A stretch of DNA of 64,000 nucleotides from a virus. The stretch lies in IMG/VR virus record IMGVR_UViG_3300032116_000065, positions 1 through 64,000 of that record; one strand, written 5' to 3'. Of the stretch, positions 1 to 64,000 are shown piece after piece (within the stretch, counting starts at the first letter, position 1; every line of letters starts with the position of its first letter). Both the position numbers and the translations under genes were made by a program. A model generated the notes under the pieces. The model was not told the origin of the DNA and made no database searches. It saw only the letters and a program-made list of their open reading frames with translations.

Positions 1-6
1 TGTTAT

Positions 7-35
7 ATCTTACTATATGTATTCGCAAAAGTCAA
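7..35 (-). promoter_or_regulatory. Sigma-70-like promoter leading out of the window
   Basis: On the minus strand a -35 box TTGACT (30-35) and a -10 box TAAGAT (7-12) are separated by exactly 17 bases. It lies just past the 3' end of the tRNA-Met gene and fires leftward. The same -10 sequence occurs in the candidate at 9960-9988. The gene it serves lies outside the window, so only the boxes and their spacing support it. Confidence 0.5.
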
Positions 36-36
36 C

Positions 37-113
37 TGGTGGGACCACTTGGACTTGAACCAAGAATCAACAAATTATGAGTTTGCTGCATTAACCAATT
101 ATGCTATAGTCCC
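37..113 (-). tRNA. tRNA-Met (CAT)
   Basis: Complete cloverleaf on the minus strand. The acceptor stem GGGACTA pairs with TGGTCCC with one G-U pair, the T-loop is TTCAAGT, and the anticodon loop CTCATAA gives CAT. The discriminator is A and CCA is encoded. The anticodon arm resembles elongator tRNA-Met, though a lysidine-modified Ile2 (CAT) cannot be excluded. It is the last tRNA of the leftward array and is cut off from the others by two protein genes. Confidence 0.9.
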
Positions 114-118
114 TCGTT

Positions 119-769
119 CTATAATTCCACCCAATGTCTGTCTTGAGGCTCAAACTTTGTTTCATAAGAAATCGGAAAACTGATGCTGAGACGTTTTGAC
201 AAACTAATTGCACGATGATATACTTTCATAGGAATAAAGATGGCATCTCCTGGAGACATGACAACTTCAATCAGGGGGCTTTCTTCTAGATGCTCTGCGT
301 TTTTTTCTTTTACGTCACAACCCCAGATTTGGAATCTAGAGGAACCCTCAATCTGTACAATCAGATTATGCGAATTATCCCAATGTATGCCAAAACCCCT
401 GGATAAATCTTCAGCAACTGTAAAGTAAATGTGCGCATCAACGCAAGAATTAGTAAAAGTAGATTCGAGTTCTTTACAAATAGAGTTGACCTTTTTGTTC
501 ACTCTTGATGCATCAATTATGGAGCATAAATTTGTTCTCAACTCTCTTTCTAAGAGAGTTGGTGGATATGTATTGACATCCGTCAACCAACCTTGATTGT
601 TCCACGAATATTCTTCTTTGTTTATAAATTTGAGGCGTTGATGATTTACAAATGGTCTCAAATTTAATAAGTTTTCTAACTCTCGCCAAGAAAAGATATT
701 TGGAAAAGCATTGATGAAGTGACTTGGTTGCAGTTTTTCAATCTCACTTTTTACTTTAGATGCAATCAT
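119..769 (-). CDS. JmjC/cupin-like 2-oxoglutarate Fe(II) dioxygenase
   Basis: A 216-residue protein with a double-stranded beta-helix oxygenase signature: HWD at residues 129-131 supplies the first two iron ligands, and H185 in VYHRAIS the third. A GDAIFIP strand before it is typical of JmjC-like cupins (cupin_8 type). Members of this group hydroxylate proteins, including ribosomal proteins, or tRNA bases. The start codon overlaps the stop of the upstream oxygenase gene as ATGA, so the two are probably translationally coupled. Both lie between tRNA genes and share their transcript. The fold assignment rests on motifs only, and the substrate is unknown. A role on tRNA or the ribosome is a guess from the location. 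Confidence 0.75.
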   Translation of the reverse strand: MIASKVKSEIEKLQPSHFINAFPNIFSWRELENLLNLRPFVNHQRLKFINKEEYSWNNQGWLTDVNTYPPTLLERELRTNLCSIIDASRVNKKVNSICKELESTFTNSCVDAHIYFTVAEDLSRGFGIHWDNSHNLIVQIEGSSRFQIWGCDVKEKNAEHLEESPLIEVVMSPGDAIFIPMKVYHRAISLSKRLSISFPISYETKFEPQDRHWVEL

Positions 770-1338
770 ACTTGTTTTATATTAAACGATATCGATATTC
801 GAGTCAAGTCGCCATCAGATGGAAGAACATCATGAGATGTCCATGAAGGGAATATCATCATCATTCCATTAACAGGTTTATAAAAAATAGCATGATGAAA
901 AAAGTTATTCTTTTCGGACAATTTTAATGGATAATGTTTTTGTAAAAACAAGTCATCAAAAAAGCGAATGTTTCCAGTGTTCTCGTCTGTTTGAATGTAT
1001 ATCACACCTGAGAATGCACTTGATGGGTGCACATGTTTCTCGTTGTAATCACCACGTTGATTAATGTTGATCCAAATATTGTCTAGTTCTAAGCGAAGTC
1101 CATCTTCTATTTCTTTTGCAATTTTATCACATCGATGTTCTATCTCAGACTTTATGGTGCCAAAACTTTTTAAGTCTTGCACGTTTAAATCTCGACTTTG
1201 CCATCCACCACGATTTGTAAAAATTCTATTTGGATAGTTGTTATTTTTTAATTCTAAACACTCGTTTGCAATATCACTACAATTGATGTTGAGATGATCG
1301 ATCCATATAGGTGTAAAAAACCAATTCTCTCTTTTCAT
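766..1338 (-). CDS. 2OG-Fe(II) oxygenase of the TIGR02466 type
   Basis: 190 residues from an ATG preceded by GAGGT. A longer reading frame extends to 1569, but that part overlaps two tRNA genes, so the 1338 start is preferred. The C-terminal half carries the TIGR02466 hallmarks: KHVHP (H102, H104), the strand SGVIYIQ, a late histidine H169 in SWTSHDV, and R180 in TRISISFN that would bind 2-oxoglutarate. These non-haem iron enzymes are common in aquatic T4-like phages and their substrates are generally unknown. The gene follows tRNA-Cys by 12 bases and overlaps the next oxygenase gene by four. Confidence 0.85.
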   Translation of the reverse strand: MKRENWFFTPIWIDHLNINCSDIANECLELKNNNYPNRIFTNRGGWQSRDLNVQDLKSFGTIKSEIEHRCDKIAKEIEDGLRLELDNIWININQRGDYNEKHVHPSSAFSGVIYIQTDENTGNIRFFDDLFLQKHYPLKLSEKNNFFHHAIFYKPVNGMMMIFPSWTSHDVLPSDGDLTRISISFNIKQV

Positions 1339-1350
1339 AAGCACCTCAAA

Positions 1351-1425
1351 TGGAGTTGCGGACTGGACTCGCACCAGCATAAAAGAGTTTTGCAGACTCT
1401 TGCATAACTTTTCTGCCACCGCAAC
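1351..1425 (-). tRNA. tRNA-Cys (GCA)
   Basis: Acceptor GTTGCGG pairs perfectly with CCGCAAC. The anticodon arm AGAGT/ACTCT holds loop CTGCAAA (anticodon GCA). The 3' end is TCCA, so U is the discriminator and CCA is encoded. It sits two bases from the next tRNA. Confidence 0.93.
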
Positions 1426-1426
1426 G

Positions 1427-1502
1427 TGGTAGCAACGGTTGGACTCGAACCAACGATAAACTCCGTATGAAGGAGGTGCATTAGCCACTATGCTACGTTG
1501 CC
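1427..1502 (-). tRNA. tRNA-Met (CAT)
   Basis: Acceptor GGCAACG pairs with CGTTGCT with a G-U at the first pair. The T-loop is TTCGAGT, the anticodon loop TTCATAC gives CAT, the discriminator is A and CCA is encoded. The first pair of the anticodon stem is mismatched. This is the second CAT tRNA of the array. It may be a distinct Met isoacceptor or an Ile2 (CAT) tRNA. Confidence 0.85.
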
Positions 1503-1595
1503 ATTGGCGGAAGGCAGTGTAATCGAAACACATTCCCGAGGGAACCATCTGTTTAGCAAACAGCGACAAATCCTCTCTGCTTTACCTTCCTAAAC

Positions 1596-1672
1596 TGGCG
1601 ACTCGGATGGGACTTGAACCCACGACCTCATGCGTGACAGGCATGTGAACTAACCAACTGTTCTACCGAGCC
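1596..1672 (-). tRNA. tRNA-Asp (GTC)
   Basis: Acceptor GGCTCGG pairs with CCGAGTC. The anticodon loop CTGTCAC gives GTC. The T-loop is TTCAAGT. The discriminator is G and CCA is encoded. Confidence 0.93.
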
Positions 1673-1677
1673 ATGAT

Positions 1678-1754
1678 TGGTGGGACAAGATGGATTCGAA
1701 CCATCGACCTCAGTCTTATCAGGACTGTGCGCTAACCAACTGTGCCATTGTCCC
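1678..1754 (-). tRNA. tRNA-Ile (GAT)
   Basis: Acceptor GGGACAA pairs with TTGTCCC. The anticodon stem CAGTC/GACTG closes loop CTGATAA (anticodon GAT). The T-loop is canonical TTCGAAT and CCA is encoded. It lies five bases from tRNA-Asp. Confidence 0.94.
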
Positions 1755-1763
1755 GAAATAAAA

Positions 1764-1849
1764 TGGTGGGAAAGGAAGGAATCGAACCTACTCAGCCGAT
1801 GGCGCCAGATTTACAGTCTGGTGTGACTCTCCAACTTCACCGCTTGCCC
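1764..1849 (-). tRNA. tRNA-Tyr (GTA), long variable arm
   Basis: 86-base type II tRNA with an extended variable arm. The anticodon stem CCAGA/TCTGG closes loop CTGTAAA (anticodon GTA). The T-loop is TTCGATT and CCA is encoded. The acceptor stem GGGCAAG/CTTTCCC has one internal C-U mismatch. Confidence 0.92.
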
Positions 1850-1858
1850 ACATAAACT

Positions 1859-1932
1859 TGGCTGAGGAGCATGGATTCGAACCACGATAAGCAGGATCAA
1901 AACCTGCTGTCCTGCCGTTAGACGACTCCTCA
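1859..1932 (-). tRNA. tRNA-Gln (TTG)
   Basis: Acceptor TGAGGAG pairs with CTCCTCA. The anticodon stem GCAGG/CCTGC closes loop TTTTGAT (anticodon TTG). The T-loop is TTCGAAT, the discriminator G, and CCA is encoded. Confidence 0.93.
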
Positions 1933-2277
1933 ATAAAAAGTGCAGGATGAGATAACTGGGTTTGCTCGTTCTAGGCATCCGATGGAGGCAACACATTACT
2001 GCTTGCCACATCCTGCGAAAAAGTTGCTTCTCCCTGCTGGTGGTCACTTTTCATCCACTTCACAACACAGGGAGATTCTCGTATTGCCAACGACCGTTCG
2101 GTTGGACGGCAGATTTCTCTGGGCATCATTGACTCATCTGCGTTGCCGCAGTAAGGTGTTGCCAAACCACCCATGCTTGTCACAGCATTTCTTTATCGTC
2201 TGGGTCAGACTAGCCACTAACAATGGCGCGACAAGATAGCCGAAGCGTACATTGCTGCAGAGGCTTCGGGCATATTT
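1933..2277 (-). other. Structured non-coding spacer inside the tRNA array
   Basis: A 345-base interval with no convincing gene. It holds several perfect inverted repeats: an 8-bp pair GCAGGATG/CATCCTGC closing 1942-2016, TCTCCCTG/CAGGGAGA closing 2029-2075, GCAGAT/ATCTGC closing 2109-2141, and CCGAAGC/GCTTCGG closing 2240-2269. No T-loop (GTTCRA) sequence occurs, so no ordinary tRNA is hidden here. The transcript from the array promoter would cross it. It could contain one or more small structured RNAs or decayed tRNA genes. Confidence 0.5.
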
Positions 2278-2352
2278 TGGTGGAGGATGAGAGAATCGAA
2301 CTCTCAACTCTGCGATGCAAACGCAGCGTGTTCCCATTAGCACTAATCCCCC
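2278..2352 (-). tRNA. tRNA-Ala (TGC)
   Basis: Acceptor GGGGGAT pairs with ATCCTCC with one G-U. The anticodon stem CTGCG/CGCAG closes loop TTTGCAT (anticodon TGC). The T-loop is TTCGATT and CCA is encoded. Confidence 0.93.
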
Positions 2353-2513
2353 AAATAAGGTGTGGGCTACCATTCAAGGTTTGTCTTAATCCTTACCCCC
2401 ACACAGCAAGGCTGCAATCCGTTCTGCCTCATAATTCAATCAGTGCTACCGAAACGGATAAGCCCTTACACTGATAGGATGAACCCGACAGATGCATCTG
2501 CAGGTCACCAAGA
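2353..2513 (-). other. Second structured spacer in the tRNA array
   Basis: 161 bases without a tRNA or credible ORF. On the minus strand GTGTGGG pairs with CCCACAC around an inner AAGG/CCTT stem (about 2360-2405), TCAGTG pairs with CACTGA further upstream (about 2440-2476), and CAGATGCATCTG (2489-2500) is a 12-base perfect palindrome. It may be a processed spacer or an unrecognised small RNA. Confidence 0.4.
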
Positions 2514-2588
2514 TGGCTGGCGTGGTAGGGATCGAACCTACGACAGAGTGATTAACAGTCACTTGATCTACCGCTGATCTACACGCCA
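2514..2588 (-). tRNA. tRNA-Asn (GTT)
   Basis: Acceptor TGGCGTG pairs with CACGCCA. The anticodon stem AGTGA/TCACT closes loop CTGTTAA (anticodon GTT). The T-loop is TTCGATC. The discriminator is G and CCA is encoded. Confidence 0.94.
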
Positions 2589-2598
2589 AAAACTAAAC

Positions 2599-2672
2599 TG
2601 GCTTCCCGATACGGACTCGAACCGCAACCAAGAGTTTTGGAGACTCGTATGCTTCCATTACACCATCGGGAA
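2599..2672 (-). tRNA. tRNA-Trp (CCA)
   Basis: Acceptor TTCCCGA pairs with TCGGGAA. The anticodon loop CTCCAAA gives anticodon CCA. The T-loop is TTCGAGT, the discriminator is G and a 3' CCA is encoded. Confidence 0.93.
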
Positions 2673-2674
2673 AT

Positions 2675-2750
2675 TGGTGGGTCTAGCAGGACTCGAACCT
2701 GCATCAAACTGGTTAAGAGCCAGATATAATCACCGTTATACGATAGACCC
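2675..2750 (-). tRNA. tRNA-Lys (CTT)
   Basis: Acceptor GGGTCTA pairs with TAGACCC. Loop CTCTTAA gives anticodon CTT. The outer pair of the anticodon stem is a mismatch. The T-loop TTCGAGT is canonical and CCA is encoded. It directly precedes a second, highly divergent tRNA-Lys. Confidence 0.87.
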
Positions 2751-2757
2751 AAACGTA

Positions 2758-2831
2758 TGGTAGGGCTGGAGGGTAACGCTCCCTCTTTTACGGATTAAAA
2801 GTCCGTTACATCACTTTAATGTTTCAACCCC
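2758..2831 (-). tRNA. tRNA-Lys (TTT) with non-canonical D- and T-loops
   Basis: All four stems pair: acceptor GGGGTTG/CAGCCCT (with two G-U), D-stem ACAT/ATGT, anticodon stem ACGGA/TCCGT around CTTTTAA (anticodon TTT), and T-stem GAGGG/CCCTC. CCA is encoded. The D-loop is TAAAGTG without the usual GG pair, and the T-loop is AGCGTTA instead of TTCRANT. The usual D-loop/T-loop tertiary contact therefore cannot form. It could be a functional tRNA with a reduced elbow, a decoy, or a decaying gene. The intact stems and CCA argue against simple decay. Confidence 0.7.
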
Positions 2832-2853
2832 AAAAAATCATAACAAAGTAATC

Positions 2854-2928
2854 TGGTGAACCCAAGGGAATTCGAATCCCTATTCCATCCGTGAAAGGGA
2901 TGTGTCCTAACCGTTAGACGATGGGTCC
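2854..2928 (-). tRNA. tRNA-Glu (TTC)
   Basis: Acceptor GGACCCA pairs with TGGGTTC. The anticodon stem CATCC/GGATG closes loop CTTTCAC (anticodon TTC). The T-loop is TTCGAAT and CCA is encoded. Confidence 0.93.
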
Positions 2929-2934
2929 AAAAAT

Positions 2935-3009
2935 TGGTGCCTTCAGAGAGATTTGAACTCCCAACCTACTGATTACAAATCAGTTGCACTACCGTTGTGC
3001 TATGAAGGC
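2935..3009 (-). tRNA. tRNA-Thr (TGT)
   Basis: Acceptor GCCTTCA pairs with TGAAGGC. The anticodon stem ACTGA/TCAGT closes loop TTTGTAA (anticodon TGT). The T-loop is TTCAAAT and CCA is encoded. It is the promoter-proximal gene of the array. Confidence 0.94.
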
Positions 3010-3145
3010 AGAATTGATACCTGCCCCAACTCCCGCAGAATATCGTGGTCTCCCATCTCTGAATAGAGAATCAAAACCTTACCCAAGAATCATTTCAATT
3101 TTAAACAGCAAGAGCAATCGCGAAGGACGCTCAACTCATACAATC

Positions 3146-3210
3146 ATTATACCGTATGAGGTCTTACAAGTAAACTAAAAAAACTCTATAAAAATCAATA
3201 ACTTAGAAAA
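3146..3210 (-). promoter_or_regulatory. Strong promoter of the tRNA operon, with upstream element
   Basis: On the minus strand: TTTACT (3169-3174), 17-base spacer, TATAAT (3146-3151). Upstream lies an AT-rich block containing TTATTGATTTTTATAG and a T-run (about 3177-3207) that recurs at 7206-7236, 10327-10362 and, rightward, at 10360-10389. It is placed about 135 bases ahead of tRNA-Thr and is oriented to transcribe the whole array. Confidence 0.8.
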
Positions 3211-3342
3211 AGGTCGCAGTTTTCGATGCAGGGAGGGAAACAACTAGTAGCATCTTGGGACTTTGTCCTACCAAAAAAGTTTTGGGCGTCGCGAATCACG
3301 CAGAAAATTGTCAGTCTAGTATATAGTACAATTTCAAAAAAA

Positions 3343-3492
3343 TCAAGTTTCTCGAACTGCTTTCAGCAAAATCCAAACGTAAAAAAGAACAATCGCAGTT
3401 GAGATCCAGCCCCAAACAGTTCCTCTGTTTACAACAGCAAAGTAAATGTTTAGAGCCAAAACTAACAAGTCAATCAATGGTGCATACTTCAT
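3343..3492 (-). CDS. Small two-helix membrane protein
   Basis: A 49-residue frame starting at an ATG that overlaps the previous stop as ATGA. It reads as two hydrophobic segments, LIDLLVLALNIYFAVV and WISTAIVLFYVWILL, joined by a short polar turn (NRGTVW), with a basic C-terminal tail. The coupling and composition support a real gene. It is the last gene of the operon read from 5278-5306. No family is recognised. A holin, antiholin or superinfection-exclusion role is possible but unsupported. Confidence 0.65.
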   Translation of the reverse strand: MKYAPLIDLLVLALNIYFAVVNRGTVWGWISTAIVLFYVWILLKAVRET

Positions 3493-3677
3493 GCATACTC
3501 CGTTACTTTATCGAGACGCTTCATCGGGAAAGCACACTTGCCTTCTTTGCGCATTCGCACTTGATATTCTACCGTACAATCGAAACAGATGTCAAGTGTT
3601 TTACTATTCTTGACAGTTTGCAATTCAGTCTGATAGACCTTCCACTGATACTCGCTGAAACAGGATGGCTTGATCAC
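3489..3677 (-). CDS. Small conserved-type phage protein with CxxC
   Basis: 62 residues. Overlaps the upstream gene by four bases (ATGA). A single C-F-D-C knuckle near residue 31 and a later cysteine could bind a metal. The rest is charged and helix-prone. Function unknown. Confidence 0.65.
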   Translation of the reverse strand: MIKPSCFSEYQWKVYQTELQTVKNSKTLDICFDCTVEYQVRMRKEGKCAFPMKRLDKVTEYA

Positions 3678-3985
3678 AATGGCAACTCCTGTTGTGCTTC
3701 GTGAAACTTGCGTATCTGTTCGGCATTGAATTCATCAATAGCATCGGAATCTCGATCAAGAATATGACAATATTCGCCAATCAGATCTTCAAACTGAAGA
3801 AACAGTTTATCGAACTTGGCTTGATAAAGAGCCTCTATACCCAAAAGCATATTGGCAATCTTATCCTCTCGATCAACCTCGAGTGGAGCATCAAGAAGAT
3901 ACTCAGTCACAGTCCGAATGTCGCTGGTCACATTCCAGCAATTCATAATCTGTTGTTCAAAATCAAAACGATCAAACTTTTTCAT
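3674..3985 (-). CDS. Hypothetical phage protein
   Basis: 103 acidic, mostly helical residues beginning MKKFDRFDFEQQIMNCWNVT. Proteins with this opening are familiar among small genes of aquatic T4-like phages, but no function is known. It overlaps its neighbours by 14 and 4 bases in a tight early operon. Confidence 0.8.
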   Translation of the reverse strand: MKKFDRFDFEQQIMNCWNVTSDIRTVTEYLLDAPLEVDREDKIANMLLGIEALYQAKFDKLFLQFEDLIGEYCHILDRDSDAIDEFNAEQIRKFHEAQQELPL

Positions 3986-4160
3986 TGTTTACATCCTCAA
4001 AGTCAAACCACTCACAAATCTCATTCAATACTGCTTGTTCAATCTGGCTATGAATATAATGTGGTTCTGGGGTATCACTATGTTTGTGTGCACGATTCCA
4101 TCCAAGCATCACGCCATTCTCAACACACTGAGCAATTAGATTGTATTCTTTTGCTTTCAT
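3972..4160 (-). CDS. Hypothetical phage protein
   Basis: 62 residues from the ATG of MKAKEYN. A longer frame begins at 4193, but the 4160 start has GAGGT about five bases upstream and a four-base overlap with the preceding gene, so it is preferred. It contains ENGVMLGWNRA and EICEWFDF, a pattern recurring in aquatic T4-like phages. Function unknown. Confidence 0.8.
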   Translation of the reverse strand: MKAKEYNLIAQCVENGVMLGWNRAHKHSDTPEPHYIHSQIEQAVLNEICEWFDFEDVNNEKV

Positions 4161-4453
4161 TTTACAACCTCCCAGCGTGGCGTTCTGTGCCAAACGATCT
4201 TTGAATTTGTTTTTTCATACTGCTCAACCAACTGCTGCAATGTCCACACATCATCAGTCTCAACAGTATCAAGCCAATCACTGAAAGTGGCATAATCACT
4301 AGACTTCATTATTGGCAAACCGATTTCTTCTGGATAACTCCAATCGCCACCATACATGTCGATACGACCACCAGCCCAATCACTGCCATGCTCTTTGATC
4401 CAATCTATATTGATCGGACCCATGAAATTGGTACTGTAATGAATAGGCATCAC
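4157..4453 (-). CDS. Hypothetical phage protein
   Basis: 98 residues with the segment HYSTNFMGPINIDWIKEHG and a WLDTVET motif, both familiar from small genes of marine T4-like phages. Start may be M1 or M2 (three bases apart). It overlaps the genes on both sides by four bases. No catalytic motif is evident. Confidence 0.8.
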   Translation of the reverse strand: MMPIHYSTNFMGPINIDWIKEHGSDWAGGRIDMYGGDWSYPEEIGLPIMKSSDYATFSDWLDTVETDDVWTLQQLVEQYEKTNSKIVWHRTPRWEVVK

Positions 4454-4677
4454 TCGTTGCCTTCACCATAATACTTCAACACAGTCTTGAATGCATCGAT
4501 GTGTCGCTGAATCTCAGCAATGTCTTTCTTCTTGTTTGTGTCGAAGATAGCCATGCCAGTTCCAGCCTTGCGGTTCTCAAGATCAACTTCAAGATTCTCA
4601 AGAACACTCTTCATTGCACAAGTTGCGACCTTGTCAATTGTATCCCAATCAAGTTCAACTGTGATTTTCTTGTCCAT
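4450..4677 (-). CDS. Hypothetical phage protein
   Basis: 75 residues from MDKKITVELDWDT. A GGAG sits six bases upstream, so this ATG is preferred to upstream TTG/ATG options. Composition is acidic and helical with a central KKKDIAEIQRHIDAFKTVL helix. Function unknown. Confidence 0.75.
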   Translation of the reverse strand: MDKKITVELDWDTIDKVATCAMKSVLENLEVDLENRKAGTGMAIFDTNKKKDIAEIQRHIDAFKTVLKYYGEGNE

Positions 4678-4679
4678 TT

Positions 4680-4832
4680 TCATCTCCAAAAAATGCGAAT
4701 AAAGATTGGTCCGATTCGAATGTCACGATACGGATTTCCATTGTTAAATCGAACATCTGATCCAAACGACCAATAATCACTCAGTCTAACATCAATCCAA
4801 CGGTTGAATAATTTGAATTCAAATTTCACCAT
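4680..4832 (-). CDS. Small basic hypothetical protein
   Basis: 50 residues from MVKFEFKLFN, with GAGGT just upstream. It overlaps the upstream gene by 14 bases. Rich in aromatic and arginine residues (WIDVRLSDYWSFGSDVRFNN) and ends in IFWR. The frame between two convincing genes and the start signal support it. Function unknown. Confidence 0.6.
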   Translation of the reverse strand: MVKFEFKLFNRWIDVRLSDYWSFGSDVRFNNGNPYRDIRIGPIFIRIFWR

Positions 4833-5271
4833 AGACCTCAAACTCAAACTCACCATCGACAACAGTCACCTTGACCAACTTGCCATCAGCACCACCGCTT
4901 GTGCGCAGATAGTCACGACCACCATCAATCATGTATGGTCCCTTTGCGACATAATCATGCCGATAGCGACTCACAAGAACCTCACCATCATCCGTCAGCA
5001 AGCCAGTGATCGGTTCGCTGAATGCACTTTTGGCATCTGTAATCATCACACCCTGTCCTGGAACCGTGAAGATTCCAAAGTAGTGTGAGTGACCCTGTGA
5101 CAAATCAGGATTCGGTTGATAGAAAACATCAACAGGCATCTCGCTCCAACCACTATCGCGTTTGATTGCCCAGTATCCCATGTACTTGGCTTTGTACTTC
5201 TCTTCGATAATGTTGAGAGCATACTTGTGGTCAAAGTGATACGATTCAGGTGTCTTGATAAACATATTCAT
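4819..5271 (-). CDS. Hypothetical phage protein, probably leaderless
   Basis: 150 residues from MNMFIKTPESYHFDH. A frame continuing up to 5310 would run through a consensus promoter, so the 5271 start is preferred. From the promoter at 5278-5306 the predicted transcription start is the A of this ATG, and no Shine-Dalgarno is needed or clearly present. The protein is mixed alpha/beta with a GQGVMITDAKSAFSEPITG segment. No family recognised. Confidence 0.75.
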   Translation of the reverse strand: MNMFIKTPESYHFDHKYALNIIEEKYKAKYMGYWAIKRDSGWSEMPVDVFYQPNPDLSQGHSHYFGIFTVPGQGVMITDAKSAFSEPITGLLTDDGEVLVSRYRHDYVAKGPYMIDGGRDYLRTSGGADGKLVKVTVVDGEFEFEVYGEI

Positions 5272-5277
5272 ACATCC

Positions 5278-5306
5278 ATTATATACTAGCAAGAATAAAA
5301 AGTAAA
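5278..5306 (-). promoter_or_regulatory. Consensus sigma-70-like promoter
   Basis: TTTACT (5301-5306), 17-base spacer, TATAAT (5278-5283) on the minus strand. Both boxes are the same as in the tRNA promoter. Counting seven bases from the end of the -10 box places +1 at 5271, the first base of the next start codon. Confidence 0.75.
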
Positions 5307-5316
5307 GCAATTCTTG

Positions 5317-5706
5317 CTAACTAAACTCTCTTGAACAGAACGAATAACCTTCTGGATCATCCCAATCCCACTCTGGATTGAACCAGCCTTCCTTGCGACC
5401 TTCTTCGTTGTGAACCTTCACTTTGTAACCTTGTGGGTGATACTCATTTACCACCACATAACCTGGTCTGCCATAAATTTCTATCAATTCAACAAACTTA
5501 TCAAATGGAACCGTACCACCATACTCATCGTAGATAATTTTGTCAACAAGATACTCTTTCCACTTTTGCCAAGTGGTCAAACCATCATACTTGTAACCAT
5601 GGAATGAGAATGCCCAGCCATATGAATTCTTGCCGATGTGATACTTCTCATCGTATCGCTTACAGCATTCGCAAACATTTTCAACAACATAGTAATTAGT
5701 GCCCAT
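5317..5706 (-). CDS. Hypothetical phage protein with Cys cluster
   Basis: 129 residues from MGTNYYVVEN. Opens with a CECC cluster at residues 12-15 that could hold zinc together with later Cys/His. The MGTNYY start followed by a cysteine knuckle recurs in phage and bacterial hypothetical proteins. The ATG overlaps the upstream TGA (TGATG). Tryptophan- and tyrosine-rich throughout. Function unknown. Confidence 0.8.
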   Translation of the reverse strand: MGTNYYVVENVCECCKRYDEKYHIGKNSYGWAFSFHGYKYDGLTTWQKWKEYLVDKIIYDEYGGTVPFDKFVELIEIYGRPGYVVVNEYHPQGYKVKVHNEEGRKEGWFNPEWDWDDPEGYSFCSREFS

Positions 5707-6077
5707 CACACAACTCCATAAGTCTGCACAGTCTCGCGAATCCAGAACGCAGCATCTTCAGACTCAGAATCCCAAGAAGAATCTGCATTATACTGACGCA
5801 AGATTTGCTCTGTCGTTTGCAGATCATCCAAGTAGCCACGACCGAACTGCGCAAAACGATCTTGTACATCTTCGCATGCAAAGTCAGAATCCCAAGAAAA
5901 CTCTGATTGAAACGCATCGCATCCGTCACAGGAACCATATGATCCCTGCACCCAACCACGCTGTCCTTGGTATTCCACCAAAGCAACCCATGAGCCTTGC
6001 CAGTCACCAAACTCCTGGAACGCGAGCACTCGCGCACCAGCAGCCTCTAATGATTGTTGATAATCTTTCACACTCAT
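5706..6077 (-). CDS. Hypothetical phage protein
   Basis: 123 residues, beginning MSVKDYQQSLEAAGARVLAF and containing GSYGSCDGCDAFQSEF, which resembles small conserved proteins of aquatic T4-like phages. Acidic. Shares a base with each neighbour's start or stop. Function unknown. Confidence 0.8.
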   Translation of the reverse strand: MSVKDYQQSLEAAGARVLAFQEFGDWQGSWVALVEYQGQRGWVQGSYGSCDGCDAFQSEFSWDSDFACEDVQDRFAQFGRGYLDDLQTTEQILRQYNADSSWDSESEDAAFWIRETVQTYGVV

Positions 6078-6481
6078 TACTTTTTACTCACAGCACCTAT
6101 GTGCTTACAATCTTTACGAAACTCAAACGCCTTACATGTGCAACTGAACTTACCATTCACACGCTGAACAAGATAGACTCGTTTGCCATCTTCGCTCTTG
6201 ACCTTCCATGCCTTTGTCTCAGTTGCGACTTGCGTAGCACCACCGATGATGTATTCAATCTTTACAACATGCTGCGACTTCGCATTGTACTCGCTCACAG
6301 GATGATCAGCCGCACCAGTCTCAACAGCGAACATGAACGGATCGCGGAAGATAGATTGAACAACCACACCCTCGCGAGTGTATGTAACATAATTGTCATA
6401 CTCACCACGATACGCATAAGTGTTCGGATACATCGTAGTGACGCGAACACGAGAACCAACTTTAGGAACTGCAACAGCCAT
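6077..6481 (-). CDS. SWIM-type zinc-finger-like protein
   Basis: 134 residues from MAVAVPKVGSRVRV, chosen because the ATG shares its A with the upstream stop (TAATG). The C-terminus reads F-S-C-T-C-K-A-F-E-F-R-K-D-C-K-H-I, matching the CxC...CxH pattern of SWIM zinc fingers that bind nucleic acid or protein. The N-terminal half looks like a small beta-barrel (SH3-like) domain. A DNA-binding or host-takeover role is possible. Confidence 0.75.
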   Translation of the reverse strand: MAVAVPKVGSRVRVTTMYPNTYAYRGEYDNYVTYTREGVVVQSIFRDPFMFAVETGAADHPVSEYNAKSQHVVKIEYIIGGATQVATETKAWKVKSEDGKRVYLVQRVNGKFSCTCKAFEFRKDCKHIGAVSKK

Positions 6482-6795
6482 TATAATCCCACCCATCGAT
6501 GATCTTTGTACGAATCAGTATTCAACACATTGCCACGAATAAAATTCTTCGCAGGTTGCGCCCACGACGCCGCCTTCAGAATGTCACCATACTTCCAGCC
6601 ATCGTGTTCCTTGATGCAGATGAAAGAGTGCACCGAACGCGAACCCCAACTGGTATTCACAACCTTCAGAAACTTGCGACCACGATCGAACGACACTTGA
6701 TAGTTTCCATCGTGACCACTCTTGTTATAGTTCTCAACAAGATGATCAGCATACTTGTAAAGAGCCATATCAAAATCATAATTTTCGAAAAGCAT
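6481..6795 (-). CDS. Hypothetical phage protein
   Basis: 104 residues from MLFENYDFDMALYKYADHLV. The frame is open to 6846, but this ATG lies just after the upstream stop with GGGG ten bases away. It contains GDILKAASWAQPAKNFIRGN, a segment familiar in small proteins of aquatic phages. Function unknown. Confidence 0.8.
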   Translation of the reverse strand: MLFENYDFDMALYKYADHLVENYNKSGHDGNYQVSFDRGRKFLKVVNTSWGSRSVHSFICIKEHDGWKYGDILKAASWAQPAKNFIRGNVLNTDSYKDHRWVGL

Positions 6796-6797
6796 AA

Positions 6798-7169
6798 TTA
6801 ACCCCAGTTCTTCCCACTCAAATAACCATACGGCACACCAAGGCAATGTTCAAGATACTCAACATCACCTCGCGTTTCGTGCGCGTCATGCATCATGCGA
6901 ATGCAATCTTCGCGGGTTGAATCAACGACGATCTTCATCGTCTGCTTCACCCAACCCTCAAACTCAGCAATCGCCATATTGTGGTAACGCTGCTCCTCAC
7001 GAATCGAATCGCCGACAGCGTCGACCAATCGATCCCAGAGATGCTGCTTGGCGTCATCGCTGCACGCATCCCAATCAGACCAGAAGAATTCTCCAGGACG
7101 AACGCCATAGGCGTCCTTGTAGAGATCGGAGACGATATTTTCGTCGAAGGTGTAATTTCTTGTTTCCAT
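6798..7169 (-). CDS. Hypothetical phage protein, probably leaderless
   Basis: 123 acidic residues, METRNYTFDENIVSDLYKDA onward. The next methionine is far downstream, so 7169 is the only sensible start. The promoter at 7176-7204 places +1 on this ATG. It is the first gene of an operon running to 5317. No recognisable domain. Confidence 0.8.
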   Translation of the reverse strand: METRNYTFDENIVSDLYKDAYGVRPGEFFWSDWDACSDDAKQHLWDRLVDAVGDSIREEQRYHNMAIAEFEGWVKQTMKIVVDSTREDCIRMMHDAHETRGDVEYLEHCLGVPYGYLSGKNWG

Positions 7170-7175
7170 ACAACT

Positions 7176-7236
7176 ATTATCGTACAGACAGGCTAAAACA
7201 ACAACAGAAAAAACTCTAATAAAATCAATAACTTAC
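7176..7236 (-). promoter_or_regulatory. Early-type promoter with conserved upstream element
   Basis: TTGTTG (7199-7204), 17-base spacer, GATAAT (7176-7181) on the minus strand. The upstream block (about 7206-7236) contains GTTATTGATTTTATTAG followed by a T-run and CTGTTG, nearly the same as upstream of 10298-10326. The element overlaps the last codons of the upstream amidotransferase gene. Confidence 0.8.
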
Positions 7237-8115
7237 GAAAGGGATGGTTAAGTGCCTGAGAGAAAAGGTTCTGATTCTGTTCTGAGAATTGTTTCTATCC
7301 ACTATCAGCACAGAATATTCTGGAACTTCCATCCAAACGGATCTGTCCCATGTAAGTGGTTCCGAAGAAACAAGAACACCATCGTCTGTGGAGTTATACC
7401 ATTGACTTGCAAATGTTATATTCTTCTCAGATTTGAATGGTGCAAAATCAAACGCAAAGCGCACAGCAGCCAATAAATTTCCATCACACATCGTGAGATT
7501 GACTGATGATCTGCGCGTCACTTTATGCTGAATCATAACTTCGTGAATCGCGCGCAATGTTTTACTCAATGCTTGCAATAAGTCATCTGAGTTTATTGAT
7601 TCATGTGGTTGTTCAAGAGATGATAATATAATTGCATAGATCCATTCACTGTCAGTTGACCCCTGAATCGATTTTGCAAATTCAGGTTTGACATATTTGA
7701 TTAGATCAAATCGCAAATCTCGAAAACTCTCCAACTCACCAAGATGAGCCATCGCAAGACGAACGCTATCAAACTTAAATGGATGAATGTTTTGTTCGTT
7801 TATTTGCGCATTGGTGGCATTGTTCTGAAAGACTCCTCTCACATGAGCCAATAATGCACTGGCTTGAGTCTTAGATGCTATAGAACGTAAGTTGCGATCA
7901 AATGTCGCGATGTTTGTATTGCGATAAACAAACGGCTGTTCTGGATTTCTAGAATTGGAATCCCACGCCATCACACCCATTCCTGCAAGATTCATTGCAA
8001 GCATTGAGTTGAACATACGTGCATCGATGTTTTGCTTTATGAAAGAGATTTCCATCTCATAAAGCAATTCATCAACGGGAGTGGGTGATCCAACATACCC
8101 CAGCATTCGACACAT
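7225..8115 (-). CDS. Class II glutamine amidotransferase-like protein
   Basis: 296 residues beginning MCRMLGY. Cys2 becomes the N-terminal nucleophile in class II (Ntn) amidotransferases after methionine removal. The layout matches the stand-alone EgtC/YafJ-like branch: LLAHVRG near residues 88-94 and GSTDSEW at 152-158. One feature is odd. The oxyanion-hole HNG is HLG here (residues 124-126), with the asparagine lost. It may act as a hydrolase with altered chemistry or bind glutamine without normal turnover. It ends inside the promoter that drives the next operon. Confidence 0.8.
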   Translation of the reverse strand: MCRMLGYVGSPTPVDELLYEMEISFIKQNIDARMFNSMLAMNLAGMGVMAWDSNSRNPEQPFVYRNTNIATFDRNLRSIASKTQASALLAHVRGVFQNNATNAQINEQNIHPFKFDSVRLAMAHLGELESFRDLRFDLIKYVKPEFAKSIQGSTDSEWIYAIILSSLEQPHESINSDDLLQALSKTLRAIHEVMIQHKVTRRSSVNLTMCDGNLLAAVRFAFDFAPFKSEKNITFASQWYNSTDDGVLVSSEPLTWDRSVWMEVPEYSVLIVDRNNSQNRIRTFSLRHLTIPFVSY

Positions 8116-8121
8116 TTGAAT

Positions 8122-8316
8122 TTATCGACGGTCTTCGAAATCTGGGTCTACGAACCAATCTTCCTCTTCGAGGATATCGTCATCCTCATCGGATTCATAC
8201 GATGCATTCGGATTGAACTTCCAACGCGACTCATTTTTCAAACGTCGCTGCTTCAATCCTTCACTGTTCCGTCCATAATCTTTTTCACGGAACTCATTCT
8301 TCTTTTTGCTGGACAT
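8122..8316 (-). CDS. Small protein with basic N-terminus and acidic tail
   Basis: 64 residues. The first half is lysine/arginine-rich (MSSKKKNEFREKDYGRNSEG) and the second half is strongly acidic (ESDEDDDILEEEDWF). Proteins with this opening are common in marine T4-like phages. Intrinsically disordered in appearance. Function unknown. Confidence 0.75.
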   Translation of the reverse strand: MSSKKKNEFREKDYGRNSEGLKQRRLKNESRWKFNPNASYESDEDDDILEEEDWFVDPDFEDRR

Positions 8317-8318
8317 GA

Positions 8319-8852
8319 TTACTTACTCAAACGCTCCTCTTTTAGTTTATTACAAAAGATCTTGTACAGACCCAACTCTCTTCCATATGCTTCAATTTCC
8401 CACGGACTGTCGAAATACTTTTCTTCGTCTGTATAATGTGAAGCATCAAAGACCAAACCTTTGTAGCGAACATCGCCGCTCTTGTAGTCGAATAATTCAT
8501 TATTGAGATATTGTTTGATGTGAGTCAATTCATGACCAAGATCAATGAGTAACTGTTTGAGACGTGTTTGTGGCTTCTTGCCGAGTTTGCTGATGCGCTT
8601 ATAGTTTAAAACAACAGTGAACTTCTTGTTGCCTTCTTCATCAAGACCGTCATAGGTGCACCATGCTTTGTACTTCTTCAAGTCCAACAAATCAGCGGCA
8701 TCTCGAATTTCATCCTCACCAAGAACCTTGATGGTGATTTTCGACTTTCGCTGAACGCATGGTCGCACTAGACGATTCAAGACGAATCTTGAATACTTCC
8801 GAATCATGGCTGAATCGGAACGACGGAGATAATTGCTCGTAATTGCAATCAT
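8319..8852 (-). CDS. HExxH zinc metallopeptidase-like protein
   Basis: 177 residues. The zincin motif LGHELTHIKQY places zinc ligands at H107 and H111 and the general base at E108. E152 or E154 in the segment PWEIEAYG could be the third ligand. This arrangement resembles SprT-like or other small phage-encoded zincins. The N-terminal 40 residues are basic. Its start shares a base with the upstream gene's stop. The target, host or phage, cannot be told. Confidence 0.75.
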   Translation of the reverse strand: MIAITSNYLRRSDSAMIRKYSRFVLNRLVRPCVQRKSKITIKVLGEDEIRDAADLLDLKKYKAWCTYDGLDEEGNKKFTVVLNYKRISKLGKKPQTRLKQLLIDLGHELTHIKQYLNNELFDYKSGDVRYKGLVFDASHYTDEEKYFDSPWEIEAYGRELGLYKIFCNKLKEERLSK

Positions 8853-9952
8853 TATTCTACTCGCAGAAGAATGGTGTCCTTATTGATTCGACCGTTCAAC
8901 TCACTGGGCTTCGAATTGATCTCACCCATAACCTTTCGCAGAACAACTTTGCCGCCATCCAAGACTCGCGAGAGCACATCCTTTGGCTTTCGGAGAGTCT
9001 TGGAGATTGACTCACTGTATTTATAATTTTCGATTGTGGATCCCTTGACCGCAAGACCAGCCTCGTCTTTCGCAACATAGACTCCAAGTCGACGATTCTT
9101 GACGTTATAGATCCAGAGTTTCTGTGCTCCCATGATCTTTACAGGATCGATCGAAACCAACTTATTATCGATATCATCCTTCTTGAACTTGAGACGAGCA
9201 ACCTTCTTCTCAAACGAGACTGGCTTCTTCTTGCGAGGCTTGCGAGAGGCATTCTTGTTAGACGCCAATTTCTCAGCATCAGTCGCAATCGCAGTGAAGA
9301 ATTTCGCAGCCTCAATCATTTCTTTGCGAGGGCGCGGATAGGATTCTTTCACATACTCATCTTTCGATTCGATGATCGCAATCCAGTCTGCTGCTCGAGA
9401 CTTGAAGTATTCTGCAATTTTCGAAGCATGCATCGGCTTCACTTCGTTCTCGACCATCCAGGTGTATGGTACAAATTCTTCTCCGTTTTGCTCATGCCAA
9501 ACGTCGTCGAACTTACCTTCGAGTTCCATGACGAAATAGTCGACTTTGGATTGAACTCGCTCTTGAATAGAGACAACGTTGCTTGTGTCAACGACTGCTG
9601 CTCCAAGATTCTTTTCTGCGACGATTTTGTCCAAGCGATCTCGGAAAACATTCATGCGCTCCTGAAAGTTATCAAAAACAGAATCTGGAATCCATGCGCC
9701 ACGACTGAGGCATCGCGCCAACCAGCCGTCGACGATGTTCCAAGAGAGATTAAGACTCGGTGCTGCTTGCTTTTGCAGTTCTGTAATCTGACTGTTCTTG
9801 GTCAGATATTCGACCAGATACTTGCGAGCATCCTTGGACTCTTTATTGTGATTGTACCACTGAAATGCGAACACCAAATCAAATTGGCTGCAGGGCTCAG
9901 TGCGCTTTTCCCAGGTGGGTTCGGGAACAACCTTCGGTATGAACTTTGCCAT
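8852..9952 (-). CDS. Hypothetical phage protein, 366 residues, probably leaderless
   Basis: The N-terminal two thirds are helical. A basic stretch rich in lysine/arginine (ASRKPRKKKPVSFEKKVARL) around residue 240 is followed by a beta-rich C-terminal domain containing NVKNRRLGVYVA. Similar in layout to large unknown proteins of marine T4-like phages. The basic region suggests nucleic-acid contact. The only usable ATG is 9952, one base from the +1 predicted by the boxes at 9960-9988. Confidence 0.8.
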   Translation of the reverse strand: MAKFIPKVVPEPTWEKRTEPCSQFDLVFAFQWYNHNKESKDARKYLVEYLTKNSQITELQKQAAPSLNLSWNIVDGWLARCLSRGAWIPDSVFDNFQERMNVFRDRLDKIVAEKNLGAAVVDTSNVVSIQERVQSKVDYFVMELEGKFDDVWHEQNGEEFVPYTWMVENEVKPMHASKIAEYFKSRAADWIAIIESKDEYVKESYPRPRKEMIEAAKFFTAIATDAEKLASNKNASRKPRKKKPVSFEKKVARLKFKKDDIDNKLVSIDPVKIMGAQKLWIYNVKNRRLGVYVAKDEAGLAVKGSTIENYKYSESISKTLRKPKDVLSRVLDGGKVVLRKVMGEINSKPSELNGRINKDTILLRVE

Positions 9953-9959
9953 ATTCTTT

Positions 9960-9988
9960 ATCTTACTCTACAATTTCTAAAAAGTAAA
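9960..9988 (-). promoter_or_regulatory. Candidate promoter between terminator and next operon
   Basis: TTTACT (9983-9988), 17-base spacer, TAAGAT (9960-9965) on the minus strand. The -35 box overlaps the T-run of the terminator upstream, so this is a compact terminator/promoter junction. Predicted +1 is 9953, next to the ATG at 9952. The weaker -10 lowers confidence. Confidence 0.5.
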
Positions 9989-10008
9989 GTCGCCCCTTTC
10001 GGGGCGAC
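9979..10008 (-). terminator. Rho-independent terminator
   Basis: Perfect 8-bp stem GTCGCCCC/GGGGCGAC (9989-9996 with 10001-10008) with a four-base loop, followed on the minus strand by TTTACTTTTT. It ends the transcript of the gene at 10021-10251. Confidence 0.85.
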
Positions 10009-10020
10009 CCTTGTTATTGG

Positions 10021-10251
10021 TTAGGCTATCGTGTCTACGCTTTCGTTTCCGTTACCGTAGTCCGTGATTTCGTCTATGAATCCGCGTCCGTCGTACTTGC
10101 CGTTGTTATAAGTGACTACCGTGTTTAGCGTGAAAAACGCTTTTCGTCGGCTTTTGGTTCTTAATACTAGTTTGCTGCCGTCTACTAATCCCTTTCCCGT
10201 GAATGGGTTTGTAACTTTTGCGCTTTTGTAAACTTCGTAATATACCTTCAT
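10021..10251 (-). CDS. Small basic hypothetical protein
   Basis: 76 residues from MKVYYEVYKSAKVTNP, with AAGGA about seven bases upstream. The frame is open to 10350, but that start lies within the promoter region. The promoter at 10298-10326 leaves a leader of about 40 bases. A basic middle (RTKSRRKAFF) suggests nucleic-acid or ribosome contact. It is a single-gene unit between its own promoter and terminator. Confidence 0.75.
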   Translation of the reverse strand: MKVYYEVYKSAKVTNPFTGKGLVDGSKLVLRTKSRRKAFFTLNTVVTYNNGKYDGRGFIDEITDYGNGNESVDTIA

Positions 10252-10297
10252 TTTTTTCCTTCGCCGTGTTTGCGGCTTTCTTTCACCAACACAGAAT

Positions 10298-10362
10298 ATT
10301 ATCCTATAAAACGGCTGAAAAGGCAACAGAAAAAACCTGAATAAAATCAATAACTTATAACC
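10298..10362 (-). promoter_or_regulatory. Early-type promoter with upstream element (leftward half of a divergent pair)
   Basis: TTGCCT (10321-10326), 17-base spacer, GATAAT (10298-10303). Upstream is AAGTTATTGATTTTATT and a T-run, closely matching 7206-7236. It is back to back with the rightward promoter at 10390-10418. Confidence 0.8.
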
Positions 10363-10418
10363 TATTGATTTATAAGGCTTTTTTTTCTGTTGACTCGAAT
10401 ACGAAATCCCTATACAAT
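10360..10418 (+). promoter_or_regulatory. Rightward early-type promoter (other half of the divergent pair)
   Basis: TTGACT (10390-10395), 17-base spacer, TACAAT (10413-10418). The upstream block ACCTATTGATTTATAAGG plus a T-run and CTG is the same element as in the leftward promoters. It is the only rightward promoter supported in the window. Confidence 0.8.
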
Positions 10419-10424
10419 ATTAGA

Positions 10425-10585
10425 TCAAATTGTTTCTCTGAGGGGTATATAACATTATAACGTTATAACGACAGAACATTACTACTGAACGGGACTCGTT
10501 TAGTAGTAAGGTGTTAGATTGTAAAAATAGGTTATGTTTAAGGAGTAAGGTCAGAATGTTTCTGACCGTATAGAGAGAGTGACGT
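10425..10585 (+). promoter_or_regulatory. Structured 5' leader of the rightward unit
   Basis: About 160 untranslated bases. It contains TTATAACGTTATAA (10455-10468), a perfect 14-base palindrome formed by three spaced TATAAC repeats; a hairpin TTACTACT/AGTAGTAA (10479-10509); and a 7-bp hairpin GGTCAGA/TCTGACC (10549-10567) just before the first gene. The palindrome lies soon after +1, where an operator would sit. Function is inferred. Confidence 0.45.
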
Positions 10586-10771
10586 ATGAAAACTGAAAAG
10601 TTTGGTTATAAAGTAACGATCAATCACCCTTTTCGCCTTCCTGGGCAACCTAAAAAGCGTGAGCCTGTGGTAGTGGTGAAATCTGAACGAGAGGCGAATC
10701 TGATAGCCTTTCGGCTGAACGGTCGGTCTCGCGTTGAGCCTATGTATAAAGTTGAAAAAGTCGTAGCCTAA
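10586..10771 (+). CDS. Small basic protein of the rightward unit
   Basis: 61 residues, MKTEKFGYKVTINHPFRLPG onward, with GAGAG 8-12 bases ahead of the ATG. It contains VVVVKSEREANLIAFRLNGR, a beta-helix pattern that could contact nucleic acid. Encoded against the direction of all its neighbours. No family recognised. Confidence 0.7.
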   Translation: MKTEKFGYKVTINHPFRLPGQPKKREPVVVVKSEREANLIAFRLNGRSRVEPMYKVEKVVA

Positions 10772-10784
10772 ACTGGAGAGTATT

Positions 10785-10925
10785 GTGAAAAAGACTAAAG
10801 TGAAAAAAGTTAAATTTGTCTACTCTTTTAAGAAGTTTCGCCGTGATGCTCGGAAACACGGTCCTATGAAAATCTATACGCCTGATGAAGTTCGCGCGTT
10901 TAATATTCTGCGTGGTTTGATCTAA
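10785..10925 (+). CDS. Very small lysine/arginine-rich protein
   Basis: 46 residues starting at GTG, with GGAG seven bases upstream. The first 25 residues are extremely basic (KKTKVKKVKF, KKFRRDARKHG), followed by YTPDEVRAFNILRGLI. It could bind RNA, DNA or an acidic host protein. It follows its partner by 13 bases and ends just before a strong terminator. Confidence 0.65.
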   Translation: MKKTKVKKVKFVYSFKKFRRDARKHGPMKIYTPDEVRAFNILRGLI

Positions 10926-10929
10926 AAAA

Positions 10930-10951
10930 ATGGGGGGCGAAAGCCCCCCAT
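10930..10951. terminator. Bidirectional rho-independent terminator
   Basis: Stem ATGGGGGGC/GCCCCCCAT (10930-10938 with 10943-10951) closes a GAAA loop. On the minus strand it is followed by seven Ts, ending the porin/PstS transcript. On the plus strand it follows the small rightward operon with a weaker pyrimidine tract. Confidence 0.9.
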
Positions 10952-10974
10952 CTTCTTTCTAGGTTTTCTAAAAC

Positions 10975-12012
10975 TTAGAATGTGTAGACAAGGTCGACCA
11001 TGAGTCGCTTGTAGTCTACTTTGCTGGCACCAACTTCAACATCGAAGTAAGATCCACGAACAGCCCAGCCATCGGCTAGACCATAAGCAGCGCGAAGTGC
11101 TGTGCCGTCATGAAGAACTGCTTCACCACCAAAGTCACTATCTGTCCATAAGGCTGATAGTGCGTTGGCTTCTGCGTCTTGCTTCATTAGGCTGACTTCC
11201 CAATCACCTGCTTTCTTAACGCCGCCAAGACGGACGCCATAAGCAAGTGCTGTGTCTGCTTTCTTTGCTTCATCATTCTTCAATTGCTGAACAAATAGTT
11301 TTACAGGAATACCAGCAACTTCTTTTGCTGCTGATGCTGTAAGAACTAATTGCTTATGCTTTTCAGTTGAACTACAAACTGGAAGTGATGGAACTGATGC
11401 TCCACCAGCAACAGAAAGAGGATATACGATATAGCATAAAGATGCTTTAGTATTCACTTCCTGATCCAATAGTGCTGCGTGTGCAGCAACATCAAGACCA
11501 GCAACTTTCTTTGCTACGCCAACTTGTAAACCAACAAGTGTGCTATCCTTATCTGCAGCATTTTCAACCAACTTGAGTTTGAATGCTGTAGCAGATAGAC
11601 CACCATCATTTTTCAGCGCAACTGCAAGACCTTCAGGCTTGATGTCACCATCAAACATAAGACCTTCAGTAACCCATGGCTGATTCATTTTGCCAAGTGT
11701 TACTTTTACATTATCTGCAGCCGCATATTCAACATACGCCAAATTAAGATCAACGGTCTTTAACGAACCGCCAGCCATGTCATTCCATGATGACTTTGCT
11801 GAACCAGTGCGAACGCCAACAACAACTTTTGTTTTGTCATTGACATCTGCCTTGGCAACAAGACCAACGCGAAAACGATCACGATCTGAATTGGTGTTGC
11901 CAATTTCTAAACTATCACTACGATAGCCAAAATCGCCACTCCACTTTACATCGGCTGCTTGCGCAACTGACATTGATCCCAAAATAACAGATGCTAGAAT
12001 TGCTTTGTACAT
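10975..12012 (-). CDS. Outer-membrane porin
   Basis: 345 residues with a typical signal peptide (cleavage after AQA, about residue 19) and an all-beta body of alternating hydrophobic strands and glycine/aspartate turns. The last residues, DLVYTF, end in phenylalanine, the outer-membrane barrel-assembly signal. The fold resembles the bacterial 'putative porin' family (Porin_5 type). AAGGAG lies ahead of the ATG. It follows the pstS-like gene by 28 bases on the same transcript, and a terminator comes right after it. The likely job is to raise passage of phosphate or other small solutes across the host outer membrane. A two-cysteine insert near residue 193-212 (CYIVYPL, PVCSS) may be an external loop. 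Confidence 0.8.
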   Translation of the reverse strand: MYKAILASVILGSMSVAQAADVKWSGDFGYRSDSLEIGNTNSDRDRFRVGLVAKADVNDKTKVVVGVRTGSAKSSWNDMAGGSLKTVDLNLAYVEYAAADNVKVTLGKMNQPWVTEGLMFDGDIKPEGLAVALKNDGGLSATAFKLKLVENAADKDSTLVGLQVGVAKKVAGLDVAAHAALLDQEVNTKASLCYIVYPLSVAGGASVPSLPVCSSTEKHKQLVLTASAAKEVAGIPVKLFVQQLKNDEAKKADTALAYGVRLGGVKKAGDWEVSLMKQDAEANALSALWTDSDFGGEAVLHDGTALRAAYGLADGWAVRGSYFDVEVGASKVDYKRLMVDLVYTF

Positions 12013-12040
12013 ATTATAACTCCTTGTCTACACCGCGAAA

Positions 12041-13039
12041 TTACGGCTTAAAGTTTTTCATGACTTTAACATCATTTCTTGTTTGAGCAAGATCTGATTT
12101 ATCAAGAGAAACTAAACCACGGTCTGAAAGATAACCTTCCTCGCCAATGGCTTTGTCACTCACGTACTCATTCACGAATTCTTTGATACCAGGAATTGCA
12201 CCAATGTGCTGCTTCTTGACATAAATGAATAGTGGACGAGCCGCAGTATATTTAGACGCCGAGATTGTTTCGAAAGACGGTACAATCCCGTCGATTTTCA
12301 AGCCTTTTAGTTTATCTGTGTTCTCTTCCAAGAAAGAATAACCAAAAATACCAAGAGCATTCTTATTTGTTGCAAGTTTTTGAGCAATCAAATTATCATT
12401 CTCACCTGCTTCAGCATAAGCACCATCTTCACGAATTGCGTGACATGCCTTTTTGTTTTCAAGAGCACATCCTTCTTCCATGAATAACTCTAGGAAACTA
12501 TCACGTGTTCCAGAAGTTGGTGGTGGACCAAGCACTTCAATCTTGATTGCTGGTAAAGAAGCATCAACATCTTTCCATGTTTTATTTGGATTCGCAATCA
12601 TTTGACCAGATGCGTTTGGAATTGTTTTAGCAAGAGCGACATAGACTTGCTTCTTTGTCAATGCAGATAATGCACCTGCTTTGCTTTCTGCGATAACAAT
12701 TCCATCAAAGCCAATCTTGACTTCTAGAATTTCTGTCACGCCATTCTTTGCGCATGTTTCAACTTCAGACTTCTTCATTGCGCGTGATGCATTTACAACA
12801 TCAGGATGCTGCGGACCAATACCTGCGCAGAACATTTTGATTCCACCACCAGTGCCAGTTGACTCGACCTTTGGTGTTTTGAACTTACCACCACGACCGA
12901 ACTGTTCAGCAACAGCAGTAGTGAATGGGTATACAGTTGAAGATCCTACGATTGCGATCTGATCTCTTGATTGCGCATTCGCAACATGAGATGCAACAAT
13001 AAGACCAAGAGCGAATAGAACAGCGAGTTTAGATTTCAT
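12041..13039 (-). CDS. pstS: Phosphate ABC transporter substrate-binding protein PstS
   Basis: 332 residues with a signal peptide (cleavage after VANA, about residue 22). Phosphate-binding signatures are present: IVGSSTVYPF near the N-terminus, ESTGTGGGIKMFC, and PPTSGTRDSF in the middle. PstS binds periplasmic phosphate and delivers it to the host PstCAB transporter. It is a well-known auxiliary gene of aquatic phages. AGGAG precedes the ATG. It is co-transcribed with the downstream porin. No clear Pho box was found upstream, so host PhoB control is not shown. Confidence 0.92.
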   Translation of the reverse strand: MKSKLAVLFALGLIVASHVANAQSRDQIAIVGSSTVYPFTTAVAEQFGRGGKFKTPKVESTGTGGGIKMFCAGIGPQHPDVVNASRAMKKSEVETCAKNGVTEILEVKIGFDGIVIAESKAGALSALTKKQVYVALAKTIPNASGQMIANPNKTWKDVDASLPAIKIEVLGPPPTSGTRDSFLELFMEEGCALENKKACHAIREDGAYAEAGENDNLIAQKLATNKNALGIFGYSFLEENTDKLKGLKIDGIVPSFETISASKYTAARPLFIYVKKQHIGAIPGIKEFVNEYVSDKAIGEEGYLSDRGLVSLDKSDLAQTRNDVKVMKNFKP

Positions 13040-13080
13040 AGACTGACTCCTTTGAATTGGAATCAGTATATAGAGACGGA

Positions 13081-13281
13081 TTATTTCGATTGTATTAAAA
13101 AATGGGGGTCATCGTGTAAATGTATGAAAAAAGTTTTCAATCCATCTACTTGCTGAATGAATCCGTATGGTCCTGGGCGCTTGGAAGAATACCATGAGTC
13201 CATCTTTCGAATGAGAACCCATTCGTTTCCATACAACTCTAAGAATCGATGACCATACAAGGATTTAGGTTGGAGTGTCAT
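13081..13281 (-). CDS. Small hypothetical protein
   Basis: 66 residues, basic and aromatic-rich (RFLELYGNEWVLIRKMDSWY). A GAG lies upstream of the ATG and the frame fills the gap before the pstS-like gene. It resembles small phage proteins of unknown role. The 40-base gap to pstS leaves room for a promoter. Confidence 0.55.
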   Translation of the reverse strand: MTLQPKSLYGHRFLELYGNEWVLIRKMDSWYSSKRPGPYGFIQQVDGLKTFFIHLHDDPHFLIQSK

Positions 13282-13304
13282 ATAAGTCTCGGTTCATCTA
13301 TCGT

Positions 13305-13324
13305 GATACAGTGCGCACTGTGTC
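13305..13324. promoter_or_regulatory. 20-base imperfect palindrome, possible operator
   Basis: A perfect 14-base core ACAGTGCGCACTGT (13308-13321) is extended by GA and TC arms to 20 bases with one mismatched pair. It lies in the 129-base gap between two leftward genes and upstream of the PstS/porin unit. No protein is known to bind it. Confidence 0.35.
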
Positions 13325-13410
13325 CTAGATTCCTCTTTTACAAAAGCAGCCATCGCTGTGCGACAAACCTTACACCGAAAGGTAGGGCGGCTGGTTCGTT
13401 ATTTAGTATT

Positions 13411-13668
13411 TTATCCCATTGAAATTGACTTGACGTTCTCAACTCTAAAAGAACGCCAGCCATTTGCATTCACATCCCAAACAGATACAGTATTGCTCGA
13501 AGTCTCTTTCACTACAACTTGACCGTTTGTAGTTGGTACATTTGGGATATGTTCACTGAGTAGTGTGCAAGTCATCACACGCTCATCACCGTTCACTTTC
13601 GTAAATGTCACTGTAACAACATTGCTACGAAGCATATCAATCAAACCATCACGAGTAAACATTGTCAT
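13411..13668 (-). CDS. DUF2693-like small phage protein
   Basis: 85 residues. The pattern VTVTFTKVNGDERVMTCTLL followed by VSVWDVNANGWRSFR matches a small beta-barrel family common in T4-like phages (DUF2693). Function unknown. Start at M1 or M3, both possible. Confidence 0.75.
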   Translation of the reverse strand: MTMFTRDGLIDMLRSNVVTVTFTKVNGDERVMTCTLLSEHIPNVPTTNGQVVVKETSSNTVSVWDVNANGWRSFRVENVKSISMG

Positions 13669-13669
13669 A

Positions 13670-14041
13670 TTATACCTGCGCCAAAATTGGATTTAGGGAT
13701 TTTCTAGGTAATTCAAAGTTCTTGAATGTAACTCTGATCAACTCTTTGACTGTTTTCTTGGGAATACAGCCATCTTTGACCATCAATCCATTATACCCTG
13801 ATTTCGCATAGTTGTCAATAAATCGACGCACATCACCAATATGAGCCTTCATAAACTCTACAGTGTTCAGATCATCTGGTTTGAATGTGAGAACATGGTA
13901 TTTGTGTGACCCAATCTCCTCATTCATTGGAGTAAAAACATCATTGAATTTGTAGACTGTGGTTTCACAAGCAATCTGATCACCATCAATTGTCAATCCC
14001 CAAAGTGCGCCGTCAACCTCATCTATTTCTTGTTCGGTCAT
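13670..14041 (-). CDS. Hypothetical phage protein
   Basis: 123 residues, acidic N-terminus (MTEQEIDEVDGALWGLTIDG), alpha/beta. The start shares its first base with the end of the SDR gene. No domain recognised. Confidence 0.7.
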   Translation of the reverse strand: MTEQEIDEVDGALWGLTIDGDQIACETTVYKFNDVFTPMNEEIGSHKYHVLTFKPDDLNTVEFMKAHIGDVRRFIDNYAKSGYNGLMVKDGCIPKKTVKELIRVTFKNFELPRKSLNPILAQV

Positions 14042-14979
14042 TATACGCTCCTGAAGTATTCGATCGTTTTATCCAATCCCTCCGACAACGCAATAGTTGG
14101 TTCCCACTTCAACTTTTCTTTTGCTAATGTAATATCTGGCTTGCGTTGCTTTGGGTCGTCTGCAGTTGGTTCCTTGTAAACCTTGTACCCTTTATTTAAC
14201 TTCTGTATAATTATAGTCGCAAGTTCATCAACAGTAAACTCCCCAGGATTACCAAGATTAATTGGTCCAATTTCCTTGGAGTTCGCAAATTTAATAATAC
14301 CTTCCACAAGATCATCGACGTACTGAAAACTTCTTGTTTGTTTCCCGTCACCATAAATTTCTAGAGGCGCATCAGCAAGAGCAGCGACAATAAAGTTAGA
14401 GACAACTCTTCCATCGTTCTTTGCCATTCTCGGTCCATAAGTATTGAATATGCGGAATACGCCAGTGTTGACATCGTATTTTCTCCTGTAATCAAAGAAC
14501 AAAGTCTCTGCTGCACGTTTACCTTCATCATAACATGCGCGTGGACCTGTTGGATTTACATTACCATTATAACTCTCGGGTTGAGGATGAACTTCTGGGT
14601 CACCATACACCTCAGAGGTGGACGCTTGTACAACACGCGCCTTTGTCTTACGAGCAATCTCAAGAATATGATATGATCCCAGCACACAAGTCATCATTGT
14701 TCCAATTGGATCACGCTGATAATGAACAGGTGAAGCAGGACATGCTAAATTATAAATCACATCTAATGATCGAGTTGAAAAGTAATCAAGAAATATTGAA
14801 CTGATAATATCATGTTCATAAAAACGAATATTCGGATGTCTGATAAAACTCTGAACATTCTTCATTGTGCCTGTATAGAAATTATCTACACAGTAAACTT
14901 TATGACCCTGACTTAATAATTTTTCTACCAAGTGACTACCAACAAAACCCGCACCACCAGTCACTAATACATTTTTCAT
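14041..14979 (-). CDS. UDP-glucuronate decarboxylase-like SDR epimerase
   Basis: 312 residues, full length for an extended short-chain dehydrogenase. The NAD-binding GGAGFVG lies at residues 8-14, the active-site ASTSEVYG at 119-126, and Y150/K154 in ACYDEGK, a form typical of UDP-xylose synthase. RIFNTYGPRM and DGKQTRSFQYVDD are also typical. The enzyme would convert UDP-glucuronate to UDP-xylose, or make a related sugar, in the cytoplasm. Phage uses include decorating DNA, virions or the host envelope. Its ATG overlaps the resolvase stop by four bases. dTDP-glucose dehydratase is an alternative, but less likely. Confidence 0.85.
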   Translation of the reverse strand: MKNVLVTGGAGFVGSHLVEKLLSQGHKVYCVDNFYTGTMKNVQSFIRHPNIRFYEHDIISSIFLDYFSTRSLDVIYNLACPASPVHYQRDPIGTMMTCVLGSYHILEIARKTKARVVQASTSEVYGDPEVHPQPESYNGNVNPTGPRACYDEGKRAAETLFFDYRRKYDVNTGVFRIFNTYGPRMAKNDGRVVSNFIVAALADAPLEIYGDGKQTRSFQYVDDLVEGIIKFANSKEIGPINLGNPGEFTVDELATIIIQKLNKGYKVYKEPTADDPKQRKPDITLAKEKLKWEPTIALSEGLDKTIEYFRSV

Positions 14980-15545
14980 ACAGTTTCCTTTTTATTTGCT
15001 TTCTCTTGCATATAACGAGCAATATACCAAGCATCAACAACATCTGTTGTCGGAGATCCCAACTTTGTTGTTGGACTGATAATCTTGTGTAAGTCTACTC
15101 CAGTCTCAGCAACAAATGCATCGTACATCTTTTCTTTTGTTGCATTACCCTTGCCTGTTGCATATTTCTTGACTACAGTTGGCGGAACAGTAAAGAATTT
15201 GTATCCTTGCTTATAAAGCATATACTTTAGTATACCGCAATTCTCAGCTAAATTAAACACTTTACCTTTGGAACCAAAAGAATAGTCTTCAATTAGAACA
15301 ACGACATCTTCTCTTTTAAATTCAGCAAGAATAGTCATGACCCATGAAGCGATATTTTCATATCGCTCTTGGTCTGTTAGATATTCGTCGTGTTGTTCGC
15401 CGAGAATGTTATGAAACTTTCCCTGTACAGTCTTGCGATCGTTTAGATAGTAGAAGAATGAATTTGAGAATGTTTTGTCGCGTGCAATGCACACGCATGG
15501 AGAAGTTAGGCTATAATCAATTCCAACTACGATCATTTTCTTCAT
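14976..15545 (-). CDS. RuvC-like Holliday junction resolvase
   Basis: 189 residues with an RNase H-like fold. Acidic metal ligands: D10 in VGIDYSLTSP, E86 in VLIEDYSFGS, D168 and D171 in TTDVVDAWYIA. This set defines RuvC-type nucleases, which cut branched DNA during replication, recombination or packaging. It overlaps the zinc-ribbon gene upstream by 29 bases and the SDR gene by four. Confidence 0.85.
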   Translation of the reverse strand: MKKMIVVGIDYSLTSPCVCIARDKTFSNSFFYYLNDRKTVQGKFHNILGEQHDEYLTDQERYENIASWVMTILAEFKREDVVVLIEDYSFGSKGKVFNLAENCGILKYMLYKQGYKFFTVPPTVVKKYATGKGNATKEKMYDAFVAETGVDLHKIISPTTKLGSPTTDVVDAWYIARYMQEKANKKETV

Positions 15546-15729
15546 CGTCGTTCAAATCATCATCAAAACTCTCATCCTCATCATCATTGAAATCAAGTTC
15601 TTCATTCTCATTGTCATAGAAATCACCGCAGAATGGGCAGTGACTTGGAGTATAACTAACTTCATCTTCTTCAAATGATAAAACAAATGATGATCCACAA
15701 TTATCACATGTGAGTTTTAGATCTGGCAT
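15517..15729 (-). CDS. Zinc-ribbon protein with acidic tail
   Basis: 70 residues. CDNC (residues 8-11) and CPFC (about 31-34) form a zinc ribbon, followed by a strongly acidic disordered tail of about 30 residues. Such proteins often touch transcription or recombination machinery. The tail overlaps the resolvase start, suggesting joint expression. Confidence 0.75.
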   Translation of the reverse strand: MPDLKLTCDNCGSSFVLSFEEDEVSYTPSHCPFCGDFYDNENEELDFNDDEDESFDDDLNDDEENDRSWN

Positions 15730-15730
15730 A

Positions 15731-16072
15731 TCAACCTCTTGTAATTGATGTAATTTTTTCTATTTGTTTTTTGATTACTGCTTCTCGATTTGGCCAATTG
15801 ATAATTGGCTTCTCAGGATTCTTCATCAGATTATATAGCAAAGGAAGAATTAATCCCTCTACTTCTTTGAGTTGCGCTTTGTGCTTCTCTTCCATAGCGG
15901 TAACATATGCATTCTGAAGAGATTTTTCTTGAGCATCCATTAGCGAATCAATCTTTGCTTGTAACAATAACAATTGATCGTTATTCTGCGTTACTGGCGC
16001 AGGAGCAGGTGCTGCTACTGTTTCTTCGTCTTCAAAACTGAATCCAAAATCATAATCGTTTGTTGTTGTCAT
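15731..16072 (-). CDS. Hypothetical phage protein
   Basis: 113 residues. MTTTNDYDFGFSFEDEE opens an acidic N-terminus, followed by an alanine/proline linker, a helical coiled segment and NPEKPIINWPNR, a pattern seen in proteins encoded near replication and recombination genes of aquatic T4-like phages. Function unknown. Confidence 0.75.
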   Translation of the reverse strand: MTTTNDYDFGFSFEDEETVAAPAPAPVTQNNDQLLLLQAKIDSLMDAQEKSLQNAYVTAMEEKHKAQLKEVEGLILPLLYNLMKNPEKPIINWPNREAVIKKQIEKITSITRG

Positions 16073-16081
16073 TTTAACCTC

Positions 16082-16654
16082 TTACCAAACCCAGGACACG
16101 TAACTATATCTAGTGCCCTTCGTAACTGCTGTGACTGTGTGTGGATACATGAAGTTGCTTGGAAATATCATTAATTGTCCAGCCTTGAGTTCAATTTTTT
16201 CTGAATCCCAAAAAATTAGATCTCCACCCTCATAATCATCATTTAAAGATCCAAGAATCGAAAGAGTCGGAATACCCTTTCTTTCTCCATCAAACATACT
16301 GTGAATATGATCACAATGAAGTTTCATTTTTGTACCAGTATCGTATTTGTTGAAACGAACTGTTGAATATCCACCCCAGCCGTTAAACCAATCTTTGCAA
16401 TGAGCAAAATCTTTTATGATGTATTGTTCAATAGCAAACCAAATCTTTTTGTTGATTGCTATTCCATTTTCTGAGTTTGAATATGAAACTGCAAGGTCAT
16501 CATCATAACTTATGAAGCCTCCATGTTGCATATAAAAAGAATGTTTTTGCCAAGAGTTATTTTGTATTTCTTCAACAACAGTCTTACAAAAATCTAGATC
16601 TAGAAAGTTATCATAGATCTTCATATAATCTTTCACATTCATTGACATTGACAT
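16082..16654 (-). CDS. Prolyl-4-hydroxylase-like 2OG-Fe(II) oxygenase
   Basis: 190 residues. Iron ligands H113 and D115 in KLHCDH, and H172 in YPHTV. R182 in GTRYSYVSW would bind 2-oxoglutarate. GGDLIFWD and KAGQLMIFPS are classic P4Hc/PKHD strands. The enzyme would hydroxylate a protein or small molecule. The phage also encodes collagen-like GPQ fibres, so these are candidate substrates, but no link is shown. Start chosen at the first of three ATGs, with AGAGAG upstream. Confidence 0.88.
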   Translation of the reverse strand: MSMSMNVKDYMKIYDNFLDLDFCKTVVEEIQNNSWQKHSFYMQHGGFISYDDDLAVSYSNSENGIAINKKIWFAIEQYIIKDFAHCKDWFNGWGGYSTVRFNKYDTGTKMKLHCDHIHSMFDGERKGIPTLSILGSLNDDYEGGDLIFWDSEKIELKAGQLMIFPSNFMYPHTVTAVTKGTRYSYVSWVW

Positions 16655-16658
16655 AATA

Positions 16659-17306
16659 TTACTCTCTCTTTTTTATATCATACTCATATCTATCATCGTC
16701 GGAAAGAACCCATTTTGATGTATTCTCAACAGACCACATCTGCGTACCAAGTTTTCTTTCAATAACATTTTGTCCAGGTTTCGTCACGAAAGAAGGTTCA
16801 AATGCACGAACTCGATTGTTAGGTTGAATCGCAAAGTTACCATTATCTAGTTTAATCACATGACCGCACTTATGTTGCCCTGGAACTTCACTGAATCCAA
16901 CATCAGCAATATTTCTATCTTCATGTGCCCAGTCAAGTGTGAACATATATGTTCCTTCATTCCACTTCTTGTTTCTATCAATGTACTTTATTCTCTTGTT
17001 ACAGAGAAAATCAAATTGCGTGACGCCGATATATGAACTGAATGAATCCCAAAGAACTAAATTATAGAGTTCTTCTTGCGGCGCAGGATTTTTATGACAG
17101 AATGCGTGTATCGGCATGCGGAACCAAAGCCCTTCGTCCTCCATGATGAAATGAAAAAGCGGGGCACGATGCGGTATCGACGCCACGCCGAATATAAGGA
17201 CGGGAAGATATGTGTCCTTCGCTTCATCGAACTCTGTTCTGTTCTGAAGAAAATTAGTCCGCACATAACATTCTATGGGCGGGATGTTTGCATTAATATA
17301 TGCCAT
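16659..17306 (-). CDS. Conserved hypothetical protein of aquatic T4-like phages
   Basis: 215 residues beginning MAYINANIPPIECYVR. Segments VFGVASIPHRA-like, MFTLDWAHED and GQHKCGHVIKLDNGNFAIQP look well conserved and beta-rich. Proteins of this type are widespread in marine myoviruses but have no known function. The ATG lies a few bases after CTATATAAACC, with no Shine-Dalgarno, so expression may rely on a leaderless or late-type start. Confidence 0.8.
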   Translation of the reverse strand: MAYINANIPPIECYVRTNFLQNRTEFDEAKDTYLPVLIFGVASIPHRAPLFHFIMEDEGLWFRMPIHAFCHKNPAPQEELYNLVLWDSFSSYIGVTQFDFLCNKRIKYIDRNKKWNEGTYMFTLDWAHEDRNIADVGFSEVPGQHKCGHVIKLDNGNFAIQPNNRVRAFEPSFVTKPGQNVIERKLGTQMWSVENTSKWVLSDDDRYEYDIKKRE

Positions 17307-17330
17307 AGGTTTATATAGTCAAAAATAAAA

Positions 17331-17352
17331 AAAGGGGACCGAAGTCCCCTTT
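17331..17352 (-). terminator. Rho-independent terminator
   Basis: Stem GGGGAC/GTCCCC with flanking A/T pairs (17331-17339 with 17344-17352), loop of four bases, followed on the minus strand by a run of seven Ts. It ends the transcript of the lipoprotein gene just upstream. Confidence 0.88.
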
Positions 17353-17371
17353 CTTAGTAACTCAGTTTAAA

Positions 17372-17560
17372 TTACTGAGCAACTGGTGCTGCGTCTACAA
17401 CTTCAGCGGCTGGTGCTTCAACAACAGCAGCATCGGCTGGAGCGGCTTCTTCGGCAGGAGCAGCAACTTCGGCTGCTGGAGCCTCAACTGCAACTTCTTC
17501 CTTTGCGCCACAACCAACGAGACCAAGAGCAACTAAACCAACAAGAATTGACTTTGTCAT
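17372..17560 (-). CDS. Small Ala/Glu/Pro-rich lipoprotein
   Basis: 62 residues. A short hydrophobic signal and the lipobox LGLVGC put the acylated cysteine at residue 17. The mature part is an Ala-Pro-Glu-Val low-complexity chain with repeats of EAPAAEV. AAGGAG lies before the ATG. It would be anchored in the inner or outer membrane of a Gram-negative host. It follows nrdJ and ends at a terminator. Phage lipoproteins often block superinfection, but this one has no recognised family. Confidence 0.75.
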   Translation of the reverse strand: MTKSILVGLVALGLVGCGAKEEVAVEAPAAEVAAPAEEAAPADAAVVEAPAAEVVDAAPVAQ

Positions 17561-17578
17561 ATTTTTCTCCTTTCTATT

Positions 17579-19465
17579 TTAAATCTCGCATGCACCAGCG
17601 GTACACGCAAGTTCCTTTGCTGAAGTTGTAGTATCTGTTTCTTCCATAAACTCCACCCAGTTGATGTCAACGTTTTGGAGCGCAAGAAGTTCAGTGTACT
17701 TCGCTTCATCAATTTCTTCATAAGGTGCTTGACGATAAGAACCATTGTCTCGTGGCAAGAATGAAACTCCAGAGAGAATTGAGATATTCTTATAGACCCA
17801 TGCACCAACTTCCATCCATTCATCATCACCAACGTATACAGTGATTGATGGCTTGTGTTCACACCAGTGATCCTGGTAGATTTTCCAAAGTTCCAACTGC
17901 TCAATGGCAGTCATGTCATTGCGAGTGACGGAGTTCTTTGGAGCCTTCATTGGGAAACTGAATACCCAGTTTGACTTGCTGTAGAAATCTTCTTCAGCTT
18001 TGTATCCCTTGTCAATCATAAACTGAGCAAGCGGATCCTTCATGTCTGCTCTTACACGGCGAATGTAAAACTGAGCATAACGTGGGTGAATGCCTGATGC
18101 GGAATCCACCAATTGAGAAACAGTGCCTGAAGGTTTAACGCAAGTGATTGCAGCCGACTGTGGAACACCAAGAGCCTCGGCGAGTTCTTTATTCGTTTCA
18201 ACACACTGTAAGCGAATTTCATCAAGAGCATCTGCCAGTTTTTGAGACGGCTTATTTAGAAGTTTGTGATCGCAAATACCAGTCAATGAAACACCAAGTA
18301 GTCTTTCCTCATCACAATTATTCTTCCATTTCTTATTAATGTAACGGAAGTCTGTTAACGTTGACTGCAATGTACCAATGATTGTTGCAAGACGAGCCTT
18401 ACGCTTCAATGACTCAACGTCATCGTTTGCACGGACGACAATCTCTGAAAGATTACAGAACTCAAATGGACGCAAGATAATTTCAGAGCAAGGATTTGTA
18501 CCGAACTCATGCTTTGGATCGCGGCGACCATTCTTCATTGCAACTGCTTGTGAAGCAGCGCGAGAGAAAATGCCACGCTCACCAGACTTGGACATATAGA
18601 GAGCATGCCATTCATTCATGAATGTGTCCATGTCTACTTGTTTGTCATACACCGCTGAAATGTTTGCCAATGCGCGCTGCCCATTGTGCGCCCACCAGTC
18701 ACCTGACTTTGCATGACGCAATTGGTCGTCGTTGAGGTCGGTAAGAGAAATGAGAGCAGAACGGCGAACACCACCGCAAACAACAATATCAGCAATCTTG
18801 CAAACAATGTCATGACACTCCAACGTTGATAGTTTCCTACCACGTGCCTTTTGGAAAATATTTAATGTGAACTTGATGAGATCTACAAGTGGCTCTGGAC
18901 CAGATGCGCGACCACCAAATGTCTTGAGTCGCTCACCTGCTGGACGCACCTTTGATACATCCCACTTTGCAATCTTTCCAGAATACAAAAGCGAAATGAT
19001 CTCACGATATGCTGAAGCCCAACCAATTTTACTATCAGCAACGACAACAGTCGTATCTGTTTCGTGTAGTTCTTCTGGAACTTCTGGAAGTTTGTTTGTA
19101 TACTTTGATTCAACAGAAAATCCAACACCTGTTCCGCACATAAGAATATACATGATCTCGTCGAATGCTTTGACATTATCAATGGCGACATAGGAGCAAT
19201 TATATCCAGCCACTTGATCCTTTTCTAGAGCAGGACCAGCAGTCATCAAGCAACGCATTGATGGCATGACTTCCAAATTTAAAATTGCTGAACGCAACTC
19301 ATCCCATGGAACTAATTTGTTTTCGTTTGTGCGATTCTTAAAAAAATTGATATAACGATCTACAGTCTCATCCCATGTTTCGCGGCGACCAAGTTCGTCA
19401 TTGAAACGAGCATAACGTGAAATGTGAATGAAATCTTGATAAATGGACGGAAGTCTTGTCGCCAT
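17579..19465 (-). CDS. nrdJ: Class II (adenosylcobalamin-dependent) ribonucleotide reductase
   Basis: 628 residues, complete. Active-site loop NPCSEI at residues 324-329 (thiyl radical C326), second loop cysteine C337 in FCNLSE, first redox cysteine C90 in GYNCSY, and a C-terminal redox pair at C621/C626 (CTAGAC). The length and the lack of an NrdB partner fit the monomeric RTPR-like class II enzymes, which reduce ribonucleoside triphosphates using vitamin B12. No intein or intron interrupts it. It is followed by the lipoprotein gene and preceded by thyX, in one nucleotide-metabolism operon with the primase. Confidence 0.94.
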   Translation of the reverse strand: MATRLPSIYQDFIHISRYARFNDELGRRETWDETVDRYINFFKNRTNENKLVPWDELRSAILNLEVMPSMRCLMTAGPALEKDQVAGYNCSYVAIDNVKAFDEIMYILMCGTGVGFSVESKYTNKLPEVPEELHETDTTVVVADSKIGWASAYREIISLLYSGKIAKWDVSKVRPAGERLKTFGGRASGPEPLVDLIKFTLNIFQKARGRKLSTLECHDIVCKIADIVVCGGVRRSALISLTDLNDDQLRHAKSGDWWAHNGQRALANISAVYDKQVDMDTFMNEWHALYMSKSGERGIFSRAASQAVAMKNGRRDPKHEFGTNPCSEIILRPFEFCNLSEIVVRANDDVESLKRKARLATIIGTLQSTLTDFRYINKKWKNNCDEERLLGVSLTGICDHKLLNKPSQKLADALDEIRLQCVETNKELAEALGVPQSAAITCVKPSGTVSQLVDSASGIHPRYAQFYIRRVRADMKDPLAQFMIDKGYKAEEDFYSKSNWVFSFPMKAPKNSVTRNDMTAIEQLELWKIYQDHWCEHKPSITVYVGDDEWMEVGAWVYKNISILSGVSFLPRDNGSYRQAPYEEIDEAKYTELLALQNVDINWVEFMEETDTTTSAKELACTAGACEI

Positions 19466-19478
19466 TATGTGCTCCTTA

Positions 19479-20141
19479 TTATTCTGTTGCGATAAATTGT
19501 GTTGAAAGAGGGAATACCTCAGCGATAACCTTTGCGCACTCTTTGGCTATTTCCATATGCTCTTTCTGAGTGCCGTTGCCGCTTCGGAGTTGTATATAGT
19601 GAATCCATGAACGCAAGGATCCGCTCATATACATTCTGGACATAATTAATCCTTCTGGGAGCAATGCGCGTGCTTGTTCCTTTGCAATACCATTCGCAAT
19701 TGCCCAGTTATAATGAATCTTGACTTGTTCAATCAAGTCTTGTTGACGTTTATCCCATTCGTATTGAAGCATAACATCAACGCCTTCAGAGATAGAGTTT
19801 TGACGATTCTTCGGATCCTGAAGTCTTGCTTCACGTGTTACAAATTCTAGATCCTTGGTTGGATCAGCATAACGTTGTGAAAATTCTTGAAAAGAAAAAC
19901 TACGATGACGTAGAATTTGGCGTGCAATGTCACGTGTTGTTTCAATTTCTAAACACATGGTTGCCATTTCTAATGGTGACCAATGCTGATGCTTGACCAA
20001 ATACTTGATCAACTTTTCTGATGTTTCAGAATTAATTTGATTAGAGGGATTGGACACTCTTGCGCAGAAAGCCACAAGGTCCGTTGGTGTGTCCAATCCC
20101 TCGAGAACTGGTTTACTGTATGATACTAATTTAACGTTCAT
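19479..20141 (-). CDS. thyX: Flavin-dependent thymidylate synthase ThyX
   Basis: 220 residues. The ThyX signature RHRSFSFQEFSQRY spans residues 78-91. It converts dUMP to dTMP using FAD, NADPH and methylene-tetrahydrofolate. The ATG overlaps the upstream stop by four bases, and nrdJ follows 13 bases on, so the reductase and the thymidylate synthase are made together. Confidence 0.95.
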   Translation of the reverse strand: MNVKLVSYSKPVLEGLDTPTDLVAFCARVSNPSNQINSETSEKLIKYLVKHQHWSPLEMATMCLEIETTRDIARQILRHRSFSFQEFSQRYADPTKDLEFVTREARLQDPKNRQNSISEGVDVMLQYEWDKRQQDLIEQVKIHYNWAIANGIAKEQARALLPEGLIMSRMYMSGSLRSWIHYIQLRSGNGTQKEHMEIAKECAKVIAEVFPLSTQFIATE

Positions 20142-20392
20142 TCATTTGCCTCAAATACTAAAGTCTTATGACGAATTTCTTTCACACCGCCTTGTGCTGC
20201 TAATTCTTGTCCGCGCACAAACGCATCTTTATATTCTGGGTGCTTGCTATCATCAAACCACCACCACTTATCAAAGAAATATTTTGGTGCACGCTGATAT
20301 TCAACATACCAAAGTCCACTGTGAAATTGCACGCGAACTCTTTTGATTGGATGTTTGACAATTTCTAAACCTGCGTCATCTAGTGTAACCAT
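20138..20392 (-). CDS. Hypothetical phage protein
   Basis: 84 residues, tryptophan-rich centre (DKWWWFDDSKH). Lies between primase and thyX with one- to four-base spacing. No family recognised. Confidence 0.75.
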   Translation of the reverse strand: MVTLDDAGLEIVKHPIKRVRVQFHSGLWYVEYQRAPKYFFDKWWWFDDSKHPEYKDAFVRGQELAAQGGVKEIRHKTLVFEANE

Positions 20393-20393
20393 A

Positions 20394-21473
20394 CTAGCAC
20401 CTTTTCCAATGCGTAAACTTCAGTTTTGCTGTCAAGCCACTGAATGTGTTAGAATCTATAATATCTTTTATTTCACTCAAAGTCAAACCATTTTGTATCA
20501 TTTCATTAATATCTTTTCCCTTTGTATGCTCAGGGAAAAGACAAACTGTATGACCAGAATCTATAGACTTCTCAATTTGTTTTACAATATCACGATTGCG
20601 TGGTTCATTATCATAAACAAGAGTTACATCTAACTCTGGAAAAATTGCTGCCACGCCGCCCAAATTAGAATCGCCAGAGGCAACGCAATTCGGGAGAAAA
20701 TATGAATCAAACTGCCCTTCAACGACGTAGATTCTAGTTTCTTTCCGTACACGGTGCAGTCCAAACACTTTCTTCTCATCTGACACCTTTACAGTGACGT
20801 ATCGAATCTTGGTATCAGACAATGCCCTTCCTGCGACGTTGGTAATCTCTCCTTTTTCGTTAGTGTAAAGGAGAACTACACGATCGTCGTTTGGGACCTC
20901 GTCTTTGCCATGATTGGGGAACTCTTTATCTAGGAATTCTCTGAACTGAGGGACGAATAGAATTTCATCCCAGAACTGCTCAGGAATCTTCCTGTTTTTT
21001 ATATAGGCTCGAGCATAGTGCTCTTCAGGAAGATTGTTTATACTATAATGTGCAAACGCTCTTGTTGTTCTCTCCAGGCTTTCAACTGGCGCTGAATCTC
21101 TTCTGGGCTCGAGGAGAGTAGACTGGAGTCTGGCGTAGGCGTTCCCCTTGAGTTGTTCGAAATCAGGCTTCTTGACGTTAGAGCCGTATCCTGTTTGACC
21201 AGTTGCATATCGTTCGAGGATATACTGCTTATAGGTTGTACCATCGACGTGCTCCAGAAACTTCGCAAACGTCGTAGACTTGCCGCAATTGTGGCAGATG
21301 AAGAAGTAGTCGTTTGACTTGCGATAAACATAGCCTCTCGCCTTCAACTTGTTCTTTTGCGAATCACCACAATATGGGCATCGAAAATTGTAGAGATCAG
21401 TATTCTTTTGCTTATACTGCTCTAACTTTGATGATACAAAACCAAGAAATTTTCTATCAATATAAATTGACAT
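20394..21473 (-). CDS. DNA primase (T4 gp61-like)
   Basis: 359 residues. The N-terminal zinc-binding CPYCGDS (C32, C35) and CHNCGKS (C60, C63) recognise template DNA. The TOPRIM catalytic part has VVEGQFDSYF (E252) and VYDNEPRN (D288). The size matches T4 gp61, which makes RNA primers for lagging-strand synthesis with the gp41 helicase. It is the first gene after the promoter at 21504-21532, with a 24-base leader. Confidence 0.9.
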   Translation of the reverse strand: MSIYIDRKFLGFVSSKLEQYKQKNTDLYNFRCPYCGDSQKNKLKARGYVYRKSNDYFFICHNCGKSTTFAKFLEHVDGTTYKQYILERYATGQTGYGSNVKKPDFEQLKGNAYARLQSTLLEPRRDSAPVESLERTTRAFAHYSINNLPEEHYARAYIKNRKIPEQFWDEILFVPQFREFLDKEFPNHGKDEVPNDDRVVLLYTNEKGEITNVAGRALSDTKIRYVTVKVSDEKKVFGLHRVRKETRIYVVEGQFDSYFLPNCVASGDSNLGGVAAIFPELDVTLVYDNEPRNRDIVKQIEKSIDSGHTVCLFPEHTKGKDINEMIQNGLTLSEIKDIIDSNTFSGLTAKLKFTHWKRC

Positions 21474-21503
21474 AATGTAAAATCATTCACCAACGGATCA
21501 ATC

Positions 21504-21532
21504 ATTATATACTATTTGATCTCGAAAGGCAA
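21504..21532 (-). promoter_or_regulatory. Promoter of the primase-thyX-nrdJ operon
   Basis: TTGCCT (21527-21532), 17-base spacer, TATAAT (21504-21509) on the minus strand. The -35 box is the same as at 10321-10326. It overlaps the 3' end of the upstream gene. No AT-rich upstream element is obvious here, unlike the other early promoters. Confidence 0.72.
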
Positions 21533-21856
21533 CCCCACTCGAGATAAAATCCAACCAACAACAGCAGCGCCACCAATTACAATCCAGCGCCACTTGTTTA
21601 GGTCTTCGATCTTTTGTTTTTCAACTTCGTGTTGTGCAGCCATCTCTTGACGAAGTGATTTGATTTCATCCATGATGGAAACTTCAATCTCTTCAATCTT
21701 CTTATGAACTTCACGGAGTTCGTCGTTATGCTGCTTCTCAAGTTTATCAAGAGTTCTATCGAACTTCTCGTAGATTACAGAGAAGAAGGAAATCTTCTCT
21801 CTCATTGCAGCGACCTCAGTCTCTATTTTACTGAGTTTGCTCTCAAAGTCAACCAT
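21512..21856 (-). CDS. Coiled-coil protein with C-terminal membrane anchor
   Basis: 114 residues. A long heptad-rich coiled coil (about 5-85) leads into one membrane helix, WIVIGGAAVVGWILS. The layout fits DUF7201-like and holin-like small phage proteins. A membrane-attached role at the start of the lysis block is likely. Confidence 0.7.
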   Translation of the reverse strand: MVDFESKLSKIETEVAAMREKISFFSVIYEKFDRTLDKLEKQHNDELREVHKKIEEIEVSIMDEIKSLRQEMAAQHEVEKQKIEDLNKWRWIVIGGAAVVGWILSRVGLPFEIK

Positions 21857-21944
21857 TTTACTTTACCGCCTTGCTTTTTGTTTTTATTCCTGCTCGACGC
21901 AATGTTCTTGCACGGCAGTGGGCTTTTTGAGAGAATCCTTTTGG

Positions 21945-21985
21945 GTTGGAGCAATTTATTGTTTTTTTATACTTATTGCTCCAAC
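21945..21985 (-). other. Long perfect hairpin between lysis-block genes
   Basis: An 11-bp perfect inverted repeat GTTGGAGCAAT/ATTGCTCCAAC surrounds a 19-base A/T loop in the 159-base gap 21857-22015. No clean U-run follows on the minus strand, so it may be a weak terminator, an RNA-stability element or a processing site. Confidence 0.45.
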
Positions 21986-22015
21986 TCTCAGAGAGAAATT
22001 CCTTGAAAGTGTACA

Positions 22016-22303
22016 TTATTTATTATTTTCACTCTTTTCCTGTATTACAGCAAGTTCACGATCGGATAATCTATCCCAAATACTTGGTGTTTCTTCGTAT
22101 TTCTTTTCAACAATTCCATACATATGCTTTAGCATATATGCTCGAGTTGCATCATCACCAAGTCTTTCTTTGCACAATTCATCACTGGCTTTTGTTTTCC
22201 ATACATTTGGAAACAGACCATGCACTAAAAGAATGAAAGCGATTCGCCATGCACGATAGAGATGTTTAAAATACCCATAACCAACTTCGTTAAGGTGTGA
22301 CAT
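22016..22303 (-). CDS. DUF6356-like small membrane protein
   Basis: 95 residues. SHLNEVGYGYFKHLYRAWRI then a hydrophobic segment (AFILLVHGLFPNVW) matches a family common in aquatic phages and bacteria (DUF6356). One membrane segment and a charged C-terminal half. Function unknown. It overlaps the o-spanin gene by 14 bases. Confidence 0.75.
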   Translation of the reverse strand: MSHLNEVGYGYFKHLYRAWRIAFILLVHGLFPNVWKTKASDELCKERLGDDATRAYMLKHMYGIVEKKYEETPSIWDRLSDRELAVIQEKSENNK

Positions 22304-22514
22304 CTTTTGCTGCCTCTGCCTTTTGTTTTTCTTGTTCTTCGAGAATCTTTTTAACTTCTTCAGGACTTGGCTTTTGTATAAGTTTTAACTCTTTTGGTGG
22401 AGTCATTAAGATTGGATCAACTTCCAACTTCTCAAGTTTAGGAAGTAATCGTGTTAATGGACTACCACAGCCAGCTAAAAACAAAGATAATAAAATCACC
22501 AGAAGGTATTTCAT
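22290..22514 (-). CDS. Outer-membrane spanin lipoprotein (Rz1-like)
   Basis: 74 residues from MKYLLVILLSLFLAGCGSP. The lipobox LAGC gives an acylated cysteine at residue 15, followed by a proline-rich, helical chain. In Gram-negative phages this is the outer-membrane half of the spanin pair, which fuses the two membranes at the end of lysis. It directly follows the inner-membrane spanin candidate, as expected for Rz/Rz1. A longer start at 22538 is open but would bury the signal. Confidence 0.75.
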   Translation of the reverse strand: MKYLLVILLSLFLAGCGSPLTRLLPKLEKLEVDPILMTPPKELKLIQKPSPEEVKKILEEQEKQKAEAAKDVTP

Positions 22515-22516
22515 AT

Positions 22517-23068
22517 TCAACCCTCCTTCTTTTTCCATGGCAGGTCAGGCAGTTTGATGTCAATGCCTCTCTTGGCATTTTCATCATCGATCTTTTTATT
22601 CACTTCAATAATATACTTTTGCAAAGAAGAAAGTTGCTGAGCATTTTGCAAACAAATTGAATAGTTTTCTGCAATTGTTTGTAATGCTTGATTATCTCTA
22701 ACAAAAGAACTTGAAGGATCTGCAGCAAGATTCATATCAAGTTCAAGTTTAGGAGAAGCGGAAGCATTATGCGTATGAACCCAGCCATTCGATAAATCGT
22801 ATTGACCAGGAACTGCATTTGCTGCAGCCTCTACAATCTTGGTTTCTTTTTCTTTAATCTTTGTGACACGATCAACGAACTCAACCTTTACAACCTCGCG
22901 AATCATCGCTTGCTCTTTCTTTAAGGCAATTGACAATTCTTCGGCTTCGTTTGCTGCGCGTTGAATCTCGACCTCACCTTGCGCGATACCTTTTTTATAA
23001 CCAGCGCCAAAAGCACCGCCAACTAAAAGAACCACCGCAAGGATCTTATATGGTAATGGTATAAGCAT
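22517..23068 (-). CDS. Inner-membrane spanin (Rz-like)
   Basis: 183 residues. An N-terminal membrane helix, YKILAVVLLVGGAFGAGY, leads into a long periplasmic coiled coil (about 30-80), then a globular segment and a second helical stretch ending in a basic tail. Size and topology match i-spanins. Adjacent to the lipoprotein partner. Confidence 0.75.
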   Translation of the reverse strand: MLIPLPYKILAVVLLVGGAFGAGYKKGIAQGEVEIQRAANEAEELSIALKKEQAMIREVVKVEFVDRVTKIKEKETKIVEAAANAVPGQYDLSNGWVHTHNASASPKLELDMNLAADPSSSFVRDNQALQTIAENYSICLQNAQQLSSLQKYIIEVNKKIDDENAKRGIDIKLPDLPWKKKEG

Positions 23069-23071
23069 AAA

Positions 23072-23239
23072 TTAATCTCTTGGCCAAATATTACTCTCGA
23101 CCTGATCGTTGAGCCACATGCTTGCGCCTAACAATTTGGAGTATGTCCAATATGTGGCATTAGAAAGCCATAAGAATAATGCAGCCAACCACTTGAACAA
23201 GTAGATGAATGGAATTGCGAATGGCTCTAATATAAACAT
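23072..23239 (-). CDS. Small hydrophobic membrane protein in the lysis block
   Basis: 55 residues, MFILEPFAIPFIYLFKWLAA onward. The ATG shares a base with the upstream nuclease stop (TAATG) and the frame fills the otherwise empty gap. Very hydrophobic and aromatic, with one or two membrane segments and a short polar tail. It could be a holin, antiholin or pinholin. No family recognised. Confidence 0.65.
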   Translation of the reverse strand: MFILEPFAIPFIYLFKWLAALFLWLSNATYWTYSKLLGASMWLNDQVESNIWPRD

Positions 23240-23661
23240 TATTCGCACCAACTCTGTTTCTTTTCACCAAAGTATGCACGAGCATGACCATTCTTGATTA
23301 GAAGTTCAGAAAGTTTCTGACCATCAAGAATCACGTCACCAAGCACACGACCACCAAACTTATCATGCTCTTTCAATTCAATCTGAATCTTCTTAGCATT
23401 CGCAACTGCGTTCTTTGTAAACGCACTTGCCTTTTCGGCAGCAGCAGCTTCAGCAGGACATGCTGCTCTCGCACCCTTTTCTGGCGTATCAACACCCAAG
23501 ACACGCAAACTTAATTGCGGTTTCAATGGTGCTGGCATGAATGGTGCTTCGAACACCACTGTGTCGCCATCAGCGACCTTGAGAATCTTCCAGTCGTAGG
23601 GATTGGCTACAGCAACAGAGGATAAAGATATAGCAGCAATAAATGCTGCTATTCTTTTCAT
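23239..23661 (-). CDS. Secreted staphylococcal-nuclease-like thermonuclease
   Basis: 140 residues with a signal peptide (about 1-19, ending VAVA). SNase core: ADGDTVVF (D31, D33), LRVLGVDTPE (R53, E61) and GGRVLGDV (R105), which correspond to the catalytic Arg-Glu-Arg set and calcium ligands of staphylococcal nuclease. It would cut DNA or RNA in the periplasm or outside the cell. It sits between spanins and holin-like genes with 1-4 base overlaps, so it is made with lysis proteins. Possible roles are degrading incoming phage DNA, thinning released DNA, or recycling host nucleic acid. Confidence 0.88.
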   Translation of the reverse strand: MKRIAAFIAAISLSSVAVANPYDWKILKVADGDTVVFEAPFMPAPLKPQLSLRVLGVDTPEKGARAACPAEAAAAEKASAFTKNAVANAKKIQIELKEHDKFGGRVLGDVILDGQKLSELLIKNGHARAYFGEKKQSWCE

Positions 23662-23882
23662 GCCTTTGGCGCCTTTGGCTTACGAGCCTTCTTGACTTTT
23701 TCGACAGCAACATCTGCTGCCTTTACTGCTTCTGCCTTTGCTTCAACAGCAACTTCTTTAGCAGCATGTAGAACATCTTTAGCGTCTACAACACCGTCAT
23801 TGTTTGCATCTGGCTTTTTCCATAATTTCCAGGCAACCCAACCAGCAACAACTACTAATACTAATACAACTAATGTACCCAT
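23658..23882 (-). CDS. Membrane protein with EF-hand-like loop and Lys/Ala tail
   Basis: 74 residues from MGTLVVLVLVVVAGWVAW. An AGGAG six bases ahead favours this ATG over one six bases upstream. After the membrane helix comes DANNDGVVDAKD, a textbook EF-hand/dockerin calcium loop, and then a long Lys/Ala/Val tail (AEAVKAADVAVEKVKKARK) like histone H1 or DNA-binding tails. Topology is uncertain. It overlaps the nuclease start by four bases. Confidence 0.7.
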   Translation of the reverse strand: MGTLVVLVLVVVAGWVAWKLWKKPDANNDGVVDAKDVLHAAKEVAVEAKAEAVKAADVAVEKVKKARKPKAPKA

Positions 23883-23894
23883 GATCATCTCCTA

Positions 23895-24119
23895 TTATTT
23901 TTTAGCGAATTTCTCCGCAACAGTAGTACCAAGTCCAGCCACAACAATCATCATCATAGAATCATACATAAATTGCTCTACTGTAAAACTCCAGAACAAG
24001 TTAAGTACGAAAGCCAACGCAACTAAAAAAGTTGCTAAAAATGTAATTACACGCTTTGAAGAAACAGAGCCATTGACTCCATCTGAAAGCATTGACTTTA
24101 AATTTTCTAATAGATTCAT
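23895..24119 (-). CDS. Holin-like protein
   Basis: 74 residues with two membrane helices (VITFLATFLVALAFVLNLFW and MMMIVVAGLGTTVAE), a short loop and charged ends, matching the size and topology of class II holins. Next to spanins and nuclease. It would time lysis by opening the inner membrane. Confidence 0.65.
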   Translation of the reverse strand: MNLLENLKSMLSDGVNGSVSSKRVITFLATFLVALAFVLNLFWSFTVEQFMYDSMMMIVVAGLGTTVAEKFAKK

Positions 24120-24265
24120 TTTCGTCTCCCCAATACCCTATTTGCTTGTTTTACAAAATTCATATACTTGACTGCAACATGATAGTCATAAGTCAGTATT
24201 AGAATCCGATTGCGAAAACTCACAATATATCGCTTTTCTGCATTGCGGAGACATAATGTTTCCAT
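24116..24265 (-). CDS. Small basic protein coupled to the holin-like gene
   Basis: 49 residues, METLCLRNAEKRYIVSFRNR onward, ending in VLGRRK. The stop overlaps the holin-like gene's ATG as ATGA. The frame exactly fills the gap to the next gene. Highly basic. No family recognised. Confidence 0.6.
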   Translation of the reverse strand: METLCLRNAEKRYIVSFRNRILILTYDYHVAVKYMNFVKQANRVLGRRK

Positions 24266-24274
24266 TATCGTTTC

Positions 24275-24814
24275 TTATTTAGCCAATGGATTTTCCCATG
24301 CTTTTTGAATCTTCTCGTCGACTTTCTTCTCTAATTCCTTTAATTTAGCGTCTGTTTCGCGCTCGATCGCTCTCAATCGCGCCGACATATCGCGATCTGT
24401 GACGCCGACGAATCCACGGACTTCCTTATCTAACTCGCGATTACGTCTTTCGGCGGCATCGACATCGGCTTGAAGGCTATCGATATCACCTTTTAGATCT
24501 GAACGAACGTCGCGGATAATATCACCACTTTCATCGACCATGACAACTGCATTATCAACACGCTCTTCCATCTTGGTGATGCGCTCTTGGATTGCGGATA
24601 AGTCTGGAGCAACATACTCTTGAATCTGTTGCTTCATGTCCATGTAATCTTTATAGAACTCAAAGGCTCCATAAAGACCACCCAATACAGTAGATACAAT
24701 ACCGCCAGCGATCATTAACTTTGCTGGGGTAAAACTGTACCCACCAATGCTGATGACCGTATTTGGGTCAACTGCTGCTTCTAGTTTATCTACCTTCTCG
24801 TCTAAATCGCTCAT
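24275..24814 (-). CDS. Membrane-anchored coiled-coil protein
   Basis: 179 residues. One membrane helix (LMIAGGIVSTVLGGLYGAF, about 33-51) followed by a long acidic coiled coil containing repeated ELDKEVR/DAKLKELEKKVDE heptads. Resembles coiled-coil membrane proteins of aquatic T4-like phages. Spanin-like or structural roles are possible. Confidence 0.75.
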   Translation of the reverse strand: MSDLDEKVDKLEAAVDPNTVISIGGYSFTPAKLMIAGGIVSTVLGGLYGAFEFYKDYMDMKQQIQEYVAPDLSAIQERITKMEERVDNAVVMVDESGDIIRDVRSDLKGDIDSLQADVDAAERRNRELDKEVRGFVGVTDRDMSARLRAIERETDAKLKELEKKVDEKIQKAWENPLAK

Positions 24815-24837
24815 TTGTATTGCTCCTTGTCTATACT

Positions 24838-25281
24838 TTATCTAGTTATAATATAAGCAAATCCAAAAATTATGCCAACAAGCATAAAAAATAAAATTCC
24901 TACACAAACCATTAATGTAATTTCTTCTTGCCTGTGCGCGGCTTCAATTTCAGCGCGACGCCTTGCTTGCGCTGCTGCTAATTCCATCTGCGCATGCATT
25001 TTTTGAAACTTTACCCAATCATCCCATAATCCAGGTCGCCCAGCAATCAACATATAGTCTTTAAGTTCTCTTTCCTTTCTTCGCACTTCTTCTAATGCAA
25101 AAAATTCTTCTAGTCGGCTGCGCTCATTTGCAGGTGTTTCAATAACTTTCTTTTCTAACTTTCGTTTACCTTCAAAGAAACTTCCTAATTGACCTGCACA
25201 CTCACCTAATTCTCTGCCGTTAGAGACAACCTCCTTGATAACAGCATATGCAGCATTGATTGCTGCCAGTTCTGCTAACAT
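24838..25281 (-). CDS. Hypothetical C-tail-anchored membrane protein
   Basis: 147 residues. Helical, basic N-terminal domain with WDDWVKFQKMHAQMELAAAQ, then a C-terminal membrane helix (MVCVGILFFMLVGIIFGFAY). The layout recurs in marine myoviruses near lysis genes. Its ATG overlaps the upstream stop (TAATG), tying it to the secreted proteins upstream. Confidence 0.75.
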   Translation of the reverse strand: MLAELAAINAAYAVIKEVVSNGRELGECAGQLGSFFEGKRKLEKKVIETPANERSRLEEFFALEEVRRKERELKDYMLIAGRPGLWDDWVKFQKMHAQMELAAAQARRRAEIEAAHRQEEITLMVCVGILFFMLVGIIFGFAYIITR

Positions 25282-27518
25282 TACTTGTACTGTTCTTCGA
25301 TCATTTTTTTATAAGTGTCTGTGTTTCCTTTTTCAAGGAAATATGCGCCACGGGCATTGTCCTTAATAATAACACCTTTGTAGATGTCTTCTGGTCTATA
25401 GAACGGTACATCTGGAATTCTTTGTGTTAGATATGAACTTACATCTGCATCTACTGCAATTGCTGATACAATGCCTGATTGATCAGCGTCCATGTAGTTT
25501 GCATTAATCGCATCTTGTTGCTCTTTATTAGCAGCAACTACTTGCTCTGCACGAACCTCAGCGTCACTCTTTTCTTCTATTGGCTTGATAATTCCAAGGA
25601 ATTCAAGACTCATCGCATTTGGCGCTTGATTAAATGTATTAGCCATTGCTAATGCTGGATCAACCATCGCTGTTGTTACTTCTGCGTCTTTGCTTGACTC
25701 ATCATCAAATGCACTTTGGTCTGCTGTGGCGCGACTGGCTTCCACAACTGCAAGTGCCTCATCTGTTTCTACAATATCAACAGTTGGACCACGAACAAAT
25801 GATTCAGCAAGCATCTCAGCTTCTTGTTCAATTTGGCTTGTTGTTTCACTTGTTGCAAACTCAACTGTTTGCCCCATATCTGTTTGCACTTCTGCGCCAG
25901 AATCAGCAACCACTGTTTCTTGTTGTGTTACATCTTCTGATACAGAAGCACCAACCTGTGTTTCTGTTGTCTGCTGTTCGGTCACGCTTTGAGCAGATAT
26001 ATCAGTTGATTGCGTTTCCGTGGACACTGCGGCAGTAGATTGAGTTGTAACTGATGCTTCGCTTGAGAATGTTGCAATTGATTCAGCTTCTCTTGAAGAA
26101 TCATTAGATGCAGCATCACTTGCAGCTAAAGTTTCTGATAATGCTTGTTGACCTATTTGTCTACCAGTCTCAAGGACATCTAATCCAGTATCGGATACGG
26201 ATGAACTTTCTTCTTTTTGTTCTGTGAAGACATCTGCAGCTGCTACTATTTCGGTTGACTCAGCTACACTTGATTGATCATTAGATGATCTGGTTGTTGT
26301 AGTAGTTGCTGCACTTTCTGTAGTAGGACCACTAGCAGCATTGGTAGTTGATGAACTAACTTCTGATGCAATTGTAAGGGCATTTTGTAATACATCTTTA
26401 GAAATTGCGTCAGCAAGAATCTGAGCCTTTTCTTCATCAGTTAGTTCTCTATAAGTTGCAACAACTGCTGGCTCTGCTAGATCTTCTGCTACATCCTCAA
26501 CCAGTAAGATTTCTTCTTCATCAGTTTCTTCAGCAAGCATTTCTTCTAGGTCTTGGTCAAGAAGTTCTTCAGTTGCTTCTTCATCAGCAACATATATTTC
26601 TTCTTCCTCTTCCTCAACATATTCAGAGCCATCATCTGAACCATCATCACTTCCATCGTCAACTAGTTCTTCAAGTTCTTCTTGAGTCGCTTCCTGTTCT
26701 TCAATAGCAGCTAAAATTTCTTCTGGGTCGGTGTAGTCAGTTACACCATCGTCAATACCAATAGTATCAATCACACAAGAAGGGTCGTATGGATTTGTGG
26801 TACAATCAGGGGCTGTTGATATTGGAACAATCTCTGATGACTGCACAAAGTATGTTGTGTTTTGTAAAGATGATGGATTGTTGCCCCAATAAAATTGAGT
26901 AAATTCTGTGGCAGTGTCGCCCTGAAAACCAGAGGTAAATGTTCTACCTGTTGCCATTGTATAATCAAACGAACCGTAATTTATAGAAAAACTACTATCA
27001 GCAAATAACCTAATTTCAAAATCAAACTTATTTGGTGAACCTAATTCATCAACGCCATACCAACCAACAGTGAATGAATTTCCTGTAGACTTATAATACG
27101 GATTGCCTGGATTATTAAAATCAGCAAGATCTGACCACATAGCAAAAATGCTATTGTTTAAATTATAGTATGATTGATTAGATAAAAATGGCAATTCATT
27201 ACCACTGCAGCAACCATTGGCATTGCTGGTAAAACTTATCAATCCATTTTGCGAGATATAAACTGAATCAAACAAACTACCAAAAAAGTAAAAATCAAAT
27301 TGTAAGTCAATTGGTTGGAAAGTAGAACCATCATCATACAATGTTAATGGTATTCCAATTGAGTTTTGATTGATATTTTGTAATGGTGTTTGTGATTGCG
27401 TAACAGTATATGTCTGTTCAACCGTAGGATCATATATAGGGGGCGGTGGTGGCGGAGTGTACTCCTGCGCGAACGCAGGAGCCACCGCCAATAGTAGTAG
27501 AGCGAGAAGTCGCTTCAT
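25281..27518 (-). CDS. Secreted nidogen-like and acidic low-complexity protein
   Basis: 745 residues with a signal peptide (MKRLLALLLLAVAPAFA). Residues about 45-235 form a NIDO-like domain: GLISF, IFAMWSDLADF, SFTVGWYGVDEL, FEIRLFADSSFSINYGSF. Then come a Glu/Asp-rich chain (about 265-350) and a long Ser/Thr/Glu-rich disordered region, and an ordered C-terminal part (DVPFYRPEDIYKG). Nidogen-like domains occur in extracellular adhesive proteins. The stop and start codons of its neighbours overlap, so it is made together with the Asn-rich secreted protein. Export from the infected cell or attachment to virions are both possible. Confidence 0.72.
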   Translation of the reverse strand: MKRLLALLLLAVAPAFAQEYTPPPPPPIYDPTVEQTYTVTQSQTPLQNINQNSIGIPLTLYDDGSTFQPIDLQFDFYFFGSLFDSVYISQNGLISFTSNANGCCSGNELPFLSNQSYYNLNNSIFAMWSDLADFNNPGNPYYKSTGNSFTVGWYGVDELGSPNKFDFEIRLFADSSFSINYGSFDYTMATGRTFTSGFQGDTATEFTQFYWGNNPSSLQNTTYFVQSSEIVPISTAPDCTTNPYDPSCVIDTIGIDDGVTDYTDPEEILAAIEEQEATQEELEELVDDGSDDGSDDGSEYVEEEEEEIYVADEEATEELLDQDLEEMLAEETDEEEILLVEDVAEDLAEPAVVATYRELTDEEKAQILADAISKDVLQNALTIASEVSSSTTNAASGPTTESAATTTTTRSSNDQSSVAESTEIVAAADVFTEQKEESSSVSDTGLDVLETGRQIGQQALSETLAASDAASNDSSREAESIATFSSEASVTTQSTAAVSTETQSTDISAQSVTEQQTTETQVGASVSEDVTQQETVVADSGAEVQTDMGQTVEFATSETTSQIEQEAEMLAESFVRGPTVDIVETDEALAVVEASRATADQSAFDDESSKDAEVTTAMVDPALAMANTFNQAPNAMSLEFLGIIKPIEEKSDAEVRAEQVVAANKEQQDAINANYMDADQSGIVSAIAVDADVSSYLTQRIPDVPFYRPEDIYKGVIIKDNARGAYFLEKGNTDTYKKMIEEQYK

Positions 27519-28984
27519 CAGCCACCTACGGAGGCTACTGGAAGTTCTTCAGATGTTTCTTGCTCTTTCTTTTCCCAGAATTTCCACCACTTCTTCTTGA
27601 AGTCTGGTCTTTCTTCCTTATTACCTGTCCACTCTGTTGTTGCTTCCTTACCGATCTTACCCATGTATGGGCAAGGTGTTCCAGCCATTTCCATAGCCTT
27701 GAACACTCTTTCGTCTTGGCACATTAGTGACACAGCAGCAACCTTCATACCCATGTCGTATAGAGTCTTGGAAAGTTTCAATCTTTCGCAATTCATATCA
27801 CGAACTGCCTTACCAGCAGAGACACCGAACACTTGAGTTTGAACAGCGCCAGAAACGCCTGATACACAGACGTCCTGGCTATATGTTGAGATCATTGGAG
27901 CAATAGCAGAAGCAGGAGGTGCTTTGATTGTTGTTTCTGATTTGGTGATATTTTCATTACGATTAATGTTAGTATTTGTGTTATCTGTCTTTACACTTGA
28001 TTGGCTTGTGCTTTCTGATTTGTTTACATTCTCGTTCTTATTAACAGCAGTTGATGTGCTCACATTTACATTGTTATTATTATTTGTGGCAACAGAAGTG
28101 CTGTCGTTCTTATTCACATTTGTGTTAGTTGAAGTAGAGACATTGTTGTTGTTATTTGTGTTGGTTGATGTAGAGACATTATTGTTATTGTTAGTATTTG
28201 TTGAATTGATATTTGTGTTGTTGTTATTATTGTTATTATAAGTTACCTCACCAGACAAATTGTTATTATTGTTATTTGTGTTTGTTGAGGTTGATGTGCT
28301 CACATTGACATTGTTGTTATTATTAGTATTATTAGATGTCGTTGTGTTCACATTGTTATTATTATTTGTATTTACAGATGTGGTGTTATTTGTATTCTGG
28401 TTGATATTAGTCAATGTACCAGACTGAATGTTATTGTTCGTATTCACATTCGTGTTGTTATTCGTATTTGTAGCCGTAGAAGTCGAAGTATTCACATTGT
28501 TATTATTATTTGTCAAAGTACCAGACTGAATGTTATTATTCGTATTCACATTCGTGTTTGTATTTGTACTGTTCACCACCGAATTGTTATTATTCGTATT
28601 TGTAGCGGTGCTAGTAGAGGTATTATTGTTGTTGTAGTTTACTGTACCACTATTAATGTTATTATTCGTATTCACATTGGTATTGGTATTCGTAGAGGTC
28701 GAAGTCGAAGTGTTTGTGTTCACATTCGTATTCGTATTATCAGAAGTCGAAGTAGAAGTTGAAGTATTCGTATTCTGATTAATATTAGTTGCAGTACCAG
28801 ACTGAATGTTATTATTCGTATTCACATTCGTGTTGGTATTGTCCGATGTCGATGTGGAAGTCGATGTTGAATTTGTTGTCGTATTGACATCGGAGGTCGT
28901 ATTGACCGTAGAAACTGTTGTAGTCTGGGCGAATGCCTGTGTTGCGCCTACTGCGAATAGTAGCGCAAGAAGTAACTTCTTCAT
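27518..28984 (-). CDS. Secreted Asn/Thr-rich, prion-like repeat protein
   Basis: 488 residues with a signal peptide (MKKLLLALLFAVGATQAFAQ). Residues about 21-355 are almost only N, T, S and V, in irregular repeats such as NTNVNTNNNIQSGT and STSTNTNNNNN. The last 130 residues are ordered, with three or four cysteines (DVCVSG, NCERLKL, LMCQDE, TPCPYMG), which suggests a disulphide-bonded cap, and a basic aromatic patch (KKKWWKFWEKK). Composition resembles amyloid- or prion-forming N-rich sequences. AGGAG precedes the ATG. It is coupled to the next gene by TGATG overlap. Functional amyloid, adhesion or capsule-like roles are inference only. Confidence 0.72.
   Translation of the reverse strand: MKKLLLALLFAVGATQAFAQTTTVSTVNTTSDVNTTTNSTSTSTSTSDNTNTNVNTNNNIQSGTATNINQNTNTSTSTSTSDNTNTNVNTNTSTSTSTNTNTNVNTNNNINSGTVNYNNNNTSTSTATNTNNNNSVVNSTNTNTNVNTNNNIQSGTLTNNNNNVNTSTSTATNTNNNTNVNTNNNIQSGTLTNINQNTNNTTSVNTNNNNNVNTTTSNNTNNNNNVNVSTSTSTNTNNNNNNLSGEVTYNNNNNNNTNINSTNTNNNNNVSTSTNTNNNNNVSTSTNTNVNKNDSTSVATNNNNNVNVSTSTAVNKNENVNKSESTSQSSVKTDNTNTNINRNENITKSETTIKAPPASAIAPMISTYSQDVCVSGVSGAVQTQVFGVSAGKAVRDMNCERLKLSKTLYDMGMKVAAVSLMCQDERVFKAMEMAGTPCPYMGKIGKEATTEWTGNKEERPDFKKKWWKFWEKKEQETSEELPVASVGG
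28059..28930 (-). repeat. In-frame low-complexity repeat array
   Basis: A purine/pyrimidine-skewed tract coding for the N/T/S repeats of the secreted protein. A unit of about 100 bases (coding GTxTNxNxNxxTSTSTxTNTNNN) recurs imperfectly between about 28380 and 28830, with many shorter repeats. The reading frame is kept throughout, so unit number can change without breaking the gene. Confidence 0.75.
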
Positions 28985-29100
28985 TTGAACTCCTGAATGG
29001 GTTTGTAGATATCAAATCCATACTGCCTTCAACACTAGGAAGGCGAATCTCAGCAGTTTAAATGATCAATTCAAGTCTATCTTTTGTTTTATTTAGTTAT

Positions 29101-30513
29101 TTAGTAGATCTCACGCCACTGCAAGGCTGCACCGACTGATGCAATCTGATTTCCTGCTGTGGTAATTGTTCTAACCACGACTACATAAACTTCTGAATCT
29201 GTTGAGTCAAAGTTCTGAACAATGATATTTTTCTTTGCCGCAGTCAATGCGCCTGATGCAACTGGAGAGAGGGAGTTCTGCGATGCGCCAGCAGGTACAA
29301 ATCCTGTAGCAAATGACTCACCATTAGTAATGGTATCTGCATTGATACAGTACTCAACACCGCTTGATGGTGAAGCAGAAGTCCAAACAAGAGCACCAGT
29401 GTTATTTGCAAGGAAAGATGTATTTGCAAGTTTACGCACTTCGTAAACGATACTATTTGTTTCAGCATGCAGAGCAATTTGATTTAAACGAACGCTGATT
29501 CGATTTGGAAATCCTTGGAAATCATTTTTAAGTCGAATTGCAACTAATGGAAGTTCAGTTGCCGAAGGTGTTGCAGTTGATCGATTATTTGCAGTGATTG
29601 CAAAATCAATACCTGATTCAATATAACCGCCTTCGCTTGCGACAGTAGAACAAATCTGATCCATTGATCCACCTGTTCCTGCTCCAGTATTGCGAATCTC
29701 ACAGCGAACTGGAAGGTTTGGGTTTGCGATATAAACCTCATCAAGAACATTTGAGTGGAGGTACTCATGAGCAATAATTACTTTACCATTATGAACAAAT
29801 CCGCAACGAACACGACCAACACCAAGCCACTGAAAATCTGTATAGGTTAATTGAGTTTTGGTGATGTCTAGATTAAATCCGCTCAATCCTGTTCCATCGC
29901 ATTTATCTACATTCCAATCTGATTGTGGAACACGACGTTGGTAAGTATAAGGCACACCATTAATTGTTGTAACTACATTGGATTCATTTGCTGTATTGCC
30001 AGTATATGAGCGAATAACCCAGTTGAGTGTCTGTGTTGTATTTGCAACTAGATTTCCATTTGCTGTATTGCTACCCACTTGTTCGAAGTAGATACCATCG
30101 CGATCATCGAAATATCCAGTTCTTTTCGTTACATTTCGATCTGGTGCACCAAAATTGAAAGAAGAAAAGATTAATTGACTCTTTCCTGGTTGATAGTGGT
30201 GATAAAATTTAGTCTGGTGAATTGCATAAGCAGAAGAATTACTATTTGTAGAGAGTGTTGCTTGTGCTTTATTCATCTCAAATGTAACTGAGCCATTTGA
30301 AGTGACATCCAAAAAGTTTGGATCGATTGCAAAGAGATGCTTATAATCACCGAGCGTGAACAATTCAGAAACACGAGTGCGACCAAACGCATCTGGTGAA
30401 ATACCTTTAACTTCTAGTCCGTCACCAACGGCTGTTACAGGAAACGGATTACTTGTCGCAACAATCGTATTTGCGTTCAGAACATTGACATTTTTATTAT
30501 ACAAATAAGTCAT
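29101..30513 (-). CDS. Phage structural protein (putative fibre/baseplate component)
   Basis: 470 residues from MTYLYNKNVNVLNANT. GGAG lies upstream and the ATG shares a base with the upstream stop, so this start is preferred to one five codons earlier. Beta-rich with GISPDAFGRTRVSE, DDRDGIYFEQ and GVGRVRCGFVHNGKVI motifs. Resembles large virion proteins of marine myoviruses found next to fibre genes. Exact role unknown. Confidence 0.72.
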   Translation of the reverse strand: MTYLYNKNVNVLNANTIVATSNPFPVTAVGDGLEVKGISPDAFGRTRVSELFTLGDYKHLFAIDPNFLDVTSNGSVTFEMNKAQATLSTNSNSSAYAIHQTKFYHHYQPGKSQLIFSSFNFGAPDRNVTKRTGYFDDRDGIYFEQVGSNTANGNLVANTTQTLNWVIRSYTGNTANESNVVTTINGVPYTYQRRVPQSDWNVDKCDGTGLSGFNLDITKTQLTYTDFQWLGVGRVRCGFVHNGKVIIAHEYLHSNVLDEVYIANPNLPVRCEIRNTGAGTGGSMDQICSTVASEGGYIESGIDFAITANNRSTATPSATELPLVAIRLKNDFQGFPNRISVRLNQIALHAETNSIVYEVRKLANTSFLANNTGALVWTSASPSSGVEYCINADTITNGESFATGFVPAGASQNSLSPVASGALTAAKKNIIVQNFDSTDSEVYVVVVRTITTAGNQIASVGAALQWREIY

Positions 30514-31310
30514 TAGATAATTCTCCAATAATCACCACGGAATAGCATGTGCAATGCTCCGTTGTTGACTGCTAATATGGCTCCGTTTGCATCGTTGTCG
30601 ATCGGACCAGAGATAGTAATATTATGCGTTTCACAGTTTCCTGATTCGTCTTTGATCACAATCTCACGACCAGAATCTGGAACAGATGGAATGACAATCG
30701 TGACAGGACCAGCATGATTCACACCAATATAATAGTCATTGTCCTGGACTGTATATGTGTTCGTTGTTACAAGAGTTGTATTGTGAATCACATCGAACGG
30801 ATTGATTTCGTCCATGACGAACATACCATTCATATATTTCATATAACGACCGTTTGCTACAGTTGATTTGTCCAAGTCATCCTGATCAATAATTCTTACA
30901 GCACCAGTTCCGCCGCTTCCCCACGAAAGTGTATTGACTTTCTGTAATAAATCCATTACAGTTTTTCGTAAAGCCTCAAACTCTTTATCCATCAATGCAG
31001 TTGCTAATGGTGGCTTTTTCGTATTTGAAACTGTGTCGAGATAATTAGCGACCTGCTGAACTTTATAATCTTCGGGTAGTTGTAGATTAGTCTCAGCAGG
31101 TTTTGCTGGAATTGATTCAATTTCAGTAAGCAAATCTTCTTTGAGGATTGGAATCTTTTCTTCAGCGATGACTTCTTGTTTTGGTTCACCAAAAAGAGCA
31201 GCAGCAAGTTTTTCTTCGCGATCAACAGACTCAATCAATGCTTGATCAACTGGCTGGCCAAACATGCGAGCCATTTTTACCAACAATTTCTTTTCTTCAA
31301 GTGTTTTCAT
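30513..31310 (-). CDS. Phage structural protein, short fibre-like
   Basis: 265 residues. An N-terminal helical part (MKTLEEKKLLVKMARMFGQP) probably docks to the baseplate or a partner. The C-terminal part (GPVTIVIPSVPDSGREIVIK, GNCETHNITISG) has a repeated beta-strand pattern found in marine phage fibre tips. Confidence 0.7.
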   Translation of the reverse strand: MKTLEEKKLLVKMARMFGQPVDQALIESVDREEKLAAALFGEPKQEVIAEEKIPILKEDLLTEIESIPAKPAETNLQLPEDYKVQQVANYLDTVSNTKKPPLATALMDKEFEALRKTVMDLLQKVNTLSWGSGGTGAVRIIDQDDLDKSTVANGRYMKYMNGMFVMDEINPFDVIHNTTLVTTNTYTVQDNDYYIGVNHAGPVTIVIPSVPDSGREIVIKDESGNCETHNITISGPIDNDANGAILAVNNGALHMLFRGDYWRII

Positions 31311-31331
31311 TAGAAGTAAATGATCAAGTAT

Positions 31332-32936
31332 TTACGAAGAAATTGTACTAATTAGGACAAATTTTCCATTACCACCATACGTTGAATTTACAACGCTGTA
31401 AGAAGCTCCAGTGCCACCTATTCCTGCATTTGCGCATCTAGAGTCTGTATTATTGCCAGGATTAAATTGATATCCAGTATATAGTGTGGTTTGGCTGGTA
31501 TATGTTGGATGTGCATAACCGCTTCCTCCGCCACCTCCACCAATTATGTCCCCAGAATTTTGCCCTGCACCTCCACCATAATAACCAGATCCACCTCCTC
31601 CAGAAACTAATGCATCGTTAGGTGCAGCACTAGTGCCATATCCTCCAGTTAATGCACCTCCTGGCGTGTCAAATGAATTAGGATTCGGAAGATATCCACC
31701 TGCATTTTGTGTTCCGCCAGTGCCTGCGTATACTGATGTATTACTGCCGTTCCAAGTGCCGTTTTCTCCATTTGCGCCACCACCAGCACCACCAACGCAT
31801 ATTACACTTGGTCCACTATTTCTATGGAGACCTGCTCCTCCACCACCACCTGCAATTAAAACTGAATTTGCATGTGTTTCAGTTCCTCTAAATATACCAG
31901 TGTATGCTCCACCACCACCACAACCCCAATTACCATCATCAGTAATTGCTCCACCACCACCAGCAACACCACCACCGAAAAGCACAGTCGCTTGATTTGC
32001 GCCTCGACCACCTTCTCCAACTCTAATCGTATATGATACACCACTAGTTAGAGTTACTAATCCTTTCGCGCAGCCACCACCACCGCCTCTCATATTTCTA
32101 TGAGGAACTGTTGAACTGTCTCCACTTCCTGTTGCTCCTCCGCCACCAGCACCCCACATAATAATATTTGCTGTTAAATCGCTAGAAGTGCTTATTGTCC
32201 AAGTTCCATTTGATGTTAATGTCAATTCGCCATCTATAGATGGATCCCAGGTTGATTTCCCGTTTACTGATGGTGTGATGGAAAATGAAAGATTTCCACT
32301 TGATGCGTTTATACTAAATGCTTTGGATGATTTTTGTAATTCTAAATCTGTTGCAGTTACTGTGAAGTTATAAGTTGTTTCCACTCCAGGTGGTGATGTA
32401 AGAGTTCCACTGAGCAATCCATTCGCAGCAAGTGATAGTCCTGATGGTAGTGAGCTGCCGTCTTGTAGTGCATAACTCACTGTTGAGTCGCTCGTGGCAA
32501 CTAATGATCGTGATAGTGCACTTGACGCACCCCAAGAAGTCAATGGTGATTCAGTTACCCAAACAGGTCCTGCCGACACTACCATTCCAGGAACCACAAC
32601 TGCTGTTCCACCGTCTGGATTGACGACGTATAGTGGATAGGTTGTTCCAGTAGAAAGTGCTGGTGTTGTAAATGAGAGTGATGTTGAGTTTGTTCTTGAC
32701 ACGGAAGGAACAGCAGCACCGTTCACATAAATCTGCACACCAGCATCGAATCCTGTTCCTGTAAGAACAATCGATTCGTTGCCTGTATTTACAGTTGCTG
32801 TTGCGCTGTTTGGATAAGTGATTGTTGTGACTTTCGGACCACCACCAGCAGAAATCTGAGACACGACAGTTGTTGTCAACTGTGTTGTTGTAATCGTGTT
32901 TGCTGTGATATAACTACCGTCTAATTTGCGTGCCAT
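31332..32936 (-). CDS. Modular adhesin: leader, IPT/TIG, Ig-like, glycine-rich
   Basis: 534 residues. Order: shared leader (residues 1-30, ANTITTTQL), IPT/TIG domain (about 34-120), putative Ig/He_PIG domain (about 140-225, LPSGLSLAANGLLSG), and a glycine-rich domain to the end. Glycine-rich domains of this look form the receptor-binding face of gp38-like adhesins in T4-like phages. One of a family of paralogues in this window that mix the same parts. Confidence 0.78.
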   Translation of the reverse strand: MARKLDGSYITANTITTTQLTTTVVSQISAGGGPKVTTITYPNSATATVNTGNESIVLTGTGFDAGVQIYVNGAAVPSVSRTNSTSLSFTTPALSTGTTYPLYVVNPDGGTAVVVPGMVVSAGPVWVTESPLTSWGASSALSRSLVATSDSTVSYALQDGSSLPSGLSLAANGLLSGTLTSPPGVETTYNFTVTATDLELQKSSKAFSINASSGNLSFSITPSVNGKSTWDPSIDGELTLTSNGTWTISTSSDLTANIIMWGAGGGGATGSGDSSTVPHRNMRGGGGGCAKGLVTLTSGVSYTIRVGEGGRGANQATVLFGGGVAGGGGAITDDGNWGCGGGGAYTGIFRGTETHANSVLIAGGGGGAGLHRNSGPSVICVGGAGGGANGENGTWNGSNTSVYAGTGGTQNAGGYLPNPNSFDTPGGALTGGYGTSAAPNDALVSGGGGSGYYGGGAGQNSGDIIGGGGGGSGYAHPTYTSQTTLYTGYQFNPGNNTDSRCANAGIGGTGASYSVVNSTYGGNGKFVLISTISS

Positions 32937-32948
32937 TTTCTTTTCCGA

Positions 32949-34655
32949 TTATCCGTTGAGTTTGATAATAACAATACCAGAGCCGCCAGACCCACCATAA
33001 GAGGTGAAAGAAGCATCACCACCTGCACCGCCACCACCACCACCAGTGTTTGTTGTTCCAGATGTACCATTCGAATTGGCAGGTGCTCTTGGTGCGCCAG
33101 CTCCCCCTCCTCCTGTTCCGCCAGAACCAGCAATATCACCAAATTGGGTTCTGCTTGTACCTGCTCCCCCGCCGCCAGCATAAGTTAATGTTATTCCTGT
33201 GATAGAAGACACAGCTCCACTACCACCATTACCATTTGAACCTGCTTGCGCGTTTTGACCAGCAGCTCCTGCGCCACCACCACCACCGCCATTAGCGCGG
33301 AAGTTTGGATAATCGCCAGTAAGAGCGTTTCCTCCATTATTTCCTTGTGATGGTGACACGCTCGGTGTATTACCAAGCCCACCATTACCACCACCATCAC
33401 CGTGACCACCACCACCAGAACCACCATCTGCAGCACCAACATTTGAAGGACCTCTAACACCACCTTTGCCGCCACCTGCGGAAGTTATAGTAGCAAAAAT
33501 TGAAGAAGATCCATTAGAAGCTCCTAAACCTGTATTAATTCCTGCTCCACCAGCACCAACTGTAACTGTGTAGGTGTTTCCTGCAGTTACTGAGAAATTT
33601 GCACCAACTCTAAATCCACCAGCACCACCACCACCACCGCTGGTGTATCCTCCTCCAGATCCTCCTCCACCAATAACTAGATACTCAACAGAAGTGACGC
33701 CTTCTGGACATTTCCATTCTGTTGTTGAATTGAAAACTTGAATACCAAAATTTGGCATTACATATTTAAGAATTACAATACCAGAACCACCAGATCCACC
33801 TGTTCCAGAATTAGAACCACCACCTCCACCACTACCAGTGTTTGGAGATGCTGCGGTATTTACTGCACCTGCGCCACCTGATCCAGCTGATCCAGCTGAT
33901 CCACCATAACCACCAACTCCACCAGCACCACCACCTGCATAGGTTACGCTAGAACCAGATAAACTTGACGCTGTTCCATTTCCACCATTTCCACCAACAG
34001 AAGTTGTTCCGTTTGTACCAACAGCACCTGATCCACCACCACCGCCACCACCATATGCTGGTGCACCATACGTTGAATTACCACCATTATTTCCTTGAGA
34101 CGGGTTTACAGATGGTATATTACCAGAACCACCTGTTTTTCCTGAGTTTGGATTAGATGCAACTCCTGCACCACCACCAGATCCTCCATTTCTACCATCA
34201 GAATCTACTCCACCATTTTTACCACATCCGCCGCCACCACCGCCAGCAGAAGTAATAGTATCAAATACAGAACTAGATCCATTAGATCCTGCAACAGTTG
34301 AACCGCTTGGAGTGCCAGTTCCACCGTTTCCACCAGCACCAACAGTGATTGTATAAGTGTTTCCAGCAGTCACTGGAAATGCAGTTCCTGTTCTAAATCC
34401 GCCAGCACCGCCACCACCTGCTCCAATGTCACTTGCACCACCACCTCCTCCACCACCAGCAATGACAAGATACTCAACCTCAGTGACACCTGTTGGACAT
34501 GTCCATGATCCAGATTGTTTAAATGTAAGTACAACAGTTTTTGGCGAAGGGTAATTCCATACTGGATTTACAACCTGTCGTGTGCGCGAAAGCACATGAG
34601 TTGGATTCAACCCACGATTTCCAATCGTTATAAGTGAACCAATCTTAAATCCCAT
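32949..34655 (-). CDS. Two-unit glycine-rich adhesin
   Basis: 568 residues. A short N-terminal part (MGFKIGSLITIGNRGLNPTH) differs from the IPT-type paralogues. Then two similar glycine-rich units each open with a strand like SWTCPTGVTEVEYLVIAGGG, and pass through VTAGNTYTITVGAGG to GSGGSGIVILKY. Paralogous to the genes at 41760, 54513 and 56828. Likely receptor-binding protein. Confidence 0.78.
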   Translation of the reverse strand: MGFKIGSLITIGNRGLNPTHVLSRTRQVVNPVWNYPSPKTVVLTFKQSGSWTCPTGVTEVEYLVIAGGGGGGGASDIGAGGGGAGGFRTGTAFPVTAGNTYTITVGAGGNGGTGTPSGSTVAGSNGSSSVFDTITSAGGGGGGCGKNGGVDSDGRNGGSGGGAGVASNPNSGKTGGSGNIPSVNPSQGNNGGNSTYGAPAYGGGGGGGSGAVGTNGTTSVGGNGGNGTASSLSGSSVTYAGGGAGGVGGYGGSAGSAGSGGAGAVNTAASPNTGSGGGGGSNSGTGGSGGSGIVILKYVMPNFGIQVFNSTTEWKCPEGVTSVEYLVIGGGGSGGGYTSGGGGGAGGFRVGANFSVTAGNTYTVTVGAGGAGINTGLGASNGSSSIFATITSAGGGKGGVRGPSNVGAADGGSGGGGHGDGGGNGGLGNTPSVSPSQGNNGGNALTGDYPNFRANGGGGGGAGAAGQNAQAGSNGNGGSGAVSSITGITLTYAGGGGAGTSRTQFGDIAGSGGTGGGGAGAPRAPANSNGTSGTTNTGGGGGGAGGDASFTSYGGSGGSGIVIIKLNG

Positions 34656-34987
34656 TAGGTGATCTCTGTTCCGAATACGCTAAATGAAAGATTTGAGTTT
34701 GAAGTATATACAGAAATTACATCCGTGTTTCCAAGTGTAATTCCTAATGACAATGCAACAGTATCTAGTGCAGCAATCGGAGCATCATATGCAAGGTAAT
34801 GCTGATTGGCTAGAGCAGCCCCCGCCTGTTGTGCTGCAACACGATAAGTGCAATTTGATCCATTATTTCTATTTACAATCACTATAGAGGAAACAACTGT
34901 CTGTGTTGCTGCAGGAACAGTATATACGTTATGTGTGGTGTTTGCAGTTGCTGCAACCTGACCAAGAATTTTATATGTTTCTGGCAT
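34655..34987 (-). CDS. Small virion protein (fibre-associated)
   Basis: 110 residues, beta-rich, MPETYKILGQVAATANTTHN onward. A close paralogue lies at 56215-56547, also directly next to a glycine-rich adhesin, so the pair may act as attachment or trimer-base subunits. Confidence 0.72.
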   Translation of the reverse strand: MPETYKILGQVAATANTTHNVYTVPAATQTVVSSIVIVNRNNGSNCTYRVAAQQAGAALANQHYLAYDAPIAALDTVALSLGITLGNTDVISVYTSNSNLSFSVFGTEIT

Positions 34988-34988
34988 T

Positions 34989-35183
34989 TTATAGTCCTGT
35001 TAAAAACGATTTAGCAAAGCCACCAGAAGCACTAGCGGCTGAAGTGTTTGCAGTGTTTGCTTGAGCATATGCAGCATTTGCTGCTGCGAGTGCTGCATAT
35101 ACTTGACTCCATGCATTAGCGTTCATTTGAGTTGTGGTGACTGTATTCGCTTGAATCGCACCGCCTTTGAGTTTACGAGCCAT
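34989..35183 (-). CDS. Short leader-only fibre protein
   Basis: 64 residues. It carries the same leader as the large adhesins (MARKLKGGAIQANTVTTTQM), then an alanine/asparagine helix (AAANAAYAQANTANTSAA) and stops. It may be a docking adaptor or an empty acceptor for adhesin domains. A paralogue lies at 43721-43912. Confidence 0.7.
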   Translation of the reverse strand: MARKLKGGAIQANTVTTTQMNANAWSQVYAALAAANAAYAQANTANTSAASASGGFAKSFLTGL

Positions 35184-35185
35184 GA

Positions 35186-37762
35186 TTATTTATCCTTTAA
35201 AGCAGAAGTTGGTGCAGTGAAGTTAGATGTGTAGCGAGCGTAGCCTTTGGTGATGCGAAGATCGTCGATGTAGCCATTATGTAAATAATTTGTATCATAA
35301 TATCCACCAATTACCATATATGTTCCAGTGTAATTGTTTGTGTCTGCTACTGATATTACTTCTGTGCCATTGACATAAAGTTTTGTAGTTCCACTATTTC
35401 TTACTACTGCAGTATGATACCATGTATTTGGTGTAATACTATAACTTGCACTTTCAGAATTACCGTTGCGATAAATTTGCCAAACACCAGTCTGATAACC
35501 AAGTGCTAAATTTGATGTTGATGCTTGCAATCCTCCAGCCGTCGACGATATCTGCCATATTCCTCTATGGTTTGTATCCAACTTATTTACCCAACACTCT
35601 ACCGTAAAATTTCCTGTTCCAAGAGATATTAGCGGATTACTTGGACCAGTATGTACACGATCTCCAGTTCCATCGAAATACATTGATCCAGTCCCATACT
35701 TATACTGTGCAGTGCTTACTTTTGCATCACCCACTGTTTCGAGAACATTTTTCGCTGTTTGATCGAAGATGCCAGCATTGGTGAAGTTGCAGAGTAGAGA
35801 TGTGTTGGCGATGTTTGTTGGTGGTGATGTGATTGTTGGTGCAATTGCAGAACCTTTTATAACACGCAAACCAGATATGTAACCTTTATGAGTCGTTGTA
35901 GAGTTATACTCACTCAATACACCAATGCTGATTGTTTCAGCTGCATTGTTTATCGTTCCTGAAATACTGGTGGTCCCCACAGATACTCCATTCTTATAAA
36001 AAGTTAATGTTGTGCCTGATCTTGTAACAGCAAAATGATCCCATTGTCCTGTTGTGTTAGTAACTGAAGCTGTGTAGTTTTGTGTTCCACCAATATTTGC
36101 GTAAAGACCAATCAATGTAGATTGGATTCTAAAAATCCAAGCTGTGCTGGAACCCCACTGACACACCAATACATTATACTGTGATGCAAAAGTTTCAGTA
36201 TATGCCCAACATTCAATAGTGAAGTCACCAGATCCAAAATCAAATGCGGCATTGTCTGTAATGCGTAAATAATCATCAGTTCCATCAAAATACCCACTCC
36301 CGCCAACATTCGCTGTTGAATATGCAGCTGTTGGAGCAAATGGAGACCATGCTTGAATAGAAACATCACCATTACGAGTGATAGTGAAGTTGTTATTACT
36401 ATTATCTTTGAAACGATTTGATTGGCAAGTAAGCAGCGAGGTGTTGGCGATGGCTGTGAGCAGGGCGGTTGGTGGAGTGAATGTTGATGTATAAACTGCA
36501 GTACCTTTTACCATGCGGAAGTTAGATATATAACCTGTAAAAGTATAACCTAAATTTGTAGGATCGCCGCCTATTCCCAAAGACGCGGTACTGTTTAAGT
36601 TCACGGAATTTGTAACCGAGCCCGTTGATACTCCATTTCTGTATAATACAAGTGATGTACCGCTTCTAACTACAGCTATATGATACCAATTATTAGGAGA
36701 ATATGTTCCCGAAGATTCTGTTATCACTAAAGAACCATTGACCCAAAGTTCTATTCTTCCACTGGTAGAAAGTGTTTGCATTAAAATAGCACCTGAAGCA
36801 CTAAACCCCTTTCCAAATACAGTTGCTACCCCAGTACTTGTTGGTTGCATCCAAAATTCAATAGTAAAATCACCACTTCCCATTTGCAGAGCTGCATTGT
36901 CGGCAACTGTTAAATAATCCCCAGTACCATCAAAAAATGCACTCCATCCAGTTTGACTAAACGGAGAGAAACTACCTTGAGTTGCATTACCATTTCTTGT
37001 AATGGTGAAATTATTATTGCTAGAATCTAAGAATGTGTGGTTGTTTTGATTGTTCGTTCCGTCAGCATGAATCAATAGAACATTATTAGCGAATAATACA
37101 CCTTCTCCAGTTGACGTCGTGACAGTAAACTGTCTCGTGGAGTCTTGATTTTGAGCATCAGTTGCAATCACACTAAACGTATATGTTGTTGCATTACCAG
37201 TTGGTGAACTGACTGTTCCACTGATTAGCCCATTTGCTGCAAGACTAATTCCAGTTGGTAAGGTATTTCCTGCTGCAAGCGCATAAGTGATTGGTGTGTC
37301 ACCTGTGGCAGATAGAGAATAACTCCAGGAAATTAACTCATCTTGCGATGCACTTAAACTTCCTGCTGACGTGACCCATGTTGGCTCACCAGAAATTAAT
37401 AATCCTGGATATAGAATCGCAGTTCCACCATCTTCTGGATTGATCACATAAACAGGATAGGTTCCAGTCGAAAGTGCTGGTGTTGTGAAAGAAATATTGC
37501 TTGCACTGATAAACGATTGAGAAGGTACAGCAGCACCGTTCACAAGAACTTGTGCATTGGCAGCGAAACCAGAACCAGTAATATAAACAGTTTGACCACC
37601 TGTTGAGTTTGCAGCAGTGTCATTGCTTGGATAGATGAGGCTCTTGACTTTCGGACCACCACTAGCACCAGATTGAATTTGAGTCACAACAGTTGTTTGT
37701 AACTGGGTTACACTAATCGTATTCGCTTGAATTGCAGAACCAGGGAGTTTATAGATACTCAT
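35186..37762 (-). CDS. Modular adhesin with three LamG-like lectin domains
   Basis: 858 residues. Leader (1-30), IPT/TIG (about 36-125), Ig/He_PIG (about 130-215), then three concanavalin/LamG-like domains (about 220-410, 415-620, 640-850). Each has SGDFTIEFW/CW and YLNGYISxLRxxKGxA-type strands. LamG-like folds bind glycans, so this fibre probably recognises host surface sugars. Very similar to the next gene, with many near-identical stretches. Confidence 0.82.
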   Translation of the reverse strand: MSIYKLPGSAIQANTISVTQLQTTVVTQIQSGASGGPKVKSLIYPSNDTAANSTGGQTVYITGSGFAANAQVLVNGAAVPSQSFISASNISFTTPALSTGTYPVYVINPEDGGTAILYPGLLISGEPTWVTSAGSLSASQDELISWSYSLSATGDTPITYALAAGNTLPTGISLAANGLISGTVSSPTGNATTYTFSVIATDAQNQDSTRQFTVTTSTGEGVLFANNVLLIHADGTNNQNNHTFLDSSNNNFTITRNGNATQGSFSPFSQTGWSAFFDGTGDYLTVADNAALQMGSGDFTIEFWMQPTSTGVATVFGKGFSASGAILMQTLSTSGRIELWVNGSLVITESSGTYSPNNWYHIAVVRSGTSLVLYRNGVSTGSVTNSVNLNSTASLGIGGDPTNLGYTFTGYISNFRMVKGTAVYTSTFTPPTALLTAIANTSLLTCQSNRFKDNSNNNFTITRNGDVSIQAWSPFAPTAAYSTANVGGSGYFDGTDDYLRITDNAAFDFGSGDFTIECWAYTETFASQYNVLVCQWGSSTAWIFRIQSTLIGLYANIGGTQNYTASVTNTTGQWDHFAVTRSGTTLTFYKNGVSVGTTSISGTINNAAETISIGVLSEYNSTTTHKGYISGLRVIKGSAIAPTITSPPTNIANTSLLCNFTNAGIFDQTAKNVLETVGDAKVSTAQYKYGTGSMYFDGTGDRVHTGPSNPLISLGTGNFTVECWVNKLDTNHRGIWQISSTAGGLQASTSNLALGYQTGVWQIYRNGNSESASYSITPNTWYHTAVVRNSGTTKLYVNGTEVISVADTNNYTGTYMVIGGYYDTNYLHNGYIDDLRITKGYARYTSNFTAPTSALKDK

Positions 37763-40329
37763 TATTTGTCCTTCAACGCAGAAGTTGGCGCTGTGAAGTT
37801 TGATGTGTAGCGAGCATAGCCTTTGGTGATGCGAAGATCGTCTAAGAATCCATTTAATGATCTAGTATTACTTGCATCTGAAGCGCCTATGACAGAATAA
37901 TTTGTGCCACCATTATATGCATTTGTGTTTGTTGCAGTTGATCCAATTTGAACGCCGTCTACAAATGCTCTTAGTGAACTTCCTGATCTGCACCATGCAA
38001 TGTGATACCAAGTATTAATACTTGGCGACCATGAAAAGTTACTATCGAATGCTGTGTTGTATCTGCCGATAACTAAACCTACACCAGTTCTGTAAAGAAT
38101 ATCATAGGCTCCTGTTGTGCCATCAGATCCCAATATTGCTTGATCTGCGCCAACGGTATTGAAGCGCACCCAAGTTTCAACTGTGAAATCGCCAGATCCA
38201 AAATTTAATAGAGTTGCATTCTTGGTTATCTTGATATAATCACCAGTACCATCAAACGAAATAGAACCAGTACCATACTTAAATTGCGCAGTGCTAACTT
38301 TGGCATCACCGACTGTTTCAATTACATTCTTCGCTGTTTGGTCGAAGATGCCAGCGTTGGTGAAGTTGAGAAGTAAAGATGTATTAGCAATGTTTGTTGG
38401 TGGTGCTGTTGGTGGAGTAAACGCAGAAGTATAAACAGCAGTACCTTTCACAATTCGAAGACCTGACAGGTATCCATTTAGAGGATTAACTCCCGCAGAT
38501 GGTCCTGCGCCCACACCTAAATTAGAGGCACTATTCATTAAAGTCGTTGAGTTAGTGACAGTTGTAATCAAACTGCCATTCGTGAATAATCGTATCGAAC
38601 TTCCACTTCTCGTTAATGCAATATGAAACCATTGACCTGTTGCCATTGTTCCAAAAGAACTGCCGCTCAAAACATCCCATGTAGATCCAGAACTAGCGTA
38701 TGCTATGAGACTACCTGACGACAGGAAAATCAGATAGGGACTGATAGCTGCAGCATTCCATCCTTTATCAACAACAATTTGTGTGCCTGATACAGAATTG
38801 AAATATACCCAAAATTCAATAGTAAAATCAGTAAATGATTCTAATGCGACATTATCTGGTACTGACAGATAATCTCCAGTCCCATCAAAATACCCACCAC
38901 CACCCACATTTGCTGTTGAATACTCAGCAGTTGGAGCAAATGGAGACCATGCTTGAATAGAAGTATCACCATTGCGTGTGATTGTGAAGTTGTTATTGCT
39001 ATTGTCTATAAATCGATTTGATTGCAGTGTAAGTAATGCCGTATTGGCATCTGAAGTAAATTGTGTTGTTGATGGTGTGAAATTGGCTGTATATCTTGCA
39101 CTATTTGAAACTCTTAAATTAGAAATATATCCTGGCCAATTTTCAGTAGTGCCTGAAGTCCAAGAACCAATATATCCCGTTGATCCACTAAATCCTACAT
39201 TGGTTGTTGTATCTAAAACCTTTGTTCCACCAATAAAACCAAACACATTAGAAGATTGTCGAACAACTGCCACGTGAACCCATGTATTTTGAACTAGATT
39301 AGTTGCAGCTGTTGCTGCAGAAAAACCATAAAAACGAAGTTTTCCTGCATCTAATAACATTCCTAAACTAGTACTGGTTACAAAAATATCATGAAAACCA
39401 GAGTGATTTCCTGTGTAATATACCCATGCTTCAATTGTTAATGGTCCAGTTCCTATAGAAGATAATGTTGATCCAGGACTATAAGTTAGATAGTCTCCAG
39501 TTCCATCAAAATATCCACTCCATCCAGTTTGACTAAATGGACTAAATGTTCCTTGAGTTGCATTACCGTTTCTAGTAATAGTGAAGTTATTATTCGAAGA
39601 ATCCAAGAATGTATGATTGTTTTGATTATTCGTTCCGTCAGCATGAATCAATAAAACATTATTCGCAAACAACACACCTTCGCCTGTTGATGTTGTAACA
39701 GTAAATTGTCTTGTAGAATCTTGATTCTGTGCATCGGTTGCGACAACACTAAATGTATAGGTTGTTGTATTGCCTGATGGAGATGTGATTGTTCCACTGA
39801 TCAATCCATTTGCAGCAAGAGAAACTCCTGTTGGTAGTGAACTCCCAGCAGCAAGAGCATAAGTGATTGGAGCATCACCAGTTGCAGATAGAGAATAACT
39901 CCATGCGCTGAGTTCATCTTGCGATTCACTCAAACTTCCAGCAGCAGTCGCCCATGCAGGCTCAGCAGAAGAAATATAACCTGGAACAAAAATTGCAGTT
40001 GCACCAGAGTCTGTGTTGATCACATAAACTGGATAAATGCCTGCGGATAATGCTGGTGTTGTGAAAGAAATATTGCTTGCGCTGATGAATGACTTTGAAG
40101 GAACGGCATTACCGTTGATATAAATGGCATTATTTGTTTCGAAACCAGCACCGTTGATATAAACAGTTTGACCACCGACAGTGTTACCTGCTGTGTCATT
40201 TCCAGGATAGATCAAACTAGAGACGCGAGGTCCACCACCCGCAGAGATCTGATTCACCACAATTGTCGACAACTGCGTTGTTGTAATCGTATTTGCTACA
40301 ATTGCTGTTCCTGGTAATTTTTCTGCCAT
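37762..40329 (-). CDS. Modular adhesin with three LamG-like domains (paralogue)
   Basis: 855 residues with the same order as its downstream neighbour: leader, IPT/TIG, Ig/He_PIG, three LamG-like domains. The IPT, Ig and first lectin segments are nearly identical to the neighbour, while the loops of the lectin domains differ, which would change sugar specificity. Their C-terminal ends are almost the same at DNA level (compare 35205-35270 with 37785-37845). Tandem duplication followed by loop divergence is likely. Confidence 0.82.
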   Translation of the reverse strand: MAEKLPGTAIVANTITTTQLSTIVVNQISAGGGPRVSSLIYPGNDTAGNTVGGQTVYINGAGFETNNAIYINGNAVPSKSFISASNISFTTPALSAGIYPVYVINTDSGATAIFVPGYISSAEPAWATAAGSLSESQDELSAWSYSLSATGDAPITYALAAGSSLPTGVSLAANGLISGTITSPSGNTTTYTFSVVATDAQNQDSTRQFTVTTSTGEGVLFANNVLLIHADGTNNQNNHTFLDSSNNNFTITRNGNATQGTFSPFSQTGWSGYFDGTGDYLTYSPGSTLSSIGTGPLTIEAWVYYTGNHSGFHDIFVTSTSLGMLLDAGKLRFYGFSAATAATNLVQNTWVHVAVVRQSSNVFGFIGGTKVLDTTTNVGFSGSTGYIGSWTSGTTENWPGYISNLRVSNSARYTANFTPSTTQFTSDANTALLTLQSNRFIDNSNNNFTITRNGDTSIQAWSPFAPTAEYSTANVGGGGYFDGTGDYLSVPDNVALESFTDFTIEFWVYFNSVSGTQIVVDKGWNAAAISPYLIFLSSGSLIAYASSGSTWDVLSGSSFGTMATGQWFHIALTRSGSSIRLFTNGSLITTVTNSTTLMNSASNLGVGAGPSAGVNPLNGYLSGLRIVKGTAVYTSAFTPPTAPPTNIANTSLLLNFTNAGIFDQTAKNVIETVGDAKVSTAQFKYGTGSISFDGTGDYIKITKNATLLNFGSGDFTVETWVRFNTVGADQAILGSDGTTGAYDILYRTGVGLVIGRYNTAFDSNFSWSPSINTWYHIAWCRSGSSLRAFVDGVQIGSTATNTNAYNGGTNYSVIGASDASNTRSLNGFLDDLRITKGYARYTSNFTAPTSALKDK

Positions 40330-40341
40330 TTTCTTTTCCGA

Positions 40342-40443
40342 TTATCCGTTAAGTTTGGTAATAATAATACCAGAGCCGCCAGATCCACCATAAGAGGCGA
40401 AAGAAGCATCACCATCTGCACCGCCTTTTAGTTTTCTTGCCAT
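40342..40443 (-). pseudogene. 33-codon remnant joining two adhesin paralogues
   Basis: An intact 33-codon frame that reads MARKLKGGADGDASFASYGG and ends SGIIITKLNG. Its first nine residues are the shared adhesin leader (as at 34989-35183). Its last 23 match the C-terminus of the glycine-rich adhesin that ends at 32949, and the flanking GGAAAAGAAAATGGCA also matches that gene's downstream border. It is best read as the scar of an internal deletion between two paralogues. It might also be expressed as a mini-protein. Confidence 0.7.
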
Positions 40444-40447
40444 TTAT

Positions 40448-41062
40448 TTAGTTATAGATCTGCCCCACCTCGAGAGCAGTTAGATTCTCTTCCGAACCTA
40501 TTAATCCTTTTGCAAAAGTATTAAACGAAAGACTGACACGAGTTTGTTCGGCTTGTACTACATTTACTGAGTGTCTTAGCGAGGAAGGAAAAATCACTAA
40601 TCTTCCTTGAGTGGCTTCTAACCACCAAGTTTTTGAATTGTAGAGATTGAAATTATCTGTCGGAAAGGAAATCTGATCATAATGATTTTTTTCAAAGTAA
40701 ATTCGATCTTTTGAATTATCTGTTTGCACATAGAAAACACCAGAAAGAAATGAGTTTGGATGCTCATGTGCATGATGCCATTGCCCTGGTTTACTATAAT
40801 TAACCCAAGACTGCGTGATATACAAATTTACATCTTTTGATGGTGCAACAACTTCCTGAAAATAGGTATCAATGGAAGTCTGAATAAAAGCGCGGAGATC
40901 TTTAAGTTCTTCTTTTCGAAGAATAAATCTATCCGCGCTTGTTGTATTGCCCATGTTGGGCTTCATTTCAAGATCTAATAGAGCACCTTTCTCAATTTCA
41001 GTTAAATCTCGACCCAGATGAAACATTCCAACCGCAGTCGGAAATAATGATATAATTTGCAT
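40448..41062 (-). CDS. 2OG-Fe(II) oxygenase (TIGR02466 type) within the fibre cluster
   Basis: 204 residues. Iron-ligand cluster HHAHEHP (H99 and H101 the likely ligands), SGVFYVQ strand, H164 in SLRHSV and R175 in TRVSLSFN. Homologous in pattern to the enzymes at 766-1338 and 43915-44487. It sits among glycine-rich and lectin-type fibre genes, so it may hydroxylate fibre residues, but no substrate is shown. Confidence 0.87.
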   Translation of the reverse strand: MQIISLFPTAVGMFHLGRDLTEIEKGALLDLEMKPNMGNTTSADRFILRKEELKDLRAFIQTSIDTYFQEVVAPSKDVNLYITQSWVNYSKPGQWHHAHEHPNSFLSGVFYVQTDNSKDRIYFEKNHYDQISFPTDNFNLYNSKTWWLEATQGRLVIFPSSLRHSVNVVQAEQTRVSLSFNTFAKGLIGSEENLTALEVGQIYN

Positions 41063-41087
41063 AATATAACTCCATGATTAAAATAGA

Positions 41088-41456
41088 TCAAGCTGGAACA
41101 GAATCCTCTTCCCAAGAAAGAGTTGACTCGTTCCAAATATATGCTTTCCCATCATCTGGCTTTGCAACTGGTGCTTCCCAATCCGCTGTCGTGTTATTCA
41201 ACGTCCAAGATACAAATGGTTTTGGTGGAACAAATGCATCGAGTTCTGCATTGTATGCAAAACCGATACCAGCATAACGCTTGCGCATATTTCCGTTGTA
41301 AGAAGTTTGCTTCCATGTGCCGCCAAGTAGACGTTCACAGAATGCTGCACCGATGTGTTCTTTCTCAACACCGTGCGCATCAGATGTGTCATCATTACCG
41401 ACAACAATAACTCTCTTTACAACATTATTTTCATCTAACTCTGCAAAGTGTGCCAT
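41088..41456 (-). CDS. Conserved phage protein near fibre genes
   Basis: 122 residues, MAHFAELDENNVVKRVIVVG onward, with RYAGIGFAYNAELDAFVPPK. Proteins with this signature occur beside tail-fibre genes in many aquatic phages. A role in fibre assembly or as a virion component is likely but unproven. Confidence 0.75.
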   Translation of the reverse strand: MAHFAELDENNVVKRVIVVGNDDTSDAHGVEKEHIGAAFCERLLGGTWKQTSYNGNMRKRYAGIGFAYNAELDAFVPPKPFVSWTLNNTTADWEAPVAKPDDGKAYIWNESTLSWEEDSVPA

Positions 41457-41462
41457 ATTACA

Positions 41463-41744
41463 TTACTCCTTAGATTTGTACTCGTTCACTTCTTCGAAAT
41501 CTTCAGACTCAAAAACGCCTGTGATTTCCTGAATTTGTTTTTTCGTCCAGATTGTATTTATTGAATCTTCAAACTGCTTAATCTTTTCCATCGTATCATC
41601 TATTTCTTCCCACGTTGGCTGCGGTCTCTCGTCTTCCCAAATTGTTATATCACGATTGCTGATTTCCCAACGAGCACCTGGACGAAGTAGGTGCATTGCT
41701 GTGTTGATTCCATATAACTGATATATTTTTACTTCTTCATTCAT
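41463..41744 (-). CDS. Small acidic phage protein, tail-fibre-assembly-like
   Basis: 93 residues. LLRPGARWEISNRDITIWED resembles a short motif of small phage proteins (XkdW-like) found near fibre genes. Acidic helical C-terminus. A chaperone role is possible. Confidence 0.65.
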   Translation of the reverse strand: MNEEVKIYQLYGINTAMHLLRPGARWEISNRDITIWEDERPQPTWEEIDDTMEKIKQFEDSINTIWTKKQIQEITGVFESEDFEEVNEYKSKE

Positions 41745-41759
41745 AAAGTCACTCCAAGT

Positions 41760-43385
41760 TTACGGATTAAATTTTAAAATTACAATACCAGAAGACCCTC
41801 TACCTGCGGGATTTCCACCGCCGCCACCGCCACCAAGATTGTCAATTGCATTATTTCCTGCTGTTGTTGGTGCTGCTGGTCCTGCTCCACCATCTCCACC
41901 ACCTGATGGTCCTCCTATTGCTCTCGGTAGAGCACCTGTGTGTCCACCACCACCACCACCAAAGTACACATTGTACAATGTGCCACCTGCAATAAATGGA
42001 CAAATAATGCCAATTCCACCATTACCTGTTGCAGTTGGTGTTGCTGGGCTTGTGCTACCACCCACAGCGCCAGCGCCACCGCCTCCACCACCAGGATTTG
42101 GTCCACCAGTCGCATTGCCACCATTGTTTCCTTGTGATGGATAAACTGACGGAATATTTCCAGATCCTGCACTGGCTGTTGGTCCACCTGCTGTTCTTCC
42201 ACCGCCGCTTCCACCTGAACCACCTTGACCACGAGCATCGTTTGGAGTTCCTCCAGGTTGTCCAGGTGTTCCACCAGCACCACCGCCAGCAGAGGTAATA
42301 GTCCCAAATACACTATTTGTACCACTTGCACCTGAACCAGTGTCATATGGTGTTGCTGGATATCCTCCAGCTCCGCCAGCACCAATAGTAATTGTATAAG
42401 CATTGCCAGCAGTTAGTGGGTAATTAGAACCGAATCTAACACCACCAGCACCGCCACCACCGCCATACCAACCGCCTCCACCGCCGCCAGCAACAACAAA
42501 ATAATCGCAACTTGTGATACCAGTCGGACCAATAAATGAACTTGTGTTTACAAAAGCAACAACGCCTGTTCTTGACATAGAATATCTGAGAATAACAGTT
42601 CCAGAACCACCAGAACCACCAGCTGAACCACCATTCGGACCATACCCACCGCCGCCTCCGCCTCCGCCAAAGTTGGCAGTACCAGAACCACCTGGATATC
42701 CTGCTCCACCGCCAGGAGAAATTCCACCTTGACTTCCTGCGTTTGGATCTAGTGGAGTTCCGCCACCACCAGCACCATATCCACGCGCAGTACCAGTGAT
42801 TGATGACATTGCATTTTGTCCATTCGGACCGCCAGCACCACCACCACGACCTGTGCCTGGTGTTGCACTATATCCTTGTGCTGGACTATAAACGTTTGGT
42901 AGATTTCCTAATCCAGCAGGTGCGCCGCCAGAACCACCATTTTGTGGACCAGGTGCACCTGCGCCTCCACCATCTGTTTGTATTCCACCAGGAGTTGCAG
43001 GTGAGATACCAAAAAATGATGATGATCCAATGCTCCCGCCTCCACCACCCGCACCAATTGTAATAGTGTACAGATTATTTGCTGTAACTGCGTATCCAGA
43101 CCCTACTCTAAATCCACCACCGCCAGCACCAAATCCTGGGTTAAGATATGCACCTGCGCCACCACCACCACCGCCAGCAAGAACTAGATACTCGACAGTA
43201 GTAACACCATCTGGGCAACGCCACACAGATGATGAATTAAAATTTTGCACTACAGTTATTGCAGTAGAATCTGTGATGTATCCATATGTGCGAAAGAATG
43301 TGATATCATCAAGTGACCAAATACCTGCAACGTTTGCTGCAGTGGAACTAGCAATTCTTCTTGCGCCAATAAAACGTGTTGTCAT
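41760..43385 (-). CDS. Two-unit glycine-rich adhesin
   Basis: 541 residues. N-terminal anchor MTTRFIGARRIASSTAANVA, then two glycine-rich units opening with VWRCPDGVTTVEYLVLAGGG and FIGPTGITSCDYFVVAGGGG. Paralogous to 32949, 54513 and 56828, but with its own proline/glycine loop content. Confidence 0.78.
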   Translation of the reverse strand: MTTRFIGARRIASSTAANVAGIWSLDDITFFRTYGYITDSTAITVVQNFNSSSVWRCPDGVTTVEYLVLAGGGGGGAGAYLNPGFGAGGGGFRVGSGYAVTANNLYTITIGAGGGGGSIGSSSFFGISPATPGGIQTDGGGAGAPGPQNGGSGGAPAGLGNLPNVYSPAQGYSATPGTGRGGGAGGPNGQNAMSSITGTARGYGAGGGGTPLDPNAGSQGGISPGGGAGYPGGSGTANFGGGGGGGGYGPNGGSAGGSGGSGTVILRYSMSRTGVVAFVNTSSFIGPTGITSCDYFVVAGGGGGGWYGGGGGAGGVRFGSNYPLTAGNAYTITIGAGGAGGYPATPYDTGSGASGTNSVFGTITSAGGGAGGTPGQPGGTPNDARGQGGSGGSGGGRTAGGPTASAGSGNIPSVYPSQGNNGGNATGGPNPGGGGGGAGAVGGSTSPATPTATGNGGIGIICPFIAGGTLYNVYFGGGGGGHTGALPRAIGGPSGGGDGGAGPAAPTTAGNNAIDNLGGGGGGGNPAGRGSSGIVILKFNP

Positions 43386-43708
43386 GTCATTTCCAAAATG
43401 CTTACTGTAACATCTAGATGATTATTTGAAGAAGCAGTTCCAAAAATATAATCATTTGCTTCTAAAACTAATTTACCTGTCAAAAAGGTTGTTGCTGCAT
43501 CTGCAGGAACAGGAACAGTATATACTAGAGCCTTTGCTGCTGCTTCACTAGAATCATAAACGTACATAGTTACGTCGGCAGAGTTAGCACCATCTTTGTT
43601 TGCAATTTGTCCCATGATAACAATAGATGTTGCATTCGCAGGACAAACATAAACATTAGCATTAGCTGTTGTTAGTGATGCTGCTCGTAACTTAAATACT
43701 TGTGCCAT
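43382..43708 (-). CDS. Small beta-rich virion protein
   Basis: 108 residues, MAQVFKLRAASLTTANANVY onward. Similar in size and position to 34655-34987. Overlaps the adhesin gene by four bases. Possibly a fibre-base subunit. Confidence 0.7.
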   Translation of the reverse strand: MAQVFKLRAASLTTANANVYVCPANATSIVIMGQIANKDGANSADVTMYVYDSSEAAAKALVYTVPVPADAATTFLTGKLVLEANDYIFGTASSNNHLDVTVSILEMT

Positions 43709-43720
43709 TTTATTCTCCGA

Positions 43721-43912
43721 TTAGGATAATGCAATCACTAAACCAAGAGAAACACCACTTTCTGCTGCTGTTGTTGCGCTATTTGCTTGAGCATAAGCCG
43801 CATTTGCAGTTGCAAGAGCAGCATAAACTTGCGCCCATGTTGCAGAGTTCATCTGAGTGTCGGTAATAGTATTTGATGCAATTGCATCGCCAGGTAATAG
43901 ATTGATTGCCAT
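43721..43912 (-). CDS. Short leader-only fibre protein (paralogue)
   Basis: 63 residues with leader INLLPGDAIASNTITDTQM and an Ala/Asn helix WAQVYAALATANAAYAQANS. Same layout as 34989-35183. Confidence 0.68.
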   Translation of the reverse strand: MAINLLPGDAIASNTITDTQMNSATWAQVYAALATANAAYAQANSATTAAESGVSLGLVIALS

Positions 43913-43914
43913 TT

Positions 43915-44487
43915 TTAACCTACATTAAAACTTAAACTAATTCTTTCCGTTTTAGTCGGTAGAGTTCGGTGCAACATATGACTCATAAAGACCATTCCTC
44001 TACCCACATTGCTATTTATTTCTACGTTATGGCAGTTATTTAAATTATATTCTGTATAATTCGGAAGTTTTGGTTGCATAAAATGCCATGGTGCTTGGAA
44101 AACAAAATCTTTTTCTTCTGAACTTTGCAGCCAAAATACCCCAGAAATCATAGAATCATGATGATTATGTAAATCTTGATAACCACCTTCTTCATATAGA
44201 TTTAACCAACTATCTAAAATACTCAATTTAGAACAATCGATTTTCATTTGTTCGCAATAAACATAAACAAGATTACCAAGAAATTGCTTAATCCCTGAAA
44301 ATTCTGACAATTCTAAAATATCACTTTTAGTTCGAACCGTGCTTATACATTTACTATGAAATGGTGTTTCTGCATTTTTTAATAATATTTCTTTAGAAAT
44401 AGAAATTAAATTTTCTGTAATTAAACCTCTTTCTTCTTTAAACATAACATTACAAGGAAAAAGCATCAACATATTAAAATCATTCAT
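43915..44487 (-). CDS. 2OG-Fe(II) oxygenase (TIGR02466 type) within the fibre cluster
   Basis: 190 residues from MNDFNMLMLFPCNVMF. AGGA lies upstream and the ATG follows the previous stop by one base, so this start is preferred to one at 44628 that runs into the adhesin gene. Iron ligands in LHNHHDS (H107 with H109/H110), SGVFWLQ strand, H173 in MLHRTLP and R182 in ERISLSFN. The proline normally after HxH is missing (HHD). Second oxygenase inside the fibre cluster. Confidence 0.83.
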   Translation of the reverse strand: MNDFNMLMLFPCNVMFKEERGLITENLISISKEILLKNAETPFHSKCISTVRTKSDILELSEFSGIKQFLGNLVYVYCEQMKIDCSKLSILDSWLNLYEEGGYQDLHNHHDSMISGVFWLQSSEEKDFVFQAPWHFMQPKLPNYTEYNLNNCHNVEINSNVGRGMVFMSHMLHRTLPTKTERISLSFNVG

Positions 44488-44488
44488 A

Positions 44489-45991
44489 TCAAAGTCCTGT
44501 AATAATAATCGCTCCATTATTTCCTGATGCAGTACCAAGACCGCCATTACCAAACGTAGAAAGGAAGTTTGGTGATGTATTTGGACTCCATCGATAATTC
44601 GCTTGTTGCGTATTTCCGCTCGTGACAACGTTAGTATTTATGTACCCCGAACCGCCGCCTCCACCGAAGCCGCCAGCATCACCGCCACCTTCACCGCCAC
44701 CCCAGTAACCACCACCGCCACCACCAGATCCCTGATCCCCACCGTTGTATGTACCGATACCACCATTACCAAACCCAACACCACCAGCGGCTGCTGGAGA
44801 ACCTGTATTACCACCACCACCATTTCTTCCTGATCCAGAAGCGCCAGTGCGGCGACCACCATTACCACCCGCTCCAGCAGCGGATTGTGTTCCACCATAA
44901 CCACCTGCTCCCACACTGAGAGCGTTTTGGCCAGTTGTGCCACCTCCACCACCACCGCCTCTAGCCTCTGCTGGACCACCACCTGCAGAACCGCCACCAC
45001 CACCAGCGACAATAATTGCAGTTGAGTTTGATTTAAATTCGATACCAGAGCCAGCACCAGCACCAGATGCTGCACGACCAGAAGGAGTGCTGGCGCCAGC
45101 AGAGCCAACAACTACATTATACTGAACTCCACTCTTAAAGGCAATTATTCCTGTTGAGTATCCACCGCCACCACCAGTTCCACTACCATATCCACCACCA
45201 CCCGCGCCCCAAACTTGAACATTGGCGCTGAAGTCGCCAAGAGGGGTGATTGTATACGCACCGTTTGTTGTAAGATTAAGCGTTGAGCCTGTTGTAAGAG
45301 CGATATTGCTTTGACCATTTACAGCAGGAGAAATCGAGAATGTGAACAAAATTCCAGTATAAGAGAATGCTCTTTCTGAATTTTGATTTTCTTGGTCGGT
45401 TGCGACAACAGAGAAATTGTAAGTTGTCTCTGCTCCTGGTGGAGAAGTTAATGTTCCACTAATTAATCCATTAGAAGCAAGACTTGTTCCTGCTGGTAGT
45501 GAACTTCCATTAGCCAGAGTATATGTGATTGTTGAGTCGGATATCGCTTCAAGTTGTTTGTTCATTCCAGCACTAACGACAAATTGACCTAATGATGATG
45601 AAGTTACCCATGCTGGATCGCCAGATACTTGAAATCTTGGGAATGTTCCAACACCACCATCAGAATTCACAACATATAATTGATAAAGACCCTGAGTCAA
45701 CGCAGGAGTTGTAAACGAGAGTGAGTTTGCATTTGCTCTAGAAACTGTTGGTGCTTCTGTTCCGCCAGAAATGGAGCCAATAAAAACTTTGACATTTGGA
45801 TTAAATCCTGTTCCAGTGACAGTGATTGTTTGTGCACCAACAGAATTAGCAGCAGTATCGTCACCAGGATAACCAACAGAAATAACTTTTGGTCCACCAC
45901 CTGCTTGAATGACAGCACTTACGTCATTTGCAAGTTTTGCTACAGTGACGGATCCAGGTACAATTGCTGTTCCAACTAATTTACCAGCCAT
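44489..45991 (-). CDS. Modular adhesin: leader, IPT/TIG, Ig-like, glycine-rich
   Basis: 500 residues with leader (GKLVGTAIVPGSVTVAKL), IPT/TIG (about 34-120, ITVTGTGFNPNVKVF), Ig/He_PIG (about 130-215) and a glycine-rich C-terminus from about residue 260. The leader is more diverged than in the others. Followed immediately by an oxygenase gene. Confidence 0.78.
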   Translation of the reverse strand: MAGKLVGTAIVPGSVTVAKLANDVSAVIQAGGGPKVISVGYPGDDTAANSVGAQTITVTGTGFNPNVKVFIGSISGGTEAPTVSRANANSLSFTTPALTQGLYQLYVVNSDGGVGTFPRFQVSGDPAWVTSSSLGQFVVSAGMNKQLEAISDSTITYTLANGSSLPAGTSLASNGLISGTLTSPPGAETTYNFSVVATDQENQNSERAFSYTGILFTFSISPAVNGQSNIALTTGSTLNLTTNGAYTITPLGDFSANVQVWGAGGGGYGSGTGGGGGYSTGIIAFKSGVQYNVVVGSAGASTPSGRAASGAGAGSGIEFKSNSTAIIVAGGGGGSAGGGPAEARGGGGGGGTTGQNALSVGAGGYGGTQSAAGAGGNGGRRTGASGSGRNGGGGNTGSPAAAGGVGFGNGGIGTYNGGDQGSGGGGGGYWGGGEGGGDAGGFGGGGGSGYINTNVVTSGNTQQANYRWSPNTSPNFLSTFGNGGLGTASGNNGAIIITGL

Positions 45992-45992
45992 T

Positions 45993-48431
45993 TTATGTAA
46001 TCAAATATCGAACAATGACTATGCCAGATCCACCCAATCCACAAAGTTCTCCTGAACCACCCCAAGCACCACCACCACCACCACCAGTATTTGTAGTTCC
46101 ATCTGTTCCAGCAGTACCAGATCCAGAATTATATCTTCCGCCGCCACCACCGCCGCCCGCACCACCAATTGATAATAGTGGTGAATTTCCAGCGTGTCCA
46201 CCACCACCACCAGCATAGTAAGAAGGCGTTCCGCTGATTGTAGAAACTAATCCTGCTCCACCGCGACCTGTATTTGCGACTAGTGGAGCAGCCCCACTAT
46301 ATCCAGCCTCTCCTGCACCCCCTCCGCCACCGCCTCTTGCGCCAGTCCAGCTGCTGATATTTGTTCCACCAGCTCCACCAGCATTTCCTTGTCCTGGAGT
46401 TGCAGCGCCACCTGCGCCACCACTGCTTTCGCCCAAGCCACCGCCACCACCAGATCCTCCAGCAAGCCCTGCGTTTGCATTATACCATCCACCACCACCA
46501 CCGCCAGCAGCTTGAGTTATTCCTGTGATTGAACTATTTGCTCCATTTCCACCACTAGTGTATGATGATGTTCCTCTCGCTCCACCAGCACCAATTGTGA
46601 CAGTGTATGTTGTATTTGCAGTTGGAACAAATCCAGAACCTGTGACAACACCGCCACCACCACCGCCGCCGCCCCAACCACCACCGCCACCACCAGCAGC
46701 AACAATCAAATATTCAACGTTGAGGCTGTTTGGATTTGCATCAACTACAAATGATCCAGAAGAAGTGAACGTGTGTATCTTATAATTACCAGAATATGTG
46801 ATTGTTCCACCATTCGCTTTTAATGATGGATTAATTACAGTCAGACTAAATGTTTTTTCTGTATACTGTAATTCTGGATCAGGACCAGCCTGTACTGTGA
46901 AACTATATGTTGTTGATGCATTTGGTGGGTTTGTGATATTACCAGTTATTACACCATTTGATGCAAGATTTAATCCTGGAGGAAGTGCACCAGAAATAAG
47001 TGTATATGAAAGATTGCTCACAATGGTATCATTTTTTGGATACTTGATGTAAACAATACCAGAACCGCCAGCACCACCAACAGCTTGGTGACCGCCACCA
47101 CCACCACCACCGCCAGTGTTTGCTCCAGCAGCACCACCAGTACCAGCAACACCATTTGACCCATTTGACAGACCACCAAGACCACCAATACCTGCAGTGC
47201 CACCTGGCCAAGTGCTACCACCACCGCCACCACCATAACCACCTTTACCAGCTTGACCAGCAGTATGACTTCCGCCACCGCCACCACCAGCATAGTAATA
47301 TGATGTTCCAGAAATATTTGATGAATATCCATCGCCACCATGACCAGCACGAGTTCCACTCACAGCGTCGATTGTACCGTTAGCCATTCCAGCCAGTGAA
47401 GTGTTGCCACCAGCACCACCGCCACCACCAGCGTAGTATTGATCAGAGACTTGCGTTTCTGGTGAATTACCACCACGAGTTCCTCGTTGCCATGATGGAA
47501 TACCGATTGCATTTGCACCCAATGATTGTGGTGCGCCAGAGTAACGATATCTTGCAGCAGAACCACCACCGCTACCACCAATAGCAGCATTACCGCCAAC
47601 ATATGGAGGATCAGTTCTGTGACCTGACCCGCCTCCACCACCACCAACTGCAATGATCGTGTTTCCAAATGATGTATTTCCACCATTCGCACCAGCTGGT
47701 GGAGTTGATGCATATCCTGTTCCACCAGCACCACCTGCACCAATTGTGATTGTATAATTTGTAGCAGTCACTGTGACTGTGTTGGCAAGAACACCACCAC
47801 CGCCACCACCGCCACCCATGTCATTACCGCCACCGCCACCAGCAGCAACAACGAGATACTCTACTGCTCCGCCACCAAAAGAAACATTGAATGATGATGT
47901 AGATGTGAATGTATGAATAGTGTAGTTATTAATATTTGCAACTGTGCCACCAGTTGCATAAATTGGGGTTATATCTCCAGGATTATATGCAAACAATGGT
48001 GCAAGAGAAACATTAGTGTTTGGAGAAACAGTTCCAAGATTTGCACCAGTCAACCAAGTCGGTGTTCCAGATATTGTAATTCCTGGGAAATAGACTGCAG
48101 AGCCGCCGTCAGTATTCACGACATAAAACGGGACTGTCGGACCTTGTGTATTTGCAGGAACAGTAAAGGAAAGAGAATTGGCATTTGCGCGTGTAACCGT
48201 AGAAGAAACCACGCCATTAACATAAACTGTAACACCAGGATTAAAACCTGTGCCTGTAACAATAACTACAGAATTTCCAGTATTATCAGCAGCGAGTGCA
48301 TTATTAGCATATGCAATTGATAATACTTTTGGACCACCACCTTGCGCAATAACATCAGAAACATCTGATGCTAATTGCGTTGTGGTAATACTTCCATCAA
48401 CAATTGCATTTCCAGATAATTTGCCAGCCAT
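45993..48431 (-). CDS. Adhesin with glycine-rich domain nested in an Ig-like domain
   Basis: 812 residues. Leader (KLSGNAIVDGSITTTQL), IPT/TIG (about 34-120), the first strand of an Ig/He_PIG domain, a glycine-rich unit (about 170-460), then the rest of the Ig domain (SGALPPGLNLASNGVITGNI, about 465-530) and a second glycine-rich unit to the end. The Ig fold is thus split by an inserted adhesin unit, unlike the intact one in 31332-32936. Confidence 0.75.
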   Translation of the reverse strand: MAGKLSGNAIVDGSITTTQLASDVSDVIAQGGGPKVLSIAYANNALAADNTGNSVVIVTGTGFNPGVTVYVNGVVSSTVTRANANSLSFTVPANTQGPTVPFYVVNTDGGSAVYFPGITISGTPTWLTGANLGTVSPNTNVSLAPLFAYNPGDITPIYATGGTVANINNYTIHTFTSTSSFNVSFGGGAVEYLVVAAGGGGGNDMGGGGGGGGVLANTVTVTATNYTITIGAGGAGGTGYASTPPAGANGGNTSFGNTIIAVGGGGGGSGHRTDPPYVGGNAAIGGSGGGSAARYRYSGAPQSLGANAIGIPSWQRGTRGGNSPETQVSDQYYAGGGGGAGGNTSLAGMANGTIDAVSGTRAGHGGDGYSSNISGTSYYYAGGGGGGSHTAGQAGKGGYGGGGGGSTWPGGTAGIGGLGGLSNGSNGVAGTGGAAGANTGGGGGGGGHQAVGGAGGSGIVYIKYPKNDTIVSNLSYTLISGALPPGLNLASNGVITGNITNPPNASTTYSFTVQAGPDPELQYTEKTFSLTVINPSLKANGGTITYSGNYKIHTFTSSGSFVVDANPNSLNVEYLIVAAGGGGGGWGGGGGGGGVVTGSGFVPTANTTYTVTIGAGGARGTSSYTSGGNGANSSITGITQAAGGGGGGWYNANAGLAGGSGGGGGLGESSGGAGGAATPGQGNAGGAGGTNISSWTGARGGGGGGAGEAGYSGAAPLVANTGRGGAGLVSTISGTPSYYAGGGGGHAGNSPLLSIGGAGGGGGGGRYNSGSGTAGTDGTTNTGGGGGGAWGGSGELCGLGGSGIVIVRYLIT

Positions 48432-48440
48432 ATGATTTCA

Positions 48441-49241
48441 TTAACTCCAATACTCTGTCAATACACCTGCACCACCTCCGCCACCACCGCCACCACCACC
48501 GCCTGATCCAGCGATGGAATCATCGATAACATTAACTGGTCGAATCTTTGTCTCAATTGCAATTGGTTCTCTGCGAGTGTTTATAACAACTGCTTTTCTT
48601 TGCTCATTAATTCGAGTTCGTTTAGGTTCTGCTCTACTTTGAACTTCAACTTGTTTGATTACACTATTATCAAGTTTAAGTTGAGATGTGTGTGGACTGT
48701 TATTTTTACTATCTTGAACAAATACATATCGTTCATTAATATTTGTCGGTTTTCTGTCAGTCGCAACGTTTCGATCTGAGATTATAACTAGTTTATCATT
48801 ATTTCTATATGGAATTCGATAACCAAATACTCGATTAGATTCTTCAACAACAACAGGTCTCACATACACAGCCACTTTAGACGATTCAGTTCGAACTTGA
48901 GTTGTAACTCGCGGATTAAATGTTGCATATTTTGGGCTATCTTCTACACTATTAACTAATCTTTCTGAGACAGAAAACGTTTTATATACCACATTACTTG
49001 TTTGTATTTGCGGTGTGCTGTTTACATAAACAGCAACAGTTGTAGTCGATCCAAAATTAGCTGGTATAGGAGAATTAACACCAATAATGGTTTTGGTGTT
49101 AATCGGAACACTGGTTCTACCAGGAGATACAGAAGATTTAACAACAATTGAGACAACCGAACCTAACTTAATTACATTATTAGATGCAAAAACAGTTAGG
49201 TTCGGCTGATATGAGTTAAATCGTGTATCAACTAATGCCAT
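48441..49241 (-). CDS. Virion protein with poly-glycine tail
   Basis: 266 residues, beta-rich and basic, ending in a run of eleven glycines before AGVLTEYWS. Repeated short blocks with VRPVVVEE-type strands. Its start shares a base with the upstream stop. Function unknown. The poly-glycine run is made of repeated GGN codons and may vary in length. Confidence 0.7.
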   Translation of the reverse strand: MALVDTRFNSYQPNLTVFASNNVIKLGSVVSIVVKSSVSPGRTSVPINTKTIIGVNSPIPANFGSTTTVAVYVNSTPQIQTSNVVYKTFSVSERLVNSVEDSPKYATFNPRVTTQVRTESSKVAVYVRPVVVEESNRVFGYRIPYRNNDKLVIISDRNVATDRKPTNINERYVFVQDSKNNSPHTSQLKLDNSVIKQVEVQSRAEPKRTRINEQRKAVVINTRREPIAIETKIRPVNVIDDSIAGSGGGGGGGGGGGAGVLTEYWS

Positions 49242-50953
49242 TAGATGTCGACACTGGCAATAATATTATTCAATCCACCACCAGAAATTGTAATCGAAAT
49301 CTGCGTATTTGTTGAGTTACTTGTTGTCACTGTTGTATTCTTACTATTGCTTGCAGTGAAAATCATTCCATTCCCATCAATAGAGAGAGATACATTTGCT
49401 GCAACACGTTCGCCATTGCTATTATAAGCATTGACATTCGCAGTTGTAGAGATTGAATTTCCAGTATAAACATAACTTGTATTTGCCATCAATACACTAA
49501 TTGTAATTGGTAACGTTGGCGTAATTGCGTGGATCGTATGATATCCCTTTTCGCGGCTTGAACCCCAAAGACGATTCGTTTGATCCAATCCAATCATTCT
49601 AAACTCAGTAGGATAAGTTCCAGTTGCAACCCATCCATCAGTTGAATTAAATGTATAGAATTTTAAACTTCCAGTAATCGGAACTGCCATTTGAGTTCCA
49701 GCATCATTCATCGGCATCAATCCTCTTGGAATATCATTGACGCTAGAGAATGTAACTTTACTGTGGAAGGTTAGAACATCATCACCAGTTCCAGAACCAA
49801 TTGAATATGTCATCATGGTTCTTTTTGCAGCACTACTCCAACGACTTGCACCACTACCAAATGCAGCAGATTTGTCTACGAGCCAAAATGTGATATAGTT
49901 TGTTCCGCCAACAGTAAACTGCCATGGCTGCATGCGCCAGCTATTACGTTGATATCCATCAGCACCATCAGTTGTATAAGCTGCAGCATGAGTTGCATAT
50001 GTTTCAGCACCAGAATAAGTCATTGTGCAGTTAGCTGCAGCAATAGAACCATCAGCAGGATTCCAAACGTAACGAACTGGAGACAATGCTACATACGTTC
50101 CTTCAAAATGACTACTGTAGAATACACGACGAGTTGCACTATCACGACGAATGTTACTTGGATAACTTCTCATGTAGTTGGTATTGTAATTTCTGTAACT
50201 ATTGCTTATGACTGTTGTTGATGCAGTTGAAGATGCATTTAGTTTATAAATGTTATATCTGCTAAATCCGCCATGCTCAACAGCAACAAAAAACAAGAAT
50301 CCCGCATCGTCACGACCCATAAAGAAAAAGCGATAGTTTTGCATGTCTAGCGGACGAGTTACACCAGAAGGAGTTCCCGCCTCATAACCTGACCAAGTTA
50401 CTACACGATCAAACTCTGGACGACTACTGTGAAATCCCCACATTCTATTATTTGACACATCTTCAAATATGAATTGACTTGGTGCACCTTCATAATTACC
50501 TGACTGATAAGATGTTCCTAATGTTGCATCATCAGCAACTACGTGAATATTGTTATAATTGTCACCACTGTTAATGGTGGTTCTTCCAGGAATTGAATAA
50601 TAAGACTTTCCACCAGCAGTTTTCCAACCTTTTCTTACTGGAAAATTTGGAAAATCCATTGAACGCCAGCGAGTATCTATGAAGCCAGTATCATAGTGTT
50701 GGGAATCACCATTACCCCAAGATTGATCAACACCTTTAGATAAAACCATTGGACCAAAGTCTACAAAACTGTCTGGGCTCGTAAAGGTATACAATTCATT
50801 ATGATTGAAATGATACTTTTGCATCCAAAGGGGTGAAAGTGTGTTGGTGTCATAACCCTGACCTTCGATGAAGATTCGGCTTCTAGAAAGATTCGCGTCT
50901 TCAATGAGCGCGAACATATTAGTATTTGTTCTGTTTACTGCTATTTCTGGCAT
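49241..50953 (-). CDS. Large virion protein, beta-propeller- or fibre-like
   Basis: 570 residues. Repeated aromatic/glycine strands (NNRMWGFHSSRPEFDR, FFFMGRDDAGFLFFVAVEHG, RRVFYSSHFEGTYVALSPVR) suggest blades of a beta-propeller or a beta-helical fibre body. The C-terminal 100 residues look like an Ig-like domain (SVLMANTSYVYTGNSIS). A virion role follows from its place. Confidence 0.68.
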   Translation of the reverse strand: MPEIAVNRTNTNMFALIEDANLSRSRIFIEGQGYDTNTLSPLWMQKYHFNHNELYTFTSPDSFVDFGPMVLSKGVDQSWGNGDSQHYDTGFIDTRWRSMDFPNFPVRKGWKTAGGKSYYSIPGRTTINSGDNYNNIHVVADDATLGTSYQSGNYEGAPSQFIFEDVSNNRMWGFHSSRPEFDRVVTWSGYEAGTPSGVTRPLDMQNYRFFFMGRDDAGFLFFVAVEHGGFSRYNIYKLNASSTASTTVISNSYRNYNTNYMRSYPSNIRRDSATRRVFYSSHFEGTYVALSPVRYVWNPADGSIAAANCTMTYSGAETYATHAAAYTTDGADGYQRNSWRMQPWQFTVGGTNYITFWLVDKSAAFGSGASRWSSAAKRTMMTYSIGSGTGDDVLTFHSKVTFSSVNDIPRGLMPMNDAGTQMAVPITGSLKFYTFNSTDGWVATGTYPTEFRMIGLDQTNRLWGSSREKGYHTIHAITPTLPITISVLMANTSYVYTGNSISTTANVNAYNSNGERVAANVSLSIDGNGMIFTASNSKNTTVTTSNSTNTQISITISGGGLNNIIASVDI

Positions 50954-50965
50954 TGCTATGACTCC

Positions 50966-51160
50966 TTATTCTGCAGGTGGTGTTTCTTCTGTAACACCAT
51001 TCATTGTTTTTACTGTTTCCCACCACGCCATGGCTTCTGCTTCATCTGCCCACGCTGGCTGATCACCAGTAGAAGTAGGTTTAAATGGTTGATATACGAT
51101 GACTTGATCATCATTTAGAGCTTCAAAAGCACCGCCGACAAAACGAGTTGTAATTGCCAT
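50966..51160 (-). CDS. Small fibre-associated protein
   Basis: 64 residues, MAITTRFVGGAFEALNDDQV onward, acidic C-terminus. The opening TRFVGG echoes the anchor of the adhesin at 41760-43385. Function unknown. Confidence 0.6.
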   Translation of the reverse strand: MAITTRFVGGAFEALNDDQVIVYQPFKPTSTGDQPAWADEAEAMAWWETVKTMNGVTEETPPAE

Positions 51161-51162
51161 GT

Positions 51163-52821
51163 TTAGTTCCTAGTATACAAGAAAGTTACAGTAAGGTCTG
51201 CTCCAGGGACACCTGATCCTGCAGCTGCAGTATCAACAGTTATATAGTCTCCATTATTTATATTTGCAGCAACGTTATAGGTTTCAGAGGATGATTGAGT
51301 TGATGTAATATTTAAGGTGATAAAGTTAGCACCATTTTTCACAATAACAAATCGTGCATTCGATCCTGCAGGAGCAGTTTCTAATCTTGCCTTTACAGAG
51401 GTGAGAGTTATGTTTCCTGGAACGTACCATTTTTGAGTTCCAGCACTGACTGTTAACGTCCCTGTTTTATGAAAGTGGCGCTCAAAGGTTGGTTTATTTG
51501 CTACAATTCGAGCATCAGCCTGACCCGCAACCCAGTTGATAAACTCTGAGGTTGTATTTGCATAATCGACAAAGTTCTTTGGAATCCATTTACCTGTTAT
51601 TTCGTCTTTCCAAAGGAAAGACATCGCGAGATCGCCAGCAATTGGATCGTCTATAATAATCTCATTATACATTCCATTTTTAAGATGCTGCAAATATACC
51701 TTTGGAATACCATTTCCAGATAGATTAACTTGTAAATCTCGTACGATAATATTACCACGCATTGCTGCGTGATTCCCACATTGATAATGGAGAGTGTTCG
51801 GAGCATTATTTGCGACAATCCAAGTGAGAGTATTCCCAGAAGTTGCTCTACTATTTGAAATGCCAGTTGTATACTCACCGACATACGCACCAGACGAAAA
51901 GCTGTTTGCGTTACTTGTCGTAATATACAGTGGATGATTTGATTCGCTTCCAGTTACTTGAAAACGATAAGTTCCACCGCGATAAACAATCACTTCTTCA
52001 TTAAAGTTGTGGCTCTCATCGACATGCCAGTGCGCAGGGGCAGCTGCATTTCCTTGATGACTCATCATTCCTTCAAATGTAATGTTCACATTTGGTGCAT
52101 TGAGAGTTGGAGAAACTGCACCGAAAGTCTCTGGAATGTTCCAGGTTAAAGTTTGTACAGTATTCCCATTAATAGTTGTATTTCCATAAACAACACCATC
52201 AACTAGATTACCATTACCAGCGCCAGGAATCCACTTAATAAACGCATTGTGAATATGAGTTGCGTTAGCAACAGCGGTCACATTTAAATTACTTGCTTTA
52301 TTTGTCCAGACATATCTACCTTTCTTGTGAATGGTGATGGCTGGATCTAAAGTATTTGACGTGAGTGTTCGATTATATGGATTTCCATTTGAAAGCCAAG
52401 ACCATGACCATGATCCTGTTGAACCAATACCATGCGAATCAAGTGTAAAATTTAATATTTCTGGAGGAAACTTATCAACAGAACTCAGGTCAGCAATATC
52501 TCCTCCAAACCCAACATTCGAAGAAACTGCAGTTTGAATTTCTGCAATATTGATTTCACCATTCGTTGTATTCGAAGTAGCAGTCTTACCTTCTGCAGTA
52601 ATAATCAACGCCTTTGGACTTGGTGTATTTGCAGTTGGTTTGCCAACAATGGCAACAGTTCCTGTATTTGCATCAATAGAGAGTTTAGCACCACCTAAAT
52701 TAATCGTGCTACCGCTGAGATACATATCGCGAAAACGACCATTAGCAGTTCCAATATCAAACAACTCATTGTTTGCTGGAGTAAGGTGACCATCAATGAT
52801 TGTATTTTTCAGTAATGCCAT
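51163..52821 (-). CDS. Fibre protein with a cupredoxin-like domain
   Basis: 552 residues. The N-terminus (FDIGTANGRFRDMYLSGSTI) is the typical fibre body repeat. Residues about 272-360 form a cupredoxin-like domain with all four type-1 copper ligands in order: H296, C348, H351 and M354 (C-x2-H-x2-M). The C-terminal part carries a sandwich domain (SAGTQKWYVPGNITLTSVKA). A histidine-rich loop before it (HWHVDESHNF) may also bind metal. Confidence 0.75.
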   Translation of the reverse strand: MALLKNTIIDGHLTPANNELFDIGTANGRFRDMYLSGSTINLGGAKLSIDANTGTVAIVGKPTANTPSPKALIITAEGKTATSNTTNGEINIAEIQTAVSSNVGFGGDIADLSSVDKFPPEILNFTLDSHGIGSTGSWSWSWLSNGNPYNRTLTSNTLDPAITIHKKGRYVWTNKASNLNVTAVANATHIHNAFIKWIPGAGNGNLVDGVVYGNTTINGNTVQTLTWNIPETFGAVSPTLNAPNVNITFEGMMSHQGNAAAPAHWHVDESHNFNEEVIVYRGGTYRFQVTGSESNHPLYITTSNANSFSSGAYVGEYTTGISNSRATSGNTLTWIVANNAPNTLHYQCGNHAAMRGNIIVRDLQVNLSGNGIPKVYLQHLKNGMYNEIIIDDPIAGDLAMSFLWKDEITGKWIPKNFVDYANTTSEFINWVAGQADARIVANKPTFERHFHKTGTLTVSAGTQKWYVPGNITLTSVKARLETAPAGSNARFVIVKNGANFITLNITSTQSSSETYNVAANINNGDYITVDTAAAGSGVPGADLTVTFLYTRN

Positions 52822-52822
52822 C

Positions 52823-54496
52823 TTATTTGTTCTCTAATTTCTTAACTTGTTCTTCTAACTGCTTTATAGCCTCAATCAAATACGCAGTAATTTTAGTATA
52901 ATATACACCAATTGGTTTTCCATCTTCATCATAAGAGACCAGTGTTGGAGCAACAGTCGCTACTTGTTCTGCAATCAATCCTGCTTCTAATTTCTCATGG
53001 TCTATCTTATTATAAGTTACACCGAGTAACTGCTTAATAACTGATAGTGCATCATTAATCGGATTAATATTTTCTTTAATTGCAATTGTTGATGTTTCAA
53101 CTAGATTATTACAACTAACTTCTCCAGTTACATAAACACTATTACCAACAGTAACGTTATTATTCGATACATTTGCAGTCAACGTAGAGGAAACAGAAAA
53201 TACGTTTCCATTTAAATTAAAGGTTAGATTAGATACACTTTTTGGCGACCCATCAAGATTAAATACAATCTGAGTGTTTGAGGTGGTTGCGCTAATATTT
53301 GCAGTTCCTGCAGGACCAGAAGGACCTTGTGGTCCCTGTGGTCCTGCGCCTTCAATTGTATATGCATCAACAACTGAGTTTGCTTCTGGAGCAGAAACGA
53401 AAACAATTGTTGCATTATTAACAGAATAATCAACATTTCTTTGAAGAACACGATCAACAAATACAAGCACACCATTTGCATTATTTGGTGTGGTGCTTAA
53501 TACAAAATTAAGAGTATTGCCATCGCCAGTGAATATATCATATGTTGATGGGTTTCCGCGTGGACCTTGTGGTCCCTGAGGTCCAACCGATCCAGAAGAT
53601 CCTGATGGACCTGTTGGACCTTGAGGTCCAGAATCACCAATAGTATATGCAATAATCTTAGTATTTGCATCTGGTGCCACATTAAAAATCAATTCATCGT
53701 TATTAGCGAGTGTGTATGCTGCATTAGATTGTAAAATAGCATCAACGAAAATGAGTGTGTGATTTGCACTAGTTGGCGATACATTCAAAACATATGTTGT
53801 TGTATTTCCATCGCCAGTGAACACATCTCGAAATGCTCCTGGATTGCCAGTACCAATACCAGCAGCACCTGTTGGTCCAGAAGGACCTTGTGGACCTTGT
53901 GGACCAAAGTTTCCTTGAGGACCTTGCGGACCAACAACACCTTGCGGACCCTGCGGACCTGAATCACCAATTGTGTAAACAATTATATCAGAATTGGTTG
54001 GTGGTGGTGATGTGAATTCTATATTTGCATTTACAACGTTGTAAGATGTATTCGTTTGAAGAATGTAATTAATAAAGACTAATGTGTGATTTTCATTCGT
54101 TGGCGTCACATTCAATGAATAGATGGATGTATTACCATCACCAACAAAGATATCTCGCGTGGATCCAGGATTACCTGTACCCGATCCACCACCACCTCCA
54201 CCGCCAAGACTTGTAAATGCTACATTAGTAATTCCATTAGTATTTGATACGGCAACTGTTACTGTTGCTGTATTAATAAAATTGATTGTGTTGGTTAGTG
54301 TATTCGATGCGCTGTTTGCAGTGATGTATAAATCTGCACCAGCACCAGCTGGACCTGATGGTCCTTGTGGTCCTTGAGGACCAGCATCTGGTGTTTGACC
54401 TAAAGACGTCCAAGACTCACCATCCCACTGCCAGGTGTTACCACCGTAGGAATATGTGTCATTTAGACTTGGTGAATTTGGAAAATTAATTGCCAT
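52823..54496 (-). CDS. Collagen-like tail fibre with S74 chaperone domain
   Basis: 557 residues. After a fibre-start motif (SYGGNTWQWDGESWTSLG) come three GPQ/GPT collagen-like stretches, separated by repeated domains ending in [13 protein letters not shown]. The C-terminus has the intramolecular-chaperone/peptidase S74 pattern: IAIKENINPINDALSVIKQL, EAGLIAEQV, GVYYTKITAYLIEAI and a final coiled coil. S74 domains trimerise the fibre and then cut themselves off next to the Ser/Lys pair. Confidence 0.83.
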   Translation of the reverse strand: MAINFPNSPSLNDTYSYGGNTWQWDGESWTSLGQTPDAGPQGPQGPSGPAGAGADLYITANSASNTLTNTINFINTATVTVAVSNTNGITNVAFTSLGGGGGGGSGTGNPGSTRDIFVGDGNTSIYSLNVTPTNENHTLVFINYILQTNTSYNVVNANIEFTSPPPTNSDIIVYTIGDSGPQGPQGVVGPQGPQGNFGPQGPQGPSGPTGAAGIGTGNPGAFRDVFTGDGNTTTYVLNVSPTSANHTLIFVDAILQSNAAYTLANNDELIFNVAPDANTKIIAYTIGDSGPQGPTGPSGSSGSVGPQGPQGPRGNPSTYDIFTGDGNTLNFVLSTTPNNANGVLVFVDRVLQRNVDYSVNNATIVFVSAPEANSVVDAYTIEGAGPQGPQGPSGPAGTANISATTSNTQIVFNLDGSPKSVSNLTFNLNGNVFSVSSTLTANVSNNNVTVGNSVYVTGEVSCNNLVETSTIAIKENINPINDALSVIKQLLGVTYNKIDHEKLEAGLIAEQVATVAPTLVSYDEDGKPIGVYYTKITAYLIEAIKQLEEQVKKLENK

Positions 54497-54512
54497 ATGC
54501 TATTTATTTTTG

Positions 54513-56213
54513 TTAATTAAGTTTGAGAATTACAATGCCAGAACCACCATTACCACCATTGCCAGCATTGTACAGTTTCCCACCGCCGCCGCCACCAAGA
54601 TTAGCAGTTCCATTGGCACCATCTGTTCCACCACCGCCTGTCCCACCAGAACCATCTGTTGTTCCACCACTTGATCCTCTTGCACCACCGCCACCACCAG
54701 CGTATGTTACAGAAGTGCCTGTGATGCTATATTCTAGTCCATTTCCACCATTACCACCCGCAGCACCAGCACCATCAGCACCCACAGCACCTGCACCACC
54801 TCCACCACCAGATGGAAAATTTCCATTCTCAAGTCCTGCACCACCATTATATCCTTGTCTTGTCAAACTAATAAATGAACTTCCTGGATAAACACCAGCA
54901 CCGCCAGGACGATTTCCACCATATGGTCCACCGCCACCACCAGATCCACCGTCTTGACCAGTAGAGTTTGTTGCATCTCCATGGACGCCGCCAGAACCAC
55001 CACCCACTGCAGTGATTGTTGTAAATCCTGTGCCAGATATAGTAGTGTTACCTCCGCGAGAACCTCGTGTTCCTCCAGCAGAAGATGCACCAGCCGCACC
55101 AGAACCAATTGTGATTGTGTATGTGTTTCCTGCTGTTACAGCAACAGATGTTGAGTAAACCAAACCACCTGCGCCGCCACCGCCTCTTCCACCACCGCCA
55201 CCGCCACCGACAGCAAGAATGTCTATAGATGTTACACCAGCTGGACAAATCCAGCTGGCTGAATTAGTAAATGATATCACACTTCCAGGCATAGTGTATT
55301 TTAAAATTACAATTCCTGAACCACCAGCACCGCTGCCACCATTTTGGTTGCCTTGACCACTACCGCCGCCACCGCCTCCACCACCGCCAGTGTTTACTGT
55401 TCCTGCAACACCAGCATTGCTGACACCAGGAACAAATCCGCCACGACCACCGCCGCCTGTGCCGCCAGGACCTCCACCAGCAGGAGAAGTACCAGTATAT
55501 GTGCCACCACCGCCACCACCAGCATAGGTTACAGATGATCCAGATATTGATGATGCTATTCCTGAACCACCAGCGGCTGGTCCACTAGGCATATAATTAT
55601 CGCCACTAGACCCTGCGCCACCACCACCGCCACCACCATAAAATGGATTATTGACCCCGCTGCCACCATTATTACCTTGTGATGGTGAAGTTGCAGGAGT
55701 ATTTCCTGCGCCGCCTGATGTAGTTCCGCCTATTTCAGAATAATATCCACCGCCGCCACCAGATCCGCCACTTAATCCGACGCCGTTATTCGGAATAGCT
55801 CCACCACCTCCACCACCAGCAGAAACAATATCGCTGAATTGAGAAGCAGATCCTGGGTCTCCAGTAAAATATGATGGGCTTGCGCCTCTAGCTGCGCCAC
55901 CAGCGCCAACTGTAATTGTGTATGTATTTCCAGCGGTTACTGCTAAACCTGTCCCTGTTCTAAAGCCACCTGCTCCTCCGCCGCCGCCATAGGCTGTTCC
56001 ACCAGATCCACCACCAGCAACAACGAGATAGTCGACAGAAGTGACACCAGTTGGAGCAGTCCATGTGCTTGATGATGTGAATGTCAAAACAATAGTTTTT
56101 GTTAGATTCCATGCTGGATTTATAATCCTGCTTGGATTCAATGCATTGTATCTGCCCGTCGGAGAATATCCGAAAGCAGAGAGCGATGCTAATGAAAAGA
56201 CTTTCGTTGCCAT
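54513..56213 (-). CDS. Two-unit glycine-rich adhesin
   Basis: 566 residues. Anchor MATKVFSLASLSAFGYSPTG, then two glycine-rich units joined by a linker YTMPGSVISFTNSASWICP. The linker is identical, also at DNA level over 60 bases (55241-55300), with that of the adhesin at 56828-58540. Paralogous to 32949 and 41760. Confidence 0.78.
   Translation of the reverse strand: MATKVFSLASLSAFGYSPTGRYNALNPSRIINPAWNLTKTIVLTFTSSSTWTAPTGVTSVDYLVVAGGGSGGTAYGGGGGAGGFRTGTGLAVTAGNTYTITVGAGGAARGASPSYFTGDPGSASQFSDIVSAGGGGGGAIPNNGVGLSGGSGGGGGYYSEIGGTTSGGAGNTPATSPSQGNNGGSGVNNPFYGGGGGGGAGSSGDNYMPSGPAAGGSGIASSISGSSVTYAGGGGGGTYTGTSPAGGGPGGTGGGGRGGFVPGVSNAGVAGTVNTGGGGGGGGGSGQGNQNGGSGAGGSGIVILKYTMPGSVISFTNSASWICPAGVTSIDILAVGGGGGGGRGGGGAGGLVYSTSVAVTAGNTYTITIGSGAAGASSAGGTRGSRGGNTTISGTGFTTITAVGGGSGGVHGDATNSTGQDGGSGGGGGPYGGNRPGGAGVYPGSSFISLTRQGYNGGAGLENGNFPSGGGGGAGAVGADGAGAAGGNGGNGLEYSITGTSVTYAGGGGGARGSSGGTTDGSGGTGGGGTDGANGTANLGGGGGGKLYNAGNGGNGGSGIVILKLN
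55241..55300 (-). repeat. 60-base identical tract, copy 1
   Basis: Identical base for base to 57574-57633 in the other glycine-rich adhesin, while flanking sequence differs. It codes for the linker between the two glycine-rich units. This is a mark of recent gene conversion or recombination. Confidence 0.85.
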
Positions 56214-56214
56214 A

Positions 56215-56547
56215 TTAGGTAATTTCTACACCAAAGACGCTGAATGAAATATTGGCGTTTGCTGAATAGACAGACAATACATCCGTGTTGCCCATTGAGA
56301 CACCGAGTGATAGTGCAATCGAATCGAGTGCAGTCACTGTTGAATCATATGCAATATAATGTTGATTGGCTAATGCAGCACCAGCTGGTTGAACAGCAAT
56401 TCTATATGTTGCGTTTGCATTATTGTTTCTATTCGTCACAATGATCGAAGAAACAACAGCTTGCGTTGCAGCAGGAACTGTGTAAACATTTGCGGTTGTA
56501 TTTGCTGCAGGAGCAGATTGACCTAATACTTTATATGTTTGTGGCAT
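56215..56547 (-). CDS. Small virion protein (paralogue of 34655-34987)
   Basis: 110 residues, MPQTYKVLGQSAPAANTTAN onward. About two thirds of its residues match the paralogue, which also directly precedes a glycine-rich adhesin. A paired adhesin-plus-adaptor arrangement is likely. Confidence 0.72.
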   Translation of the reverse strand: MPQTYKVLGQSAPAANTTANVYTVPAATQAVVSSIIVTNRNNNANATYRIAVQPAGAALANQHYIAYDSTVTALDSIALSLGVSMGNTDVLSVYSANANISFSVFGVEIT

Positions 56548-56558
56548 TCGAATATACC

Positions 56559-56813
56559 TTATAAACCAAGTAAGAATGGATGAAATGATTCAGATGGACC
56601 AGAAGATCCACCAGCAACCTCGAAGGAAATATTTGCATTTCCATCACCAGAATCACTCACTGTAATTGAGACGTTTGTTGTATTTACAAAATTTAATTGT
56701 TTTGCAGAAAGAGTTGATGAACTATTTTGCGAAATGCGCACAGTGTTTGCAGCAGAACCTAAATTTGTTTCTAGATTTGCGACTTGCGTTGTTCGAATAA
56801 TTGGTTCAGACAT
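56559..56813 (-). CDS. Small fibre-domain protein
   Basis: 84 residues. It contains LNFVNTTNVSITVSDSGDGN, the same strand pattern as inside the long fibres at 52823, 58916 and 62562. A free-standing copy of a fibre module. Confidence 0.65.
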   Translation of the reverse strand: MSEPIIRTTQVANLETNLGSAANTVRISQNSSSTLSAKQLNFVNTTNVSITVSDSGDGNANISFEVAGGSSGPSESFHPFLLGL

Positions 56814-56827
56814 TTATTTTCTCTATA

Positions 56828-58540
56828 CTAATTGAGTTTGAGAATGACTATACCACTACCGCCAGCACCACCATTTGTTGGTGAGTTTCCACCTCCACCA
56901 CCACCACCACCACCCAAATTAGCAGTGCCAGCACTTCCTGTTGATGCTTTTGCGCCATTACCACCACCACCAGATCCACCTGTTCCTGCAGTATTTGGAG
57001 AGCCAGCATTTGTTCTTTTTCCACCACCACCACCACCAGCATAAGTTACAGAAGTGCCAGTGATTGAAGATGCAGTTCCATTGCCACCATTTCCACCTGC
57101 CGATGATGCACCATTTGAACCAACCGCATTTGCACCACCACCACCACCGCCACATTGAACGTCAGCGTCTGAATCACTTCCAAATCCATTTCCACCATTA
57201 TTTCCTTGTGATGGTGATGTACTCGGTGTATTTCCAGCAGCACCATTTTGTGTAAATGCTAAATTTAGACCTCCTCCTCCACCACCCGATCCACCTGATG
57301 CTGATGATGTAGATCCATCTGGAATACCTCCACGACCCCCCTTAGTCGCTGTAATCGTTGAAAAAACAGAATCATTTCCATTTGCGCTTTGAGAACCACC
57401 AGCGCCAACAGTGACTGTATATGCTGTGCCTGGTGTTACAGATAATGCAGTGCCAGTTCTAAATCCGCCTGCACCACCGCCCCCTCCACCTCCACCAGCA
57501 CCAAATGCTGGTCCACCAGCACCGCCACCGCCACCACCAGCAACAACGAGATAGTCAACAGATGTGACACCTTCTGGACAAATCCAGCTGGCTGAATTAG
57601 TAAATGATATCACACTTCCAGGCATAGTGTATTTGAGAATTACAATGCCAGAGCCGCCAGATCCACCATTATCTGTTGGACCATTCCAGTTACCACCACC
57701 ACCGCCACCTGAATTTGTTGTTCCAGAATTAGGAGTTCCACTAGACACACCTGCACCACCACCACCTGTTCCACCAGTTCCATTCGGATTTCCTGGTGCA
57801 GAAGAGCCTCCTCCGCCACCAGCATAAGTTACTGATGATCCAGAAATTGTTGATGATGCTCCAACACCACCATTTCCAGCAATTCTTGGTGATGCGGTTG
57901 CATTTCCACCAACAGCACCTGCACCACCCCCACCACCACCTGGAGAACTGCTTCCTGCGTCAGCACCGTTTCCACCACTATTTCCTTGAGATGGACTTAC
58001 TGTAGGTGTATTTCCTGCTCCACCAGTTCCACTGTAAATACCTGATCTTGCACCACCGCCACCGCCTGATCCTCCAGCGTGACCATTTCCTTCAGCGTTA
58101 GGTGAATTGTAACCACCCGCACCACCACCTCCAGCAGATGTGATTGTGTCAAATACTGATGAAGATCCATTTGCGCCTCTATTTAATGCTGCAGCGCCTG
58201 CAGCACCAGCACCAACAGTGATGGTATAAGTGTTTCCAGCAGTTACAGGATATGATGTCCCCGTTCTGAATCCACCTGCACCTCCGCCAGCAAGCGAACC
58301 CGCACCACCACCAGCAACAACCAAATACTCAACTTGAGTGACACCAGTTGGGGCAGTCCATGTACTGGATGATGTAAATGTAAGAACAATCGTTCGACCA
58401 CTTATCACAAATGGCCAAAATCCAGATCCGACATATTGAGCAACATCAGCAGCACTATAAATGCCGCTTGCGACAACATTACCCGCACCAATTGGCGGTA
58501 ATGATGATCGAATGATGCCACCTCTATACCTTCTAGTCAT
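56828..58540 (-). CDS. Two-unit glycine-rich adhesin
   Basis: 570 residues. Anchor MTRRYRGGIIRSSLPPIGAG, a strand IVLTFTSSSTWTAPTGVTQV, then two glycine-rich units with a linker shared with 54513-56213. Likely receptor-binding. The two differ mainly in glycine-loop content. Confidence 0.78.
   Translation of the reverse strand: MTRRYRGGIIRSSLPPIGAGNVVASGIYSAADVAQYVGSGFWPFVISGRTIVLTFTSSSTWTAPTGVTQVEYLVVAGGGAGSLAGGGAGGFRTGTSYPVTAGNTYTITVGAGAAGAAALNRGANGSSSVFDTITSAGGGGAGGYNSPNAEGNGHAGGSGGGGGARSGIYSGTGGAGNTPTVSPSQGNSGGNGADAGSSSPGGGGGGAGAVGGNATASPRIAGNGGVGASSTISGSSVTYAGGGGGSSAPGNPNGTGGTGGGGAGVSSGTPNSGTTNSGGGGGGNWNGPTDNGGSGGSGIVILKYTMPGSVISFTNSASWICPEGVTSVDYLVVAGGGGGGAGGPAFGAGGGGGGGGAGGFRTGTALSVTPGTAYTVTVGAGGSQSANGNDSVFSTITATKGGRGGIPDGSTSSASGGSGGGGGGLNLAFTQNGAAGNTPSTSPSQGNNGGNGFGSDSDADVQCGGGGGGANAVGSNGASSAGGNGGNGTASSITGTSVTYAGGGGGGKRTNAGSPNTAGTGGSGGGGNGAKASTGSAGTANLGGGGGGGGGNSPTNGGAGGSGIVILKLN
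57574..57633 (-). repeat. 60-base identical tract, copy 2
   Basis: Identical to 55241-55300. Same coding frame and same position in the protein. Confidence 0.85.
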
Positions 58541-58542
58541 GA

Positions 58543-58914
58543 CTAGCTGATTTCCTCATAACTTGCTGTTGCAAAGATTGAATTTGCAACATTTGCTTTG
58601 ACTGCCAATGATGAATCCTCTTCAAGATAATATCCAGTTCCTTTATCTAGTACTGTCAATATCGTACCAGTTGGAACACTGACTTCATGAGCAATTTTAT
58701 ATTCAGTTCCACCCTGATTTGCAGCAGTATAATATGACACTGAAACAAGAATAGTGTTTCCGCTATAGTTTGTCATATTGAGCACATTGATCTTCAATGA
58801 TTTAGATGACGCTGCTCCATTATTTACAAGCGTTGTCATGCTATTTGAAGTCAGATTGACTCCAGCTGTTTTTCCATAAATCGACGTCACGTTGACTATA
58901 TTAGGATTAGCCAT
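58543..58914 (-). CDS. Small beta-rich virion protein
   Basis: 123 residues from MANPNIVNVTSIYGKTAGVN. GGAGG lies upstream and the ATG closely follows the long fibre's stop, so the six-codon-longer start is rejected. Beta-sandwich pattern (KSLKINVLNMTNYSGNTILV). Probably a fibre or neck-associated subunit. Confidence 0.7.
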   Translation of the reverse strand: MANPNIVNVTSIYGKTAGVNLTSNSMTTLVNNGAASSKSLKINVLNMTNYSGNTILVSVSYYTAANQGGTEYKIAHEVSVPTGTILTVLDKGTGYYLEEDSSLAVKANVANSIFATASYEEIS

Positions 58915-58915
58915 A

Positions 58916-61900
58916 TTATCCTCCAAATACAATAGCCATTGCTATTGCTTTTCCTGTTCCGATTCCTGCTGCGCCACTTGGACCAGATGGACCTGTTGGT
59001 CCAGTCGAGCCAGTTGGTCCTTGTGGACCCTGTGGACCAACTGCCATCAAATTCGATAGATTTCTAAAGTGCGTAAATGTTACAACATCATTCACTTGCG
59101 CTGCAGTGTTTAGAGTGACGATGTTATTTGTAACTTGATAATGAATGTTTGGTGTAAGAACCAAGCCATTCTTTGACACAACCAAAGATGCAATAGAAGT
59201 CACATTTTGCGTCAATGTAAATGTATTCGTATTTGATACGACAGTATTCGATGTTACTGAAATTTCTGTATTGCCAGTCGGACCAGATGGACCTGTTGGA
59301 CCAATTCTTGGAACAACAGCATCAACCCACTGAGTTGAGTTGCCATCATTGTAATAAATCTTCAATGAACCAGTGTTACTATTCCACCAGAAGTCTTGAT
59401 TCGCACGACCACCTGTTGGGGCTGTTGCAGAAACAGTGACGTTTGCGTTGCCGTCACCACCACCGCCACCACCAACACTTGTAAATGCAACGTTGATAAT
59501 TCCAGAATTGTTTGAAGTTGAAACAGTGACAGTTGCAGTATTAACGAAATTGATATTGCTAGAGACAAGAACTGATCCACTGTTTGTGGTGACTGTCGTT
59601 GCTGGACCCTGTGGTCCTTGTGGACCTGCGCTACCAGTAGCACCCTGTGGTCCTTGTGGACCAGTGTCACCAGTTACACCTTGTGGACCTTGAGGTCCTG
59701 TTGGACCTTGTGGACCCTGAGGACCTTGAGGTCCTGTTGGACCTTGTGGACCAGCAGGACCAAGATCGCTGATGTTGATTGTTCCAGCCATCGATGCGTG
59801 GTACTGACAGACATAATATAATGTGCTTGGTGCGTCATAAGGAACATCGAATGTGATTGTGCCTACTTGAGCGCCATTGTTTGTAACACCAGTATTGTAA
59901 ATGTTACCAGAACTGTACGCACCAGAAACAGACTGAATCCAGAATGGATGCCCACTTGCATTTACACTGAATGTGTAAGTAAACCCACGCAATAAATTTA
60001 GAGTTGGATTATTTGATCCATCAATTGTGTATGCACTTGCACCACTATTTGTTACAGTATATGTTCTTGATCCGCTAACACCTTGTGGACCTTGTGGACC
60101 AGTAGCACCAGTTGATCCTTGTGGACCCTGTGGTCCTTGCGGACCTGCGTCTCCAGCAACACCTTGAGGACCTTGAGGACCAGTGACGCCTTGAGGACCT
60201 TGAGGACCTTGAGGACCAGTGACGCCTTGAGGACCTTGAGGACCCGAATCGCCGATTGTATAGACTACAATTGATGTATTATCTTCTGGTGCTGCGGTGA
60301 ATACAATATTTGCACTAGCGATATTATAATCTACATTCTCTTGTAGCACACCATCAACAAAGACAAGTGTATGTGCTTCACTAGTTGGCGGAACAGTCAG
60401 AACGAATGTTGCGGTGTTTCCATCACCAGTAAATTCATTGCGAGTAGAACCAGGATTACCAGTGCCAGTTCCTGATGGACCAGTCGGACCAGCAGGACCA
60501 GATGGACCTTGCGGTCCAGCGCTACCTGTAGCACCTTGCGGACCTTGCGGACCTGGATCACCATTAAATCCTTGAGGACCCTGTGGTCCTTGTGGTCCTT
60601 GAGGACCTTGTGGACCAGATGGACCAACAACACCCTGTGGACCTTGCGGACCTTGTGGTCCTTGCGAACCTTGAGGACCTTGTGGACCAGTGTCACCTTT
60701 ATCACCAGTACGAACAAATGTAATAATAACATTCGTTGAGTTTGATAGTGTGGTTACACCTGATGTGTGAGCAATAGGAACAGCGAAATAATTAGGAAGT
60801 TCGGCATGCAAACCTGTGATATTAAAGAATGCAAATTCAAGAACATTTGCAGTGTTTGCAACTTTAAATGTTCCCTTAATTGAGGAAGTTGAATCGTCAA
60901 TCGTTTGCAAATAATTAAACACATTTGCTGTAGATTGATCAATGAAATCAATAAACAATGTATTTGCTGAAGATAATGTTACGTTATTAAACGTAAGATT
61001 TGCAACGCCAGGGTCTGTATTGGATGTACTTGTTAGGTAAGTATAATCAAATGTTGCACCACCAAAATCACCAGTATCACCTTTTACGCCTGAAGGACCA
61101 ATTGGTCCTTGCGGACCAGCAACACCTTGTGGTCCTTGCGGTCCCTGTGGACCAATATCACCTTGAACACCTTGTGGTCCTTGTGGACCCTGTGGACCTT
61201 GCGGACCAGATGGACCCTGAGGACCAACTGCACCTGATGGACCTGACGGACCATCATTACCCTGCGGACCAGATGGACCAGAAGGACCAGAAGGACCTGT
61301 TGGACCAGCAGCGCCAGCAGCACCTTGAGGACCTTGTGGACCAGAATCACCAATCGTGTAAACAATAATTTGAGTATTGCTATCTGGTGCAGTGGAGAAA
61401 ACTACGTTTGCACTGGAAATATTGTAAGACGAGTTTGGTTGAACAATACCATCAACAAAAACGATTGTATGTTCTTCACTAGTTGGTGGAACTGTAAGTG
61501 CAAATACCGCTGTATTTCCATCACCAGTAAATTCATTTCTTGTAGAACCAGGATTACCTGTACCAGTTCCTGATGGACCTGTTGGACCAGCTACACCACT
61601 TGGTCCTTGAGGACCTTGTGGACCAGTTGGTCCAGCATCACCATTTACTCCAGATGGACCAGTTGGTCCTTGTGGACCAGAGTCACCAATCGTGTAAACA
61701 ATAATTTCATCATTGTTTGCAGGAGCAGTCGTGAACACAATATTAGCATTTGCAATATTATATTCGGCATTTCCTTGCAAAATTGTTCCAACAAAAACGA
61801 GAGTGTGTTCTTCACTTGTTGGTGGAACAGTTAAAACGAAGTTAGTTGTATTACCATCACCAATAAAGATATCTCTGGTTGATCCAGGATTACCTGTACC

Positions 61901-62458
61901 AGTTCCTGATGGACCAGTCGGACCAGCCACGCCACTTGGTCCTTGAGGACCTTGTGGACCAGTACCACCACCGCCTCCAGCAAGAGATTCGAATGCAACG
62001 TTAACAACACCATTTGCTGTTGTTGTGACAGAAACAGTTACGTTAGCTGTATTGACAAAGTTGAATGTATTAGCGCGAATAGTAGTTCCGCTATTTGCTT
62101 GAGCAAAGACGTTACCAGTGAGATCTGTAATGGGCGCAGCATCCCATGTAAGCATACCTGCTTCATCAGCACCAAGAGTTGCAACAAGAGGAGAACCATT
62201 TGCATTTCCGTAATAGATGTAAATGGTGTTGCTTGAAACGTGAAGATCTTTCCAAACAGCCGTGTTTGATCCAAGGCTATATGCATTATTGGAAGATGGA
62301 ATAATATTCTGTGCGAATATTGTAGAGCCAACAGTTAAGTTGCCACTGATATTCGCAGATTGAACGTTGGTGATATTACGACTTGAATCGACAACAATGG
62401 TATTGGCTACATCAATACCATGTTTAACGCTGAAGGTCTTATTAGTCGTATTTGCCAT
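58916..62458 (-). CDS. Long collagen-like tail fibre with cupredoxin domain
   Basis: 1180 residues, the largest gene here. The N-terminal part (1-165) has [20 protein letters not shown] and [20 protein letters not shown], typical of long fibres. Then collagen-like G-P-Q/G-P-T/G-P-S blocks alternate with three copies of an about 70-residue domain (GNPGSTRxxF...[13 protein letters not shown], near 188-262, 300-375, 667-740). Residues about 797-898 form a cupredoxin-like domain with H837, C884, H887, M890. A final globular head reuses the [12 protein letters not shown] strand. The collagen blocks would form a trimeric shaft. Confidence 0.83.
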
Positions 62459-62556
62459 ATTATGTTAGAAAACGATGGGCAAATACACGCATGCACTCAC
62501 ATGCGCAACTCAGACCTCATCGGATTCACTATCCTCCAATGGATTTACTTTCCAAC

Positions 62557-62564
62557 TATATTTA
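62557..62564 (-). promoter_or_regulatory. Candidate T4-type late promoter
   Basis: CATAAATA on the minus strand matches the NATAAATA late-promoter pattern of T4-like phages. It lies about 100 bases ahead of the long fibre gene, at the stop codon of the upstream fibre gene, so a chance match is possible. Confidence 0.35.
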
Positions 62565-64000
62565 TGGGACTATGCCATAACGTACAGCGCGGATTGTATT
62601 AATTGATTGTGTAGCGTTGAACAACAATCTCACATTTCCACTATCAATGTCCGCATTGAAAGTACCCAATGAAGCACCAGTTTGAATTGTACCGTATTCA
62701 GTAATCCAAATATTTGTGCCTTCATGAACGAGGATAATTTCAGTAGTGTGATACGTTGAACCACTATTGGCTTGTACAAAGTATTTTGCAGAAGCAAGAT
62801 CGGTTGTTGGGAAAATATCGAGCACAACTTGACCCGAAGCAGCTGTCGTTACAGTGTTAGTTGTAACCTTCAATGCTTCAACAGTTAAGGTATTCGTTAC
62901 ATTTGCATTTGCAACTTCAAGACCTTCACCAGCAGTGTTGATAGTCAACTTGCCAGTCATCGTATCGCCAGCACGATCGACCTTGACGTCGTTTATCCAC
63001 TTGACTGAGTTTGCAGTCGCAGCGTTTGCAGTATCGGTAGAAGTAATCGAATCAACGAGTTTCGTGACACCAATTACTGTCGTAGATGCAATGTTTGGTG
63101 TAATCGTTACTGTCTTGACATTTGCAGTCGTGACTTCAGTATTAGATAGACCAAGACCTGTTACAATTGTCTCAACTTTAGTATTGGCTTCGTCATAGGC
63201 TGCATTGGCTTGGCTGTATGCCGCATTTGCTTGCCCATACGCAGCGTTAGCCTGTCCGTATGCAGCATTCGCCTGACCATAGCCAGTATTTGCTTGTCCA
63301 TATGCGGCATTCGCTTGACCGTAAGCAGCGTTGGCTTGAGCATAAGCATCAGCAACAGCAGCGCCAGTCGTACTAAAGGAGATATTCGCATTTCCATCAG
63401 CATTATCGATAACACTGACTTGAATACTTGCAGTATTGATAAAGTTTAGGAATTTATTCGACAACTCACCAGCGCTGTTTGCATAAACACGAACCGTGTT
63501 TGCAGAGGTGTTGGCTTGAGCATAAGCACCATTGGCTTGACTGTACGCACCATTAGCCTGTGCAAAGGCACCGTTTGCTTGACTGTATGCACCATTTGCC
63601 TGAGCATAAGCACCATTGGCTTGCGAGTACGCACCATTGGCTTGAGCATATGCGCCATTTGCCGTGTCGCGTGCTGTATTGGCTTGAGCGTATGCATCGT
63701 TGCCAGTAGTGCGAGCAGTATTCGCTTGGAGATATGCAGCATTCGCTTGATCATTAGCAATCGTTAGATTGGCTTGAGTCGCAACTGTATTACCTTGCAA
63801 CAAGAGAGATGCAGCATTTACATTTGCGCGCAACCATGCAAGATTTGCAGAAGCAACATCAATTACGTTATTGCTTGGTTCTGTTGCATAACCATCAAAG
63901 ATGTAGAATACATTATCAGAGGCATGACGAATAAAGCCAGAATGAAGATTAGTTGTACCACCATCGTCGCTGTAGTGACCAACGAAACCAATATCAACAG
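62562..64000 (-). CDS. Long tail-fibre protein with QANGAY repeats (5' end cut by window)
   Basis: The frame is open from the window edge to 62562 (at least 479 codons) and lacks its start. The first part in view (DIGFVGHYSDDGGTTNLHSG) is a fibre/structural domain. Then come two arrays of a seven-residue repeat QANxAYx: about 63510-63730 (ANGAYAQ/ANGAYSQ) and about 63190-63360 (ANAAYGQ). The distal part has SVIDNADGNANISFSTTG and a tip domain ending IRAVRYGIVP. The heptad-like repeats probably form a long helical or beta-spiral trimer. Confidence 0.8.
   Translation of the reverse strand, partial: VDIGFVGHYSDDGGTTNLHSGFIRHASDNVFYIFDGYATEPSNNVIDVASANLAWLRANVNAASLLLQGNTVATQANLTIANDQANAAYLQANTARTTGNDAYAQANTARDTANGAYAQANGAYSQANGAYAQANGAYSQANGAFAQANGAYSQANGAYAQANTSANTVRVYANSAGELSNKFLNFINTASIQVSVIDNADGNANISFSTTGAAVADAYAQANAAYGQANAAYGQANTGYGQANAAYGQANAAYGQANAAYSQANAAYDEANTKVETIVTGLGLSNTEVTTANVKTVTITPNIASTTVIGVTKLVDSITSTDTANAATANSVKWINDVKVDRAGDTMTGKLTINTAGEGLEVANANVTNTLTVEALKVTTNTVTTAASGQVVLDIFPTTDLASAKYFVQANSGSTYHTTEIILVHEGTNIWITEYGTIQTGASLGTFNADIDSGNVRLLFNATQSINTIRAVRYGIVP

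What the first reader, a model, noticed from the sequence alone, without database searches (positions are those of the whole stretch)
10975..13039. Phage-encoded outer-membrane porin paired with PstS
PstS is a known phage auxiliary gene. Here it is followed on the same transcript by a full-length porin with signal peptide and C-terminal phenylalanine. Together they would increase phosphate passage through the outer membrane and its capture in the periplasm. The porin could also change receptors available to other phages.
Basis: partly seen in the sequence, partly recalled or inferred. Interest (0 to 1): 0.65.

Follow-up and report, generated by a model that had tools for sequence, protein, structure and literature searches.

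The report
Phage-borne phosphate-starvation porin with PstS
This aquatic bacterial virus carries two genes taken from a bacterial phosphate-uptake operon, a phosphate-catching protein and the outer-membrane channel that goes with it, which probably help infected cells gather the phosphate needed to make new viruses.

Summary
On the minus strand, pstS (12041-13039) is followed after 28 nt by a 345-aa porin (10975-12012) with signal peptide, predicted 16 strands and C-terminal Phe, then a strong terminator. In IMG/VR, 24 of 27 phage contigs with this porin have pstS directly upstream. Its nearest bacterial relatives lie inside pst operons (pstS-porin-pstC-pstA-pstB), in Pho islands with phoB, phoR, phoU, plcP and a glycosyltransferase. 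All 9 true bacterial members of its clade are pst-linked, and the phage porins form one clade within it. More distant Pseudomonas homologues often have Pho boxes, and a PF16930 porin there is published as PhoBR-dependent (PMC5082522). Both phage genes are under purifying selection. The best reading is a phage auxiliary cassette that moves phosphate, or small P compounds, across the outer membrane to PstS. Phosphate selectivity is not shown, and receptor effects are untested. Some relatives extend the cassette with PlcP (lipid-phosphate salvage), and one adds an Agt-like glycosyltransferase. A viral porin beside a nutrient transporter has precedent (glnK-amtB-ompL); I found no report of one for phosphate. 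I rate it a new variant of a known kind.

The parts
12041..13039 (-). pstS-like periplasmic phosphate-binding protein, 332 aa
   Evidence: PBP_like_2 E=3e-46; phmmer to PDB 9jwy, a phosphate-binding protein, E=1.7e-88
12974..13039 (-). pstS signal peptide (MKSKLAVLFALGLIVASHVANA / QSRD)
   Evidence: sequence inspection
10975..12012 (-). porin, 345 aa, Porin_5 family, predicted 16-strand barrel, C-terminal Phe
   Evidence: PF16930 E=1.5e-13; AlphaFold2 pLDDT 81; homologues in 27 phage contigs
11956..12012 (-). porin signal peptide (MYKAILASVILGSMSVAQA / AD)
   Evidence: sequence inspection
12013..12040 (-). 28-nt intergenic gap with porin Shine-Dalgarno AAGGAG at 12025-12020
   Evidence: sequence; no terminator-like site inside it
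10930..10951 (-). intrinsic terminator after the porin, shared with the converging + strand genes
   Evidence: 9-pair GC stem with T tail on the minus strand
13059..13073 (-). conserved element CTATATACTGATTCC 20-34 nt upstream of pstS, promoter-like
   Evidence: near-identical copy upstream of pstS in L004, L005, L006, L007, L017, L114; the 11-mer core occurs once in the window

Best explanation
The pair is a phosphate-acquisition auxiliary cassette captured from a proteobacterial pst operon of the form pstS-porin-pstCAB. During infection both proteins are exported. The porin forms a 16-strand pore that lets phosphate, or small phosphorus compounds, cross the outer membrane. Phage PstS binds phosphate in the periplasm and passes it to the host's PstCAB inner-membrane transporter, since no pstC, pstA or pstB was seen beside it. 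Shown here: homology, gene order, shared ancestry with pst-operon porins, purifying selection. Inferred: co-transcription, export, channel activity, substrate and benefit to the phage.
For: pstS-porin adjacency in 24 of 27 phage contigs, in several different genomic contexts. Bacterial homologues were found by porin sequence alone, yet 36 of 71 lie within 8 kb of pst/pho genes and 25 within 500 bp of pstS, including inside pstS-porin-pstC-pstA-pstB (L039, Pfam). Tree: the phage porins form one clade inside a set whose bacterial members are all pst-linked, support 99. Pho boxes with at most 3 mismatches lie upstream of 27 of 43 unlinked bacterial porins against 3.7% background. A PF16930 porin is induced by phosphate starvation and lost in a phoBR mutant of Pseudomonas putida BIRD-1 (PMC5082522). 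dN/dS 0.10-0.20 in nearly all pairs. In relatives the same cassette gains plcP, and in one also an agt-like gene, both phosphate-starvation functions.
Against: No measurement of channel activity or selectivity exists for this clade. The closest solved fold is OmpM1, a porin not known for phosphate. No Pho box was found upstream of phage pstS, so expression need not follow phosphate stress. Three phage contigs carry the porin without pstS (L120, L123, L124; all fragments). More distant phage pstS genes (48-59% identity) lack the porin.
Confidence: 0.76

Rival explanations
1. The porin belongs to the phosphate-starvation response but passes organic phosphorus, pyrophosphate or polyphosphate rather than orthophosphate, with PstS receiving phosphate released in the periplasm.
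For: Pho regulation and pst linkage show context, not substrate. Relatives pair the porin with plcP without pstS (L123, L124). OprO, a pyrophosphate porin, shows that Pho porins can differ in substrate (own knowledge).
Against: Direct adjacency to pstS inside pst operons points to orthophosphate.
Confidence: 0.3
2. The porin is an outer-membrane change that alters receptors and blocks other phages; its place beside pstS is an inherited accident.
For: Window and L001 share porins at 91% identity but pstS at 72-73%, with a sharp break at the gene junction, so porins are swapped between phages. The predicted loop L5 varies, with a 25-aa insertion in the window.
Against: Pst/Pho linkage of the whole bacterial clade. 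Predicted extracellular loops are not generally hypervariable: L2, L3 and L7 are as conserved as the strands.
Confidence: 0.12
3. Bacterial contamination or a functionless passenger gene.
For: No match in 50,697 deposited phage records. One public 'phage' record with pstS is in fact a bacterial pst operon.
Against: Flanking genes are phage genes in many independent contigs. The phage porins are monophyletic and under purifying selection.
Confidence: 0.03

Closest known systems
Porin_5 (PF16930) porins of pst operons in Gammaproteobacteria, e.g. L039 9764-11086
   Same: Same family, same position after pstS, nested in the same clade
   Different: Bacterial operons go on with pstCAB; the phage keeps only pstS and a porin about 100 aa shorter
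Pseudomonas PF16930 porin PPUBIRD1_1354 / PFLU4536 (PMC5082522)
   Same: Same Pfam family; phosphate-starvation induced and PhoBR-dependent
   Different: The Pseudomonas homologues found here are not next to pst genes and are only 25-29% identical; I could not fetch PPUBIRD1_1354 itself to align it
Viral glnK-amtB-ompL cassettes (PMC8115048)
   Same: A viral nutrient-uptake gene set with a porin directly downstream, taken from a bacterial neighbourhood
   Different: Nitrogen, Bacteroidetes-derived, a different porin, and an inner-membrane channel instead of a binding protein
Cyanophage and pelagiphage pstS auxiliary genes (e.g. Pelagibacter phage Mosig)
   Same: Phage pstS, 49% identical in Mosig; Mosig also has a PlcP-like gene next to it
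   Different: No porin annotated beside Mosig pstS
OprP/OprO phosphate and pyrophosphate porins (PF07396)
   Same: 16-strand Pho-regulated porins used in phosphate starvation (own knowledge)
   Different: PF07396 below its cut-off, no profile match in PDB, not among the 50 best fold matches

Membership tests
Porin_5 (PF16930) | Pfam score above the curated cut-off | tested here: met
   50.6 bits against 22
Porin_5 (PF16930) | 16-strand outer-membrane barrel with signal peptide and C-terminal aromatic residue | tested here: met
   AlphaFold2 model with 16 strands, pLDDT 81; Phe invariant; prediction only
OprP/OprO (Porin_O_P, PF07396) | Pfam score above the curated cut-off | tested here: not met
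   14.8 bits against 20.9
OprP/OprO (Porin_O_P, PF07396) | phosphate-selective binding pore (arginine ladder) | not testable with these tools
   R31, R44, R46, R48 are conserved but also in Porin_5 members outside the pst-linked clade, so not diagnostic
Pst-operon porin lineage | groups with porins encoded inside or beside pst operons | tested here: met
   Tree, linkage
PstS | PBP_like_2 domain with phosphate-binding motifs and signal peptide | tested here: met
   E=3e-46; GSSTVYPF, TGTGGG and TSGTRD motifs seen in the sequence
PstS | NCBIfam TIGR02136 (ptsS_2) curated cut-off | tested here: not met
   160.2 bits against 206.6, E=6.4e-47; that one subfamily model is not reached although homology is clear
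PstS | binds phosphate | not testable with these tools
   needs a binding assay
Phage auxiliary metabolic gene | lies in a phage genome between phage genes, of cellular origin | tested here: met
Phage auxiliary metabolic gene | alters host metabolism during infection | not testable with these tools
   no cultured phage with this gene found

The most novel reading that the evidence does not exclude
Some aquatic phages carry a coordinated phosphate-starvation kit acting on both membranes: an outer-membrane Pho porin, PstS, and in some relatives PlcP with (in L127) an Agt-type glycosyltransferase that would strip phosphate from membrane phospholipids and replace them with glycolipids, so that one phage opens uptake and also mines the host's own membrane for phosphate.
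Probability: 0.35. Interest if true: 0.82.

Novelty: new variant of a known kind. Interest (0 to 1): 0.62.

Why it matters
Phage phosphate genes known so far act in the periplasm or cytoplasm. A captured outer-membrane channel would mean the phage also treats the outer membrane as a bottleneck. The same data make a clear prediction about a poorly studied bacterial family: PF16930 porins are phosphate-starvation porins across several phyla, a role usually credited to OprP or PhoE. The PlcP and Agt genes in relatives point to phage-driven membrane lipid remodelling, for which I found no report.

Tried and rejected
OprP/OprO kinship: tested by Pfam, PDB profile search and fold search, not supported. 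A Pho box upstream of phage pstS: none above chance. Pho boxes upstream of bacterial pstS: clear only in L049, with weaker sites in L043 and L050. T4-type late promoter TATAAATA: only two copies in the window, neither near pstS. plcP elsewhere in this virus record: not found, but the record may be incomplete. Acinetobacter phage MD-2021a as a phage parallel: rejected, it is a bacterial pst operon. L033 as a bacterial member: treated as a likely mis-binned phage contig, not proven. Literature: ten full-text searches found no phage porin-PstS pair and no phage PlcP-Agt report; subscription papers are not covered.

Full report
Observation. On the minus strand of the window, pstS (12041-13039) is followed by a porin gene (10975-12012) with 28 nt between them. 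Each has a signal peptide and a Shine-Dalgarno. A strong terminator sits right after the porin (10930-10951) and none lies between the genes, so a single transcript is likely but not shown. The window is part of a 101-kb virus record with tail-fibre and baseplate genes.

Identity. PstS matches PBP_like_2 (E=3e-46) and a solved phosphate-binding protein, 9jwy (E=1.7e-88); it falls short of the curated cut-off of the one NCBIfam subfamily model it hits. The porin matches Porin_5, PF16930, above its cut-off and PF07396 (OprP/OprO) below it. AlphaFold2 predicts a signal helix and 16 strands, pLDDT 81, pTM 0.75. The best solved fold is OmpM1 of Veillonella (TM about 0.7, 19% identity), then general 16-strand porins. 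A profile search of PDB sequences found nothing. So it is a 16-strand porin by prediction but not an OprP relative by these tests.

Distribution in phages. No deposited phage genome matches the porin, but 27 IMG/VR contigs do. In 24 the porin directly follows pstS. Exceptions are L120, L123 and L124 (porin without pstS; these are fragments). Among pstS relatives at 65% identity or more, only L008 has something else downstream, a 91-aa ORF weakly like a phage outer-membrane protein (22.2 bits against a cut-off of 27). More distant phage pstS genes (L021-L030) lack the porin. The pair sits in several different neighbourhoods (beside DNA polymerase and Hsp20 genes in L001, L020 and L127; beside other genes in the window, L009 and L115), so it is kept or moved together. 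dN/dS is 0.10-0.20 for the porin in all pairs with enough divergence (0.41 in one near-identical pair) and 0.05-0.18 for pstS. Window and L001 are about 72% identical in pstS DNA and jump to over 90% at the porin start, so the porin can also be exchanged on its own.

Bacterial origin. A search with the porin profile alone returned bacterial homologues at 25-35% identity. Of 71 that could be scored, 36 lie within 8 kb of pst or pho genes and 25 within 500 bp of pstS, across Gammaproteobacteria, Omnitrophota, Auribacterota and Verrucomicrobiota. In L039 Pfam confirms the order: a response regulator (PhoB-like), PhoR, metallophosphoesterase, unknown gene, glycosyltransferase, pstS, porin, pstC, pstA, pstB; a BLAST match to PhoU lies in between. 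In the tree the phage porins form one clade (with L033, a 3-kb contig binned as Actinomycetota and probably phage) inside a 31-row group whose bacterial members are all pst-linked, support 99. This is a quick tree with SH-aLRT only, and the root is for drawing.

Regulation. The unlinked bacterial homologues are mostly Pseudomonas. Of 43, 27 have a Pho box with at most 3 mismatches near the porin start, against 3.7% of random stretches of the same loci; these species are related, so the counts are not independent. Published proteomics reports a PF16930 porin among the most abundant exoproteins of phosphate-starved Pseudomonas putida BIRD-1, absent in a phoBR mutant (PMC5082522). I could not align that protein directly. 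In the phages no Pho box was found; instead CTATATACTGAYTC is conserved upstream of pstS in the window and six relatives, function unknown.

Pore. Basic residues R31, R44, R46 and R48 are conserved through most of the family, and loop L3 carries invariant acids D121 and D123, as in general porins. K103 and R336 are largely specific to the phage and pst-operon clade. This suits anion passage but does not show phosphate selectivity.

Extended cassette. Eight phage loci held whole (L001, L013, L014, L016, L019, L020, L125, L127) carry pstS, porin and a metallophosphoesterase; L015 and L018 carry plcP-pstS and end before a porin could be seen; L123 and L124 carry plcP, a family-2 glycosyltransferase and the porin. 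The enzyme is far below the LpxH cut-off (44 bits against 134) and 48-49% identical to the single match in each of three Pseudomonas genomes. In P. citronellolis that match is followed by a glycosyltransferase, the PlcP-Agt arrangement described in PMC8528852. In L127 the phage order is pstS-porin-plcP-glycosyltransferase, and that glycosyltransferase is 38% identical to the P. citronellolis one. The window record shows no plcP.

Conclusion. The window carries the short form of a phage phosphate-starvation cassette derived from a bacterial pst operon. What is shown is ancestry, linkage and selection. Transport, selectivity, expression and any benefit to the phage remain inferences. A viral porin beside a nutrient transporter has precedent in glnK-amtB-ompL (PMC8115048), so this is a new variant of a known kind.

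Noticed in passing
L127 8932-13101: A 188-kb phage record encodes pstS, porin, a PlcP-like phospholipase and an Agt-like glycosyltransferase in a row: a possible phage membrane-lipid-remodelling pathway.
   Followed up: partly
L131 (Pelagibacter phage Mosig): A gene annotated UDP-2,3-diacylglucosamine hydrolase lies next to pstS, on the opposite strand; it may be PlcP, not LpxH. Its sequence was not compared here.
   Followed up: no
L008 3229-3504: pstS is followed by a 91-aa ORF weakly like Phage_OMP (PF24653, below cut-off) in place of the porin.
   Followed up: no
L130 (CAKLQF020000007.1): A record named Acinetobacter phage MD-2021a carries a bacterial pstSCAB operon and other metabolic genes; it looks like mislabelled bacterial sequence.
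   Followed up: partly
L033: A 3-kb contig binned as Actinomycetota groups with phage porins; its pstS reads as two overlapping frames.
   Followed up: no
window 13059-13073: Conserved CTATATACTGAYTC element upstream of pstS in the window and six related phages; it may be a phage promoter.
   Followed up: partly
L055-L112 upstream of porins: Pho-box-like sites upstream of PF16930 porins, mostly in Pseudomonas, suggesting a family-wide Pho regulon role.
   Followed up: yes
window 17579-20141: A ribonucleotide reductase with a match to the B12-dependent insertion domain lies beside a ThyX-type thymidylate synthase.
   Followed up: no
window 31332-32936 and 41760-43385: Phage proteins with glycine-rich domains (ALK_LTK_GRD, Gly_rich_2), probably fibre or adhesin tips.
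   Followed up: no
window 37-3009: Cluster of 13 tRNA genes on the minus strand.
   Followed up: no
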